A stretch of 64,000 nt of DNA from the NCBI GenBank assembly GCA_017591395.1, contig WEDG01002501.1, forward strand, positions 1-64,000, in the 5' to 3' direction. A model generated the notes under the pieces. That model worked only from the letters and a program-made list of their open reading frames with translations, was not told the origin of the DNA and made no database searches. This document shows positions 1 to 64,000 of this stretch, in pieces (within the stretch, counting starts at the first letter, position 1; the number at the start of each line of letters is the position of its first letter). The DNA comes from Schistocephalus solidus. Taxonomy: Eukaryota; Platyhelminthes; Cestoda; Diphyllobothriidea; Diphyllobothriidae. The translations under genes were made by a program, and so were the position numbers.

Positions 1-17
1 ATCGACGGTCGAACTGT
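1..17 (+). mobile_element. 3' tip of an RTE-like LINE (cut by window edge)
   Basis: The first 16 bases match exactly the reverse complement of the 3' terminus of the LINE inserted at 49645-55149. This suggests that a second copy of that LINE, on the plus strand, ends here and that its body lies left of the window. The match is short, so this is inference. Confidence 0.45.
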
Positions 18-1077
18 CATGTGTGTATGTTGTACACTATTACCTAAACAAAACTAGGACGAAGTGACTGCACTGAACCCCAAGCAATTTATGAAGGACA
101 GTTCGAACGGGAGTTCACTTTACTGGAAAGCAGTGAAGTCATTAGACCAACTAACTCCCACGTATTAAATGACCTAAGGACGGAAATCAGACCACCTTCT
201 GCAAAACGTCACTAGTACAGTACATTTATTCAGTTGTAGCGTCCCTATCTCACTTTTAAAAAGCCCTCTCTGGTGTGCATTTTCCCTTCAATGGACTGCA
301 TTTTATGGGGAAGTTGAACAGAGAGTTTTAATATTAGATTTTCTGAAATATTGCGATTGTTTAATGAGGCATCTCTATGTTAAGTAGAATATCATTTCAG
401 TTTCCGGTGCATGTGCATACGCACATTTCCATTGACGCCTTTGTTAACCCATTTAACCCTAATTAGTTCAAAAAACGATGACCTCATTTTAGTTCCAATA
501 ACCTGGCATACCTGCTTCGACTCTTCTATTTGGAGATGAGTGTCTTTTTAAAATTGTTACATTTTATTTTTAATGCATCAATTTTCCTATCAATGCCAGG
601 CTGTCTAACTACCCAAAAAGCCAGTATGAAAGTAAATCTGTGTTCGGGAGTTATTTTTGCTTCTGATATTTAGCGTTCCTTGCTCATTTTTTTCTACTGG
701 TTAATATAATGCTAGAAATTTTAACCGGGTTTATTGATACCTTACTGCTGTTGCTAGTTGTAAACTCTCTTAAGGTTCATCCTGGTTTGCTTATTTTAAG
801 AATTTTAAGAGCTCCCTATTAAACATCTAATGGCAGACAAGTGCGCTCTAATGTATTTTACGTTTAGCAACTATTTTGTGCTGGAATTCCTGTTGCGAAC
901 GGAAGCATGAACTTTCCATCTTATTCGAGATGGATCTGCATTTAATTCTACTGAAGGCTAGAGCATAGATGGTGTTGGGGGTTACGGTTAGCGATAGGTT
1001 TAAGGTTATGACTTGGGTTAATGTTAGCTTGGGCTGACGTTTAACCGGTTTGGTTGTGGGGTAACTTTAGGGCTAAA
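18..1077. other. No recognised gene
   Basis: AT-rich sequence without a supported ORF. Bases 975-1075 hold degenerate GGTTA/GGGTTA-type words like the interiors of the MITE-like elements at 46.1 and 59.5 kb, but no terminal repeat is visible. Confidence 0.5.
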
Positions 1078-1211
<134 letters not shown>

Positions 1212-1740
1212 AGCACTGCCGGAAATTTAGCGCAAGTTCACCCGCATTACTGTCATTTCGATTACAGTCACCTGGAAGTATCCCATTATGTCTTTAACCT
1301 TTAACACCTTCGTGAGTGGATCGTGATAACTTGGTAACGCCCGAAAAAGGCTAAATGACTTTTCCATTCTTCGATTAATTTAATTATAGTAAAGGCACAT
1401 GCATAATGCCAACAAAGAAAAGGGAGACTGAAAAGGAAATTTCTGGCTCATTAGCCGTCAGCAGCTTAGATAATTTTGAACACCAGCTGCCGTGACACTT
1501 GCAAATTAGGGGTTTCCAAGTTACATACTACATTAATTCTAAATAAGATAAATCACAATTTCTCTGTGTTATTATAAATTTGTCGCATAATGCTTACAAA
1601 TTCCACAATTACTATGGATCTTGCTGTATACTTCATAAGCAGCGTTAATAAATGGACAGATACAGTGTTTTTGATATCTATACGCTTTACCTGGGACTTT
1701 ACAGCAAAAATGGTTTAATTAACTGAGAGAATGAGAAAAG
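1212..1740. other. No recognised gene
   Basis: AT-rich. At 1645-1668 there is a word (ATAAATGGACAGATAC-like) that recurs at about 30606 and 31742, hinting at an old low-copy repeat. Nothing else is seen. Confidence 0.4.
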
Positions 1741-4260
1741 TTAACAGATTATGCAAGAATCTGTAAGAATTAAAAGCTTAAAAATAAACATCCGATGGGG
1801 AGATAGTTCCACTATCAGCTTTTCTATTTCAATCTCTTCACACGTAAGGTAGAGTGCTAGAAATCGCAAAACAGAGCGCTGTGATATTACGAAAACCTCG
1901 ACGTAGGAGATGGGGAGACGCCATGGCAATGAGCTCGGAGGTGAAGAAATTGGTAACATAATCAAGAATTTGCACAGTAAATTGCTTGATTGTTGTGAAG
2001 TGTCGTTTTATTATCGTATCCACTAAAGCAGTATAAGAAATACCGGCAGCAGAAGATAGCATTTGGAAGATACGTTTTAAAATCAGCAAACCATTTCTTA
2101 ACAAAAAAGGGAAAAAATACGAGAGAACAACAGAGGGTGAGGGGAAGAATACATGCATCTGTAAATCGCCAGATTATGGATGGATGTTTATAATGCCTAT
2201 GTAAACGACAAATATAACAAAGAATGTTACGAATTTTAGTAAAAAAGATTATGAATAAGTACGGAGAAGTAAAATTTGGATGTCAAAGTAAAGCCAAGGT
2301 ACCGAAAGGAGGATACCTTATTGGTAAATTATTTGAGCATTAAGGACTAGGAGAGGGTCGCAGGCGAAAAACACATTGGACAGATTTTTCATGGTTAATT
2401 TTAAGAACATTTTCCAACAACCATGCTGATACATGATCCAGGCTATATTTCGGAGACGGGAGATGTGTCTGCTTTTTAAGATTATGACCAACAAACATAT
2501 CGTTGGCCTATTTTATTTACAGACAGTCGTTTAGTGATCTCAAATCATCAGTGAGGAGGAAGAAAAGGTGAGGGGATAGAACGACAGCTTGAAGAACTCC
2601 ACCAATTTTGGGAAGGACGGTAGATTTCCGCCTGCTGGATTGTGCGAATTGAGTGCGGGAAATAGCGTATTCTTCGAGTCAAGAGACAGCCCAGACGGGA
2701 GAGCCACACGCGGATGTTTTTTTAAGGAGTATATGTTGCAGAATGGTGTTTAAGGCAGAGAAGTAGTCACGAAATGCACATGCGTTCATATGGCAGCCCT
2801 TATCTTAATCTTTAGGAGCCGAATGGACCACAAGAGCAATGGCATCCAGGGCGCTACGCATGGGCTTATATGCGACTTGTGAGGGTCAGAGAAATTGAAG
2901 GAGAATGGCATGAGTATATCGACGGCAACTCACTCAGCAGGTTTCAGTAAGGCGGACGAGCAGGCGATCGGACGAGAAAATGAAGGACCAAAATTGGTGG
3001 ATTCTTTAGGGATAGGAGTGGTTCTTGCTCTACGCCAAGCGTCAGAAATCTTAGACTTCATAAAGAACATGTTGATAAGGCATGTCAAAAAGGGACTGTC
3101 TGAGAGCAGCAAGATTTTAGGATAAATGGTGAGACATCATCTGGCCCGAAAGCTGTTGAATCAGGAACCTCATTCAAGTTTTCCTCCACTGATGCTGTCG
3201 ACACGGGAGAAAAGACGGTTGGCAGTAGCGAAATGTTGTTCGAGGGGAGATTGGAGTCAGTTGAAGTACGGATTAAAAGTTTATTTAAAGAGTGTACATC
3301 AGCATCAACGCGTACCAAGTCGATGTGCTGGCCAGTGAGACGCTTACGAATCCTCCAGAGCTCAGCAGATGAAAGATGAAACACAAGTGTAGAAGGAGGG
3401 GCAAAAAACTGGCTAAAAACAGAAGATTTAGCATGCAAATTTCCTTTTTTATTAGGACGTTAACTTCCTTTAGACAACTATGTAGGCCTATTTTGTACAG
3501 ACGTTCCTTTTTACCCCTTAAATATTTTAGATATGAAGAATAAATTCTATCGGATCTGATTATAGCAGTATGTAGAGGACAGCAAATATTGAAAATTACT
3601 TTTGAAAATGTTGCGAGGTAGTTGGAGCGCGATTCGGCATTGGATTGTCTAAGGATAGGGGGATAGCGTACGATATACAAGTCTGGAGCAAAAAAATGTT
3701 TTATAGGGACTTATCAAAAACCTTAATTTTTCTTTCTGGTTTGATTAGCAGTGCACGCGTAGAAGTGGAAGAATTTTTTGTAAGGTTTAATAGCACAGAA
3801 TGATCGCAACGTCACAAAGGAGTCCTGTTTGTGACTAGAAATAGCTTGGTTAGTTGGTCAAAACGTGATTAAGTGGGGCCTCAGCGCGAGTATTGAAGAA
3901 AACAAGATCATCAAAGCCTACCTGTGTAAACAACCCTAGATTCACATGATTAAAGTCACCACATAAGAGAATAGGATGCTTCCAAGACAATAAATCAAGT
4001 TGAAGAAAGTCAAAAAAAATTAGCAACGTCAGAGATTGAGGGGGAATATAAATATGAACAAAAAGAATACCTTTACAAGCTATTTCACAATCGTGGTTTA
4101 CAGATTACAGTGACAGCATCTACCGAATGATCAGAATATAAAAATAAGGATTAACAGATTATGCACCAATTCTGGTCAACTAAAATAGCCGACCCACCGC
4201 CTCTGTTGGAAGTTGAAGATGTTCTATCAGTTTGAAAGCAGCAGAAAGACGTTGGGCTAA
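1741..4260 (-). pseudogene. Decayed CR1/Jockey-like LINE (endonuclease + reverse transcriptase)
   Basis: Piecewise translation of the minus strand recovers a non-LTR retrotransposon in the right order, across many stops and frameshifts. An APE-type endonuclease lies at about 4230-3830: a GGGSAILVDQ-like segment, then LLCGDFNHV (the GDFN motif), then NTRAEAPLNHVLTN. The reverse transcriptase lies at about 3440-2280: FGPDDVSPFILKS (domain 0), DAWRRARTTPIPKES, RDYFSALNTI (motif A), GVLQAVVLSPHLF (motif B), ANDMFVGH in place of YADD (motif C), and HVSAWLLENVLKINHEKS. A conserved C-terminal tail is at 2158-1741. The catalytic box is mutated and the frame is broken throughout, so it is inactive. 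A related tail is found at 25371-25649. Non-LTR RT identity is solid; the clade (CR1/Jockey group) is a judgement by eye. Confidence 0.75.
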
Positions 4261-6689
4261 TGAGTTGTGCATCAATGTTACTATTTAAGCATGGCCTTTA
4301 AAGACCAATCACTTCGGTCTATATATGTTATTTTTTGACAAATGTAGCTCCATATAGTGCGTTTTCTTGAATTTCGAACATGAATTTGTCAACAGGAAAC
4401 CCGGAAGTGACATGTTATTTGTGATTGACGATTCAAGACTATTTGCTAACCACAGCAGCGTTTTTCCGCTGCAAGGGCCTTTGTTGGTAAAACCGTGAGG
4501 AATCCAGCATTTTCGGATCATAAATCTGACATATTGGCCGAAAAATGCAACAACTGGCTTCATGGAAATTATGTTTTAAATGTTTTAGTTGAAGTTTATT
4601 CAAAAAGGTTCTAGCGTAATGTAGAGATGAACTCATAACCATAGCTCAAAGAAACAAAGCAGCGAACAAAGTGCAAGATATCAAAGCAAAATAGGGAGAG
4701 TTATTTACCATTGGAGAAAATTTTCACGTAAATAGAGAGCAAACAAAATGACGGCTCAAATTCAAAAACCCGCCGGTGATAAATGGATATTTATATTCAG
4801 CGATGATACCCATGTAAGCATTTAAGAAGTCGGGTTTGGCGAATGTACGCTTCCGATTATTCATCATCAGGCCTTTACAATAATATAAGGGAGGGTAGAG
4901 TAAAAAAAGTTTAAACATCCAATCAGCAGTAAGTATGTGGGGAGAGAGTTGAGGGCATTCAGAGGTCAGGGGTTATAGTCTGCTCCCATAGGGGTGAGGG
5001 TTGAGGAGGTGAGGGAGGTGTACGACAGTTATCTATGTTACCGCTTCGTCGCTGTGACGCGACGCGGCAGGAGGTGTTAACGCAGATGCTGAGTTTTTTC
5101 GGACAAAGGAGCCTTAGGGCCACTACAAAATATATATCTGTCGTAAAAATATCATAATAAGAACCTTTTTAAAACCGAAAGGTATCCTTTCATCAATGAT
5201 AACTGTTCATGTCTGTCAAGAAGACAGTATTAAAATTCGACAGTGCCCGCCGGCAGACAAAAGAAAGATTAGTTTGACATTTCAGACTGTCCTGACAGGG
5301 GATTACTTCGTGTCCCCTTTCGAGATTGGAAAGAGTGCGTTTGTGGGTGTCGGTCCCAATCAATTTCGAGGCCGACGCTACCAAAACTGCCCCTGACTCA
5401 CGGGCTGGCTGCTACATCGGAGATTTTTATAAGCCCATGGGAGTGGCTTGCATGGCTGCGGGAACGAAGGCACGTCTTCTATTTTACGCCTGGAATCCCC
5501 TAGCTAGCTCATAAGCGGTCGCATGTTGTAGTCAAGGCAGACTGCCGGTAGAGAAAAGGAAGCTGTGATGTTGAGTTGGGGTTTAATTGTCACCATCAGC
5601 AAACCACGCCCCAGCCCTCAACAAAGGCCACATTACAGATGCTGACTAGAGGTCTGATCAAACTTTTCTCAGTGGTTGAAGTGTAACCGACTGGCTAAGG
5701 AAAGTAAATCAGTCAAATTTGGCCTCACCTGTTCTCGGTGATATCCTTTCGAGATTACCGACTGCTGGCTGCTATACGACAATTTTGAAATATTCTAGGC
5801 GTAGAGTCTAGGTGGCAGAGAAAATAGGCATTTCAGCTCAGAACTGAGGGCTGAACAGCAAACGTAAATCTATATCTTATATTACTGTTTTTGCGTTAGA
5901 ATCTGTTTGACATCCATTTTGCTTTTATATTGAAAAAGGCGTTCCTTTAGGGCTCCACGACGAGCAAAGGCTCTGTCACCCCTAAAAACTTTAATTTGCA
6001 GTTTGTGTATTTTGGTTTACCTATAAGTCGATTGGACGGTACTCTTTACAAGTGCAGGTAAACCTTTTGGAGTAAAAAAAATATTTTGCGTTATTTCCAC
6101 AGTTTTTAGCTACTGATGCGATAAAATAAAGTATGGGATTTTTAGGCCACAATACTATTTACTCATGAATTTATGCGTAAATGTTTCTTCACTCGTTCAC
6201 GTGCATCCACAAAATCTTTGTCAACTTCAAAAAGTCAACACACTCAGATGTTTACTTTTCATGCTTCTTGAAAATCAAGCCTTTATCGTTCGTTCATATT
6301 TTGTCAGCTTTCTTTTATCAATTACCGCATGTAGCTGTACTAATTTTCCAACGCCCATGGTTTTTAAACTAAAGGTTGCGCCATTTCAACCTCTAACCGA
6401 TTTTATCCATGAGCTCACTGAATTTTTCTGAAATCACTGACAATGGGAATAATTTCAAAAAATGGTAGAAAAACTACATTTTTTAATTTTAATTTGTTCT
6501 TCAATGATGAAATATGTAAAAAAAAACCGTCGAATTCAAGCAAAATACGACAACTTGTTTTCTAATGAACATCCTCTTATTTCAGACAGATGATTTTTAA
6601 ATTAAAGTATCGATTATTTTCACAGCTTTTAGAAAATCAACAAGAAATTTTGTTCCATCTCTTAAAGTACGGCTTCAAAATCTATGCGA
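4261..6689. other. No recognised gene
   Basis: Only short ORFs without recognisable domains. A small G+C-rich hairpin (CGCTTCGTCGC / GCGACGCGGC) lies near 5043-5073. The left part could contain the unrecognisable 5' end of the decayed LINE. Confidence 0.4.
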
Positions 6690-6757
6690 AATTATTCAGA
6701 ACGAACGCGATCGCTGGTTCAAGAACTTTATTCGCCTAACGTTTTGGATTCCAACTT
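6690..6757 (-). mobile_element. PLE-C 3'-end fragment
   Basis: The minus strand carries a diverged version of the PLE-C terminus (AACGTTAGGCGAATAAAG, then a GCGATCGC word), aligning with 46501-46550 and 45165-45222. The ribozyme core seen in the 46.5-kb copies is lost here. Confidence 0.55.
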
Positions 6758-8540
6758 GGAACTGTCTGCAAGGACAACATTAAATACGTATAAGTTATTT
6801 CATCAACATATGAAAGACATTAAAATTTCCGTTAAAAAGAAAGGGTCAATTTCCGCATTTTTCAGTGCAAAAATCACTTCCATAGCGGAACGAAGGCGTA
6901 ATGAGTCATTCTTTGATTCTGTAATTACAACCCTCTGTTTTCGATGGGTGCGACCACTATCATTTTTATTTGCATAAATTGCATCTGACCGGAATGTCTG
7001 TGCCTTAGCAGATGCACGTTATATTACCAGTTCAACAAAATTGCAGTTCAGAATCATCCCTACTGATACAGTGGAAATTCAAGGACAGGGGAAGACTTTT
7101 ATATCCTAATCCATGCAAATAAACAATAATTAAAAATTAATCAAATGAGTATTTTTCGTTGCAAACGATCTTCGTGTTCAGTGCTGTGCCCATAAATTGG
7201 AAAAAATAGCGGCTTTTGGAATTGGGTGGTACCTATCAGATTCCCAGTAGGTTTTTAGTATGCAAACAATAGGGGCGAACTTCTCTGTTGAATGCTTTTT
7301 TGGAAACCTAGCCCACTGAATCGTTGAACAATACTAACGTTTTTCATTCCCATTTTCCGGTTATTTCTAAAGCCGCCACACTGGATCTGATGCCGTTTAT
7401 GACTGACTGAACTAAAATCTTGACAGGATTGAAATAAAACTTTTAGAACTAGACCAAGATGTTTTGCGACATTACTATCCAGTCCGATATAAACTATCGT
7501 TTACGGTATGGTGATCAATGTTGTTTGATTGAGGTTAGTAATTTTCGAAGATTTTCCTGATCACGTTTGTTTAATAAACAGGAAATAGCTAAATTTAGGA
7601 GAAAAGGTTGGAAGAAGAAAAAGATGTATACTTCTGCGGAAAGTAAGATATAAAAATGATAAAGTAATCAGTTATGCAAAAAGGGCATACTAGGAGAAAA
7701 AATAAGCGTGGGATACGCACCTCTTGCCACTGACCGTGATGGGGAATATGTGCAGTGATGGGGATGAGATTACAGGAGAAAATAAATGGACCTGGATATG
7801 CGCATAGGTCTATTATGCTAAATTTAGATCATACTGCTTAGGCTCTCGTAGTCTCAAGGTCAGCATTTTCGCATCTAACTTTAATTGACAATTTGCAGGC
7901 TAATGACTCGGAAGTACAAATCACCTTTCAATATCCTTGGAAAAAGAAACGAAAGGCACTTATTGGTGTTAGGTCAAATACAACGGACTGATGTCTAAAC
8001 GCCCACGAATGCCCTAATTATGCTTTTTTGAAATGCCCGGTGTATCTAACCCTGTTTGACCTATCGGCACTCCGGAAAAGTACATTTTGCCTGTAGGTTT
8101 GCCTTGACAGCCCAAAATTTCGTAGGTCATCGAAACAAATTGAAGAGCTTTATTCTCGTCTGTGCTATAGTGCACGGGCTCTCACTGCATTTCAGCCCAA
8201 GATATGTGTTGAAACGATTGTCGAAAGTGTATCCTTCTGCGAAACTGACTGTAGTTATGTTGAATCAACTGATTTTTAGCTACGTCGCCTGGAGAATTCG
8301 TAATGCAAACTCATTTATCTTGCTTCTGTCTTTCTAATCTTCCTATAATTTTGATACTACTAAAGCCGAATCTTTTATCTTTTTCAACGCTGTACATTAC
8401 ACAGTACAGTAAGATAAGACCAATTTGATCTCCGTATTATGCTGCCTTCAGTCTTTCTCAACTGTGATAAAAAACCAACATGTAAATTGCCCTTTATTGC
8501 GATACTGTAGCCTTTTAGTAATCAATAGGCTCACGAGAAG
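6758..8540. other. No recognised gene
   Basis: AT-rich; short ORFs of 93-97 codons show no recognisable domain. Confidence 0.4.
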
Positions 8541-8544
8541 ACAC

Positions 8545-8934
8545 ATGGACAAACAAGTGGGGCATATAATTTTCATATAAACCAGAATGCACTATCAGAC
8601 AGCAAGTCATGAAGCCCAAAGACCCGCTATCAGTAACACAACAATCAGCAGTGGTCTACAGCATACCATGCCAAGATTGTGATGCAAGGTATTTTGGTGA
8701 AATTGGCAAGTGCCTGGCCACAAGGTTGCATGAACACCAACTTGCACTCTACCGCAAAGACAAGTTGTCTTTGGTTTACGGTCACGCACAACAGCTGAAT
8801 CACGATTTCGCCTTTGAGAAAACGAGGGTGATTGGCCGAGCCAATGAGAAGATGGCCAGACTGGTGCTCCAGAGTTGGTCCTCGACTGGCACACTCAACC
8901 GAGTGGGAACAATTATTGGAAATCTCAAGATTTA
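8545..8934 (+). pseudogene. PLE-D GIY-YIG endonuclease fragment
   Basis: Translation gives the C-terminal part of a Penelope-like element. In frame, but upstream of the first Met and after one stop near 8568, is the conserved SYKPECTIRQQVMKPKDPL segment. It leads into VVYSIPCQDCDARYFGEIGK, the PLE version of the GIY-YIG motif with its CxxC, then TRLHEHQLA (catalytic Arg region), and MARLVLQSWSSTGTLNR, where the usual catalytic Glu of REFLEAW is not conserved. The family's RT domain is absent, so this is a 5'-truncated relic. It is distinct from the PLE-A and PLE-B copies nearby. Confidence 0.8.
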
Positions 8935-8939
8935 AACAG

Positions 8940-9715
8940 GGATCCTAGGGATTATCGGGCTCCTGATGCGCAATCCGTTGGACGTCGAGCGTGTTTATTG
9001 ATACGTAGAAAGTACTTTCTAACTTTAAGTCCCATTTAATCCGTAAATTCTGAGCAAACGATGTTACTGCGTTCAAAAATTGTGTGCTTCTTTTTTCGTG
9101 CATTTTTTGGGAAATTGTTCATATATTTTACACAGATGCTTGCAAAAAAAACCGATTGAAGTGGTCGCAAATTGTTTTTTGAGAGTAAGTGTCGTGATTT
9201 GCTCGAAGAATATACGTAAACTGAAAAAAATGTAACTTAAATTGGTAAGGCAGCCAAAAGGCTAAACCATGGTCTTTTTCATAGGCTAAGTTCCATACAG
9301 TCTACTGAGGAATTTGAGCATATTTTACCCTTGCGCTTAAAATTAATTTTTACGCTTGTTTCATGGGAACTTTTGCCTTTTCAGTGTTTTGAATCATGAC
9401 CGTCTTTCGGTTTTCATAAAAGCATACCTTATTTTGAAACAAAATATCATATTATAACATACGTTTAAGGCTCCCATACCACAGTTCAGATATTTTCAAG
9501 GAGGATCATTCACATAACTTGATATATTCACATACCAATGCTTACTTTGATTTGCGAAGTACCTTTCCATGTTAAATAAGACGCAAATGAAATCCTTTGG
9601 CAAATAAAAGCCCGCTAATAGTAAGTTAGGGCGTATGACTTTGCGTCTGCTTTAAGGGCGTGCTCGTCTTTACATCCTCCCGCCACAATGAGTTGACTGG
9701 CAACATTCGCAGAGT
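8940..9715. other. No recognised gene
   Basis: AT-rich, no supported ORF or repeat. Confidence 0.4.
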
Positions 9716-9795
9716 ATGGTGGTAACAGGGATAGTGACTTGCGCGTATGTTAGCTTATAATGTTAGTAGACTGCAACGTCCTCACTTCCAACCTA
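9716..9795 (-). mobile_element. RTE-like LINE 3' UTR fragment
   Basis: The word GTGACTTGCGCGT and its flanks align with 49692-49760 inside the 3' UTR of the LINE at 49645-55149, in the same orientation. It is short and diverged. Confidence 0.5.
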
Positions 9796-12040
9796 TCCGG
9801 TCTAATGTTCTGCACTGTGCTCATGGGCGCCTGCCGTGAAGGGCGGTCGGGAACCCGCATCAACCACTGAATTAACGGAAAACTGACGAACATCGGTCGC
9901 AAGCCGGCCTATGTTAGAGTATTCCAGCCCTGAATCCATAACCTATTGATTCTGGGTAATTATGCGCTTAACAGCATAAATTTCGGTTTATCCTTTGGTG
10001 TAGCTTGGTGCATACTGGGAGAACTAGGTCATCTGCAACACGTTAAGACGGACTGTTAAACTTGTGAGCCACTGATTCCAAGGCCAGCTTCAGTCTTCGT
10101 GCCTTCATCTCGCCTTTTAGGAGCTCGGTGGTTCATAGATGGCGGAGTATTTGACATTTTTCTCTTATCCGCCTAACTATAAGCGAATTAACTTAAACTT
10201 CATCGGTGCTCTGTTCACTACGTTGGAAATGCGGTTGAGATCCTCGTTCGTCACGCTTGAACCATCTTACGTGATTGTGGGAAAAGATTTCACGTTAACT
10301 AATCGACTTTTGATAGCGTTCTGACAGGAATTTACCAAAAAAGTTAGATTGGACCTTTCCAGGCCGCAAACGTGAATCCCAAACCACTTACCCGGAATCA
10401 GGTAATCAGCCAGCAAAACCCTCACAAAGGCACTACCATACTCCTAACAGTTCAGAGAAGACCTAAAATATTTATTGACATGTTGAGTGGCGTACATTCA
10501 CCTATTTGTGTTGCAGAGCAGAAATTCGGTTTTCCGTTTGGCCTTGGAGGATATTCACAGCTGTGCACGCAGGTTAGAGTTAAGTTTACGTTTAGGTTTA
10601 GTCTTTGACACCGGTTGTGACACCCGAATACAAACCTTCTCTAAACGTTTAGGCAAATCCACCCCAACTACCCTTTTATTCCTCTGATTTATTTTGGAGT
10701 TCTTTTAAAAGAAGGTGATTTAACTGCATGGTGACATTGAATTGGTCTGGAGAGTACCAGCTGTAAGATCCACAATTGAGTAATATGTCATCCAAGTAAT
10801 GTGATAACTTTGCATTTCTAACCTTTTTTAGAACTCATTATAAGGCCTAATATCTTTAGTTTGTTACTTTTGCATTCATCATATAAGCCATGTGCAAATT
10901 TTTGCCTCCGATTAATTACATCACTTATTTTCAATGCTTTTGAATAAATTGAAGAGTTTTTTTTAATTTAAAGGGCCAAGGTTCCTATTTTTGCAAATAA
11001 GGGCAACCAAGAGTGAATGGTGTCCTTATCGGTTACACAAGGTTAAGCACATTATGATCTTTCTTCGATGTTCAAACTTCTCAATTCCAAATAAATTAAA
11101 GAAAATTTTCTTTGAAGCATGCCTAGCAACGTAATATCGTATAGCGCGCCAGCTACATGTTGGTTGAAAGCGCCGAAAACTTGCCACAGTGTCTACCTCA
11201 TTTCTATCACCCACAATTTTTTTCCAAATTTAACTGCAGTTAAAATGTTATATTAGTGCCCACCACCTCTTTCCTAAAATAACTCTTAGCCTGAAGAAAT
11301 TCAGCCTTCTTTTCTTTTACTATTATTAGAAATATTGTCTTAGGGGAGTTCGGTGAAATGGCTTCTGGTGTTGACAATCCTGTCCAGTCATATGGTCTAA
11401 AGAAGAACAAAGGTGGAAGTGTTACCAAATGTCTTTCCAGACCCTTTGATCGACGAACTTTTTATGCACCATAAAAACATTCTGGCCGAATTTATATTTT
11501 AATCTTATGGAATTCATTTAAAATGTCTGTATCCCAACAGAAAACTAAGCTTAGAACCTAAAGTTTTAGCTCACTGTACAGAAAACCTGAGCCAAAATGT
11601 CTTGATCAATGAGAACCCTTGCAATAACTTGCCAAAATCGGTCTTCCTCTTTAATATCTGATAATGTCTTTAGTTCCGTTCAATAACTGCAATCATCCAT
11701 TGCTGCCATGATATTGGAGGCCTCCTTCGAAAAAGGCCACATAAACCTGAGCAAACCAATTCGTATTCAATTTAAGTGGGAAAATATTTTTGACATTTTA
11801 TCCCATAAATTACTTGGTAATGTAAGCCAAAAACCTAAAATATACTTTGGATTTGAAATTATTTATTACGTGGGGTTTTACTATGGACTATCTTACAGCG
11901 TAATCCCAAAATATCTCAACCATCCCAAAAATGCCGGCTTTTAAGTTAACTTATTTCGGTTGCCTGCAAAATTCTACAGAATCAAAAACTGCTCCATATT
12001 TAGCACACATTTTCGCGTGAAATTTTGATGGCTTAATATT
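9796..12040. other. No recognised gene
   Basis: Low-complexity AT-rich sequence with unsupported short ORFs. A stretch at about 10395-10445 resembles 26435-26485, which suggests an old unclassified interspersed repeat. Confidence 0.4.
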
Positions 12041-12190
12041 CAAATATATTTTATATATAACATATTAAAATGTTATTTTTCAGTTTATATTCCTAATAAT
12101 ATATTATACATAATATATATATATATATATATGTATAGTAATTTAATACCAAAAATAACATTCTGCTATGTTATATATAAAATATATTTG
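12041..12190. repeat. AT-rich palindrome (possible MITE)
   Basis: The 40-bp arms 12041-12080 and 12151-12190 are inverted copies with 37 of 40 positions identical. They flank a 70-bp centre that includes a TA run (about 12112-12132). This could be a short terminal-inverted-repeat element or a fold-back of microsatellite origin. Confidence 0.8.
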
Positions 12191-12790
12191 AAATTTGAGA
12201 CCCGCAACCATCAGTTGTAGTCCAACGCTTAAGATAATTCGGTGAGAGGGCTGAACTCCAGTAGATTTCTGCATAGTGTTGAGAATCATAATTACGCCAA
12301 GCGTTTTTGAGGCCTAAAAAAATGAGGCCTATGGAAAAAATGTTCTATTTGAAGGAAACTCCATCCTGTGTGAGTATCCTGATTAGGGCAGTAGCATAAA
12401 ACAGGATGGAGCAGTTTGAATTTGGACCAAAACCAAAATGAGGGGAAAACATAGGCCTGTCAGATTCATGCTATTTTTGTCGGAATAGTGCGCGCACTGA
12501 GGAGTTGAACTGGCGCTCTCAAAATTTTAAAAAAGAGACTCGATCCCAATGCACACGCAAAATTCTGGGGTTTCAAATGTCAACAAGTAGGTTCGTAAGA
12601 CTAGGAAGATGAAGTGAGGTTTTAAGCCATCTTTCTTTCTTTTTGAAATCTCTATCATCCCCTATTTTATATACAATCCAGGAGCATGTCATTTTGCATC
12701 AGTTGGTTATCGGTAAAGCCATTGGTTCTGGTCTGCATCAAAATGGCTGAATAGTGTCCTCTTTTATGCAAGTAAATCGTGCAGATTTGC
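12191..12790. other. No recognised gene
   Basis: No supported ORF or repeat. Confidence 0.35.
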
Positions 12791-13090
12791 ATTCGTTGAT
12801 GAATGCTCACCGATCACTAACGGAACTCACTCGTTCTGACCTACGTTGAGGCTCACTCACAAGCCCCGCCGGCAGGCGCACAGGAGCTTTTAGTAGAATA
12901 GGCAGATGAATATTGCTGGCAAAAACGTGGGAGACTGGAATGGTCATACCTGGCTTATAAGCCGTCGACCGCACCACCCAAGGATGGAACCAGTGACCCG
13001 TTGATCAGAAGTTCAACCCTCTTACCATTTGGCCAGAACTGGTCCTTCCATTCTCCTCATCTTTGCCGGCAATATTCATCTGCCTATTAG
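12791..13090 (-). mobile_element. SINE copy with tails at both ends (decayed)
   Basis: Read on the minus strand, 13050-12980 is a decayed tRNA-like head and 12980-12897 the SINE body and tail. It retains CCATTCCAGTC-like and TAGGCAGA-like blocks, but the hammerhead core CTGATGA has become GGTCGA. A second tail in the opposite orientation lies at 13040-13090, making an inverted repeat around the head. A companion motif at 12795-12832 (GATGAATGCTCACC) recurs at 62694 and, inverted, at 62837-62876. Confidence 0.65.
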
Positions 13091-14475
13091 CACAGATTTA
13101 TCAGCAGCCTGGGATATTACTCAAGAGGCATCCATATTTAGGCTTCATTGAGGACGGCAATCTGTCCTTATTTAGTAACTGAAAACAGCGCAGGGATTAT
13201 ACTTTACATAATTTTTTTAATATTTTCTTCAGTTTCTTCGCCTAATCACTGGTTATTTGAATATCAGCAGACCTATTTCATACTTCAAGTTTCAATTCAC
13301 TTGAGTGAAAAGGTCTGGAACTGTTTTATTTTACCGCAGGTAATTTGAAACCAAATTTTGTCAATTAATCATCGACATCATCGCGTTTGCTTGCCACGTA
13401 ACGTAACACCGCGTTTTCCTTCAACATTGCCACCGGGTGCTCTATTTGCGCCACATTTTCCCTTTTCCTTGCAGGTACATTTTAAAAACCTACATTTTCT
13501 TCCTTTTATCGCTTAGGTTTTTACAGAAATGGTATAACTTGTCAAAAGGATGGTTATGCAAGAACACCAATTCAAATGTTTTGCTAGAATATTTCGAAAT
13601 ACATAAGAATGATAAGCAGTGCTGCAATGATGCAATTAAATTTTAAAAAATTCTATTAAGTAGAGAACGATAGATATTGTCGAAACAAAAGGTTATGTTT
13701 TAGCATCATTTTCAGGTATATCGAACAGTACCATATATACAGTTATTTACATGAGTTATAAAAAGTGATGTTAACACATATATGTGATAATGTTTACAAG
13801 GGACTTCCCACATCTCTAGTCCTGATACTTTCCGTATGATAGAGATAAGACCCTGGGCAATACGGAATTTGCTCATTCAAATCATATTTATTATTTTAAC
13901 CTTTCAGTTAGGCCAAAAAATTCTAAAAGATAAACTTACATAAAAAGGGCTGAGAAAGATCGTATGCCTATAACCTTTGTTTGCATTTTACTGGTGCATT
14001 GACAACACATCGTTGCAGAACCAACAACATTTCGGGTGGTTAGTGCCACACCTGAAGACGCACCTTACATAATACAATCCTTATCGGTTTAAGCAGACGC
14101 GACTGTGGTAGTAGGAAGTACTTGTAAGCACCACGCTCTCCAACCACATTGATGAACATGATGCATTCTCTTACAACTTCCCATTCTGACACCCATATCT
14201 CATGTGTGTCTATATAAAGCCATGTTAGGCACTATGGCAGGAATCCGGTGACCTGAATTGACCAGCAAGTGTGGCCAGTGCGTGATTTTTCACAGCCGAC
14301 TGGTCCTGAACTACTCCTCATTTTCTCGCTACACCCCTGAACGAAATGCCCCATGTAAAGTGCGGCCTTCAATCTTTTAGGCATCCAAAGTAAGCAAAGG
14401 TTGGTTTCCCACTATAAGAAAGACCCAGAGCAGTACTGCGGATCAAGAGCATTTGGAATATTAAGTGATAAATAT
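13091..14475. other. No recognised gene
   Basis: No supported gene. A segment at about 13840-14080 resembles 18320-18560 (shared AACATCGTTGCA-type block), so it is probably an unclassified old repeat that also precedes the second PLE-A copy. Confidence 0.4.
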
Positions 14476-14700
14476 AAGGCAGGGAGTAGAATTTTTGTGC
14501 CAAAATTTCTCCGTTTGGGGTGGGGCCTTGCGGTTGTGCCTGGTGCCTGAGGCAGTTCTTTACAAAACTAACCGGATACCCGTTACACCGAAACAACCGA
14601 TATAGGTAAGCAAGCTCTTTTTTAAGGATATCATCGCTGTTGCTCGTTGTTTGGTCGGTTGCGATCGGGAATATGATGATAGTGTGCGGCTCACCGATCT
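14476..14700 (-). pseudogene. PLE-A fragment between RT and nuclease domains
   Basis: The minus-strand translation contains KKELAYLYRLFRCNGYPVSF and then GEILAQKFYSLPYI. This is the linker that joins the reverse transcriptase to the GIY-YIG domain in Penelope-like elements. The same linker starts the PLE-A copy at 15676. Homology stops at about 14476, before the nuclease, so this is a broken internal fragment. Confidence 0.7.
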
Positions 14701-14792
14701 GCTGAAGGAACAAGTATGTTCCGTTTAGCCCTGGAGCTCACATTAGAGCCCTCGCAGACAGTCGCATATATATATAAACCGGCAAGACAACG

Positions 14793-14958
14793 AGCTCGTG
14801 GCGCAGTGGGTAGAGCGTTGGACTTCTGCCCAACAAGGTCGCGAGTTCGAGGCTCGGGCGCTGCAGCGCCTGGGTTTGGGTATGGCTGGCTGATGACGGC
14901 TAATAAGCCAGAAATGGCCATTCAAGTCTCCCTTGTCTTTGTCGGTCATGTTATTCTG

Positions 14959-14960
<2 letters not shown>
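14793..14960 (+). mobile_element. tRNA-derived SINE with hammerhead motif
   Basis: The head (14793-14862) is tRNA-like: an A box around GTGGCGCAGTGGGTAGAGC, an anticodon-arm region GTTGGACTTCTGCCCAAC, and a B box GAGTTCGAGGC. It most resembles tRNA-Arg(TCT), though the anticodon loop looks one base too long, so it is a pol III promoter rather than a working tRNA. The body (14870-14928) folds as a hammerhead ribozyme. A 32-nt tail ending in TTATTCTGCC leads into a TA run. Other copies lie at 36072-36170 (+), 62490-62660 (-), 12897-13050 (-) and 23828-23935. RNA polymerase III transcription and mobilisation in trans are inferred. Confidence 0.85.
14884..14928 (+). ncRNA. Hammerhead ribozyme motif in SINE
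   Basis: A 45-nt type I hammerhead layout. Stem I is GGCTGG (14884-14889) with CAAGTC (14923-14928), one mismatch; other copies have CCAGTC, a full pairing. The core CTGATGA is at 14890-14896. Stem II is GGCT/AGCC with loop AATA. GAAA is at 14911-14914. Stem III is the palindrome ATGGCCAT (14914-14921), with cleavage predicted after T14922. The base of stem II is a C/A non-pair. The self-complementary stem III suggests activity as a dimer. Folding was done by hand. Confidence 0.72.
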
Positions 14961-15039
<79 letters not shown>

Positions 15040-15049
15040 ATATATATAT
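14961..15049. repeat. TA dinucleotide run
   Basis: About 44 TA units with one TTA interruption. It separates the 3' end of the SINE (left) from the 3' end of the minus-strand PLE-A copy (right), so both elements end on it. Confidence 0.97.
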
Positions 15050-15658
15050 GGAACAACTGCAGTTCCCGGTGCTGCAGGGGGAGGGTGGATGATGGATCAT
15101 TTGGATTCCGGGTGACTGGGTTGCCGCTAATTGATTCGGCATTTAACCGGGGGCGGTGAGTCGTAATCGTAGACCCTCATAATGGATGTCCAGGTCAACA
15201 TGGCGGTTGATACTGTACCAGGCCTCGAGCAATTCTCTCGCTCCTTTTGTGTTGGCCATGGCGATGACCTCAGTTTCAACCCAATTGAATCGCTGATCGC
15301 ACTCGAGTGCGTGCGCAAAGACGAGGGACAAAGGGTCTAGGCAGTGGACGGCTAGTTTGTGCTCATTAATGCGGGTGCCCAGGCGTCGACCCGTATGCCC
15401 AATATAAACACAAGAGCAATTTGCGCACGGGATGCGATAAATTACGTTGGTTTGTTGAATTTTGGGGATGGGATCCTTTATTCGGGATAGTGTGGTGCGT
15501 AGTGAGGATGCTGGCTTGTGAGCGACGTGTATACCAAGGTGATTCAACTGCCGAACGATTACCTCAGAGGCCCTCTTCATATAAGGCAGGGAGTAGAATT
15601 TTTGTGCCACAATTTCTCCGTTTGGGGTGGGGTCTTGCGGTTGTGCTTGGGAAGGGGT
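15050..15658 (-). pseudogene. PLE-A copy, GIY-YIG nuclease (5'-truncated)
   Basis: The minus-strand ORF 15676-15143 gives the linker GEIVAQKFYSLPYMKRASEV, then LGIHVAHKPASSLRTTLSRI, and the nuclease: NVIYRIPCANCSCVYIGHTG (GIY-YIG with PLE cysteines), TRINEHKLA, and ARELLEAW (catalytic Glu). The nuclease domain is uninterrupted. The element is 5'-truncated in the linker and lacks the RT. The 3' UTR runs to the TA run at 15049 and shows no obvious hammerhead. At about 15655 it meets a PLE-B tail in the opposite orientation. Confidence 0.85.
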
Positions 15659-15900
15659 GGAAGAGGCAACAGCCAATCAAAATGGGTTTTCACCCCCATC
15701 GCAAGTAATTGGCAGGAAGTACAAGGAAATCTCGATTTTTTAAAACGTTTGAAATTTTAACTGTTTGTTTACACTTGCTTCACGTCGGACGACGTGCTTG
15801 GGATCCAGCGTTGAAAATTAACCCATGAAATCTTATTCCGTTTCCCAAAGAAGTTCGTGTTTTCGAATTATAATTCTTGGGATGCCCATTTTCCAGTTGT
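15655..15900 (+). mobile_element. PLE-B 3' tail, inverted relative to PLE-A
   Basis: The sequence aligns with 20590-20826 (+), the 3' tail of PLE-B: CAGCCAATC..., TTGGCAGGAA..., a decayed hammerhead-like block at 15787-15822 (GGACGACG ... GTTGAAAATT), and TTTCCCAAAGAA...CTTGGGATGCC. It begins where the minus-strand PLE-A copy begins, so the two fragments are joined head to head with both 3' ends facing outward. Confidence 0.7.
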
Positions 15901-16300
15901 TTCGCCGATGTTTTTGCTGCTGCATGACGCAGCAACAAGGGTTTCGGCTCCTCAGTAGGCCCCCAGCGTTCTCTATGTGGTTTCTGGTATATGGACCCCA
16001 GAGCATAATCGAGGAAATAATTTCTGAAATTATGAAGTGTAGGTCATGGAGTCAGGTGATCCGGACATGATGTTTTAGGGTCCGACCCGAATATATGCCA
16101 ACGACGGCATACCGTACTCACGACATAGGTAATAGCTAACATCCCAGCCACGTGTTTCAACGGTGTTTGTTGCTGTATCACGCAGCAAATAGGGGTTCGG
16201 CTATTTCAATCGTTGCCCCAGCGCTCTCTATGCGGTTTCTGGTATATGAACTCCGGCGAATAATCAAGGTAATAATTTCAGAAAAGATTTTTAGGTTCAG
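15898..16300. repeat. Diverged tandem duplication with hairpin
   Basis: Segment 15898-16040 is repeated at 16155-16290. Shared blocks include the hairpin TTGCTGC...GCAGCAA, GGTTTCGGCT-like, CCCCAGCG(T/C)TCTCTATG and GGTTTCTGGTATATG. Probably two copies of an unclassified interspersed repeat. Confidence 0.7.
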
Positions 16301-18552
16301 ACCTCAAATTTAAATAAAATTTTGAGTCTAAGACAATTGATTACTGTGGAATAACCACGTAATGCTCATTATACAAAAAGTATTACTACAAGTCTGACCC
16401 TAAAATTAATGTCCGGATCACTCAACTCTATGTCCAGTATTAAGTATTTTCTGACATTTTTACCTATAGATGAATAACTGACCCGATGATAAGATGGCTT
16501 TCTCTGCATCAGTGCATGTCACACAAATAGTACATTTGGCTCTCATTTTTTAAGTTTTATATATAGTTTCGATAATTGATTTACCTCTCCTCTCAAATCG
16601 TAAAATTGCACTACCGTGACGATGCTCGTTATATAAAGGAAGGCATCTCTCTACCAAGGGGATTTAACTGTAGTATAATGGTATCATGCCGGTGTGAATC
16701 GTCACTAACGCGTCCAAACCATCTAGTCTCTAGTGATTTTTTCCTTCCAATCCCAAGATGAGAATACTTTCGTAAATGTTTTACTAGTGTACGTTGCGAA
16801 TTTTATAGTTTAGAAGTGTGTAACCAAAGCAGCTTAAATTTAAACTCGGCAAAATGAAACTGCAGTCATTTCTGCAAAGGAAGTTCTGATGAGGGTTTTT
16901 GAGATCGGCCTTTTTGATTCTCTTCATTAAATGATATACACATAACAGTTTATTGAGGCCTTCATTACCAGCTATGAGATTGCCATGGTAAAATCCCACA
17001 CTTGACTGAGTGACCAAAATACAAATTTATGAAAAACGTGAGTAGAATTTGGAGCTAATAAGTAGCTCTTAGCCCGGTTCCTCGTGATTCGGGTAGTTTT
17101 TTGCACCTTATTCATCCAAATAATAATTTCTTTGAAATACTGTGCGCTGTAACTCGAAAGAATTCAATCTTGTTTCAGTCTGAAAGGTTTGATAAGTTTA
17201 ATTTTTACAAATAGAGACCTCTAAGAGGGAAGGTAATTCCTTGCAGTTACATAAAGCCGTAACTACTGACATTTTTCTTCAATTTTCACACTTTCCTATG
17301 CTGTGTACTGGGTGTCCGAATTGAACTTGTTAATTTTTATCAAGTACAGATTTATTCAGAGGGAAATAAGTCTGTCAACTTGCTTTTACTCCTGCGTTTG
17401 TCCCCCTCATGAAATCGTATTCTACAATCTAACTCTACTTTGAAAGTTGTTTTCAATTGCACTGGCTGGATCAACATTTATTTGACTGGGCGACCATAGA
17501 AGTAAATATCTCTGGGTTGATAATTGTTGTGCCTACAAAAAGGCCTGTGCGTGTAAGATTCATGCGTTTTGGTTATTCTGACTGCAAAAGCTATCGACAT
17601 AGGAGGGGCACGAAGTAGATGGACTATTTTAACATGCTGTCAATTTCAAAAATGTTTAAAAAATGATTCTAAATAGCAACCTACAGTGTTATGTCTTTGG
17701 TTTAAACTATCAACCAGTACTTTCCTGATCTCAGGAAGACCAATCGGGGTTAAAACGTCCAGTGGATTCTCCATCTCATGAAATTTCAACGAAAATTTGG
17801 AAATATCATTTGGACTCGGAGAAGCTACTGAGGTAGGGCAGTAAGATTGATTAGCAGGCAGGTTTCTTTCAAGTTATTTCCGTCACATCAGGACATCAGT
17901 CATTCAAAGAGCTTCTTCCTGGCTTCCTGCGGAAAGTATACTCTTAAAAATGAGATAAATGAGAAGTATCACATTTCTTCGTGGAATTTAAAATATTTTT
18001 GTAGAAAACGTGTACGAAAATATTCTTTTTTGTACTCATTTGGTAGCAAGTTACGCTTTTTTCAACTTTTTCTTGAAGGTATCTTTTGGTTTTAAAAAGT
18101 TGCCAAGTACGCAATTTTACAAGACCCTGAAAGGTTAATTTGTTATGCATCGTATCTGTCAATTTATTAATGTTACAGATAAAGTATACAACATGATCTA
18201 CAATTACAGCAAAACTTTCTGACAACGTCTTATAATGTACCCCAGAGAAATCATTATTTGTCCTCCTATGGAGCATTTTTAAAGAGATTTTATGCGTGCA
18301 TAGTCTTGGTGATTTACTGATATATCTGAGACAAGACCTTGCGCTACGGAGAATCTGCGCATCAAAACCACATCCATTATTCAAAACTTTTTGTCAGGAA
18401 AATTATATGCTATAATAGAACCACGCAGTAGGGGGGATGAGAGGAAAACCTTACGCGTATGATATCTATTTGCATTTCATTGTATAGAAACAAAACATCG
18501 TTGCAAAAACTAACACTTTTAGGAGGTTATGCAGCTAGGACCGCAGCTATGA
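16301..18552. other. No recognised gene
   Basis: AT-rich. Part of 16580-16645 resembles 26895-26960, an old unclassified repeat. The ORFs at 17.8-18.4 kb have no recognisable domain. Confidence 0.35.
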
Positions 18553-18579
18553 CCGCGTAAATTCTACTCCCTACCTTAC

Positions 18580-19050
18580 ATGCAGGGCATCTCCGAAGCG
18601 ATCGCCCGACAATTAAACCGGTTTGGCATCTCCATTGCGCACAAACCGGCATCGTCCTTGCGCGCAACACTATCCCGAGTAAAAGACCCTGTACCCAAAG
18701 AGCAGCAAACTAATGTCATCTATCGCATTCCGTGTGCTAACTGCTCTTGCACTTATATTGGTCATACCGGCCGACGACTTGGGACGCGTATTACGGAACA
18801 TAAACTAGCCATTCGTCGACGCGACCCTTTGTCACTCATCTTTGCGCATGCCCTTGAGTTCGACCATCGCTTCAATTGGGACGGAACCGAAGTTGTTGCA
18901 ATGGCTAACAACAAACAGGCGCGTGAATTCCTCGAGGCGTGGCATTCTAACACGACCAGCATCAACCGCCATGTCGATCTGGACTCTCAATACGAAGGCC
19001 TGCGTGCACGGCTCACTGATTTGCGCCCACAACCTAACCACAGCCGCTAA
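18580..19050 (+). CDS. PLE-A GIY-YIG endonuclease domain ORF
   Basis: A 156-residue uninterrupted ORF homologous to the C-terminal third of Penelope-like retroelement proteins. In the full element this domain nicks target DNA for reverse transcription in the nucleus. Visible: FGISIAHKPASSLRATLSRV (residues 15-34), NVIYRIPC (45-52) with the PLE CxxCxC cysteines, YIG (59-61), GTRITEHKLA (68-77, with the catalytic-type Arg70), and REFLEAW (115-121) with a candidate metal-binding Glu. The Met at 18580 is the first in a 5'-truncated copy, not a natural start; homology extends upstream to 18553. Without the RT domain it is not an autonomous element, and expression is doubtful. Confidence 0.8.
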   Translation: MQGISEAIARQLNRFGISIAHKPASSLRATLSRVKDPVPKEQQTNVIYRIPCANCSCTYIGHTGRRLGTRITEHKLAIRRRDPLSLIFAHALEFDHRFNWDGTEVVAMANNKQAREFLEAWHSNTTSINRHVDLDSQYEGLRARLTDLRPQPNHSR

Positions 19051-19375
19051 TCTTTTTCTGGACCATGTAGAATCTCACTGTCTCGCCACCCCTCCCCTGA
19101 CATGGCGAACAACAGTTGAAACTATAAAAACCTCAAAAATCCATGCAATTACTTCTGTCCCCATCCCGCATCGTCGACCATTAAGTTTACCGTCTGCAGT
19201 CACATTTAATCGCCATCCCCTTAGCCTCCGGCACAGGGAACCCTAACAGCCCCCGCCCCCTAACCGGCCCCAATCCAATCATGTACCCATTCCTCACACC
19301 CCAGTTGGTTGTCTGTCCTTGTCTGTCCTGTAGCACAAACTGGTCATCTGACCATTTCATTTCTCCTCTGTTCAT

Positions 19376-19421
19376 TTCGTCTGACGACGGGTTGGTGTGA
19401 CCAACTTGAAAAATTCACGAG
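19376..19421 (+). ncRNA. Hammerhead ribozyme motif at PLE-A 3' end
   Basis: Stem I TTCGT/ACGAG (5 bp, one G-U). Core CTGACGA at 19381-19387, one extra C, stem II GGGTTGGT/ACCAACTT with a 3-nt loop, GAAA at 19408-19411. Stem III is a short self-complementary A/T stretch and cleavage is predicted after C19416. Hammerheads in PLE terminal repeats are documented in the literature for other animals. The AATT-type stem III implies dimeric folding. Confidence 0.68.
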
Positions 19422-19470
19422 TACAACTCTATTTTCCGACGAGCCCTATTTTTCTTCAATATATATATAT

Positions 19471-20482
19471 GTAGAAGCAAAAGACGTTCTTTGGGAAACA
19501 ATAGATAACTTTATTATGTAAATTTTCGACGCTGGCACCCCAGATCGTCGTCAGACTTGTGGTAAGTGTGCAAAACAGTTCAAATTTAACACGTGCCGGA
19601 AAAATCGATATTGCTTTGTCATTCCTGCCAATTGTTGTCATTGTGGGTGGATTTACATTTCGGATTGGCTCTTGCCTCTTCCCGCTTTCTTTCAGGTAGT
19701 CGTACACATGGTCCAATTCGATGCGTCGGTTGATGCATGAGTTTATCTGAGAAAACGGCCTCTAAAAATTCTCGGCCTTTCTTAGATGGACAGGAGGCAA
19801 CAATGCGGGTTTTGTCCCAGGCAAATTTGTGTCCCTGTTTCTAGCGTGTGCATGGCAACTTGAGACAAGTGGTCTCGCTTCCTTATGGCCAATTGATGTT
19901 CGTGTATGCGCGTGGAGGCTGATTTTCCTGTCTGACCACAGTACACCGCATTGCAGCTGTTACATGGTATCTTGTAAACGACTTCTTTTTTATCTAAATA
20001 GCCAACCCTATCCTTAGGGTGTACAAGCTGGTTTCGAAGTGTAGTCGTTGGTTTGTGCGCCACTTGGATTTGATGTTTCCGCAGGTGTCTTTCAAAGAGT
20101 TCGGACACGTTCTTGATGTACGGAAGTGTTCGCCAGTTCTTTGATTTGGGCGCTTGACCGGAACAATCTAGTTCCTTGTCTTTTTCCTTTTTTTCTTTTT
20201 AACTTCTGTCGTCTCATGCATCGACGTATAAATTCTCTTGGATAACCATTTCGCAAAATAGTTTGAATAAATAACTGAGTTCGTTTTGGTAGAGTTCATT
20301 ATCAGAACAGTGCGTTTTAGCTCGATTGAGTAGGCTGTTAACAGTACTCCGCTTGTGAGCAATAGGGTGGTTGCTCTGGTAATGCAGGATAATTTCCGCA
20401 TAAGCTTTCTTGCGGTAAACCGATGTTTGAAATGTCCCGTCAGTCTTTCGCTGTACGAGGACGTCAAGAAACGGCCTTTTTC
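19471..20482 (-). pseudogene. PLE-B copy: RT C-terminus plus GIY-YIG nuclease
   Basis: Reading the minus strand from 20482: RPFLDVLVQRKTDGTF, SVYRKKAYAEIILHY and NHPIAHKRSTVNSLL, the conserved end of the PLE reverse transcriptase. A linker with a stop follows (about 20220), then RTLPYIKNVSELFERHL, HKPTTTLRNQLVHPKDR, and the nuclease EVVYKIPCNSCNAVYCGQTG, TRIHEHQLAI and, after a frameshift near 19820, KKGREFLEAVFSD. The first, catalytic half of the RT is missing. The 3' tail (19790-19471) matches the plus-strand fragment that adjoins this copy at 20482, giving a head-to-head pair. Confidence 0.85.
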
Positions 20483-20826
20483 TAAGAAAGGCCGAGAATT
20501 TTTAGAGGCCGTTTTCTCAGATGACTCATGCATCAACCGACGCATCGAATTGGACCATGTGTACGACTACCTGAAAGAAAGCGGGAAGAAACGACAGCCA
20601 ATCCAAAATGTAAATGCCCCCACAATGACAACAATTGGCAGGAATGACAAAGCAATATCGATTTTCCGGCACGTGTTAAATTTGAACTGTTTTTGCACAC
20701 TTACCACAAGTCTGACGACGATCTGGGGTGCCAGCGTCGAAAATTTACATAAAAAAGTTACCTATTGTTTCCCAAAGAACGTCTTTGCTTCTAAATATAT
20801 TTCTTGGGATGCCTATTTTCCAATTG
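20480..20826 (+). mobile_element. PLE-B inverted 3' fragment
   Basis: The sequence repeats, in opposite orientation, the last ~320 bp of the PLE-B copy at 19471-20482. It starts in frame at SKKGREFLEAVFSDD, runs through DHVYDYLKESGKK and the 3' UTR to CCAATTGA, then into a TA run. The junction at about 20470-20495 is itself a small hairpin (GGCC...GGCC). Such inverted partial copies are a known feature of Penelope insertions. Confidence 0.8.
20718..20758 (+). ncRNA. Weak hammerhead-like motif in PLE-B tail
   Basis: Core-like CTGACGA, a stem II candidate (CTGG/CCAG) and GAAAATTT are present at the same place as in PLE-A. Stem I (AAGT/ACAT) is poor and stem II is irregular. The inverted partner at 19515-19556 carries the same sequence. 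Probably a diverged, inactive relative. Confidence 0.4.
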
Positions 20827-20850
20827 ATATATATATATATATATATATAT
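20827..20850. repeat. TA dinucleotide run
   Basis: Twelve TA units directly after the PLE-B 3' end. Confidence 0.95.
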
Positions 20851-21979
20851 AATTGCAGCTTCCCGTATCTTTCCGAGACGTTACCATATCTGTGCGTGGC
20901 AATTTGGATTTGAAGTAAACTTTACAACACTAATATCTATATCGAACATTCCTTGTTAAAACCAATCTCGAGCAATTGCTTCGATCTCCTAGGGAGCAAT
21001 GATTGACCAAAATGATAAAAGTTGGTGTCTCTGCATGAGGCACTTGCATTATTGAGGCCATTGGTTTATTGCCTCAAGGCTTATAACACGTACGACCATC
21101 TATCGTCGTAGATAATTATACCAAAAAAGCATGCGCTAACACACGATATTAAACAGATAGCGCTGCACGTGTGGATAGAACAGTGTGGACTCTGCATGAG
21201 GACAGCGGGTGGATGTGGTGTCGTGGGCAAGTACCAACCTTGCAGCTGCACGCCTACTCTCATTACATATCAGAGGTGTCTTGGATGCATAACAACTTAA
21301 CATTGACGATGATCTGCTGCAGCAGATATACTGCCGGCATTTTTCATGCATGAGGATGTAGCGTAGACGCACTGTCCATGCCGGTTAGATCAGGCATTAT
21401 GACGGCAGCAGCAAACGCTTCCAAACAACACACTGACGGTCCTTACCAGGCGCATCGGCGAACCAGACGGCTTCAGCTAATGCTCAACTTCCCGGCACCT
21501 GTGGTTACATGAGGCCATACACAGTACGGTGACCAGATTCTGGCAACCTCCCTTGACCGGCGAGATAGCTCAACTAGGATTGTCCGACGCCTGTGTCTTC
21601 AGGGTCAATTGTTCCTAAAATAATCTTCATCCTCCCGATACACCACTAAACAAAACACACTATGGAGTGGGCAACACACAAATCCGTAAGCGTCTAAAGC
21701 ACGCAGGGCTCAAGAACCCAGCTCAATAGTGAAATTCATCAGTTATCTGGGACGATGTAGCAGCGTTAGGGAAAGAATTCAGAAAATTTTGCCTAAAATT
21801 GTTGATAAAACGCCATCGTCAAGCTGACAATCAATTGAACACATGACATATAAGGTGGAAGAAAAAGAAATGGAAACCGTCATATAATCCATGTATGAGC
21901 CTCCGAAAATGATGTCAGAATGGCAATGGTCAAGATGACAGCCTAGAAAGCTCACTGGCTAATAGGGAATGTAGTGGTA
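20851..21979. other. No recognised gene
   Basis: Short ORFs on both strands at 21.1-21.4 kb overlap one another and show no domain. The right-hand end may hold the unrecognisable start of the LINE relic that follows. Confidence 0.35.
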
Positions 21980-22470
21980 AACTGACTGGAATAAAAAACA
22001 GATCTCGCTATCGGGGATTAGCCTAATAAAGTATGAACATCGGAGTATTTGGTGAGACCTAATCTACCGAACAGAGACAGCTGGAGAAAGTGAGAGCTGA
22101 CTTCACCTTCTTATGTGGCAGATGTCAAAAAATAGGGTGGTGGGACGCCGCATTCTCTTTCGCTATCGCGGACTTCCAAGGATAGGGCGGCGGACACTGC
22201 AGTTTCATTTGTCATCAGGAACTAATTCGTGCGACAACTGGTCTTTGTGATATAGAACCTCATCAATCACCTCCTAGACATGTGGTGACCACTCTGTGAA
22301 CCACAATAAGCCATAGTCCTACGCGTCAACTCCCCCCAACCAGTAACCAGCTCTGGGTACGTGAAGAACAATTTATACAAAAACCTGCACCCAACAACCT
22401 CCCAACAACTGCGCCTTATAAACTGTGCTTGTTGCATTATATGCCCGTGAAGCCACAGTCCACACTAGAA

Positions 22471-23700
22471 GGGAGGGAGTGCTCGGTCGCTTCGGGATCG
22501 GCAGCTGTGACAAAAAAAGGCATCGTCTAGGTAGAGGAAGATTGCAACGTCGATGTATCCTGGCTCATGTTAGTGGTATATTGTAGCCTCTGTCCTCGTT
22601 CAGAGGCATGCCTAGCATGATGATTGGTGACTAGGGTAATGATAAGTGTAGTTTGAGGGAGGAATCACCATATTTTATTGTCGATAAATTGAGGCTCCAA
22701 ATCGACCACGCATGCACTCACAAGACGAGTCAACTTCAGTTACTTCCTGCGGTTGAGCGCTCATTAAACTTGAATAGGCATATGGATTCCCACCGCCAAT
22801 CTCTTCAAATCATTGAGGCGCATATTAATTTTGAGACCTAGTTAAGGGAATTCCACAAAACCATCCAGACAAAGGCAATATGCGCACATTTTCAGCACTG
22901 GGGGTAGTTTGCTATTTTTTCATTGAACTCTACACGCAACCTTCGCCAGTAACAGTATTAACCCCAAACACCGCGTACTTCTGAAGCCAAAGAAGTACAC
23001 GGCGAAACCTCAGAAAAGTGAGAAGATTCGGGAATATGCCACCAATATTGACATGAAGAATTTTCCCCCTGGCAGGGAGGGAGTGCTCGGTCGGTCCGGA
23101 ATCGGCAGCTGTGACAGCAAACGTCTCGTCTAGTCAGTGGGACATTGCAACGACTATATGTCCTCGCTTGAGTAAGTGGTACATTCTACTTTAGGTTCAC
23201 GTTCACAGCCGTGACCAGTAGGATGTGTTGGTAACTAAGGCAAAGACTTGTGTTGTTTGATCTAGGGCTTATCATGTTTTCATCTGTAAGTTGAGACTCT
23301 AAATTCGACCACGCATACGAGCACAAGAAGAGTTAAATTCAGGTAATTTAAATACAATATTACTTGCTGCGACTGAACGCACATTAAATTTGAGCGACGC
23401 ATAAATGCCTGTCTGCAATACCTTCAAATCATGGAGGCACATATTAATTGCAACGCCCAGTGAAGTGAAAAGCGGGAAACCATCCACACAACGGTGACAT
23501 AAGCCTTCGCTGGCACACTGCCAGCAATGGGATTGGTTTGATGACGTCTTCATAGAAATCGATACGCAACCTTAAAAAGTCACCCCAGCAACATCAACAA
23601 AACCGCATATTTACGGCAGACTGATGGGTCGCCTAGGAAAATAGAGGAGATCCGTAAATATACTGACATCGATGGCTTAAAGAAGGTCTTGACAACCAGC
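22471..23700 (+). repeat. 604-bp tandem duplication inside LINE relic
   Basis: The block starting GGGAGGGAGTGCTCGGTCG recurs 604 bp later. Matching landmarks follow in both copies (CGACCACGCAT, TTCAAATCATxGAGGC, CATATTAATT, the CGCAACCTT region). Both align with the same part of the LINE ORF (endonuclease end to linker), so the duplication arose after insertion. Confidence 0.75.
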
Positions 23701-23827
23701 AAAATTGTCTGTGGTTCAAAAGCAATGATGAACAACTCTGGTGATCATGAAGTCAAGAACGTGGAGGACTGGACCCCGCACTACAAAAGTCTCCTCAAAA
23801 ACCTGTCTATTAGCAGATTACCGAAAA

Positions 23828-23935
23828 GAGACACTGGAATAGTCAGTTCTCGCTTATCAGCCGTCATCGCTTGTCTTTTTTGGTTATGTTCTATTGCCTA
23901 CAATACTTACAGCTTTGCGGCTACTGGCGGGGTTT
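23828..23935. mobile_element. Decayed SINE fragment
   Basis: The minus-strand 23872-23832 aligns with the SINE hammerhead region (GATGACGGCTGATAAGC, TATTCCAGTG). It is followed by a tail-like stretch in plus orientation (TTGTCTTTTTTGGTTATGTT). It interrupts the LINE relic. The core is damaged. Confidence 0.5.
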
Positions 23936-25370
23936 GACATTGAAACCCGAGACAGAACAGGACGACTGAGTCCCGTAACCGATCGGTGAGCGTCCCCTCC
24001 ACCAACCTTTCCACTGCCTAAGTAGAAGCCGTCAACAAAATTTCCCAAGTGGATAACGATAGTTACCCCGATCGCCAGCCTTCCATTCAGGAGACAACGA
24101 AGACATCGTTTTAGCTGTTTAGGAGGAAAGCACAGGGAGCCGATTCTAACGTAGCCGAAGTTTACAACTACGGTGGTCCCAACATCAAATAAACTAATGC
24201 CACTGTTGCAGGGGGTTGGGTTAAAATAACAAGCCCCCTAATGCTTAGAGGTGTAACCGTCCTTCACATATAAAAACGCAAAAGGGAAATGGAACCGCTG
24301 TGACAATTAGAGAGGCATCGATGTCCTCGATATTTAAGACAATTTCTTATGCCTACTGTTATTCAATCGCCTGAAAGACCACTTCGTTTATGGACGCCTT
24401 TTACAAATACCATTCAGAGTATGCATAGGATCGTTGTCCTGGCGGGGCTTCTGTATGAGGCAGGGACCTGGACTGTTTATCAAGACCAATCGATCAGGCT
24501 CAACCATTTTCACCCCATTTAATTCCTAAGAATACTGAGGGAAAAGTAGCAGGGAAGGAACCCAGACATTAAATTTCTGTAAACAGCAGGCCTCTTTAGT
24601 GTCCACGACAAACTAGCGCAGGTACAGATTTGATGGAGATATCATGACGTCAGAATGGACGAAAAGCTTCAACCCACATGTCTATTTTACATTGATGAAT
24701 CTGTGCGTGGTTGGAGACATCCGATCAAAAGCATCGTTACAAGAATACACTGAATACCTCCTCGAGTTCCTGGAAATTAAATTGGAAACCAGGTTGGACC
24801 TCACTTTAGGGCTAGCAGATTTTGCGCTTTGTTAGAAAGATTGGATAAGCCATTTTAAAGTCAACCAAGGCAGAGAGGATGGACCTTTAAATTCAAGAGC
24901 CACGGACAAACCAGGTCAGCATCCTGCCCCTGCCACGTGGCAATGCTATAAACGGACATTCTGAGTGCGCATGGACTCCGTTGAATATCTTCTGATACAG
25001 GGAAAGTTCAGCACAACCTATCCGCCTGCTACATCTCAAAATACCATTATTAAAACTAAAATAAGAATTGATAGTGATTAAACTCCTGTTATCCAGCCAA
25101 AATTTCCACCATTTCCCCTTTGCAACGGTAATGTGAACTCTTTTTTCAGTCTAGTCCATTTGCGATCGTACCTTCGAATCATGAGTCTATCTGGTCAGCC
25201 AGCTGAAAATCCCTCGCACAGTGATTGGGATCCAGTTCCCTGAACATTGACTAACGGTCGCCGTACGCGCTTCAACTACCATACTGCCACAAATGTTTCA
25301 GCATCATCCGCCCCCATGATATCTCCAGCCAACGATCTACTCCAGACGTCATTACCGCCCCTCGCTCTAC

Positions 25371-25660
25371 ATGTCCATAGATCTACAGGCAATCCAAAAC
25401 ACGCATAACGGCATTGCACAACAGTCAAGCAATTTGCTAGGTGAACTTTTTGATGATGTTACCCATCCCCTCCACACAAAGCTGATTGCCGTGAAGTCTT
25501 CCCGTCCGATGTGCCGAGGCTTTCGTCATATAGCTTGCCATACATCGGCCTACCAGCACTCTGCTTTGCCATTTCTAGCGCGATACCTTGCGTGTAAAGA
25601 GACTGTAATACCGAAGCTGAGATTGGAACTGTCTCCCACCACTAGATGACCTCTTTTAAT
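25371..25660 (+). pseudogene. CR1-like LINE C-terminal fragment
   Basis: The ORF contains FDDVTHPLHTKLIAVKSS, RGFRHIACHTSAY and FLARYLACKE. It aligns at nucleotide level with the C-terminal end of the LINE relic at 2158-1741 (minus), including the CACAACAxTCAAGCAATTT block. No RT domain is recognisable upstream, so this is a 5'-truncated tail. The plus-strand reading is longer than in the 1.7-kb copy because it is less decayed. Confidence 0.65.
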
Positions 25661-28180
25661 TTTTGATTCTTGCATACTATGTTAACTTATCCTTTTCCCT
25701 TAGTAACTGCAGCCATTTCTTTTTTGCTGAAAACGTTGAATGATACTTTCAAAATAAAGCACATTTCTCTCTTTCATGCGATGCCACATCGACGCAGCAC
25801 ATCGGGTACTGCTTCTGGAGTAAGCAATCTGTCCATTTCGCCAGAGGTAATATAGTGGGCAAAAAGTCACATGTCTGAATATGCACCTTTCATTTTGGAT
25901 GCCGTTATATCCTATGGCGTTGTCTGGTGTGCGATGTGGTGACTAGATCCTGTGCGGCACGCGTAGAGTGGCTGTCCAGCCACTGTTACTACGCCCGCTT
26001 TTAACCATCCGGTAACTTTGTCTCGCCATCTGAACAACGGCAGAAGGAAAAGGAGAAGGGCTTCATATTTTTTAACATAACTATGTCACAATGAATTAGG
26101 TTACGCCCAAGTCACCCGTTCTGCGTCCCCTGAAAGGGGATGCAGTGGATATCTTCGTTAGCCACCATCCTGCGTGCTCAATGGTGCACAAGTTCACATT
26201 AACTGCTGCACTAGAAAGTAGCGTACGGAAATTGCGTTAACGCAAAATTCGGCTTAAAGCTCCAATTTGATGTGCTTTAAAGCTGAGTGGTGTAGATACT
26301 GTTTGAGGATGAATGGACACTTAAATATTTATGAGGGCGTTTCATCGACAAATAAACTTACATGTTATTTCTGGCTGATTTGTTTTCATTAGCCAGCGAT
26401 ACAGCAGTCTGAGGCTGCATAATTATCTTAAAGCCCCAAATCAGTGAACCATCCAGCAACGCCCTCAAAAAGGCACCACAGTACTCGTGGTACGTCGTCT
26501 TAGAATGAGAATATTTAGTGATGTGAGACTGCTGCGAACTGACCTTATTTGGTCGCATAAAGCAAATTAGCATTTCCGTTTTACTTTTGAGCCGATTGTC
26601 TGCAGAACCTGCAGGCGGTCACGCGGCGACTTAGCATGAATCATTGATGAGCTAAGAAGATAGTACCATAAGCAAACATCATTTCGGCACTTTAAGCTAG
26701 ATAAAGCAACTTCGCGATCCATGTAGAGACTGCGATCTAGAAATTGCTTCATTAGGAAGCCACAGTCGAATAGTATTTTGCTTGTGAAGTGCATCTAGTT
26801 GCCTATTTTTGAGCAGAGCAGACCACACGAGTAGCATCTGCTACTGTTATCTTTTTTGATATACGTTGCTAAATATTTTTGCCTCTTCCGACATATCATA
26901 AAACTGCAGCTTTGTAATCATGCTCATTGCATAAAGAAAGTCATTTCCCTACTAATATTGTCAAGCTGCACGTTGAAGGCAATATCTCAGGGACGAACAT
27001 AATTGTCACGATGGCCATTCGTTTCCCCTTGATCCTGAGGAGAAAATAATTTCACAATGTTTTATTTAGCTTATCTCACGCAATGCGTATTTTAAAAGTG
27101 GGTAATGAATTCAAATGGGGCATAAACACAAATCGCAACAGTGCACTTACAGTTATTTTGGATAACACATTTCAACCTGTGCTTCTTACTCATTCCTGAT
27201 TATGCGTTCATATTCGGTGCATTATTTAAGGCTCTGAAATATTCTTACAAATGCCAGTTGTAGCAAGCTGATTCGTTCAAAGTTTTGCGAAAGTCATTTT
27301 CAAATGACCTGCAAAATTGAGAAGAGCTAAGGCTTCACCCTTAGTTTCCCTGATACTATTCTCCTACATATATTAATTTTTCGTGGAAGGTTAAATTTCA
27401 CATCTCTCAGCAGGTTTTTGAAACCAAGCAGCCATTTGTTTTGATCTTTTTTTGCAGGCAAATTTACTTATATGTAAATCGGTTGGCCTATTTCGCCCAT
27501 TAAATACCGATTATTAGTCCTCTGTTTATTTAAGCTACAAAAATAAGGTCCTCAGCGCACGACGCTGGTACTATTTTGAAGAAAGTCCAATTTCATGTAC
27601 ATTTTACGAGTCATTCAAGGAAGATTCTTCATGATATCGATAATTGCAGTCTTCGGCCATTCGTTTGTGATCTTCCGGTGTTATGTAGTTTGTGTGTCTA
27701 ATCTTATTCACAGTGAATGGAGGACGTTTTGCTGAAAATTTTGGAAATCAACTTTCAAAATAAAGCGTACTTCTCTCTCATCTCTGATAGATTCAGATTT
27801 CGGGAAATCCAAGTAGGCTATGGTCACTTTTTTATCCTCAAAGTACGCACTCGAACTCTTTTTTGAAATGTAACCTAAAACATTAGCCTACGTTCTTTAC
27901 TTGAGGGAATCCACATTCGGAAAACAAGCATTTGTATAAAGCATTGTGTGTATGAGGAATCAGAAACTTCTATGCCTATGGCTTGTGTCTGTGGGCTGTG
28001 GATTTGCCTTACCATCAAAGGTCTGAGGGTTGGGAAGAGTGAAATGAGGCATATGCGCTCAGTGCCTGTTTCACTACAAAACATTTGCTTGCAAATTAAT
28101 GCTATGTCCATCTCGATGGAGGGAGTCAATGTACTGTTTGAATTCATCACTTGTAACGGTCGAATTGTACTTTCATTCAC
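25661..28180. other. No recognised gene
   Basis: AT-rich. Short segments (26435-26485, 26895-26960) resemble other intergenic parts of the window (10.4 and 16.6 kb), indicating old unclassified repeats. No protein domain seen. Confidence 0.35.
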
Positions 28181-28401
28181 AGATGTGGTTAGGATCTCCC
28201 TCGATCCTATTCTGCCCGCCCGCAACATACCCTTAGCAACATACCATTGTATTATATGTGGCATGTGTCTTATGACAACGTTCGTTTATCGCCAGTAGCA
28301 GGCTGGCGGGTGGGCAGAATGGGATCGAGTGAGATCCTAACCACATCATTGAGTCACGCGCTCGTTTCACTTCTGTATATACCTCACTTCTCAAGGCATA
28401 T

Positions 28402-28446
28402 GACGTACTGATAATCGGTAAAAACCGTGAAACGGCTGTCTGCGTC
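28402..28446 (+). ncRNA. Hammerhead motif, unit 1 (core mutated)
   Basis: Stem I GACGTA/TGCGTC (one wobble), stem II CGGT/ACCG with loop AAAA, GAAA at 28429-28432, predicted site after C28440. The core reads CTGATAA instead of CTGATGA, changing the essential G8, so this copy is probably inactive. Confidence 0.7.
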
Positions 28447-28653
28447 TTGCCTTTTGTACCCTCAGCTACGTACCCTTACATTATATACATATACATGTCA
28501 AACAAGCGAATGACACTCACTGATGTGGTTAGGATCACACTTGATCCCATTACGTCCGCCCGCCAGCTAGCCACTGGCGATAAACGAACGTTGTGTCATA
28601 AGACACATGCCACATATAATTTAAAGGTATGTTGCTATAGGTGCAACAGGCAA

Positions 28654-28698
28654 GACGTAGACAGCTGTTTCACGGTCGTTACCGATCATCAGTACGTC
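28654..28698 (-). ncRNA. Hammerhead ribozyme, unit 2
   Basis: The minus strand reads GACGTA, CTGATGA, T, CGGT AACG ACCG, T, GAAA, CAGCTGTC, TACGTC. Stem I is six perfect pairs, the core is canonical, and the cleavage triplet is GTC. Stem III (ACAGCTGT) is a self-complementary 8-mer, which would suit dimer folding. Only the U/U at the base of stem II is non-standard. Confidence 0.85.
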
Positions 28699-28952
28699 AT
28701 ATGCCTTGTGCAGTGAGGAATATATACATGTCAAACAAGCGTACGACACTCACTGATGTCTACGTCTTGCCTGTTGCACCTATAGCAACATACCGATAAA
28801 TTATATGTGGCCTGTGTCTTATGACACAACGTTCGTTTATCGCCAGTGGCTAGCTGGCGGGCGGACGTAATGGGATCAATCGTGATCCTAACCACATCAG
28901 TGAGTCATACGCTTGTTTGACATGTATATATTCCTCACCGCACAAGGCATAT

Positions 28953-28997
28953 GACGTACTGATGATCGGTAACGACCGTGAAACCGCTGTCTACGTC
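28953..28997 (+). ncRNA. Hammerhead ribozyme, unit 3
   Basis: GACGTA (28953-28958), CTGATGA (28959-28965), stem II CGGT/ACCG with loop AACG, GAAA (28980-28983), a 2-bp stem III (AC/GT with loop CGCT), GTC site with cleavage after C28991, TACGTC (28992-28997). All core positions are canonical. It ends 31 bp before the TA run. Confidence 0.87.
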
Positions 28998-29024
28998 TTG
29001 CCTGTTGCACCTATAGCAACATAC

Positions 29025-29028
<4 letters not shown>

Positions 29029-29077
<49 letters not shown>
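29029..29077. repeat. TA dinucleotide run
   Basis: About 24 TA units between the retrozyme-like cluster and the PLE-end palindrome. Confidence 0.97.
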
Positions 29078-29080
<3 letters not shown>

Positions 29081-29153
29081 GATCAGAGATAGTATGCATT
29101 CCGGGCTGATATAATGAAAAAGGGAGAGGTTCTTTCGGAAAATGCGAGTTTTA

Positions 29154-29198
29154 CTCGTGAATTTTCGAGCTGGTTACACCAACCCGTCGTCAGACGAA
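29154..29198 (-). ncRNA. Hammerhead motif, left arm of PLE palindrome
   Basis: On the minus strand: stem I TTCGT/ACGAG, core CTGACGA, stem II GGGTTGGT paired with ACCAGCTC through mostly standard pairs, GAAA, AATT stem III, site after C. Same layout as 19376-19421. Confidence 0.65.
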
Positions 29199-29239
29199 AT
29201 AAATAAAAGTGAGTGTTAGAATGTCGCACTTTTATTTAT

Positions 29240-29284
29240 TTCGTCTGACGACGGGTTAGTGTAACCAGCTCGAAAATTCACGAG
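29240..29284 (+). ncRNA. Hammerhead motif, right arm of PLE palindrome
   Basis: Mirror of the left arm: TTCGT 29240-29244, CTGACGA 29245-29251, GAAA 29272-29275, site after C29279, ACGAG 29280-29284. One A/C mismatch in stem II. Confidence 0.65.
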
Positions 29285-29333
29285 TAAAACTCGCATTTTT
29301 CGAAGAACCTCTCCCTTTTTTCATATATATATG

Positions 29334-32300
29334 GTATTTCACAGTTTCATAAAAGTTATCAATTAATATCGCACTTCCTTGAACAAGCGTTATATAATTC
29401 TGTCTGGATGCTTCACCGCATGCAAGCTTTTCTGTTAGTTACTACTCGGTAAGAAGGGTCCATTACTGACACCTGGTTTTACCCTGGATGCAAAATATGT
29501 AACTGAAAAATCCAATATTGACCTATATTTAACCGCGCCGAAGAATTCTTTGTTGATATCACCCTTCCATTCACTTCGCGTAACCTCGATTGCACTCTAA
29601 TTTAAGAAGATGTATGCAAAGTGGAAATTACAGTCACCGAGCCGGTGTGATTGCTGGATGCAATGTGGCATTCTCTTCTACTCTCCAGCCTCACCTTAAT
29701 GTCTGTGTAGTTCGCCATGAATCTTTAAAAAAGCAGAGTGCCATTAATATCATGATGAAGCATTGAGCACCGGGAGTGACACTAGATTGACCTTTACTTA
29801 GGTAAATGGTCATATACAGTCATCGGAGTAGATCGAGTACTCTTCCATATAACTAAGGATAGAACATCGTGACCCCACTTATCTTATTCCCGCTCCAACG
29901 TCCTCAACAGGCCGACTCCATCACGCAGTTGGCGTGGGTACGATGAGTATGACTAACGAACAACACCCACACACCCAAGATACATATAAACTCTGTAGAT
30001 GGCTCACAACTCCACTCTCCATGTAACTGTAACGGCCAGATGATGAATTTCTGAAAACGCTAGTTTACCAACTGAATTTTCAATTTTAACGGGAATATTT
30101 TCAGAACTATCTCAAAAGTGTTAACTGAAATCCTGTTTCAATTATAAAGTAAATATTAAATTGGATGTGTGAGATAGACTACCGTGCAGCTTATTCCCAA
30201 AAGTATTTTAGTCATGTCAGAATGCTGGTTTATTAATGTGCTTCATTCCGGCTCTCTGGAAAACACCATTCAGTAAAAAATGATAAGATAGTTCTTTTGA
30301 ATATTTTGCATCGCTCTTCAATCTCCTAATTCGTGCAAATGTGTCTTTTTAAAAATATTTTAAAAATAGGCCCGTTGGCCTCCATTTGTAGAAAATTTTC
30401 GAGTTTTTTAAGTTCATACTTGAAAAAGTTATCTTTCAGTTTAAACATAATCTGTGATTGTCGAGGAATTTTGAACCTGCCCGTGGTTTTACTTGTACTA
30501 TATACGTTCCGCTTAATGAAAAACTACATGTTTTAACGTTATAAGGCAATCGTCACAGAGAACTGATAAAATTTTGAACTGACTGCGTACCATATTACAG
30601 GTTTTATAAATGGACAGATACGGTGTACTTTCACGGTATTTAATTTAAAAATTTAAAATTATTTTTACTTGTAAGACCACCCTTTCTTTAATCATAACAG
30701 TTAAAGAAGTGATCTTCTGTCAAATTAATATAAAAATAATATTTCAGGGCACGTTTTCTAGAAAACATATTTGAGGTCAAAAGTTCATCGAAAATCAATG
30801 AGAAAATGTTAAACTTATTAACTCGAGTGCACTTTTTGCAGACAGCTGCAAATGATTTCATTCAAAAGACAGCATTCTGGTATAGCTATAATATCTTGGG
30901 ATTTTGCTAAATGATGCATCATATTAAAACTCATTTAAATAATCCTTTCTAATCGAGAGCACGTATGACGATTTGGGTTTAAATTTCATAGGATAAGCCA
31001 CCAACTGTATTTTGTAAGCCAGTAAACCTCCGCCGCAAACACTGAAAAAAACTCAGTTAAATTCATGGATGTGAATTGGTACTTTTGGCATTCAAAATCG
31101 GTATCTTACAGTCAAAATGTAGAAGTGCCATAAAATGACTGACCCCTTCTGCTCTCGTGACATGTCTCCATGAAATCAGCGATTTTGTATTCCTCTTCGC
31201 ACGAGGCTAGGTTACTTTAGGTTTAGAATCTCCAGGTAAACATGTAAAAAATATATTTATTTTGGAAGATAATTTTACTGGTTACCGGGATATGTCATGG
31301 CAAGCTTCCATTCCATCGGCTGCGTCTGAGAAGTATTGAACCAGTCGTTGTCAGTGAAATATCAAATAAGGTTTCGTCAACTACAGAATTAGCCAATAAA
31401 TTTATCATCGGGAACTTTAGTTCGAAACGCTATGCTGATTTAAAATAAATTTGCAACTGTCTAGGCCTCTTGAATCTAACCAAAGCTAGGTACTCTATCA
31501 GAAGAAGCACGTTGTATCGTTTGTGGCGTTTTGAAACTTAAAATCATCTTTAGCTCTCACTTGACGTTCTATTTTTTGCTTATTTCGCCAACTTGCCCAG
31601 TTTGCGTGGTATACATTAATATATCCTTTTAGTTGCTTACGTAAACTCTGGTCAGCAGGTTTTTACTTAGTTTTACTACCATATAGGTCTCATATATGTT
31701 GATATTAATGCTGAGCATGTTGTATAGATCCTTTAGAGCACTAATAAATAGACAGATACGATGCTGGTGAATGAGAATTTAATCTTCTTAAAAGTTTCTG
31801 TATTCGTATCAATGCCGCTACTTTGAGTATGGATAACAATTCAACCAACTTAAACAACTTTTAACAACAAGACTTGATTATTTGGCCTGTGGCAAATTTC
31901 GTTCTTTGATGCATACAAATATGCTTTCCTACTACCGCTGGCCCAGTCAGTTTCCTGCAATTGTCCTCTCATTGATCTCGTTACATAAGTAACTTAAACT
32001 TCTCCATATAAAAACGTAGTGCTGTTGTTTGTCTTTGGTAATTCATTTTTTTAGGACTTTCAACTGTCTACGTTGTGCTCAATTTCTTTTTTATTTACGA
32101 AGGCTTCAATACAAAACCACATTCAGATTGTTATTTTGCTTCAAGGGTATACTTCCTGTGTCGGTCATAACCTTCCTGCTCTTTTTAACATTCGTTCATG
32201 ATCCGCCTACTTGGCATGTTATCATGCAATGTTGTGTATCACTGTTGTCCAGTGGAAATTTTTTTATGTCTGATCTGCCAGAGCTTCGTCAGTATATGCT

Positions 32301-33010
32301 AAGGCATGCAATCTTTTGCCTATGTGACAAACATATTAATGTCAATCACCTGGCCAAAATTGAGCACTTCAGATGGAATGTTCCTTCATCAGTCAATATT
32401 TTTTTATTCTTCATTGTCTTTTATTTTCCCTTCATTCGCTGCCAAAAACTGAAAGATTTTGAGCGCTTTACTGATAACGGCACCAGGCTGCCCAGTATGA
32501 TGTTGATTTTGGCGTACTTGGTTGAGTAAAAGTATTTTTCTGCTAGTGGTTCTACCCTCTCCTCTAACGATCTGTAATATTTTTACCCAATTAATTCTTT
32601 CCAGCATCTGGGTTTAAAGTGGAGAACTATCTGGAGAAAGTCCGTGGTTCAACATCTTTGGAACTTGCTCCTGTCTCTCAGCGTCTCTTTAGCTCTTGTG
32701 TTTCCTCCGTTGACATATAGGCTAACGCTTCCTATTAATGCGATTTACAAGGTCCTCTCCACCTATTCAAAAATTCATTTGAAAGTGTTAACTGGCTACG
32801 ACAGAAGCAGCTGAGGTCAGGTTACGCAAACAGGTCCTGCGCGCCCAACAGAACTTCATCCAGGTGCCAGATTTACCCTGGCCGAAAGCCACCAACTCAG
32901 CTGCCCGCAGATAATTACCATTACTATCGGCCACCCTGACGCTTATCAAGAGAGTTAGCGGAAGTTCGTATTCCCCACCCTGATAACCACATTATAATTT
33001 TTTATTTGCC
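29334..33010. other. No recognised gene
   Basis: AT-rich. The longest ORF (32029-32529 plus, 166 codons) encodes hydrophobic sequence without any motif I recognise; AT-rich composition makes a chance ORF likely. Words related to 1645-1668 occur at about 30606 and 31742. Confidence 0.4.
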
Positions 33011-33490
33011 CACGTATGACCGCCTAAACAGGACTCTGGAATAAGACAGTCCCGTCCGATTCAGAAACCCCAGACAAGTGTAATGTGGGATTGGTGGTAA
33101 TAGGGGTTTTTCGGATAGGCATTATCAAGAGAAATATAAGACGTATATGGTCCGCGCAAAATTGCTTGTTTTGTTCTTTCTTCTCTCCGAATTAACGAAG
33201 TCAATAGTGCGCATCTGCTACAAAGGCTCGAAGAAATTGATAAACATAGCGGATAGTGGCTTGAAAGCCCTCGGATGACTTCACTGCCGGTTACACCCAC
33301 TCAACCTTTGATAGAATCCTTTTACTTCGAAATCGCTGTAAAAAAACGGTGCTTGTTCTGGCGTCAAACATTCGCGAAATGCACGCTTTTTATTGTCGAT
33401 CATAAAGCAAAACATGGGTCAGGGGCTTCAGGCTTTATTGGTGCTATACATAACCCATCGTTACCCTCAATTCTTCAGTCGTACTTAACT
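33011..33490. repeat. MITE-like terminal repeat and unclassified repeat A
   Basis: The left end (33011-33060) carries ATGACCGCCTAAACAGGACT...GTCC, matching the terminal repeats of the elements at 46060 and 59506. The rest (33225-33490: AAGAAATTGATA, CACGCTTTTTATTGTCGATC, ATAAAGCAAAACA) is repeated at 34170-34720. This may be one longer element or two adjacent repeats. Confidence 0.6.
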
Positions 33491-34169
33491 GAATTGCACT
33501 CTCGTTATTTCTCTTGATTTTATTATTGATTATTAAAGGGCTTGTCACGCTAATACTGAAAGGTATTTGTGGAAGGCTAGCACTGTTTGAAACAGCCTGA
33601 CTTGTAAAGGCGGAATACTTTAATTAAAGACGTGGTTGACCCTTAGGCCTGCAGGTGATGATTGTTTTCGCCGAGATGCGTGACCTATGACATGAAAGAT
33701 TTTCGAGCGGCTGTCAAATTGTTTACCCTGCCTCAATGCACTATTTCGGAAAACCTTAAAACACCACAGTTGGTGAAGATTTTCACAAACGGGCAGAAGG
33801 GCTTGAGCTATAAATAATTACTGAGGGCGTACATTTTGGGAAAAGTAGTTCTACTATTTTTAGACAAATCTAGCCTTGGCCCTACAGCGCTGCCTCTTTT
33901 CAGTACATCAAAATCCATTTTAGGCCTACTAAAAACTCCAAGACAAGTATTTTGTCAATATTATCCCTTCCATTGGCTAGGTTGGCCTGCAGCGCAGCTT
34001 GAAATAACAATCGGAACCCGAAGATCTGCCCATGGATGGTTATTTTGAGGTTAGATAAACGGCAGACGTTTTGACAAAGTCCAATGCACTTACCATTTTC
34101 AAGCTAACGCTGGTACGTAATTGCGCTTTAACATCAGCATGGCATCGATGCTGAACTTCAATTGGATCT
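33491..34169. other. No recognised gene
   Basis: No supported ORF. A 70-codon ORF at 33836 has no recognisable domain. Confidence 0.35.
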
Positions 34170-34720
34170 GTCCGAAGGCTCCAAGAAATTGATAGACATA
34201 GGGGATAGTGTCTTGAAAGAACTTGGATTACTACATTGCATCTGCTCCGGTCGACACTAGCTAAGGACTGAGCTCAGACCGAGTAACGCAAGCCGGAAGT
34301 TATTATACGATGATGGGAATAAAGGCGGCTCCGATCGTCAGCTCTGTGGGGCGTTCTGAAATTCACGGACATGGTCTCAGCTTAGATAATCCTCCTAGTT
34401 GTCAGAGTGCGTAATAATTACTGAGTTACTCTCCCCTATCAAAATCAAGCTTCCCGTTCTTACTGCGCCAAATACCTAACGGTAATGATAGGTAATGAAC
34501 AGAACAGAACAGAAAGCCCTGGGATGACTTAATTGCCAGTTACACCCACACAGCCTTCGGTAGGATATGTTTACTTCGGATAATTGTTCTGGTGTGAAAC
34601 AGTCACGAATTGCACGCTTTTTCATCGTCGATCATAAAGCAAAACACGAGCCTGGAGTTTTTGGCTTTCTTGGGGTTCTACATAACCTACCCTTACCCCT
34701 AATTCTATCCCCAACTGTTA
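34170..34720. repeat. Unclassified repeat A, second copy
   Basis: Blocks AAGAAATTGATAGACATA, GATGACTTxATTGCCxGTTACACCCAC and ATCGTCGATCATAAAGCAAA match 33230-33450 in the same order. The two copies differ by an insertion in the middle. Confidence 0.65.
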
Positions 34721-34890
34721 TCTTAACCCCAAACTTAAACCTAACTCTCAACTCAAACATAACACTCGCCCAAATACCAAACCTAATTTCACCTAATTTC
34801 AACCTAATCTGGCGCAAAGTCACGTGTAGTGTGGATGATTCCCGTTGCCGTGTCCTGTTTCGGCAGCCATGTAAGGCATCCTTACCGACT
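34690..34890 (-). mobile_element. MITE-like element with telomere-like interior (partial)
   Basis: Reading the minus strand from 34890: AGGATGCCTTACATGGC, GCCGAAACAGGACACGG, then a GTAGTGTGG... block and an interior of degenerate TTAGGTT/GGTTAAG words. This aligns with the left half of the element at 46060-46448. Its other end is merged with repeat A. Confidence 0.65.
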
Positions 34891-36071
34891 TCGTTACCTA
34901 ACGATATAAATTTAAAGACATGATGAGAATTTATCGAAAGCCATACTATGCTGACCAACATGTCCCGTCAACCACCCTCAACCAACCAGTAGACTGACGA
35001 AACTTCCTATCTACAACCCTCCTCCTAGCCTCGCTGGTTTTCTTGGAATTCTTCCATTTACCACAAAGGAGCATCCAAATTTCAAGGCGTGTCTTCCGTA
35101 TGCGTTCTGTTCAGCCACCGAGGTTTATTGATTTTTTTAGCTCGACACTAAATTTTGATGGAATTTTGTTTCAGCTGATTGCATTTTTGAAGATTCACCG
35201 GTGTCAACGGGACGCGATTTCTGTAATATCTCTGTAGACTATCAATATTCCAATAATATTTTTCTACCGTTACTGGCGCATTTTAACATATCTGCCTCTT
35301 CAGTCCGATAGGCCTTAGTTTTTTATTTCCCTACATGTTGTATCTTGATTTTGCACATTCGCCGTTTGGCCATGTTATTTATGGTATATTTTACCGGTGC
35401 CTTGTTCTTGCCTGCATCCATCCTACGATCCTTTATTCTGTCCTCGTTCCTGTCTTGATTAAAATGTGTGTCCTCATTGGAAGAGGTATCACTCCTATGC
35501 CTAGTATGCCGTGCTGGTCGATATCCAAGTAAGAAGGCGATGGTCAGCTGCTTCAGATAGATATCCTGGGGTGTGGTTGACTCATTTTATTCCGTTCCAA
35601 ACATTTCCACTGGGCAAGAGTGTAGGCACACCAGAGAATGTGCCTTTGTACGTGTCGTGTGATTCTTCAGTATTCGAAACTTGGGTTATATTTATCACCT
35701 CGGTAGATATGTGATTTTCTATTATGGACGCAACTCTAAAGACTCAGTGGCCTAAGCGGGATTTGATGGAAATTGAGGTCACGCTTAGCATCTGAGTAGT
35801 CATATGATTTTGTGCGACAAACCCAGTTGTAAAAACCACGACGATGCTGGTGGAATTCGAATCCAAGAGAGAGCGGACATGACTTGAGAACAAATAAAGA
35901 TCTAAATGTCTGAGCTTTGAGGCTCTCAGTCCGTAGACACTCAGAAATATGCTGATCGTGCACATTAAAGGCATTAAGCTACCTTTTAGCTCCTCGGCAT
36001 TAGCAAACTCATAGTGATGTGAACAAATTCGATTGCTGCAAAAAATATAACCCCCACAGCTGCGTCATAAC
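34891..36071. other. No recognised gene
   Basis: Short ORFs only, none with a recognisable domain. Confidence 0.35.
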
Positions 36072-36180
36072 TTCTGGCGGTGGCCAGTGAGCCAGTGTAT
36101 GGCTGGCTGATGACGGCTAATAAACCAGAACTGGCAATTCCAGTCTCCATTGCTTTTGTCGGTAATGACTTTTTGAACAC
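36072..36180 (+). mobile_element. SINE fragment (body and tail)
   Basis: The body TGTATGGCTGGCTGATGACG and the tail CCAGTCTCCATTGCTTTTGTC match the SINE at 14870-14960; no tRNA head is recognisable. The hammerhead region 36101-36145 keeps CTGATGA and full stem I (GGCTGG/CCAGTC) but has GAAC for GAAA and a broken stem II, so it is likely inactive. Confidence 0.75.
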
Positions 36181-36519
36181 TGTCTGAGTTAACTTCCTCG
36201 ATCCACTAATTGCTCCATCAAGTACGTAGTTATAGATTACTGTCTAGGTAAAACCATAAATTAAGTTGCAGCTAGACCTGAAGTGGTTTGAAAAACGACA
36301 AAACCACCACAGCAGTTCATCGTTCCCGAGTTTTATCCAAACACAGGAGGAATTTTAAGGACACAAATAAGGTCAGCTCTCTTAAAACCATCCTCCCTTC
36401 TTCCGTATTGCTTCTCAAATTACACCAGCCTGCACTTTTATTTCAGTAATGATGTCCATGTAAAAATGGATGAATACAAAATCGATAAACTTATATTTTC
36501 TCTTATTAATCATCCGGCC

Positions 36520-36890
36520 AGTGAGAGGTCAACCGTCGCGAAGGGCAATTTCCACCGTGTGCCCCACAGTACGGTGTGCAGAGGAACGGTTATTTTCTCG
36601 TGGATTATTTTGTAGAGATATTCGACTTGCCCTGCACCCACCGCACTCTCTCCTCCCTCACGCACCGGAGCCCGCTGTCAAGGTAGCCAGTAAGGCCGGA
36701 CGCAGTAATGGGCGAAGTGGCTGATTAAGGTAAAGAGAACGCTTCACATGCCTGGTTCGTGCACAATGGACCAGGTTTTCAAAGAAACCAGTAACATACG
36801 GCTCGGATTCCAATGGAGTAGGAGTGCCGTAGAGGCCACATTAAGCAGGAGCCATGCAGACTGACTCTCCGTCCTCTCCATGTCTATTCG
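36520..36890 (-). mobile_element. 5'-truncated RTE-like LINE 3' UTR
   Basis: Aligns with 49650-49935, the 3' end of the full LINE, in the same orientation: TCAACCGTCGCGA, CACCGCACTCTCTCCTCC, GAGCCCGCTGTCAAG, GGAGTGCCGTAGAGGCC. It is a separate short insertion of the same family. Confidence 0.7.
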
Positions 36891-37615
36891 CCCTCAACTC
36901 TCCTCCCTATCACTTTTGGTTCATAAATTAAGTTTGAAATTTCGCTGAGACCCAGTGAGGTATCTGTGTATACTAGTTACTATTTGTTGAAAACTTCAAG
37001 ATGTCCATCTGTACACAAGGCAGCTCCCATGGAGACAAGTGCACGTATGGCTGTGAAAAATGGTCATGAATGAGTGAAATCGACAATAGCACGCGCTGTG
37101 ATTCCTGCACGCATCTCTCCGCAGCATAATCTCCCTGCTATCCAAAAGAACCACTGGTTGACAAGGAATGACGCAAATAATCATTGACAGCCACTGACCC
37201 ATTATCCACAAACCTTACACCGGAAAAGCCTATGGTATAAATTTGGCCCCATCTCATGATAGAAATCCGCACACTGATGTGTGCTTGTGTCCTGCCGGCA
37301 CAGATTAGCCCCTTCAGATTCACGATGCAATGGCATTCACTGATTTGGTCCGATTGCAAGATAAAACAGGGGTTTTCCTTGTCTCCTTAGTGTTCGAGTA
37401 CAAAGCCTACGCGTTCTGCTGCATTACGACGAAAAAACGCTAATAGATATGTGGTCCAGGAAATAACTGCCCCCTTTACTTACCTGTACCGGCCTCGAAA
37501 CCATCACATTGGGTGAAAGACTAATCGCGTGAAAATTCTGACAGGACGCAGCATGCTCCGACGTCTGCAGACACAACCCGTAATTTATGCGGCTGTGTTC
37601 AGTGAGCTGGCCAGT
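36891..37615. other. No recognised gene
   Basis: No supported ORF or repeat. Confidence 0.35.
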
Positions 37616-38000
37616 GTCTTTGTTTGGCCGCCACTAGTGGCCGCCCGGCCGCAAAGGCTGAGCCGCCGAGGTTCAGGCTCAGTCATCTTGAACCCGACAG
37701 ATGTCCCACATGTCTGACCCGGGACCCGCAACGCTGGGATCCACGTCCGCACATGAGCGCCCGCCATAAAACGCGTCATGGCCCAGCCGGCCGGGCTGGG
37801 ACGCGAAGAGTGCTGATTAACGCTCGATGGAGCAGCAGTGTGGCAGTTGTGCGCTCCCACATCGCTATAACGGGCGGTCGGGTGACGGCTGGAGCAGTAC
37901 CACCACCCCCAACTGTGCGGTCGCTATGGTGCTGCTGGCCTCGGTCATGCCCCTGTGACCGCCGCTAATCCCCCAAAAAGACTCGCGTTGTCAGCCCGTC
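37616..38000. other. G+C-rich island of unknown nature
   Basis: This stretch is clearly G+C-rich in an AT-rich surrounding, with many CpG and GGCC words. It contains overlapping ORFs on both strands (114 codons plus, 91 codons minus) that show no domain I recognise. It could be the G+C-rich end of an unrecognised transposon or a first-exon/promoter region. Confidence 0.5.
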
Positions 38001-41000
38001 CCAACGAGCCCGAACCAAACAGCGACGACCGAAGTGAATCATCACCTCAAAATTGTCAATTTAAAGCGTAATCGTAGTCGGTCCCAAGGTGTACGTGAAC
38101 GTAAAAACACCTGCGTCTCACACTAAGAGCACTTAGAGTTTGTTCGACTACTATTGGCATAATTTGGCAGTCACAGCTCATAGATTATCCACATTCTGTT
38201 TCGATTATAGAAAGAAATAAAACATGATTAATCAGCTGTTACGAAAATCGGGGTTTTTTAAAGTGGACGAGGGAAGGATGGTGATACACTTTTCACAAAC
38301 CTCATTTTCCCCACAATTTGGGCAGCATCTGGGTTGGATTGCCTGACCTTGCCTTGAATGTTTGTCTGAAAACGTGCCAATTAAATCAGATAGGGTTGAC
38401 ACACAGTGTTAATGTGCCCAGCTTACTGGTCAGAGAATAATAGTTTAAATCATAACGGTGGGCAAATGAGAATGATTCAGCTTATATAGGAGATTACTCT
38501 TTGAGTAAGTCAGTGGAGACGACATTCCTATGATCTTCTTAGATAATTTAGTCAGTGCGGATTTAACAATATTTACCAGGTAGTGCGTGCCCAATATAGA
38601 CCTCCTAAATTCAGTTTGCCCATCTGAAGACATCACGGCATGGACTTTGGTTCGAGAGAGTTTCACAAGGCTGAGCAGAAGTATATGCTGAATGAAAAAA
38701 GATGTGGTGTTGGTAAGATGTTTCTTAAAGTAATTCAATACTGTAGTTTGCAGATGCGCTCGAAAACAGCCATTCGAAATGAAAATTCGCATTTTGCTAC
38801 AACAGAATAAACTGGATCAGTATTAAATAACGTCTGTTATATGTTCAAGGAAAGCTCGTAAGTATATAATTTACAGCAATCGTGTTTAAATGGAAAATAG
38901 TTTTATCAGTTAAATAAACAATAGTTACCACCTTCAAGACGTTAAAATGTCGATCAAGGCTTCCTAATATTCCCTACCTTGGTGTTAAGTTGGTTGAATA
39001 GGTGAATAACATTAAATACTGAGCTGTGAAGGCGAAACAACATTTAAAATTTATTTCTCGATGCGCTCGGTGAAACGAATACTAAAACCAACATTGGAAT
39101 GCGTTACAGCTTCGGTTCTTCATCATGAAATGTATGGCGCTTAGGAGTGAGCAGAACAAAAGAAAGACAATTTTCCTCGGAGACTTCAGCAAAAAAGGTT
39201 GCTAGCAATCTAATTTGGTACATACACCCCTTTCCTTCTGCAAAAATGAAGAAAATTCTTACTTAAGTGCGTTTTGGGAGGGCAGGTAATGGCTTTGTAC
39301 CCCTGCATTGAATTATTGTCGCTAGGACCCATATCGTGTACTCCTCGCAGAAATTCGACACGTCTCACATTGGGAATTCAATCCAAGATCTTATGATATT
39401 AGGCATTTTGTCTAGAGCCCAACCTCTGAGTAAAGAAACCTGTGCAATACCTATTGAAATATATGAATCATGATACCTTAAAACTGCTACAACTGAGGTC
39501 AATTAACAAAGAAAGAGCCTTAAGTAGCAAAAACAAAACACCCAAATTTTCCCAACGAGGACCTGCATATTAGCACGAGTGGTTTTGACGGATAGACGAA
39601 ACTGTTGAAGCAAATTACTATTAACGTCCAGCATCAGGATAACGAAAACAGTGAGTAAAATTCTGCAGAGGGTAATTAAGCAAAGCTTGCCGACTGCTTG
39701 GAGAAAGCAGACTTGACAGCCATAATCAGACGCAAGTTAGCCGACTCAGGCCTACCAGAACGCATATTTAGATCACATGGCCTGCACAAAATTCAAAGAA
39801 TGGCCTTTCGGATGCGGCTGGCTCTGACGAGCACAAATCTCTCAACCATAAAATAGCAAAATGACTGACGGAGGAATTTAGATCGATTCAGTATAAATTC
39901 TGTCTTCATAACTACCGCAAAGCGTTTCACTTCATCAGTGAAGCTACCGATGTTCGCCTCAAGGGGTAAATGCATCTTCACCGGGGTCTCTGGTCGCTTG
40001 TCACCAGTTTGCATGTGATAGAGCTGAATATTAAAAAATTGCATGTTGAAACAGGCATTCCAAACAACCTACAGTGCAAGCTGAGCGAACAGTTGCTATT
40101 AGACGATGACAACGAAAAAAGGTACGTTTACTGAGGTAAACAATCGAGGTCCATCATCCACTGACGGTTAGATTGTCTAGCAATTAGGCATAGGAAATGG
40201 CCTCAGCTAGCATCATTAAGTGGCATACTCCATCTTGCGCAAAGGGCATTTGATTTATTGGTGCACATGGGAACGATCACAACACGGGCTTCCGAAATAT
40301 ATTAACCGTGCCGCATATGGCCTACACGTCGTGGCTGTTCACAGCTCAACGAGCAGAATTTATTTTCGAATGGTTACCTACCAACGCCAAATTAGATATA
40401 GATAGGTAATGATTGTTTTCAAGTACGCAGGAGGCTCCTAAATATCGATGACGTCAACGAGGTTTTCGTATTTTTTGAAGGCATCAGTTTAATCGAAGCT
40501 CCATTGATGTGACTTGTCATGTTTAACTGCCGGATTTCCGGGCCAGTAGCTTTATCCTGCTAGCATATTTTAGGACTGATTAAGTAGCGACTGCATGCTG
40601 ATTCATAAATAGGTGACACTGGGTAGGTAAAGATTTATTGCGACTGAACCAACGGGCTCGCGACGCAAATATGCCACGGATTTCCATGCCAATTTTAGTC
40701 CTTCCTTTTCTCACATTGGGTTGCGCAGCTCGTCTTTTTACGTAGAAAGTCACGCTGCAATTTTACGTGCCTGCTTCATCAAATGCACGGATTATAGGGC
40801 GAAACATTAAAGTATAACGAAGGGAATGGTAAAATAGGCCAATAACTGTTTCAGAAGGCAGTGCTTACTATCATAAAAATATGTGACGCAAGAAAGGCCG
40901 TACGTTCCAATAAACGCAAGTGTTCTCTATACATCCAACAATCACGATGGACATTTGTCACGTCAGACAAAACAAGGATTGACGAAGACATTTTATAATA

Positions 41001-42034
41001 CTGCTAAGTTCAAGCATAATTTCTAGAAGCAGATGTGCAGACACCTTTAAATTATCGTATTTAAACGGCGCGCAATCGTGTACCACACACGAGCATGCTA
41101 CGCTGGAGGTAACTGTAAAAGCAAAGGATTTTAATGATGCTTAAAGATAGCATATATTCCTGCAAGGTTCTGATGTTTGCTTTGCTGGCACTCTTAAAGG
41201 CTGGGTCGAACAAAAATGGAAAGGCGATTTCGATGTATTATCTAATTGACGGCTACTATTGAGAGAGTAAAGGAATCTGATTATGTTAAATTAGCCTCCT
41301 GAAATTTACAATTCATATACACACCACATTAAATAAGAGGCATCAATACCCGGAAGGTGAAACCCTCGGTTAAATCTATGACATTTGATTTGCTTTAGAG
41401 TGACCTGGAATCCTGGAACCTGGAATCCCACATAAAAACCACGATTCCGGAATCTTAAGTTTGCTTGAAAGGTAAGCTGCTTACCTAGGGAGTTCATGTA
41501 TGTAGACAGGAATACCACTACTGTATGTTCACCAGACAACCAAAAGATCAAAAACCCAGGTCATGGTAGACAACAGATTCTACGCAAATTGCACCAAATC
41601 AGAGTATAATAAAAATAGAAGTTTGTAAGAATTCGTGGAGTCCAGAAATGGGCTTTCAGGCTACGAACTGCTAAGTAGAATTATAATACTGGAGGACAAA
41701 GACAGGGCAGGAAGTCAAAAATAGTATTATACACAGGGTAGGCATAATGGGTTGACTCTTAAAAGTAAACGCGCCATAGAGGTTGCTGTGCCACGAGGGG
41801 TTGCTCAACCCTGCGGAGACGATGGTTAAGACGTTTACCCAAATATTTGTAGTTTGCGTGGTAGAAGAACGCCTACTGGGGTGTACCGTCCACGAGAGCG
41901 GTCGTCCATCCTCCGGCCTTGCGGTCAGATGCAAGGCCCGAGGGAGGATAATGCAGGTAAACAGAGCTATTGCCCAAGTGCTCAGAGGAGTAAAGTTGGC
42001 AAGTTGAAAGGCAGCACAGAGAACGTGTGGAAGA
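38001..42034. other. No recognised gene
   Basis: AT-rich, only short unsupported ORFs. It lies downstream of the LRR gene, so its right end should hold that gene's 3' UTR. Confidence 0.4.
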
Positions 42035-43121
42035 CTAGACTTTTGCCGAAATTGGGTTGTAGACTGTACTTGGTGGCTGACTAGCAACGGCGAGCTGAGT
42101 GTTTCGTGTTACACGGGTTGTGCCTCCCAGGAAACCCGTCATCCTCAGAAGGAGGCAGGCGCACACCAGAGCAGAGATGAGTAGGATCAGTAGAATAACT
42201 GGAAGGATGACTAGAATTGCCAGTTGTCCCAACGAACTGCTGGTTGAGTCTAGGAAACCGAAGATCGTTTGATAACCAGTCGTGTTTTCAGGGGTGTCGG
42301 TGACTGGCGGTTGCAGGTCAGTAGTTGTTTGCTTTCAGTGTGAATTCCTTGCTGAGCTTAAGGGCGTAATTGTTCCTGCAGAGGTGCTCATCCGAACACA
42401 CGCCAGGGACACACTGTCCAACCGGCAATCTCTCACCATCTTCCGGGGGCACCGTCTCAAAAATTATCTGGCTCTCGGTTGATGGTGGTCCTGGCAAGAC
42501 ACGGAGAACGTTCGTATTTGGCTGCTGGCTACAACGCGTGCAAACGAACTGAATAGGCAGGTCTCTACAACCCACAAGTCGCAGAGACCTAAACGAATCT
42601 CCAAATGTTAGGAAGTTAGTAAAGGTAGACGAACAGTTGAGTACCACTGTTTCGAGTTTGGGTAGACCAGCAAGACTGCAGGACTCAAGAGCGAGCGACT
42701 GCCTCCATGCACGAAGCCCCTTTAAACTAGAAAGTCCAGCGAACGCGAAAGAATCCAAGAACTTCGCATTCAGAGGAAGGTCTAGTTGTAAGTTTGTGGC
42801 ACTTTGTGCCGTACCCCTGAAATCCAAGTCACTCAGGCCGTAGGGATCGATGGACATGCCTAACGGTCGATCTTTTGCGGATTCCTCCCAAACAATTTCC
42901 TCGCCACCTATTCGAATAAGATCCTTCACACGATTGCAGGCAACTGGTTGGAAGACTGCAGCTGCCATGAAGTCTTTGTTAGGAAAACAACGAAGCATAG
43001 CAAGCATGCCAGAACGTTTATATCCACAAAAGCAATCCCTGAGTTCCGTACCTCCGTACACTAGGAAGGTTAGGTGGAAGAATAGAATCCGCAAAGCAAG
43101 AAGCAAGTGCATATTCTGCAT
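42035..43121 (-). CDS. Leucine-rich-repeat protein, probable single-pass membrane protein
   Basis: The first frame (43121-42318) encodes 267 residues: a hydrophobic N-terminus (residues 3-22) that looks like a signal peptide, an N-terminal cysteine cap (Cys30, 32, 45, 62), Leu-rich segments spaced like LRRs at about 97-185 (LSDLDF, LQLDLP, LSSLKGLRAW, LPKLETVVLNC, FRSLRLVGC), and a C-terminal cysteine group (Cys194, 197, 237, 242, 248). It then stops. One frame over (open from 42334 to 42035) lie a Thr/Pro-rich stalk QTTTDLQPPVTDTPENTTG, a strong membrane segment LAILVILPVILLILLISALV with CAC, and a ~35-residue cytoplasmic tail. The frames overlap by about 16 bases around an AAA run, so a one-base indel (mutation or assembly error) or a small intron is likely. 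The sequence just upstream of the first Met is ACTAG, which could be a splice acceptor. Family and ligand are not recognised. Confidence 0.65.
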
Positions 43122-45129
43122 CTAGTTAAAATTTTCGTTTCACATCTGGTGGCGTGAACTAGACGACAGAGTCACCAAAGGTTTAGCGTTGTCGCAGAAA
43201 ATGGGGCATCACGTTGCCTCACCTGGGCCTTCACTGGTGTCTGCCAATCAGATGCCAGATTGAGGCGGCCATCCAATTGTATGACCGCGCAGGCCATAAC
43301 CAATCGTGTGACCTGAATACGCACGACGGAGGGAGTATCGCTTGGTTTTGCAAAACAAACCGTCACATAAGACAGATCGCATCAAAGTTTAAAAAACTGA
43401 CAGATAGTACGAACAGTGACAGGCTAAGCGTGCTTCCGCACGAAATGCACAGCATGGTTTAGGGGCTTGTGTTTATGGCCGGGTCTCACGAGATGTGTGA
43501 ACGTAAACAATGATAAGGGCATGTGAACTGCATGACCCCTTTTTCAGTTGTCTTTGTATCCAGGAGTTCATATAAGAGAAAAAAATCAATTTAGCTGATT
43601 CAGAAGAGCATAAAAGAAATGAAATTTTTAGAGAAGCTGATACCACTTAGCCTTCCTGCATTGGTTAGTTAAAATCTTGCGTTCTATCACGCAGTTAGAT
43701 GCATGCCTCAAAGGCTCATGCCTATTTCCCTCATTAAATTGAAAATTTCAAGGATAAAAATTCACCGGAAGCAGCTTAATTTCAGTAGAAATCAATCTCT
43801 AACCTTCTAAATACCAGCCTGGTTAACTGTAGCCGAAACATAATAAGATGCTCTTCAGAATTATCTTGAGTGTGCTACTAACAGACAGGTTATGCAACCT
43901 TTTAAAAACCGATAAGGCCACACTGTTATTGCATGCTAGATTTGCTTTGACCAATCTTATTGGATAAAAGAAATATTTCCTCAATTCCTATTTCTTTGCT
44001 AAACTAGCATAATAACCACAGACCGTTCGATGTAAACGGGAGTTGGAAATGCTAACCTCCGCAAAGGGCTTTAGTGTAAAACAAGTTAAGGCACTTCATT
44101 TACCGGACAGTGTTTGACCCATTTTTCCCAAATTGCACATGAACAACCACCAAACGAAGACACGGATTCTGCAGACCAGTATGGCAAAGTTTCGGTATAA
44201 ACTTTGGCGTTTACTCCTGAGGAGTCTTGTTGTTATTTTGGTGCCCGAACTTCGAAGAAGATCTAACATATCAGTGAACTTTGTACGTCTGCCGTTTTAG
44301 GTTTGTTAAATTATAGGCAAGAACAAAATATAGAATTCGCTGAATAACATGAGATATTAACTGAAATTTCTAAATAATCTTTAAAATAAGAAAGCCACTC
44401 ATAAAAGCTGCTATACTCTTAACACTGAAAGCAAGCATTCTTAACTAAATATGCCGTAATGTAAATGACATTGGCTAACCATCTAACCCACTTGGTACAT
44501 CCCACTGCGGAAAAAAATTGCTCAACTAATTCGCATTCTTTTTTTTAGGTCTGCATCAATTCAATCAAGTTTCTAAGAAAATTCAGATTTAACAATTTCT
44601 TGTGCATATTTTTAGAATCAAACGTTCACAGATGGAGCATGCCGAAAAAGACAAGGGACTGTGCGATGACCATTTCAGGCAGCTTTACTCAATTGCAAGT
44701 TTGAGGGCATCTGCGACTCCAACACTGGGACAAGTATGTCCTGTAAAGCGCTTGATGTGAGTTTTTTCATTAATCAATGCACTTGAAGGAAGGAAATGCT
44801 TTGGTAATCTGAATTCATCCTAGGGTTATAAACCTGTTTGTAATTAATTCTCCCTTTGATGTTCCAAGTAAAAGTCTTGCAGTAGCCATAAAAAGAGAAA
44901 ATAAAGGCAGTTCACATTTCATTTGTTGTAAGCGTCGTAAAAAAGGTAGACAATAAATCGCGTAATTCTTCCAAATGATCTTTCAAAAAGTTTCAAAAAT
45001 GCTGATGTTTTCTTCCTTTAAGCATCGACTATGAAGAAGGTAGAAGGGACTGTTAAATAAAATGAGCTTTTGTATATTCCCTGTTCGCACTGTATTCGGT
45101 GTATAAAAGCATCTCAAGCCATCACATTT
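43122..45129. other. Upstream of LRR gene; no recognised gene
   Basis: AT-rich. A block at 44637-44700 weakly resembles the minus-strand SINE tail (GACAAGGGACTG...GACCATTTC). No exon recognised. Confidence 0.35.
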
Positions 45130-45222
45130 GTCTCTGCTTATTCGTTTCATTGAGAATCCGGAACGTCAGGCCAATAAACTTCTTCTTCCACCTATCGCAT
45201 CTTCTCCTTCTGAACTTCGTCC
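45130..45222 (+). mobile_element. PLE-C 3'-end fragment
   Basis: GGAACGTCAGGCCAATAAAC followed by TTCTTCCACCTATCGCATC matches the 3' end of PLE-C at 46500-46545 (minus) and 46805-46860 (plus). The expected CTGATGA core upstream is degraded. Confidence 0.65.
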
Positions 45223-45228
45223 TCGAAC

Positions 45229-45720
45229 TTGACTGTTCGGTCCGATCGGCAATATGAGTTCTTATATGGAAATACAGCCCGGTGGACAGCTCGGAATATT
45301 CGGGGTGTATTTTTCTACATTATTACTACGCAGGAAACAGAATCAAAATGTTTTGCGAAATTTCTTTCTGGTAAATTTAACCCTTACGAATACGCCACGT
45401 GGTCGGCCGGAATCAATGGTGCATAGTGTTCAACTGCAAGTTACCGTCGAGTCAAATCCATCTCAAAAAACACATGAATTATCGTTGACGTTCGGTGTTA
45501 GCAAGCAAGCAATATTAGCTGACCTAGATGAAGTCGGTAAAGTGGAACGTTAGATATGTGAGTTCCACATGAACTACGTTTGCAAGTCTACATGATATAT
45601 TCTTTCTCGTCGCAAAGCCTATTTGTTTTTGAATCAATTTCTTGCGTTTGATGAGAAATGGATCCAAGAAGAAAACCAAAAACTATTAGCACAGTGGCAA
45701 GGGAAGTATAAGCCATGACG
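45229..45720 (+). pseudogene. mariner-family transposase fragment
   Basis: Translation in two frames gives the N-terminal half of a mariner-type transposase: YEFLYGNTARWTARNIRGVF, KCFAKFLSGKFNPYEY (first HTH), RGRPESMVHSVQLQVTVESN, PSQKTHELSLTFGVSKQAIL (second HTH), GKVER, and after stops FDEKWIQEENQK, which corresponds to the region of the first catalytic Asp (CDEKWI in the family). The C-terminal catalytic half and both terminal repeats are not visible. Frameshifts near 45395 and stops at 45552 and 45594 make it inactive. A PLE-C tail abuts it on the left. Confidence 0.75.
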
Positions 45721-46059
45721 CAGTCCAAGACGCCACAGAAGAGGCTGATGGTGAGGGCACAGCTACTAGGCTAAATATCAGCCGATTTTTTTGACGCTGC
45801 ATGGCGCAAGTGCGACCTGTTCGGCTCCTCCCTTCAGCGTCGCCCGTCTTTTTCAGTTTGCGTAAACCCCCCTTTTTATGCAACCTTCTTTACTTTTTGA
45901 GGAAACGGATGCTCGATCTTGGAGTAAATCCTCCGGAATAAACACTTAGGGGCTCGGCCCGAGCTGAATAACGGAAGAATAATCCCCAGCAGTCAACAGG
46001 CAGTCACAACTATACAAGTACTTTACTATTTACTGTACTGACAGCACAGCTTATGGTAA

Positions 46060-46448
46060 GGATGCCTTGTATGGCCGCCTAAATAGGACACGGGCAAAGG
46101 AACCGTCCACAATACATGTGGCTTTGCGCTAAATTCCAAGGAGATTACTTTTAGAATAGATGTGAGGGTAAGGGTTATGTTTAAGTTTGAGGCTAAGTTA
46201 GAGTTAGGATTAGTTTCATTATGAGGCCAAGGGTTAAGGTTATTATCGTGTTAACAGTAGGGGTTTAGTTGAGGTTATGGGTGGGGTTAAGATTAAGGCG
46301 ATAGTTTAGTTTCCTGTTAGATTAAGTGTTAGCGTTAAGACAGCGGTATATTTACCCTCCCTGAAATGTACCGTAAGACCACCTATTTTAAGCGCGCGGG
46401 GCGGTTCATAGTACCGTATTTTGTTTAGGCGGTCATACCAGTCATCCA
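46060..46448. mobile_element. MITE-like element with telomere-like interior
   Basis: The inverted ends GGATGCCTTGTATGGCCGCC (46060) and, as the reverse complement of 46448, GGATGACTGGTATGACCGCC flank ~300 bp of degenerate TTAGGG/GGTTAAGG words. There is no ORF. Related elements are at 59506-59905, 34690-34890 and (one end) 33011-33060. Confidence 0.75.
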
Positions 46449-46534
46449 TACCACAGTTTACTGATAGAAGCAAACAGGCGAGTTCTAGGAATCAATTCAG
46501 AAGGAGAAGATGCGATCGCTGGAACAAGAAGTTT

Positions 46535-46582
46535 ATTGGCCTGACGTTTCGGTTACCCGCTTCAACACATCATCAGAGACAA
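46535..46582 (-). ncRNA. Hammerhead motif in PLE-C (minus copy)
   Basis: Minus strand: stem I ATTGTCT / AGGC(C)AAT with one bulge, core CTGATGA, one U, stem II (GUGUUG / GUAACC, one bulge), GAAA, stem III ACGT (self-complementary, implying a dimer), cleavage after C46542 (CGTC). Confidence 0.65.
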
Positions 46583-46769
46583 TCGCAGATGAGTGTAATA
46601 GATCGCGAGGTGCGCAGTTTTATAGTCCGGTCTGCCAAGCCACTATCGCATAAACCACAAACCCGATGCTGATCACAAGAGTTGTTAATTATATTACGCC
46701 TGCGGTCGCGTGGTCACTACGTACTTTAAATACCACGAACTTTGTGTTTCTATTACCCTTATTTGCCAA

Positions 46770-46815
46770 GTTCTCTGATGATATGTTCGAGCCAGAATCT
46801 GAAAAGTCAGGCCAA
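46770..46815 (+). ncRNA. Hammerhead-like motif in PLE-C (plus copy)
   Basis: CTGATGA at 46775-46781, stem II ATGTTC/GAATCT with one mismatch, GAAA at 46801-46804, AGTC, then AGGCCAAT. Stem I is weaker than in the inverted partner and stem III is not palindromic, so activity is doubtful. Confidence 0.45.
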
Positions 46816-47206
46816 TAAACTTCTTGTTCCACCCAACACATCTTCCCCTTCTAAGCTTAAATACTAGTTGGTTACGTGGTTATTCAGCAGGTGCTGATAG
46901 ACTTCACCTCGATATTTGTACCGAACTTGGAAAGCTGCGTGCCGAAACATTTACTTCATGTTCGCGCATTAATTTCCTAGAAATTTAGAAACTGTAAGAT
47001 GGAAACTGGATTGTGTATACCAGAAAACACACGGGTAAGGCTGGGGAACCCATGGAATAGACGGACACATCGCATCTGTGCGTGTCTGAACTTTTAACTA
47101 CTATCTGTGCTGTCCGAAGGGTAACTAGTTAGGTACTTGTATACTGCGGATGGCCTGCTGGCTGCTTGCAGATATTATGCGTTAGGCCTCAGTAACCGAT
47201 GGAGCT

Positions 47207-47342
47207 TGTAGTGACAAAACAAAGCATTTTGTTTTAGTAGGTTAAAAATACTCCCGTAAAAATCGACACACATCTTTTGTTGAATTTGACAATAAGTTAC
47301 GTTTTATTGGGTAGTTATTTTCATCTTACTTTTGCTGGCGCA
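47207..47342 (+). repeat. 5' LTR
   Basis: Begins TGTAGTG and ends TGGCGCA. It aligns along its length with 56824-56952, including AATTTGACAATAAGTTA and TTTTATTGGGTAGTTATTTT. Confidence 0.85.
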
Positions 47343-47639
47343 ATTAAGCTAGGGGATGGTATTGGCCTTACCTATAAGGATAGACTGATTCGTCTTCTAC
47401 ATTGATGATCTCTTTGGTTCATAGAGCCTTCTGTTTCATCTTTTTCCCTAACAATTTCCACTCGCATCTAATCCCTTCTATTTTCCATTTGGCGTATTAT
47501 GGTAACCAGTTTCTATCTGATGCTGAAGGTGCGTAAACTTTTCAACCAATACCATTACTGCCTTTTACATCACCCCACCAACGCGTCAGTCTAATTATCT
47601 GACCTCTGACCTAACTGCCCGAAGTTTGACCACCGAATC

Positions 47640-48425
47640 TACCGGCCAAACGATAACCGGAGTTCGACTTTCCTGCCGTGTGGATCAGTGATATTGCTAT
47701 ATGGCTGCACACAGTCGAATCCCCTTTTGCCCTGCGGCAAATTACAAGAGAGGATAGGAAATTCCTTTACGTTGTGGCGGCACTGCCAATGGACATTGCT
47801 AATGACCTGCTAGATATTATCGATAGTTCAGCCACAGAGGCCCCGTATACTGCTCTAAAGGAGGCACTCATATCCCGCATCCCTTTTTCAACACCAAAAC
47901 ATCTTCTGCGTTTGAGTTCCGAGGAACACCTTGAACGCCTACGCAGCTTCATGGACACCTGGAGCAGCTAGCGGGTGGAAAAAAACTTGATGGCACAATT
48001 TTCAAGCAGCTTTTTCTCCAGCACCTGTCCTCCTTTGTGCAATCTATTCTTGCGCCCAATATCTCTTCCTCGTCTTTCCAAGTGCTAGCTGAGACAGCTG
48101 ACTGCATCATTGAGTACTACAAACCGCCTCTTACGGTTAATGTTCTAGCCATTCCATATCTACACCTAACATCGAGGACGTTGTAAAACGCCTAGGTGCC
48201 CTCATACTTGAAGTTTCCCAGCTTCGTGCTAGTCGTATATATGATCGTCGAAGCCCTCCCAATACTCGCCGACCGACGTCTTCCACTCTAGTTTCGGACC
48301 CATCGACAAACTATGTTTTCTGTTGGTAGCATCACACCTATGGATCCAATGCCCATCACTGTCAGTCTCCGTGTCGGTACAAGAAATCCTCAGCGGAAAA
48401 CTTACCTGCCGACCATTAACAGTGA
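47640..48425 (+). pseudogene. Gypsy gag remnant with zinc knuckle
   Basis: The frame open at 47678-47971 has the capsid-like sequence FALRQITREDRKFLYVVAAL and LLDIIDSSATEAPYTALKEA. After a frameshift near 47960 it continues with LAGGKKLDGTIFKQLFLQ, SILAPNISSSSFQVLAETAD and IIEYYKPP. A Cys/His nucleic-acid-binding segment follows at 48322-48400 (C-x3-H-T-Y-G-S-N-A-x2-C-x3-C), with one stop inside. In the family this protein packages the element RNA into particles. Confidence 0.75.
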
Positions 48426-48429
48426 TGAA

Positions 48430-49632
48430 CTTGGTCAGTCTATCTTCCCCAAGTCAGGACAGGACTTCCTTTAGACAGGACTTACTCCCATAACTTCCTT
48501 GTGGGCACTGATGCTGACATCAGTCTAATTCCACCCACTTCGAACAACGGTAAGTCGCCTTAATCTTCATGTTCTCTCCAAGCAGCTAATAATACCTCCA
48601 GAACAACGTTCGGTCAACTATCTCTAACTCTAGATCTTGGCGAAAGATGTTTATTTCGCTGGGTATGTACTATTTCCGACGTTCATACTGCCGATTTCAT
48701 ATCGTTTTCCGGTCTCCTCGTCGAGATTAAGTCCCATAAACTAATCGACCGGATGACATCTTTATACTCTAAATGTTCAACTCTTTCCTTTTCATACCCC
48801 TAATCTATGCATTTCAACAGTCCCTTCGTCCACTCCCTATCATAGTTTACTTTTGGAATTTCCATCTCTCACCCGACCGTCACAGTTTGATCAACCTATT
48901 AAGCATTCTGTCATGCAGTATATTTTGACTACCAGACCACCCGTTTTTAGCCGTCCTTATCGTTTAGCCGCAGAGAGGTTAGCTATCACACAGGCCGAGT
49001 TCAACCATATGACGAAGCTAGACATATCGCGGTCATCTACTAGTCCATGGCTGCTCCCCTAAATATGGTGTGCAAGAAGTCCCTAAATGACTGGCGCCCA
49101 TGTGGTGATTACCGACGGTTGAACGACTGCACTTTTCCTGACAGAAATCCGCTTCCCCATCTCCATGATTTTTCATCTAGTCTAGCCGGTGCAAAATATT
49201 TTCTAACATTGGCCTAGTCAAAACCTTCCACCAAATCCCCGTTGCTCCAGAACACATCCTGAAAACGGCGACTACGACCCCAGTTAATCTTTTCTAGTTC
49301 GTCAGGATGCTTTTGGACTCCGCCAAAACGTTAAATCAACGATTTCCTCCACGACTTATCCTTCGCTTTTGTTCACGTCGATGATGTTTTGGTCGCAAGT
49401 TCCAGTGAGCACGAACGCCTACATCACCTACGTCTCCTTTTAGAGCGATTGAACCAATTTGATGTTTTCATTAACGCCTCTAAATATGTTTTTGGGGTTC
49501 CCTCGATTCTGTTCCTAGGACAGCGTGTAGATGCTTTCGGCTGGGAACGCTTTTCAATGTGATCCATGCGGATACACCTGCCCTTTCTCACCCTCTAACT
49601 GATGCACCGCTCTCAATTGTTGCTGGCGCTTT
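48430..49632 (+). pseudogene. Gypsy protease and reverse transcriptase remnant
   Basis: The protease remnant (48470-48780) shows a TDADISLIPP-like active-site region with Asp in DAD, then LSLTLDLGERCLFRW. The RT (48853-49560) shows [67 protein letters not shown] (before motif A, which has a stop), FAFVHVDDVLVASS (motif C) and YVFGVPSILFLGQRVD. The connection region HPLTDAPLSIVAGAFN precedes the LINE insertion point. At least four frame breaks are present. Confidence 0.8.
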
Positions 49633-49644
49633 CAATGGTGCCAT
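49633..49644 (+). repeat. Target-site duplication, left copy
   Basis: CAATGGTGCCAT, repeated exactly at 55150-55161. It brackets the LINE and restores the Gypsy pol reading (DASN/GAFNGA-IGAVLQQ region) when collapsed. Confidence 0.85.
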
Positions 49645-49756
49645 GGCAGTTCGACCGTCGATTTCGATGAGGTGCACCGTATGCTCCACACCAGGTGGTG
49701 CAGGGACGGTGACTTGCGCGTGAATTAGTTTTAAGTATTAGAAGCATTGCGCTGCA

Positions 49757-51140
49757 GCTACCGCACTCTCTCCTCCTCCCCCACCTGAGCCCGGTGTCAA
49801 GACAGAGTCAAGAAGACCGGAGATGGGAGAGGGCGCATGTGGCTGGCGCGGCCGGAGCCGCCCCTGGGCATGCCACAACACCTGGCTTGGATCCCACGGA
49901 GTGGGAGTGCCATAAAGGCCACATTACGAAGGATCCATTGCAACCTGACTCTCAGTCCGCCAGTCAGCCACTCCACACAAAACACACATTGGGCTGACCA
50001 CGCGGTCCGAGTTATTCCGTCAGTTGGCAACCTTCCAAGCCACGGCTTTTAGCGCACCGTAATAGTTTCAAGCGCCTCAGATTGTTTATAGTGAGGAAAA
50101 TACGCTGAGCTCTCGACCTCACTCTCTCCCCCACCCCCACAATCAGACCACTGTCCGAGCCGGTCAGTTTTCTGATGCGGAAGCGGGCGCAGCTGTTGGT
50201 GACCTCGTCTACGTGTACTACGTACACGACCTGGCCCCCCAAAGATAAGAACCAGGATTTCACACAACAGTGGGTTGAATGGCTTACATCTCACATGTGC
50301 GAGATAGCCGGAGGTCACGTTAAGAAGGAGCCATCGCAGCCTGACTCTCAGACCACCAGTCAGCCACTTCAAACAACACACATTGGACTAACTGCGAGGT
50401 CTGAGTGTAATTGTCAGTTGGCAACCTTCCAACCGCGGTACTCAACGTTACCGCACTCTCTTCTCCTCCCCCACCTGAGCCCGGTCTCATGACACAGTCA
50501 AGAAGGCCGGAGATGAGAGAGGGCGCAGGTGGCTGGTGCGGTCGGAGCCGCCCCTGGGCGTACCACCACACCTGGCTCGGATCCCACAGAGTGGGAGTGC
50601 CATAAAGACCACATTAATAACGAGCCATTGCAGCCTGACTCTCAGTCTGCCAGTCAGCCACTGCACACAAAACACACATTGGGCTGACCATGCGGTCCGA
50701 GTTATCCCGTCAGTTGGCAACCTTCCAAGCCACGGCTTTTAGCGCAACGTGATAGTTTTAAGCGCGTCAGATTGTTTATAGTGAGGAACATGCGCTGAGC
50801 TGTTGACCTCACTCTCTCCCCAACCCCCACCATCAGACACTGTCCGAGCCGGTCAGTTGCCTGATGTGGGAGTGGGCGCATTGGCTGACGGATCGGCGTA
50901 CCCGTCTTCGCGCGCCACAGCACGACCTGGCCCCCCATAACGCACACACCAGGATTCACAAACTCAGGGGATATGGAGCAGTCATCACCGTCTGACTCCC
51001 AGTCAACTGGTCAGCTACTCGACACACATAGCACATACACTGAGCCGACGGCGTGGTCTGATGGAAGCGTCAGATTGGTAGACTTCCCAGCCACGGTTTC
51101 TAGGAAACCGTGATATACTCTGGTAAATGGTGATTGTGAG
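49757..51140 (-). repeat. Tandem repeats in LINE 3' UTR (692-bp dimers)
   Basis: ACCGCACTCTC at 49757 recurs 692 bp later at 50449, and ACCTCACTCTCTCCC at 50117 recurs at 50808. Within each dimer the two halves (~350 bp) are related: CTGACTCTCAGxCxxCCAGTC occurs at 49940, 50340 and 50638, with a diverged fourth copy at about 50991. Confidence 0.85.
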
Positions 51141-51199
51141 GGTGTTGTCGATATATTGGTGTAGGTAGTGTGCACTGATGTAGCAAAGCCTCCGGTGGT

Positions 51200-51742
51200 T
51201 TACTGGAGGTTGTCGTGGAGGCACATGTGTCCTAATAGGCCCATGCGGTGTGTAAATGTGCGGGAGCAGTGAGGGCAGTGAAGGCGGGCGCGTCGACTGT
51301 ATGTTGGAGCCCCAGGCACTGGTTCACCAGCCTCCGTGCGATGGATTCGCAGGTGACCGACCAGGCCGATGCGTGAGTTTAAGTTGCGGGCGCAGTGTGG
51401 GCAGGATAAATCGGTAGAGGCTGGGGGGATGTCATTCATGGTAGTGGTGGTGGCAGGGGCGCTAAGAATGGCAGGAGTGGAGGGTGTGCATGGTGTATCG
51501 CTGTTGTCGGCATGGTGGTGAATTCCACTGTCATGGATGCGCATGTGACCGAATAGGCCCATGCGATGAGTGAATGCGCGAGGACAGTAAGGGCAGTGGA
51601 GGTGACGATCTCTGCTGTGTGATAGTGCTCCAAGCACTGGCTCACCGGTCTCTGTACGATGTATTCGCAAGTGACCGACCAGGCCGATGCGAGAGGTGAA
51701 TGTGCAATCGCATTGAGTACATCTTAGGGAGAGATTCCCCAT
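51200..51742 (-). pseudogene. LINE C-terminal C2H2 zinc-finger segment
   Basis: The frame of 180 codons holds four C-x2-C-x12-H-x3-H fingers in two pairs: CTQCDCTFTSRIGLVGHLRI-H and CPYCPRAFTHRMGLFGHMRI-H, then CPHCARNLNSRIGLVGHLRI-H and CPHCSRTFTHRMGLLGHMCL-H. They are joined by a GEPV/GEPVPGAP linker inside each pair and a Ser/Thr/Pro stretch between pairs. A fifth, broken finger ([16 protein letters not shown]) ends the RT frame at about 51960. The fingers are joined to the RT by a Thr/Ser-rich linker in another frame, so two frameshifts (about 51957 and 51730) separate them. Role in the family: presumably nucleic-acid binding. Confidence 0.85.
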
Positions 51743-51838
51743 CGCTGATGATGGCGATGGTGGTGGTGGTAGTGAAGGTTAAGGCGTTGGTGGTTGCGGT
51801 GGTGGGGGTAACAGGCGATGAGTAGATGGATGTGGTCT

Positions 51839-53466
51839 CTATGATGGTGGCAGTAATGGAATTGATGCCAGGAGTGAGGGTGGTGGAGTCAGAAGGAGGG
51901 TTGGCAGAATTTGACGTCGAAATTGGAATTGTCGGATTGTTGGTGCATTGCGTCCGAAGATTCCAACCAGGCCGATTCGCGCGTGGAAGATGCATTGACA
52001 GCGCGGGCATGTTGGCAGGGCCTGGGCATTGGCGGTGTTGGTCCGGGGCGCTGGTGATTTTCGTGCCGCTCTTTTGGCCTTGGCGGCTGCGATCCGGTTG
52101 GCCTCATAGATTGCTGCACCAGCCTTCACGGATCTTCTCCATGCCGGTTTATCCTGTGCGAGGTCCTCCCAGGACGCCGGGTTGATCTGCAGTTGCTTCA
52201 GCGATTTCTTCAAAGTGTCCTTGTAGCGTTGTTTTTGACCTCCCTGCCGGCGAGAACCCGTAGCGACATCTCCGTAGAAAAGTAGTTTGGGTAGTCGCTC
52301 GTCGTCCATTCTTACCAGGTGGCCGCTCCATCGCAGTTGCACTTGCCTCAGCATGGCATGGATGCTGAAGATTCCGGTCCGCTCCAGGACTCCCGTGTCC
52401 TGGATCCTGTCTTGCCATCTCAGCTTAAGTATTCTGCGGAGGCAGCTGAGATGAAAGTGATTCAGCTTCCTGGCTTTGTTCGAGTAGACGGTCCAGGTTT
52501 CCGCTCCGTAAAGGAGTGTCGTCAAGACGACGGCCTTGTACATCTTCATGTTGGTGTTCAGGTGAATACCGTGGCGATTCCACACGGAAGCCTGCAACCT
52601 GCCGAAGGCCTGACTAGGTTTGGAGATCCGTTGGGCAACCTCGTCATCGATTCTCGTGTTGCGCGACATCGTGTTTCCTAGATAAGCGAAGGTTTCCACG
52701 TTTTTTAGTTGAGCACCGTTGACATTGATTCGAGGACCATTGTATTCCGCGCTGGGTGGCGGCTGGCGCATGACAACCGTTTTGGCTGTACTGATTGTTA
52801 ATCCGAAATCGGCGCAGCCTTCGGCGAAGAGGTCCATGCTCCTTTGCATGTCCTCCTCCGTCACGGTGTTAAGGGCGCAGTCGTCCGCAAAGAGCAAGTC
52901 ATGGACTGCAGTCGTAGACACGCGCGTTGGAGCCTGCATACGCTGACTGTTGATAAGGTGCCCGTCAGTTCTGTAGGCGATGCGGATACCAGGCTGCTCA
53001 TCACGGTAGGCGTCCATCAGCATAGCCGAGAACATGAGACTGAAGAGGGTGGGGGCCAGTACGCAGCCCTGCTTCACTCCGTTGGTCACTGCGAATGCTT
53101 CGGATACCGTCCCGTTGTCAGTGACGCGCGCCGTCATCCCGTCATGAAGCTGACGCACCATGTGCGTGAACCGCTCAGGACAACCAAATTTCTGCATGAC
53201 TTTCCACAGTCCGTCACGATTCACCGTGTCAAAGGCTTTCGTTAGATCCACGAAGGTAGTGTATAGGTGAGTTCGCATCTCCTGACACTTCTCTTGTAGA
53301 GATGGACGATGGTCGCATCTCTGAAATCCTGAGGAACTTGTCCTTGGCGCCACATCACCTGGAAGAGTGTTGTGAGTTCTCCCATCAACCGGGGCCCACT
53401 GTGCTTGTAGACTTCCGGTGAGATTGCGTCGGATCCCGGTGCTTTACCACTGGAAATCTGCTGCAC
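51839..53466 (-). pseudogene. LINE reverse transcriptase
   Basis: From the N-terminal side: [20 protein letters not shown] and [12 protein letters not shown] (domain 0/1), then a break at 53295 where about 85 residues of the fingers are missing. The frame resumes with [35 protein letters not shown] (motif A, catalytic Asp), [19 protein letters not shown] (motif B), [20 protein letters not shown] (motif C, catalytic FADD), [20 protein letters not shown] (motif E), then the C-terminal [18 protein letters not shown] and [20 protein letters not shown]. Catalytic residues are intact; the deletion shifts the frame. The family copies element RNA at a nicked target. Confidence 0.88.
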
Positions 53467-53739
53467 AGCCCGGATGGCTTTGTGTAGTCCATTCTTCTCC
53501 GCGAGTAAGTTGCTGATGTCGGCGTCATTGTCGTCAAACCAGTCCTGGTGTCAACGGCGTGCGCGTCCGAGGACATCGAGGGCGGTGAACTGGATGACAT
53601 TTCGCAGTTGACACCATCGTGTCTCCACGGTAGCGTTATCATCTGGAGCATGCAGGTCCTCCAGTTTCTCGGTTATTTGGTTGCTGAAATCAAAACAGTG
53701 GGCGGCAAATTTAATAAAAGAGTTTTTCACTAACCTGGT

Positions 53740-54672
53740 GGCCGCTTACCTTGGGGCTTTCGTCGGGATTGCAGTCGGAGCCTCATCTGGGAGATGACGA
53801 GGCGGTGATCTGTCCAACCATTGGCATCGCGGATCGCCTAGGTTACCAGCATGTCCTGTCGGTCTCGCCTCCGGACGAGAACATAGTCCAGCAGATGCCA
53901 GCGCCGCGACCGAGGGTGCATCCACGTGGCCTTCTCCCGCGTCGGAAGGCGGAAGAAGGTGTTGGTCAGCAGGAGACGGTGTTCCGCACACGTGCGCAGA
54001 AGAAGGAGGCCGTTATCGTTACAGCTACCGAGACCGTGGGGACCCAGCATTCCTGCCAGGCAGCCTGGTCCGTCCCGACGCGGGCATTGAAATCACCAAG
54101 GACAATTAACTTGTCCACTTTCGGCACAGTCGCCAGCAAGGCGTGCAGGTCCTCGTAGAATTTGTCTTTCGCCGCATCAGAGCTCGTCATTGGGGAGCGT
54201 AGGCGCTGATGATGGTGGCGAACTGGTCTCCCCGAAGAGGCAGGCGGAGGCTCATCAGGCGATCATTGATACCCTGCGGCAGACAGGGCAGACGTCCCAC
54301 GATGTCGTTCCGGATGGAAAAGGTGACACCAGCGTCGCGTTGCTCTGCCTTTGGCCAGCCGCTCCAGAAGAAGGTGTAGCTGGCACCCACCTCCTCCAGC
54401 TGACCCTGCTCAAAGAATCGGGTCTCGCTGAGAGCAGCAATGTCCACCTTGTAGCGCACCAGTTCCCGAGTGACTAGCGCCGTCCTTCGTTCGAGCCGGT
54501 TGCTCCTTGGATTGTCTAAAAGGGAACGAACATTCCAGGCTGCTAGTGTGAGTGGACTCACCCGAGCAGCCTGGAGGGTATGGCGAGGGGGATTGGGACG
54601 GAGGGTATTGTTGTTTGTTTGAGTTTTACGACCGCGTATTTTGCGATCTGCGAGCCGCAGCCGGTTGCACAA
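53740..54672 (-). pseudogene. LINE APE-type endonuclease
   Basis: The Met at 54672 starts a basic region followed by [14 protein letters not shown] (catalytic Asn), [10 protein letters not shown] (catalytic Glu), [38 protein letters not shown], a one-base loss in a C run (about 54196) moving to the frame [30 protein letters not shown] (Asp/Asn), another one-base loss near 54055, then [36 protein letters not shown] (catalytic Asp) and GWTDH (catalytic Asp-His). All active-site signatures are visible, but in three frames. The fold resembles the craniofacial-development-protein-2-like endonucleases typical of RTE elements. Confidence 0.88.
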
Positions 54673-55149
54673 GACGTGATACCCAGCATTTGTTTAGGGC
54701 ACCTTTTCTAGCCTATTTCTCCGCGAGGAGGCAAGCAGTGCTGTCCCTAAATAGGGCTGCTCGAACATCCCAGACGGCTGCCGAACTCCACTATGGGTTA
54801 ATGTTTTGTTTTAGTGGGATAATGACCCGAGTTAGCCTCGGCCGCCTACGGGGTTGCTGTCGCCCCCACCGTAGGACGTTTTGAGAGGGGGGAGGTGGGA
54901 AGTTCGGAAGTCATACATACCGGGTGTGGAGGCACACACAACACCGGAGACCCTCACCTGGTTTAGCCCGTCGGCCGTGACGGTTGCTCGGGGTGTGGCC
55001 GCTGGGAAGAACCCTACACCGAGGAGCCACAGGTGAGAGTTAGGTACCAGTTAGAGGCGGCCACAGGAGCATTCACCACCTGTACGAAACAAATGGAGCG
55101 ACCAAACGCTATCTGTGTGGTGCTACCCCTAACTAGTACCCCTACACCC
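54673..55149 (-). other. LINE 5' UTR
   Basis: G+C-rich, no ORF in phase with the endonuclease. It ends precisely at the right target-site duplication, which indicates a full-length insertion with an internal promoter somewhere here. Confidence 0.6.
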
Positions 55150-55161
55150 CAATGGTGCCAT
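55150..55161 (+). repeat. Target-site duplication, right copy
   Basis: CAATGGTGCCAT, identical to 49633-49644. Confidence 0.85.
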
Positions 55162-55560
55162 AGGTGCAGTCCTTCAGCAACAGACCCCCACGGGCATCCA
55201 ACCCTTGGCCTTCTACTCTGCCAAATTGACACCCTCCCAAACTCGCTACAGCACTTTTGGTAGTGAACTCCTCGTTATTTATTTAGCCATTAAACATTTT
55301 CGTAAATATGTTGAAGGCAGAGATTTTTTTGTATTTATACGGACTGCAAACCGCTTACTCATGCCTTCTCTGCTCCCCAACAAGTATTCGCCCCCTAGAG
55401 GCCTGCCATCCTGATTTTATTTCTCAATACACAACGGATGTTCGATTTCTTAAAGTTCTTTATAATCAAGCCACTGACTGTCTTTCTCGAACTGGAATTA
55501 ATGCTATTACGCACACTTCCATTGACTTGGGGCGCATGAAGAACTGCAACACCAACTGAA
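55150..55560 (+). pseudogene. Gypsy RNase H remnant
   Basis: Translation resumes pol after the LINE: NGAIGAVLQQQTPTGIQPLA, FYSAKLTPSQTRYSTFGSEL, LVIYLAIKHFRKYVEGRDFF and, after frame breaks, CHPDFISQYTTDVRFLK and NQATDCLSRTG. This is the RNase H-like domain and tether typical of Gypsy pol. The TDHK-type motif is garbled (RTANRLL). Confidence 0.8.
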
Positions 55561-55599
55561 TTTTACGTAACATCTTAAACATACTAGTGTTCAGATTAA

Positions 55600-56480
55600 G
55601 GCCATTCATCTGTCTGCTACCTGTGCTACCATCTTATGTGATGCATCGCGTGGTTCCGCTCAACTTGAAGTGCCAAGAGAGATGAAACAGGATGTTTTTA
55701 CTGCGTTGCACAGTCTTGTCCATCCTGGTATCATGACATCCGGGCTTCCCAACGGTTCGCCAGCGAACGTTTCGTCTGGCCCAGTATGAACACCGAGATT
55801 CTCAAAGGGACTCGTGCATGCTTGGCCTGTCAGAAAGCCAAAATCGGACGGCACTACAAAGCCGCCGTTGAAACTTTTCTTGCACCTGACGCACGCTTTG
55901 CACATGTGCACATCGATCTTTTAGGTCCTTTATTAACATTCCGTGGTTGTAAGTACTTGCTACCTGCAATGGAACGATTTACAGGGTGGCCCATTGCAAC
56001 TCCACTTTCAAATATCACTGCGGATACTGTCGCTCACGTCTTTCTGGAACACTGGATCTCCCATTATTGTGTTCCCTCATCTATCACCACCGATCGAGGC
56101 CAGCAAGTTGAATCTAGATTTTACTTGTCTTACTAACCTCCTCGGATGTTCGCGCATACTAACGATGGCCTACCATCCCACATCCAACGGTTTAGTTGAG
56201 CGTTTTTACCGTCAACTCAAAGCCTCGCACTAGGCCTATGACAACTCCCCTCACTGGAGCGAGCATCTGCCCTTGGTCATGCTCGGTATCCGCACCACCC
56301 TCAAACCCGACTTGGAGTGCTCCTCTGCTGAACCTTCGAATTTTCGGGGATTTTTTCGAGCAGGGTCAAAGCTTAGTCGGCATGGATCCAACTGGTTTAT
56401 GTCCCACAATTACCCCGAGTAATGTCTAATCTCCGAGCCATGCCTCCACGCGCTTCAGCAGGTAAGTCATACATCGACCC
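55600..56480 (+). pseudogene. Gypsy integrase remnant
   Basis: Visible parts: HSLVHPG (from the H2C2 region), RACLACQKAKIGRHYKAAVE, HVHIDLLGPLLTFRGCKYLL (first catalytic Asp), MERFTGWPIATPLSNITADT, FLEHWISHYCVPSSITTDRG (second Asp), HPTSNGLVERFYRQLKAS (catalytic Glu) and HWSEHLPLVMLGIRTTLKPD. Two frame changes (near 56105 and 56230) break it. In the family it inserts the DNA copy into the genome. Confidence 0.82.
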
Positions 56481-56807
56481 TACCTTGCTTGCGTGTTCTT
56501 TTGTGTTTGTCCGCGTAGATGGTGCTCATAAGCCACTAAAACAGCCCTTCGACGGACTATTTAGAGTTTTCGAGTGACTTATACTGAGTCTTTTTCAACC
56601 GCCGCAACAGCACGGCCTTCTGCGCCCGATACAGTGCCTCTTGCGATTCCCCAGCCTGGGCTCACACCTGATAACCCTGCGCCTCCCCCTCCCCCACCCC
56701 ACGCACTCCACCACTTACGCGCAGTTGTCCATTTCCCTGATCGGTACCTGTACATTATGCCTAACTCTTCTATGTTTTTCTCACATTACATTTTGAACTC
56801 CGTTCTC

Positions 56808-56823
56808 CTAGGAGGGGGAGCAG
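56808..56823 (+). promoter_or_regulatory. Polypurine tract
   Basis: A purine-rich run (AGGAGGGGGAGCAG) directly before the 3' LTR, the expected plus-strand priming site of LTR elements. Confidence 0.7.
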
Positions 56824-56952
56824 TGTAGTGGCAAAATAAAACATTTTTAGTAGGTAAAAAAACCCATAAAAATTGACAGACAACTTTTGTACAATTTGAC
56901 AATAAGTTATGTTTTATTGGGTAGTTATTTTCATCTTACTTTTACTGGCGCA
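56824..56952 (+). repeat. 3' LTR
   Basis: Begins TGTAGTG and ends TGGCGCA; pairs with 47207-47342. The differences are point changes plus a few short indels. Confidence 0.85.
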
Positions 56953-59505
56953 CCTTCCAACAAAATAGTTCTTATCCTCATATTGCCAAGACTCATTATC
57001 ATATATTTTAGGTATTGGGACTGATTTTAAAAATTTACTAAGTCCAATGCAACCGTGGGAACATTCGAGGATAATATTATATTACCTAAAATTAAACCTT
57101 ACCTCTGACAAATGAACTTATAGTTACCTGTCAGCATGTTCATAAGTAAATTAAAATACTTTAGAATAAGTCCTACCTTTAAAAGTACTTTGTTTTAGCA
57201 TTTCTCCGATGAAGGGCGATGCCCCTCCTCAATATGAAGGACAGTCGAAGAAAAACGGACAAATGCTTCCGGTGCATATAATTACCCCGCAGGTATCGAG
57301 GATTTATGCGTCCGGCGACAAAACTAGGTTTCTTATTTATATTTGAGCAAAACATAAAGTGCAGTGTTTCCCGTTGTTCCGTTTAAGGGTATCTTAATTC
57401 ATTTCTTTCTTAAGGTCTATCAGCGGTTTTTAAAGTACATTATTAAGTGGCGTAAGTGATGTAACCACAGTAGAAAAAATATCACCGACCAGACCATAAT
57501 TTAAAATATTTGAATATTCTATTTCTCGCAGCTTTTATTTCTTCTGCCTTACCTATTCGTTTAGTGATTCCCTAAAAACAGATTGGAAAGGGAAAGTTAC
57601 TTTTTTGGGATTTATGAAGTTGAATAAAATATGGCTGTAAAAAGCTTATTACCATAGAAAGCACCCAAGCAGGCAGGTGGATATTTTCAGCCCAAGTGTG
57701 GCAACCAACTATCCGGGAGCCCCTGCATAAGTGAAAAGGCAGTGACCGAAGTAAGGGGCAAAATGTATCTGCATAGTGTCTTTTTTCATAAATTTTACTA
57801 AAGAATGGAGTATCATGCTACTTTGGATTGAATGTGGGTAAGATATTAAATAACTGGTTTCAACTGTATGGAAATTTTAGGTGGACAAATTTGCTGGCAA
57901 GCACAAAAACTGGCTGCAAATCCTCCAGATTTTGTTCCCCTGGAAACATGTCAAAACAAATGCTTGCCAGTAAGGTATTTTTAACTGAGTGAACCAAGAC
58001 CGAAATAGATTTCCCCTTTCAGTCAATATAAATACATAATTTCTAGAATATATTAAACATTTTCAAGGAATGATTGGACAAAAAATCAAATAGGATGGCC
58101 ATATAGTTTAGGCACAATGATCAGAAATGCATCAAGAAGAAAATGCTTCATGTCTAAATTTCAAAAGGCTTTCACTACGTGATCCTACCGGTTGAATGCC
58201 GACGTGTAGGAAATTTTAAAACTACTGTTGTACTCCATGAGCCCCGTATTTGAGGCCAAAGTGATTAATAATACAGAATTTTTGCATAATTAACAACATG
58301 ACATAATTTAGACAGCAGCATCATGCGTATACCTTCCAGATATGCATGCACGTTTCCAGTCCATAAGGCAATTGTGATTATGGTGCTCCGCATGCTTTAT
58401 TCATATCTCGCTTATGCATTTGTTTCAATCGGCAACTCAGTTCACTGAGTCGTTTTAACATTCTAACGTTCAGTAAATGTCCAAGCCGATGGAAAACATG
58501 CATCCAGCTTTGCTACAATTAAAGAATTACATTTTTGCAGTTCTGATCTTGTTCTAAATAAAAGCAGTCTTATCCCTGATTGAATATTTGATTTTAATCC
58601 AAAAATATTGCACACAAAGCTGGTAAAAATGGTTTACAAACAATTTCTGATTTCCAGTCTGAAAGGTTTTGTTGCGAGTAACCTCGTATGCGAAGTTGAA
58701 CGCCGGCTTCATGGAAGGGGCAAGTGGTCTTATAGCAAATCGATGTTGCGCGTAGAGGAAGTGAAATGTCGGAAACCAACCATAGCGAACGCGCATGGGT
58801 TTTGCTTTTTACAAAAAATCCAATCATTTTGTAATACCGGATATTTATCAAACAATTCCGTGTCCAACATATCTTACGTTTAAAAGCTTTTCAGCTTATA
58901 CCCTTATAAGGACGTTAAAAAGGGATTTTTCTGAAAAAATGGAGAAATCTGCATTTTCATTACATCTGTATTTGCTCATATCAGGAGAGAAAAAGTGATG
59001 AAAAGCAGGATAAAAATCGTTGGGCAACTCCATAAAGTCTTCCTCCATGGAAGATGAGGAAAAAATCTGAAACCAGGGATCGATTTGTAAAAATTAACAA
59101 GATACTTCATTTGTAGGTTTTATCGCACCCCTGATCATCAAGATTTTCAGGTTCATACAAAAGTCTGGGAAACTAAGAATTCAGACATTTCATCAGTAAT
59201 CGTTTAAAAAAACAACTCATTTATGATGAATATATACTACTTACAGCAGGATTTCCTCATTATACTGTACCCGAACTTAACTAGTCTCCCAAATATGCGT
59301 AAATACGCTTTTAGTTGTGCTGCAGCTACCTTCATTCATTTTCAAAGGAGGTAGTCTCAATTTTCACGATGAGACACATAATTATCATGAAGCTTTGTTA
59401 ATATTGTCAGATGGTGCCTGTTTAAATTCTATCAAACAGTATTGTGGAATTTTGGAGGAGGATCTAAGGGACATATAAGTCGCATACTCCTGACCAATAA
59501 AAATT
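56953..59505. other. No recognised gene
   Basis: AT-rich, short ORFs only (longest ~91 codons at 58.6 kb on both strands, mutually exclusive). Confidence 0.4.
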
Positions 59506-59905
59506 GGTGTATGGAGGCCTTTTATAGCCGCCTAAACAGGGCACATAAATAGGAACAGTCCACAATACATGCGGCTTTGCACCCGATTCCGGGGGACATA
59601 GATTTGGTTTTAAGGCGTGTTGGGGCTTAGTTTAGGGTTAATATTAGGGTAAAGGGCCAGAGTTAGGGTAAGGAGTATGTTAAGATTTAAGGTTTGGGTT
59701 CGTGCTAACCGCAGTGCTTAGGTATATCGAGAAGTAGATTTAAGATAAAGGCAAGCTATTGGTTTTATTTAAGGGTAAGTGTTGGGGTTAAGATATGGTT
59801 ATATTTACCGTTCCTTTAATTTATCGCAAGCCCACCTATTTTTAGGGGACGGGCTGGTTCTTATTCCTGTGTCCTGCTCTGGTAGCTCTACAAGGCATCG
59901 TTACC
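59506..59905. mobile_element. MITE-like element with telomere-like interior
   Basis: Left TATAGCCGCCTAAACAGGGC and right (reverse complement) GAGCTACCAGAGCAGGACAC are diverged inverted ends. The interior is full of TTAGGG-like words (e.g. TTTAGGGTTAATATTAGGG). Aligned with 46060-46448. Confidence 0.7.
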
Positions 59906-62485
59906 GAAATTAGTTTTAAATATTTTTACTTATAAGACGATAATAACTGAAGTCTAAAATGACCATCGTTAACTCAGATGTCGGGCATAGAATGCTGAAT
60001 AATTATGGAAGGTTTGCAAAATTCCGGGTAATATTCTCTTGACTTTTTTGTTATCACATATGTGATAATTAAACAAATGATGAATTTAGTCTTTGCATAA
60101 AAATGCACGGAAAAGCAACGGTAGACACTTACTGATGAAGGAACAATGCACAATTGCAAATGTGACTGTTTGAGGAACGCGGAGTAATTGGAAGCATGGA
60201 GTTATTTAACTAAACTTCAATGAGTCTCGATCGTGTCCTCTTAATTTCACTTTTCAGTCAACCATGAGCCGTAAAGCGACTTTAAACCAAAGCACGTAAA
60301 TCATGTTTCTGTAACCTGAAGTGTCTTGAATGTTATTTTTAACCCATAATATGTTTCATACTCGTCACTTTCGTGATCAATTCGCCAAGTAAATACTGTA
60401 AAATTGATCAAATACGGAGCACAATTTAAAAAAATACTTTCGATTCTTCTCATTTTTAACTTCATTGCAAATGGACAAGTAACAATGAAAATTTAAATAC
60501 AAGTGATCAACACCACCAGATCCTTATATTGAAGTGTATCAACTGGATATTTTACAAATGTAACCGTAAAACGAAGCTTGTATGGAGGACCGAAACCCAA
60601 TACCGTTTGGGAAGCGGACAAAGAAAGAAAATCTGCTTGTAAGTTGAAGCAAATGTCTGTCTGAGGAACTTTTGAGGTAAGTGCCAATTTAGCTGCCAAT
60701 TTCGGACACCTTCGGTTTAGATGAGAAGGAAAACTCAGACGCTAACAGTTTGCTTGGGCTTATTAGCAGCATAATGAAACTCGTTCATTTTCTGTGAAGT
60801 AAAATATGTGAAGTAGACTGGGCAAAATATCTGGATACGAATCACGAACAGCTACCAGAACTAAAAAATCCTATCATATGTATTATATCTTCACCTTTAA
60901 AAGACGAGAACAATCGGCAGGTCCAAGTATTCATTTCGCAAAAGACTAATTAAAATGGTAAAACGTTGGTCTAGGCAAACGTACGTTTTCGATTAGTCAC
61001 CACTAGGTATAATTTATCTACGTGCGATAAAGTTATGGACTAATGCGGGCAATAAAATCACACTTTTTAAATGCGGTAGTAGAAGGCTTGTTGTTTTATT
61101 CGCACGATAAGATTATCGAGAAGATTATAGGCCTGAGACAAATAAAAGATAAAAACGGACACGAAAAGAAAGAAAAAAGGGCAAACTGAAAACAGGGTGA
61201 GTTCACTTGTAACATGATTACAAATGTAACCGTTTGCACATTGTCGTGTTAATTTTGCTGTTTGATTACTTATTCATCTTGTTCCGCAACTGCAAAAAAT
61301 ATAAGGGTTAGTTAATGTAAGTAGACTAAAATCCAGAGATAATACAGGCTGAATAGGCAAAACTTAATGAGACGGACGAATAATTACTCAATTTAGCTGT
61401 CATTAATTATATGATGGGAGGCTTCGGAGTTTGAATGGGCACCATCTAGTCGTCGGGCAAAACGATCTACAATTGAACAATTAAGTGATCGAGAATCTCT
61501 GAAAGCACACGGGAAGGTTCCTCACCTATTTATTCTAGTTACAGAAGGGAAAAAGCGCATATTCCTTTGGTAGGTCACCTACTTTACGTTGGATTCATAA
61601 ATTAAAGTACTTCTCCTTCCAATTCAGTCTTACCTTAACTCTGCTAGCATTTTCTTCCCCATCCAAGTAAAACAAATCAATGATAGACAAGTTTTAAAGT
61701 CGCTCTGCATACCGAATTTGCGTAATCACAATCCAGATAGGGCGGTATCATGAAAATATTAAACTTTCTACTGCACTTATTTAGGTCACTTTTACAGCAT
61801 TACTAGTATTATTTTGATTTTAGATCCAAAAGATATCGCGATCATATAAATTTAAAAACAGAAAACAAGCCAAAATATGTCACTAAAATGATCAAGGATT
61901 TACCGTCAGAGTGATAAAGTACCATGAAAAATTGATCATCTACCAAGGACCTTCGCTGTTTATGCAGGCTGCTGTGACCTCACCTCCCAGGCCCACCGCA
62001 AACCATCATAAACTTTCCGGAAATCATAAATTTCTCAATAAACTAAACCACAGTTTTCCACGGAGCTGCTTACACCTTCGTCTGAACCATCTTTCAACAA
62101 CCGGTCCCTTTACAGCATCAAACAATAGGCAATGAAAATACGATTTGCTCTTTTTATATTTAAGAAACCGCAATTCATCTCCTAATTGTCACTTATTACC
62201 ACTATGCCCACAATGAATGCGGCCCTGCGCCACACATCAAGGGATATACACATCCGTGTGCAAACCTCTATAGCGAGATGGACCCTCATGCCTGTTCTTA
62301 TTGTAATCAGACGCGTGCAAAACCGTTTATATATGTGCAATAAACGTAATGTATTCAGTGTACCCCAAATGAAGCCGTAAATTTTATCAAATTTGGGTTG
62401 AGTTACTCGCCCAGCCTACTGCAACGTATTTTAGCCACCTATAGGCTGACTGTCCAAAAGAGACTTCTTCAAAAATCAGCCTAGA
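59906..62485. other. No recognised gene
   Basis: AT-rich intergenic sequence without a supported ORF or repeat. Confidence 0.4.
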
Positions 62486-62780
62486 GAGAAACATTGCTGA
62501 CAAAGATAAGGGAGAGTGGAATGGCCATTTCGAATGACCCATTAATCATCATCAGCCAGTCATACCTAACCCCAGGTGGTGTAAGACCTAAGGTTTGAAA
62601 CCACAACCCGTTGATCAGAAGTCCAGCCATCTAAACATTGAACCACGGGCTCATTGTCTTGCTGATTTATATCGGGAATATTGACATTCTTTGATGAACG
62701 CTCACCGATCGCTAATGAACCGGAAATGGCCATTTGGTCTTCTTTTTCGTTGTCGGCAATGTTAATTTCCATATGAAGTT
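62486..62780 (-). mobile_element. SINE copy with tails at both ends
   Basis: On the minus strand the tRNA-like head lies at about 62648-62585 (A box GTGGTTCAATGTTTAGATGG, GACTTCTGATCAACGG, B box GTTTCAAACC), followed by the body with a hammerhead (62561-62514) and the tail ending near 62490. Right of the head, 62690-62780 is another body/tail segment in plus orientation (CGGAAATGGCCATTTGGTC...GTCGGCAATGTTA). The same odd arrangement is seen at 12791-13090. Confidence 0.7.
62514..62561 (-). ncRNA. Hammerhead ribozyme motif in SINE
   Basis: Minus strand: stem I GACTGG/CCACTC (5 of 6), core CTGATGA, stem II GATT/GGTC with wobbles, a 3-nt insertion, GAAA, palindromic stem III ATGGCCAT, cleavage after the following T. 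The core is intact; the insertion next to GAAA may weaken it. Confidence 0.6.
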
Positions 62781-62836
62781 AGCCACTGTGCGGCTACTGA
62801 TGGGACTCTAGAATAAGCCCAAGGCAGAATTGGAGG

Positions 62837-62876
62837 AGTGAGTTCCGTTAGATATCGTCTAGCGTTCATCAACGAA
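62837..62876 (-). repeat. Inverted copy of a SINE-associated motif
   Basis: The minus strand reads GTTGATGAACGCT...CTAACGGAACTCACTC, matching 12795-12832 and partly 62694-62720. Confidence 0.6.
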
Positions 62877-62995
62877 AATCCACCTAAAATTCACCAGGTG
62901 ACTACAGGTTCAGTTCATCAATTAGTGGATTGCCTACAGTGTAGTAGGCTGGGTGGGTAACTTGACCAAATACCGTCCAATTCATGACTCCGGAT

Positions 62996-63080
62996 GGGGC
63001 CTCGTAGCTCGGGTGTTTAGAGCGTTGACTGTACGCAAACCTTGATCTTGACATCATGGATTTGATTCCCACTGAGGCCG
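62996..63080 (+). ncRNA. tRNA-Tyr-like pseudogene or SINE head
   Basis: The ends GGCCTC (62998) and GAGGCC (63074) pair as an acceptor stem. GTAGCTCGGGTGTTTAGAGC is A-box-like, TTGACTGTACG would place a GTA anticodon, and GGATTTGATTCCC is B-box-like. The anticodon stem is imperfect and the variable region is long, so it is not a normal tRNA. Confidence 0.5.
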
Positions 63081-64000
63081 CTGAACTTTTCACAAGTGGA
63101 TCAAAAAAATTTTTATAAATTTGTTCAAACACCAATGAATTCAACTTTATCACAAACACGTGGTGTTGGCGGTCGTTCGAAATGTTTTCCCTCTTTTTAG
63201 CAGGTAAGATCCTCTGTTTTTCTATTTACTCATGAAGTGTAGACTGTGATTGTAACCTCCTGTCAAAATCAGGCTCTTTCTAGAGCACACCAGTAGCATT
63301 CAGGATTGTATTATTCCGGCTTTTATGGCCTATGTAATGTCGTGCCAGGTTGGTACCATACAATATCACCGAGATGGATTAAAAATTAAAAAATGACTCG
63401 CTTCATGTTTTTAAGCCAGTTGGATACGCCTTGTGGCGAAAAGTACTGTGAAATTAGCTTGGACGTGGGTACAAACATCCAACCCGTGGGATGGCACTAA
63501 ATGCCGTAAATCTTACCTCAAACCCTTAACGTAACCTACAGTGGAACTTAGCGCAGGGCTACCTGTATCAAAATGGATGCTTATAATCTGTACCCTACTT
63601 AGATTTACTTTACTCAGTTGGGTTAAAGTGAAGTTTTCGGTAAAAATATTTTCTCAAAAGTGCTTCCGCTTATTGTAAGTTAATAAGCAGCCTGCGAGGG
63701 AAATTTAGAACCGTAAATTCGCATTCAATAATTAACAAAATAACAAGTAGAGTAAAGGCGTAGGAGAGGAGTAAAAAACACTCAGCTAAGGTACCAATAT
63801 TTTTTAATGGTTTCAGATCTATATTTTTGAGAAAAATGAAAAAAATCGATGATTTGCAGTTCTCTGCATGAGTCTTAGACACACAGCCATGTATTATAAG
63901 AAAAGTGTGATTTTACATTTGTCAACAACGATAATATTAACAAGTGGTTAAATGGTCGGTTTATCAAAGCAATTTCAGTGAGTATGACCTTTTTTAATGG
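63081..64000. other. No recognised gene
   Basis: AT-rich, no supported ORF. A CTCAAACCCTTAACGTAACC stretch at about 63518 is weakly telomere-like. Confidence 0.35.

Follow-up and report, generated by a model that had tools for sequence, protein, structure and literature searches.

Head-to-head inverted dimers of a 231-bp retrozyme-like unit in the tapeworm Schistocephalus solidus and their likeness to Penelope-like element copies

Results

The window analysed here is a stretch of 64,000 nucleotides, positions 1 to 64,000 of the forward strand of contig WEDG01002501.1 of Schistocephalus solidus (assembly GCA_017591395.1). Alignment to a tripled monomer resolved 28177-29037 into four pieces of one repeated unit in alternating orientation, and BLAST (E<=0.01) detected no further copies of the unit in the window outside this region. 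The monomer is 231 bp long and lies complete at 28761-28991. The right-hand pair (28489-29037) is a complete head-to-head inverted dimer, each arm of which exceeds one unit. Its plus arm (28757-29037) carries monomer positions 228-231, 1-231 and 1-46, i.e. 1.2 units, with 278 of 281 positions identical; 3 mismatches fall in the final ~10 nt, where the arm blends into a TA tract (29026-29077, strand not assigned) at its outer end. The minus arm (28489-28759) carries monomer positions 134-231 and then 1-169, with 258 identities, 9 mismatches and 4 gap positions. The two arms overlap by 3 nt, TGT, at 28757-28759. Head-to-tail order is thus limited to 1.2 units in each right arm, with no full direct dimer, while the arms are inverted to each other. 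The monomer contains TATAT only at positions 42, 165 and 167, and the outer ends of the right dimer fall there. The longest open reading frame of this dimer has 54 aa. An exact run-off at the 5' end of the ribozyme was considered and rejected: the plus arm begins 1-4 nt upstream of the cut, and the TGT overlap explains this equally well.

The left-hand pair (28177-28486) is an older head-to-head inverted dimer without its centre. Its plus arm (28231-28486) covers monomer positions 19-231 and then 1-46 (213 identities, 43 mismatches and 3 gap positions), and a minus remnant (28177-28223) covers positions 97-143 (38 of 47 identical). Over the 47 nt that the four pieces have in common, the two arms within a block differ at 2 (right) and 5 (left) positions and arms of different blocks at 7-9, the left minus remnant differing from the right arms at 8 and 9; this suggests, over these few sites, either two events or arm-to-arm conversion. 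The right minus arm reads TGAGTGTC where the right plus arm and the left plus arm read TGAGTC. Both overlapping ends of this minus arm carry a 2-nt insertion that the right plus arm lacks, as would be expected if one variant RNA had been circled more than once, and the right plus arm would then have been copied from another RNA variant than the minus arm. A homogenised tandem transcript would explain the same pattern equally well. The alignment of the arms to the monomer bears out the inverted units reported in a preliminary description of this DNA, but its "array" is better described as two inverted dimers resembling insertion products.

Both right arms contain a candidate hammerhead motif, at 28945-29003 on the plus strand (intact core at 28959, predicted cut after 28991) and at 28648-28706 on the minus strand (intact core at 28692, predicted cut after 28660). 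A left copy at 28394-28452 on the plus strand (28408) retains the stems, with its core changed to CTGATAA. Each right-arm motif runs through CTGATGA, GAAA and GTC with stem II CGGT/ACCG, a stem III of 2 bp with a 4-nt loop, and a stem I extending past an internal loop (AGGCA-TAT-GACGTA / TACGTC-T-TGCCT). We take such an extended stem I with an internal loop to be the arrangement of complete type I hammerheads, which have loop contacts. The loop III region of the minus-arm motif, ACAGCTGT, is a palindrome. The stem II position adjoining the core, which in hammerheads is usually G-C, is a U.U mismatch in both intact motifs. The three motifs of ~45 nt noted earlier are therefore present, those at 28953-28997 (+) and 28654-28698 (-) with CTGATGA, GAAA, the GTC site and the 6-bp stem I GACGTA/TACGTC. 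The description of these two as fully canonical holds for the intact CTGATGA and GAAA on opposite strands and fails at the U.U in stem II; likewise, a hammerhead in each unit is found in both right arms and is altered in the core of the left copy. A CUGANAA core was predicted to be inactive, and was reported so in a cleavage test, in the Schistosoma passages of PMC8490949.

A strict descriptor of the motif matched 2 places in the window and none in 60 dinucleotide shuffles, and the two intact motifs are counted as one event because they are copies of one sequence. A relaxed descriptor gave 6 matches against 0.05 per shuffle (100 shuffles): the two retrozyme motifs, one in the tail behind the frame at 18553-19050 described below, the pair 29193/29245, and 46576. 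An Rfam search of the window, put forward in the preliminary description as a check, matched no hammerhead family: 0 families reached the gathering score, and the PLE-type hammerhead motifs of the window were missed as well. At E<=10, there were 13 Rfam matches in 28100-29100 and 1 in 28940-29010, with no hammerhead among them; these weak matches (miRNA, snoRNA, UTR and others) were set aside as fitting palindromes and TA runs. The candidate motif is thus not a textbook hammerhead, given the U.U in stem II and the missing Rfam match. Exact core patterns had 0 matches in two contig collections, which are viral or prokaryotic, so that this comparison carries little weight.

When the right motif is compared with the left copy, the stems differ at 1 of 34 bases and the sequence outside the motif at 39 of 205 (one-sided P=0.011), and the whole motif differs at 5 of 59 positions (P=0.037). 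Since the stems are less diverged than their surroundings, selection in the source lineage likely preserved the hammerhead structure, as judged from one pair of copies. Base-pair covariation over the three copies, a sample without power, showed 0 pairs changed on both sides. For the isolated 59-mers, the predicted minimum lies 4.5-5.5 kcal/mol below the hammerhead fold. The circular monomer has a predicted fold of -78.0 kcal/mol, against -54.4 +/- 5.4 for 200 composition shuffles. In addition, a short open frame crosses the hammerhead in both right arms, at 28917-29030 (+) and 28621-28749 (-); the frames have 37 and 42 aa, and their C-terminal 34 aa are the same save one residue. Such a frame is reminiscent of the anole Penelope-like element (PLE), and it could be of chance origin.

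The sites at which the unit could be cut bear on whether circles arise here. A monomer of 231 bp between two successive cleavage sites had been described. The monomer at 28761-28991 is indeed present, but the site at 28760/28761 exists only in its letters: GTC|TACGTC arises there where the minus and plus arms join, with no ribozyme core upstream. The site cut by a type I hammerhead lies downstream of the core of the same motif. Only a single intact motif is present on each strand, and an active two-ribozyme array is ruled out on this ground. The earlier proposal that the locus yields ~231-nt circles from both strands cannot be upheld for the same reason: the intact motifs would allow no more than one cut on each strand, and the locus alone would be unable to release a monomer.

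PLE-type copies occur elsewhere in the window. Two frames gave GIY-YIG matches slightly under the curated Pfam cut-off (E 2.3e-4 and 4e-4), the latter at 18580-19047 in a PLE fragment with a GIY-YIG domain at 18553-19050 (+). This frame has 65 relatives, of which 58 are named, all from Sparganum, Spirometra, Schistocephalus or Dibothriocephalus, names that point to a diphyllobothriid tapeworm as the likely host. The frame lies upstream of a PLE-type tail at 19371-19468 (+) with a hammerhead motif (19381 +); this tail ends 42 nt beyond the predicted cut, in a TA tract. Next to it is a head-to-head PLE copy (19465-20851). Its minus arm (19465-20501) contains the end of RT, GIY-YIG, a hammerhead-like core (19554) and a 3' end at a TA tract, and matches a Sparganum protein with 47% identity over 73 aa and 39% over 108 aa. 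Its plus arm (20481-20851) is 95.4% alike to 19465-19786 over 323 columns; it has a hammerhead-like core (20712), and its TA tract occupies 20827-20851. This copy has TA tracts at both ends, the plus arm reaching ~31 nt further out. Among published PLE structures, head-to-head ones are the most frequent, targets are AT-rich and a tail is optional in the structural account of PMC3846280, and the layout of 19465-20851 matches these structures.

A PLE-type tail also adjoins the retrozyme locus as an inverted pair at 29109-29330, a 91% palindrome (strand not assigned) with a small hammerhead motif in each arm, at 29193 (-) and 29245 (+); the same tail stands at 19371-19468, behind the GIY-YIG frame. 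Another PLE-type hammerhead copy (46576) lies at 46499-46602 (-) and its inverted partner at 46749-46852 (+), which has a stem I of 3 bp and, at 46775, the core CTGATGA/GAAA. The copies at 29109-29330 and at 45.1-46.9 kb, two PLE-type families, are classed by motif, position or likeness of the tail rather than by protein, and for 46499-46602 by motif only. With 45158-45237, the copies 46499-46602 and 46749-46852 make up a PLE-type hammerhead family whose members are paired both in inverted and in direct order and lack TA tracts at their ends. The PLE fragment 15143-15676 is a case that does not fit, as a TA tract lies close to its end and no hammerhead is seen in between.

When repeat rows at most 3 kb apart were compared (BLAST E<=1e-6), 10 of 10 inverted rows came from the retrozyme locus (5) or from PLE-type copies (5), and the direct rows (n=14) were of mixed classes. 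The six arms of three PLE-type inverted pairs end 44, 44, 50, 51, 54 and 55 nt past the predicted cut, the ends being defined by sequence similarity. The two plus arms of the retrozyme locus stop in TA-rich DNA, each 46 nt beyond its predicted cut, with a (TA)3+ run starting 38 and 41 nt past the cut. Such a run is found at 42, 43, 48 and 49 nt in 4 of 7 PLE-type copies; among the remaining ones, one has it at 81 nt and two have none within 150 nt. In the copy 20712, the run at 48 nt is short and a long TA tract lies at ~80 nt, and the similarity of 46576 to another copy at 45.2 kb continues to 70 nt. By arithmetic, an earlier start would lie ~45-62 nt past the cut. The head-to-head orientation and 2 of 2 retrozyme plus ends fit the PLE-like pattern, but 2 of 2 minus arms end elsewhere, the right one 171 nt past the cut, away from the PLE-like place, and the left one at monomer position 143 with no TA tract. 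These minus-arm ends count against a simple end rule, and the end positions are partly set by the TA-rich matching itself. A loose scan gave 11 motifs, 5 of which are followed by a (TA)4+ tract that begins 36-50 nt downstream, as compared with 0.28% of positions. Since two of the 11 motifs, including one of the 5 with a tract, come from the SINE-like family X and the others are copies related to each other, no P value is claimed for this excess.

Other repeats were also noted. A dispersed SINE-like repeat has six copies, at 14760-14960 (+), 36097-36167 (+), 62490-62672 (-), 1406-1465 (-), 12898-12966 (-) and 23823-23868 (-); all are degenerate, and the longer ones contain tRNA-like box motifs. 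Its 3' part contains a hammerhead-like core (CTGATGA, GGCT/AGCC, GAAA, ATGGCCAT), and in the copy at 14.9 kb a long TA tract is reached 38 nt beyond the position at which it would be cut. ARAGORN reported 0 tRNA genes. LINE-type fragments at 51839-54672 (-) include an RVT_1 frame and an endonuclease/phosphatase frame, with a C2H2 zinc-finger frame nearby, and 49759-50880 holds two direct copies of ~433 bp with 91% identity, 258 bp apart.

Discussion

The features of the unit support its identification as a retrozyme-like element, as the preliminary description had it. The unit of 231 bp is inside the ~170-400 nt expected of metazoan non-LTR retrozymes, its GC content of 47.2% is under their limit of 50%, and it has no coding capacity beyond frames of at most 54 aa. 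The core, stems I-III and cleavage site in the type I layout are present in both right arms, with the U.U at the base of stem II, the missing Rfam match and the changed core of the left copy as deviations, and the predicted circle is strongly self-paired. In these respects, it is like the metazoan non-LTR retrozymes of PMC7229834, small repeats of ~170-400 nt with type I hammerheads, low GC and a self-paired circular fold; platyhelminths are among their named hosts and PLEs are proposed as their carriers in the pertinent sections (PMC7229834; Cervera and de la Pena, 2020). However, those sections describe direct tandem repeats, whereas our locus consists of head-to-head inverted dimers with one intact motif per strand and a U.U opening stem II. 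What appears to be new here is the occurrence of retrozyme-like units as inverted dimers with a PLE-like end: the passages retrieved from the literature on inverted retrozymes, PLE inversion and tapeworm hammerheads contain no description of an inverted-dimer retrozyme.

Other hammerhead-bearing repeats can be compared as well. The SM-alpha and W-elements of Schistosoma are likewise flatworm repeats with type I hammerheads, and three Schistosoma candidates tested were active in vitro, but these elements are satellite- or SINE-like and the corresponding passages give no inverted-dimer insertion (PMC8490949). Plant LTR retrozymes are also non-autonomous, hammerhead-bearing and form RNA circles, but differ in their type III hammerheads, LTRs, primer-binding site and greater length in the accounts of PMC7761336 and PMC11722881. 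PLEs with pseudo-LTRs and minimal hammerheads share with our locus the head-to-head ends, the AT-rich targets and an end downstream of the hammerhead, as far as outlined in PMC3846280 and PMC11167929. On the other hand, PLEs encode RT and GIY-YIG, neither of which is encoded by the 231-bp unit, and the minus arms of the unit end elsewhere. In 28170-29040, no RT and GIY-YIG coding frame was found, and we do not place the locus among the PLEs themselves.

We consider it rather probable, from the arrangement of the sequences, that a PLE reverse transcriptase inserted the hammerhead-bearing units, with circular or multimeric retrozyme RNA as its template. Several other origins have to be weighed. 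The unit might be the solo terminal part (pseudo-LTR) of an unseen PLE family, in which case the hammerhead would belong to that PLE and the dimer would be a truncated PLE insertion of the ordinary kind. PLE pseudo-LTRs of ~200 bp with inverted partners have been published (PMC3846280, in part), the ORF of the anole PLE begins at hammerhead stem II according to the relevant part of PMC11167929, and a short frame is open through the motif in both right arms of our dimer. Nevertheless, the unit has no similarity to any PLE piece of the window, and its motif has a longer stem I that includes an internal loop, together with a stem III region of 8 nt, whereas the passages of PMC7761336 characterize the hammerheads of PLEs as minimal. 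Moreover, permuted arms exceeding one unit fit a 231-nt repeating template, and we regard the pseudo-LTR origin as unlikely.

Less likely still is an origin without any role of PLEs, either by LINE-type insertion with twin priming or by rearrangement of a tandem array through inversion and palindrome deletion. L1 twin priming yields inverted copies, LINE fragments (RVT_1, endonuclease) are present in the window, and the deletion of the centre of the left block presumably fits palindrome instability. Against this, rows at most 3 kb apart in the LINE region are all direct and none is inverted, no poly(A)-type tail is seen, and the ends lie in TA-rich DNA near the PLE-like distance. Finally, the locus might be a foldback or satellite repeat in which the resemblance to a hammerhead is a functionless relic. 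This would account for the inverted arms, the lack of a long ORF and the lack of an Rfam hammerhead match, but we find it very improbable, since the motif is absent from 60 shuffles, the stems are conserved against an 18% diverged copy, and the arms are permuted and exceed one unit.

Mobilisation by PLEs is therefore the best-supported mechanism, and probably the right one, though drawn from the anatomy at one locus. PLEs have been named a strong candidate for moving animal retrozymes because both have type I hammerheads, tandem copies and co-occurrence (PMC7229834, in part). In this mechanism, a source locus elsewhere would supply retrozyme RNA, which would cleave itself and become circular. 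A PLE protein may then open a TA-rich target, where copying would begin ~45 nt 3' of the hammerhead, as the common end position suggests. Priming by the other DNA strand, at a further UAUAU site of the RNA, would give a second copy with the opposite orientation, and the two cDNAs would be joined head to head at a 3-nt overlap, such as that seen at 28757-28759. The anole PLE protein cuts and extends both strands of AT-rich DNA in the experiments covered by the consulted part of PMC11167929. Since two cDNAs would be joined in this way, 28177-29037 is read as an insertion product and not as a source of circles.

A more general reading is possible, though we hold it only tentatively and think it more doubtful than not. 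The hammerhead and the ~45 nt after it may form a common docking and start module for PLE reverse transcriptase, at which the PLEs, retrozymes and hammerhead-like SINEs of this worm all end. Small RNA circles with this module would be copied into TA-rich DNA simultaneously from both strands, and the resulting palindromic dimers would be a record of two RNA variants copied by the rolling-circle mode. If PLE mobilisation is true, the insertion form and the end position in common with PLE copies would be a DNA trace of the retrozyme mover. Moreover, the hammerhead of PLEs may then serve as a recognition site rather than only as a cutter, which would be in line with the insertion still carried out by cleavage-dead mutants of the anole PLE (PMC11167929, in part).
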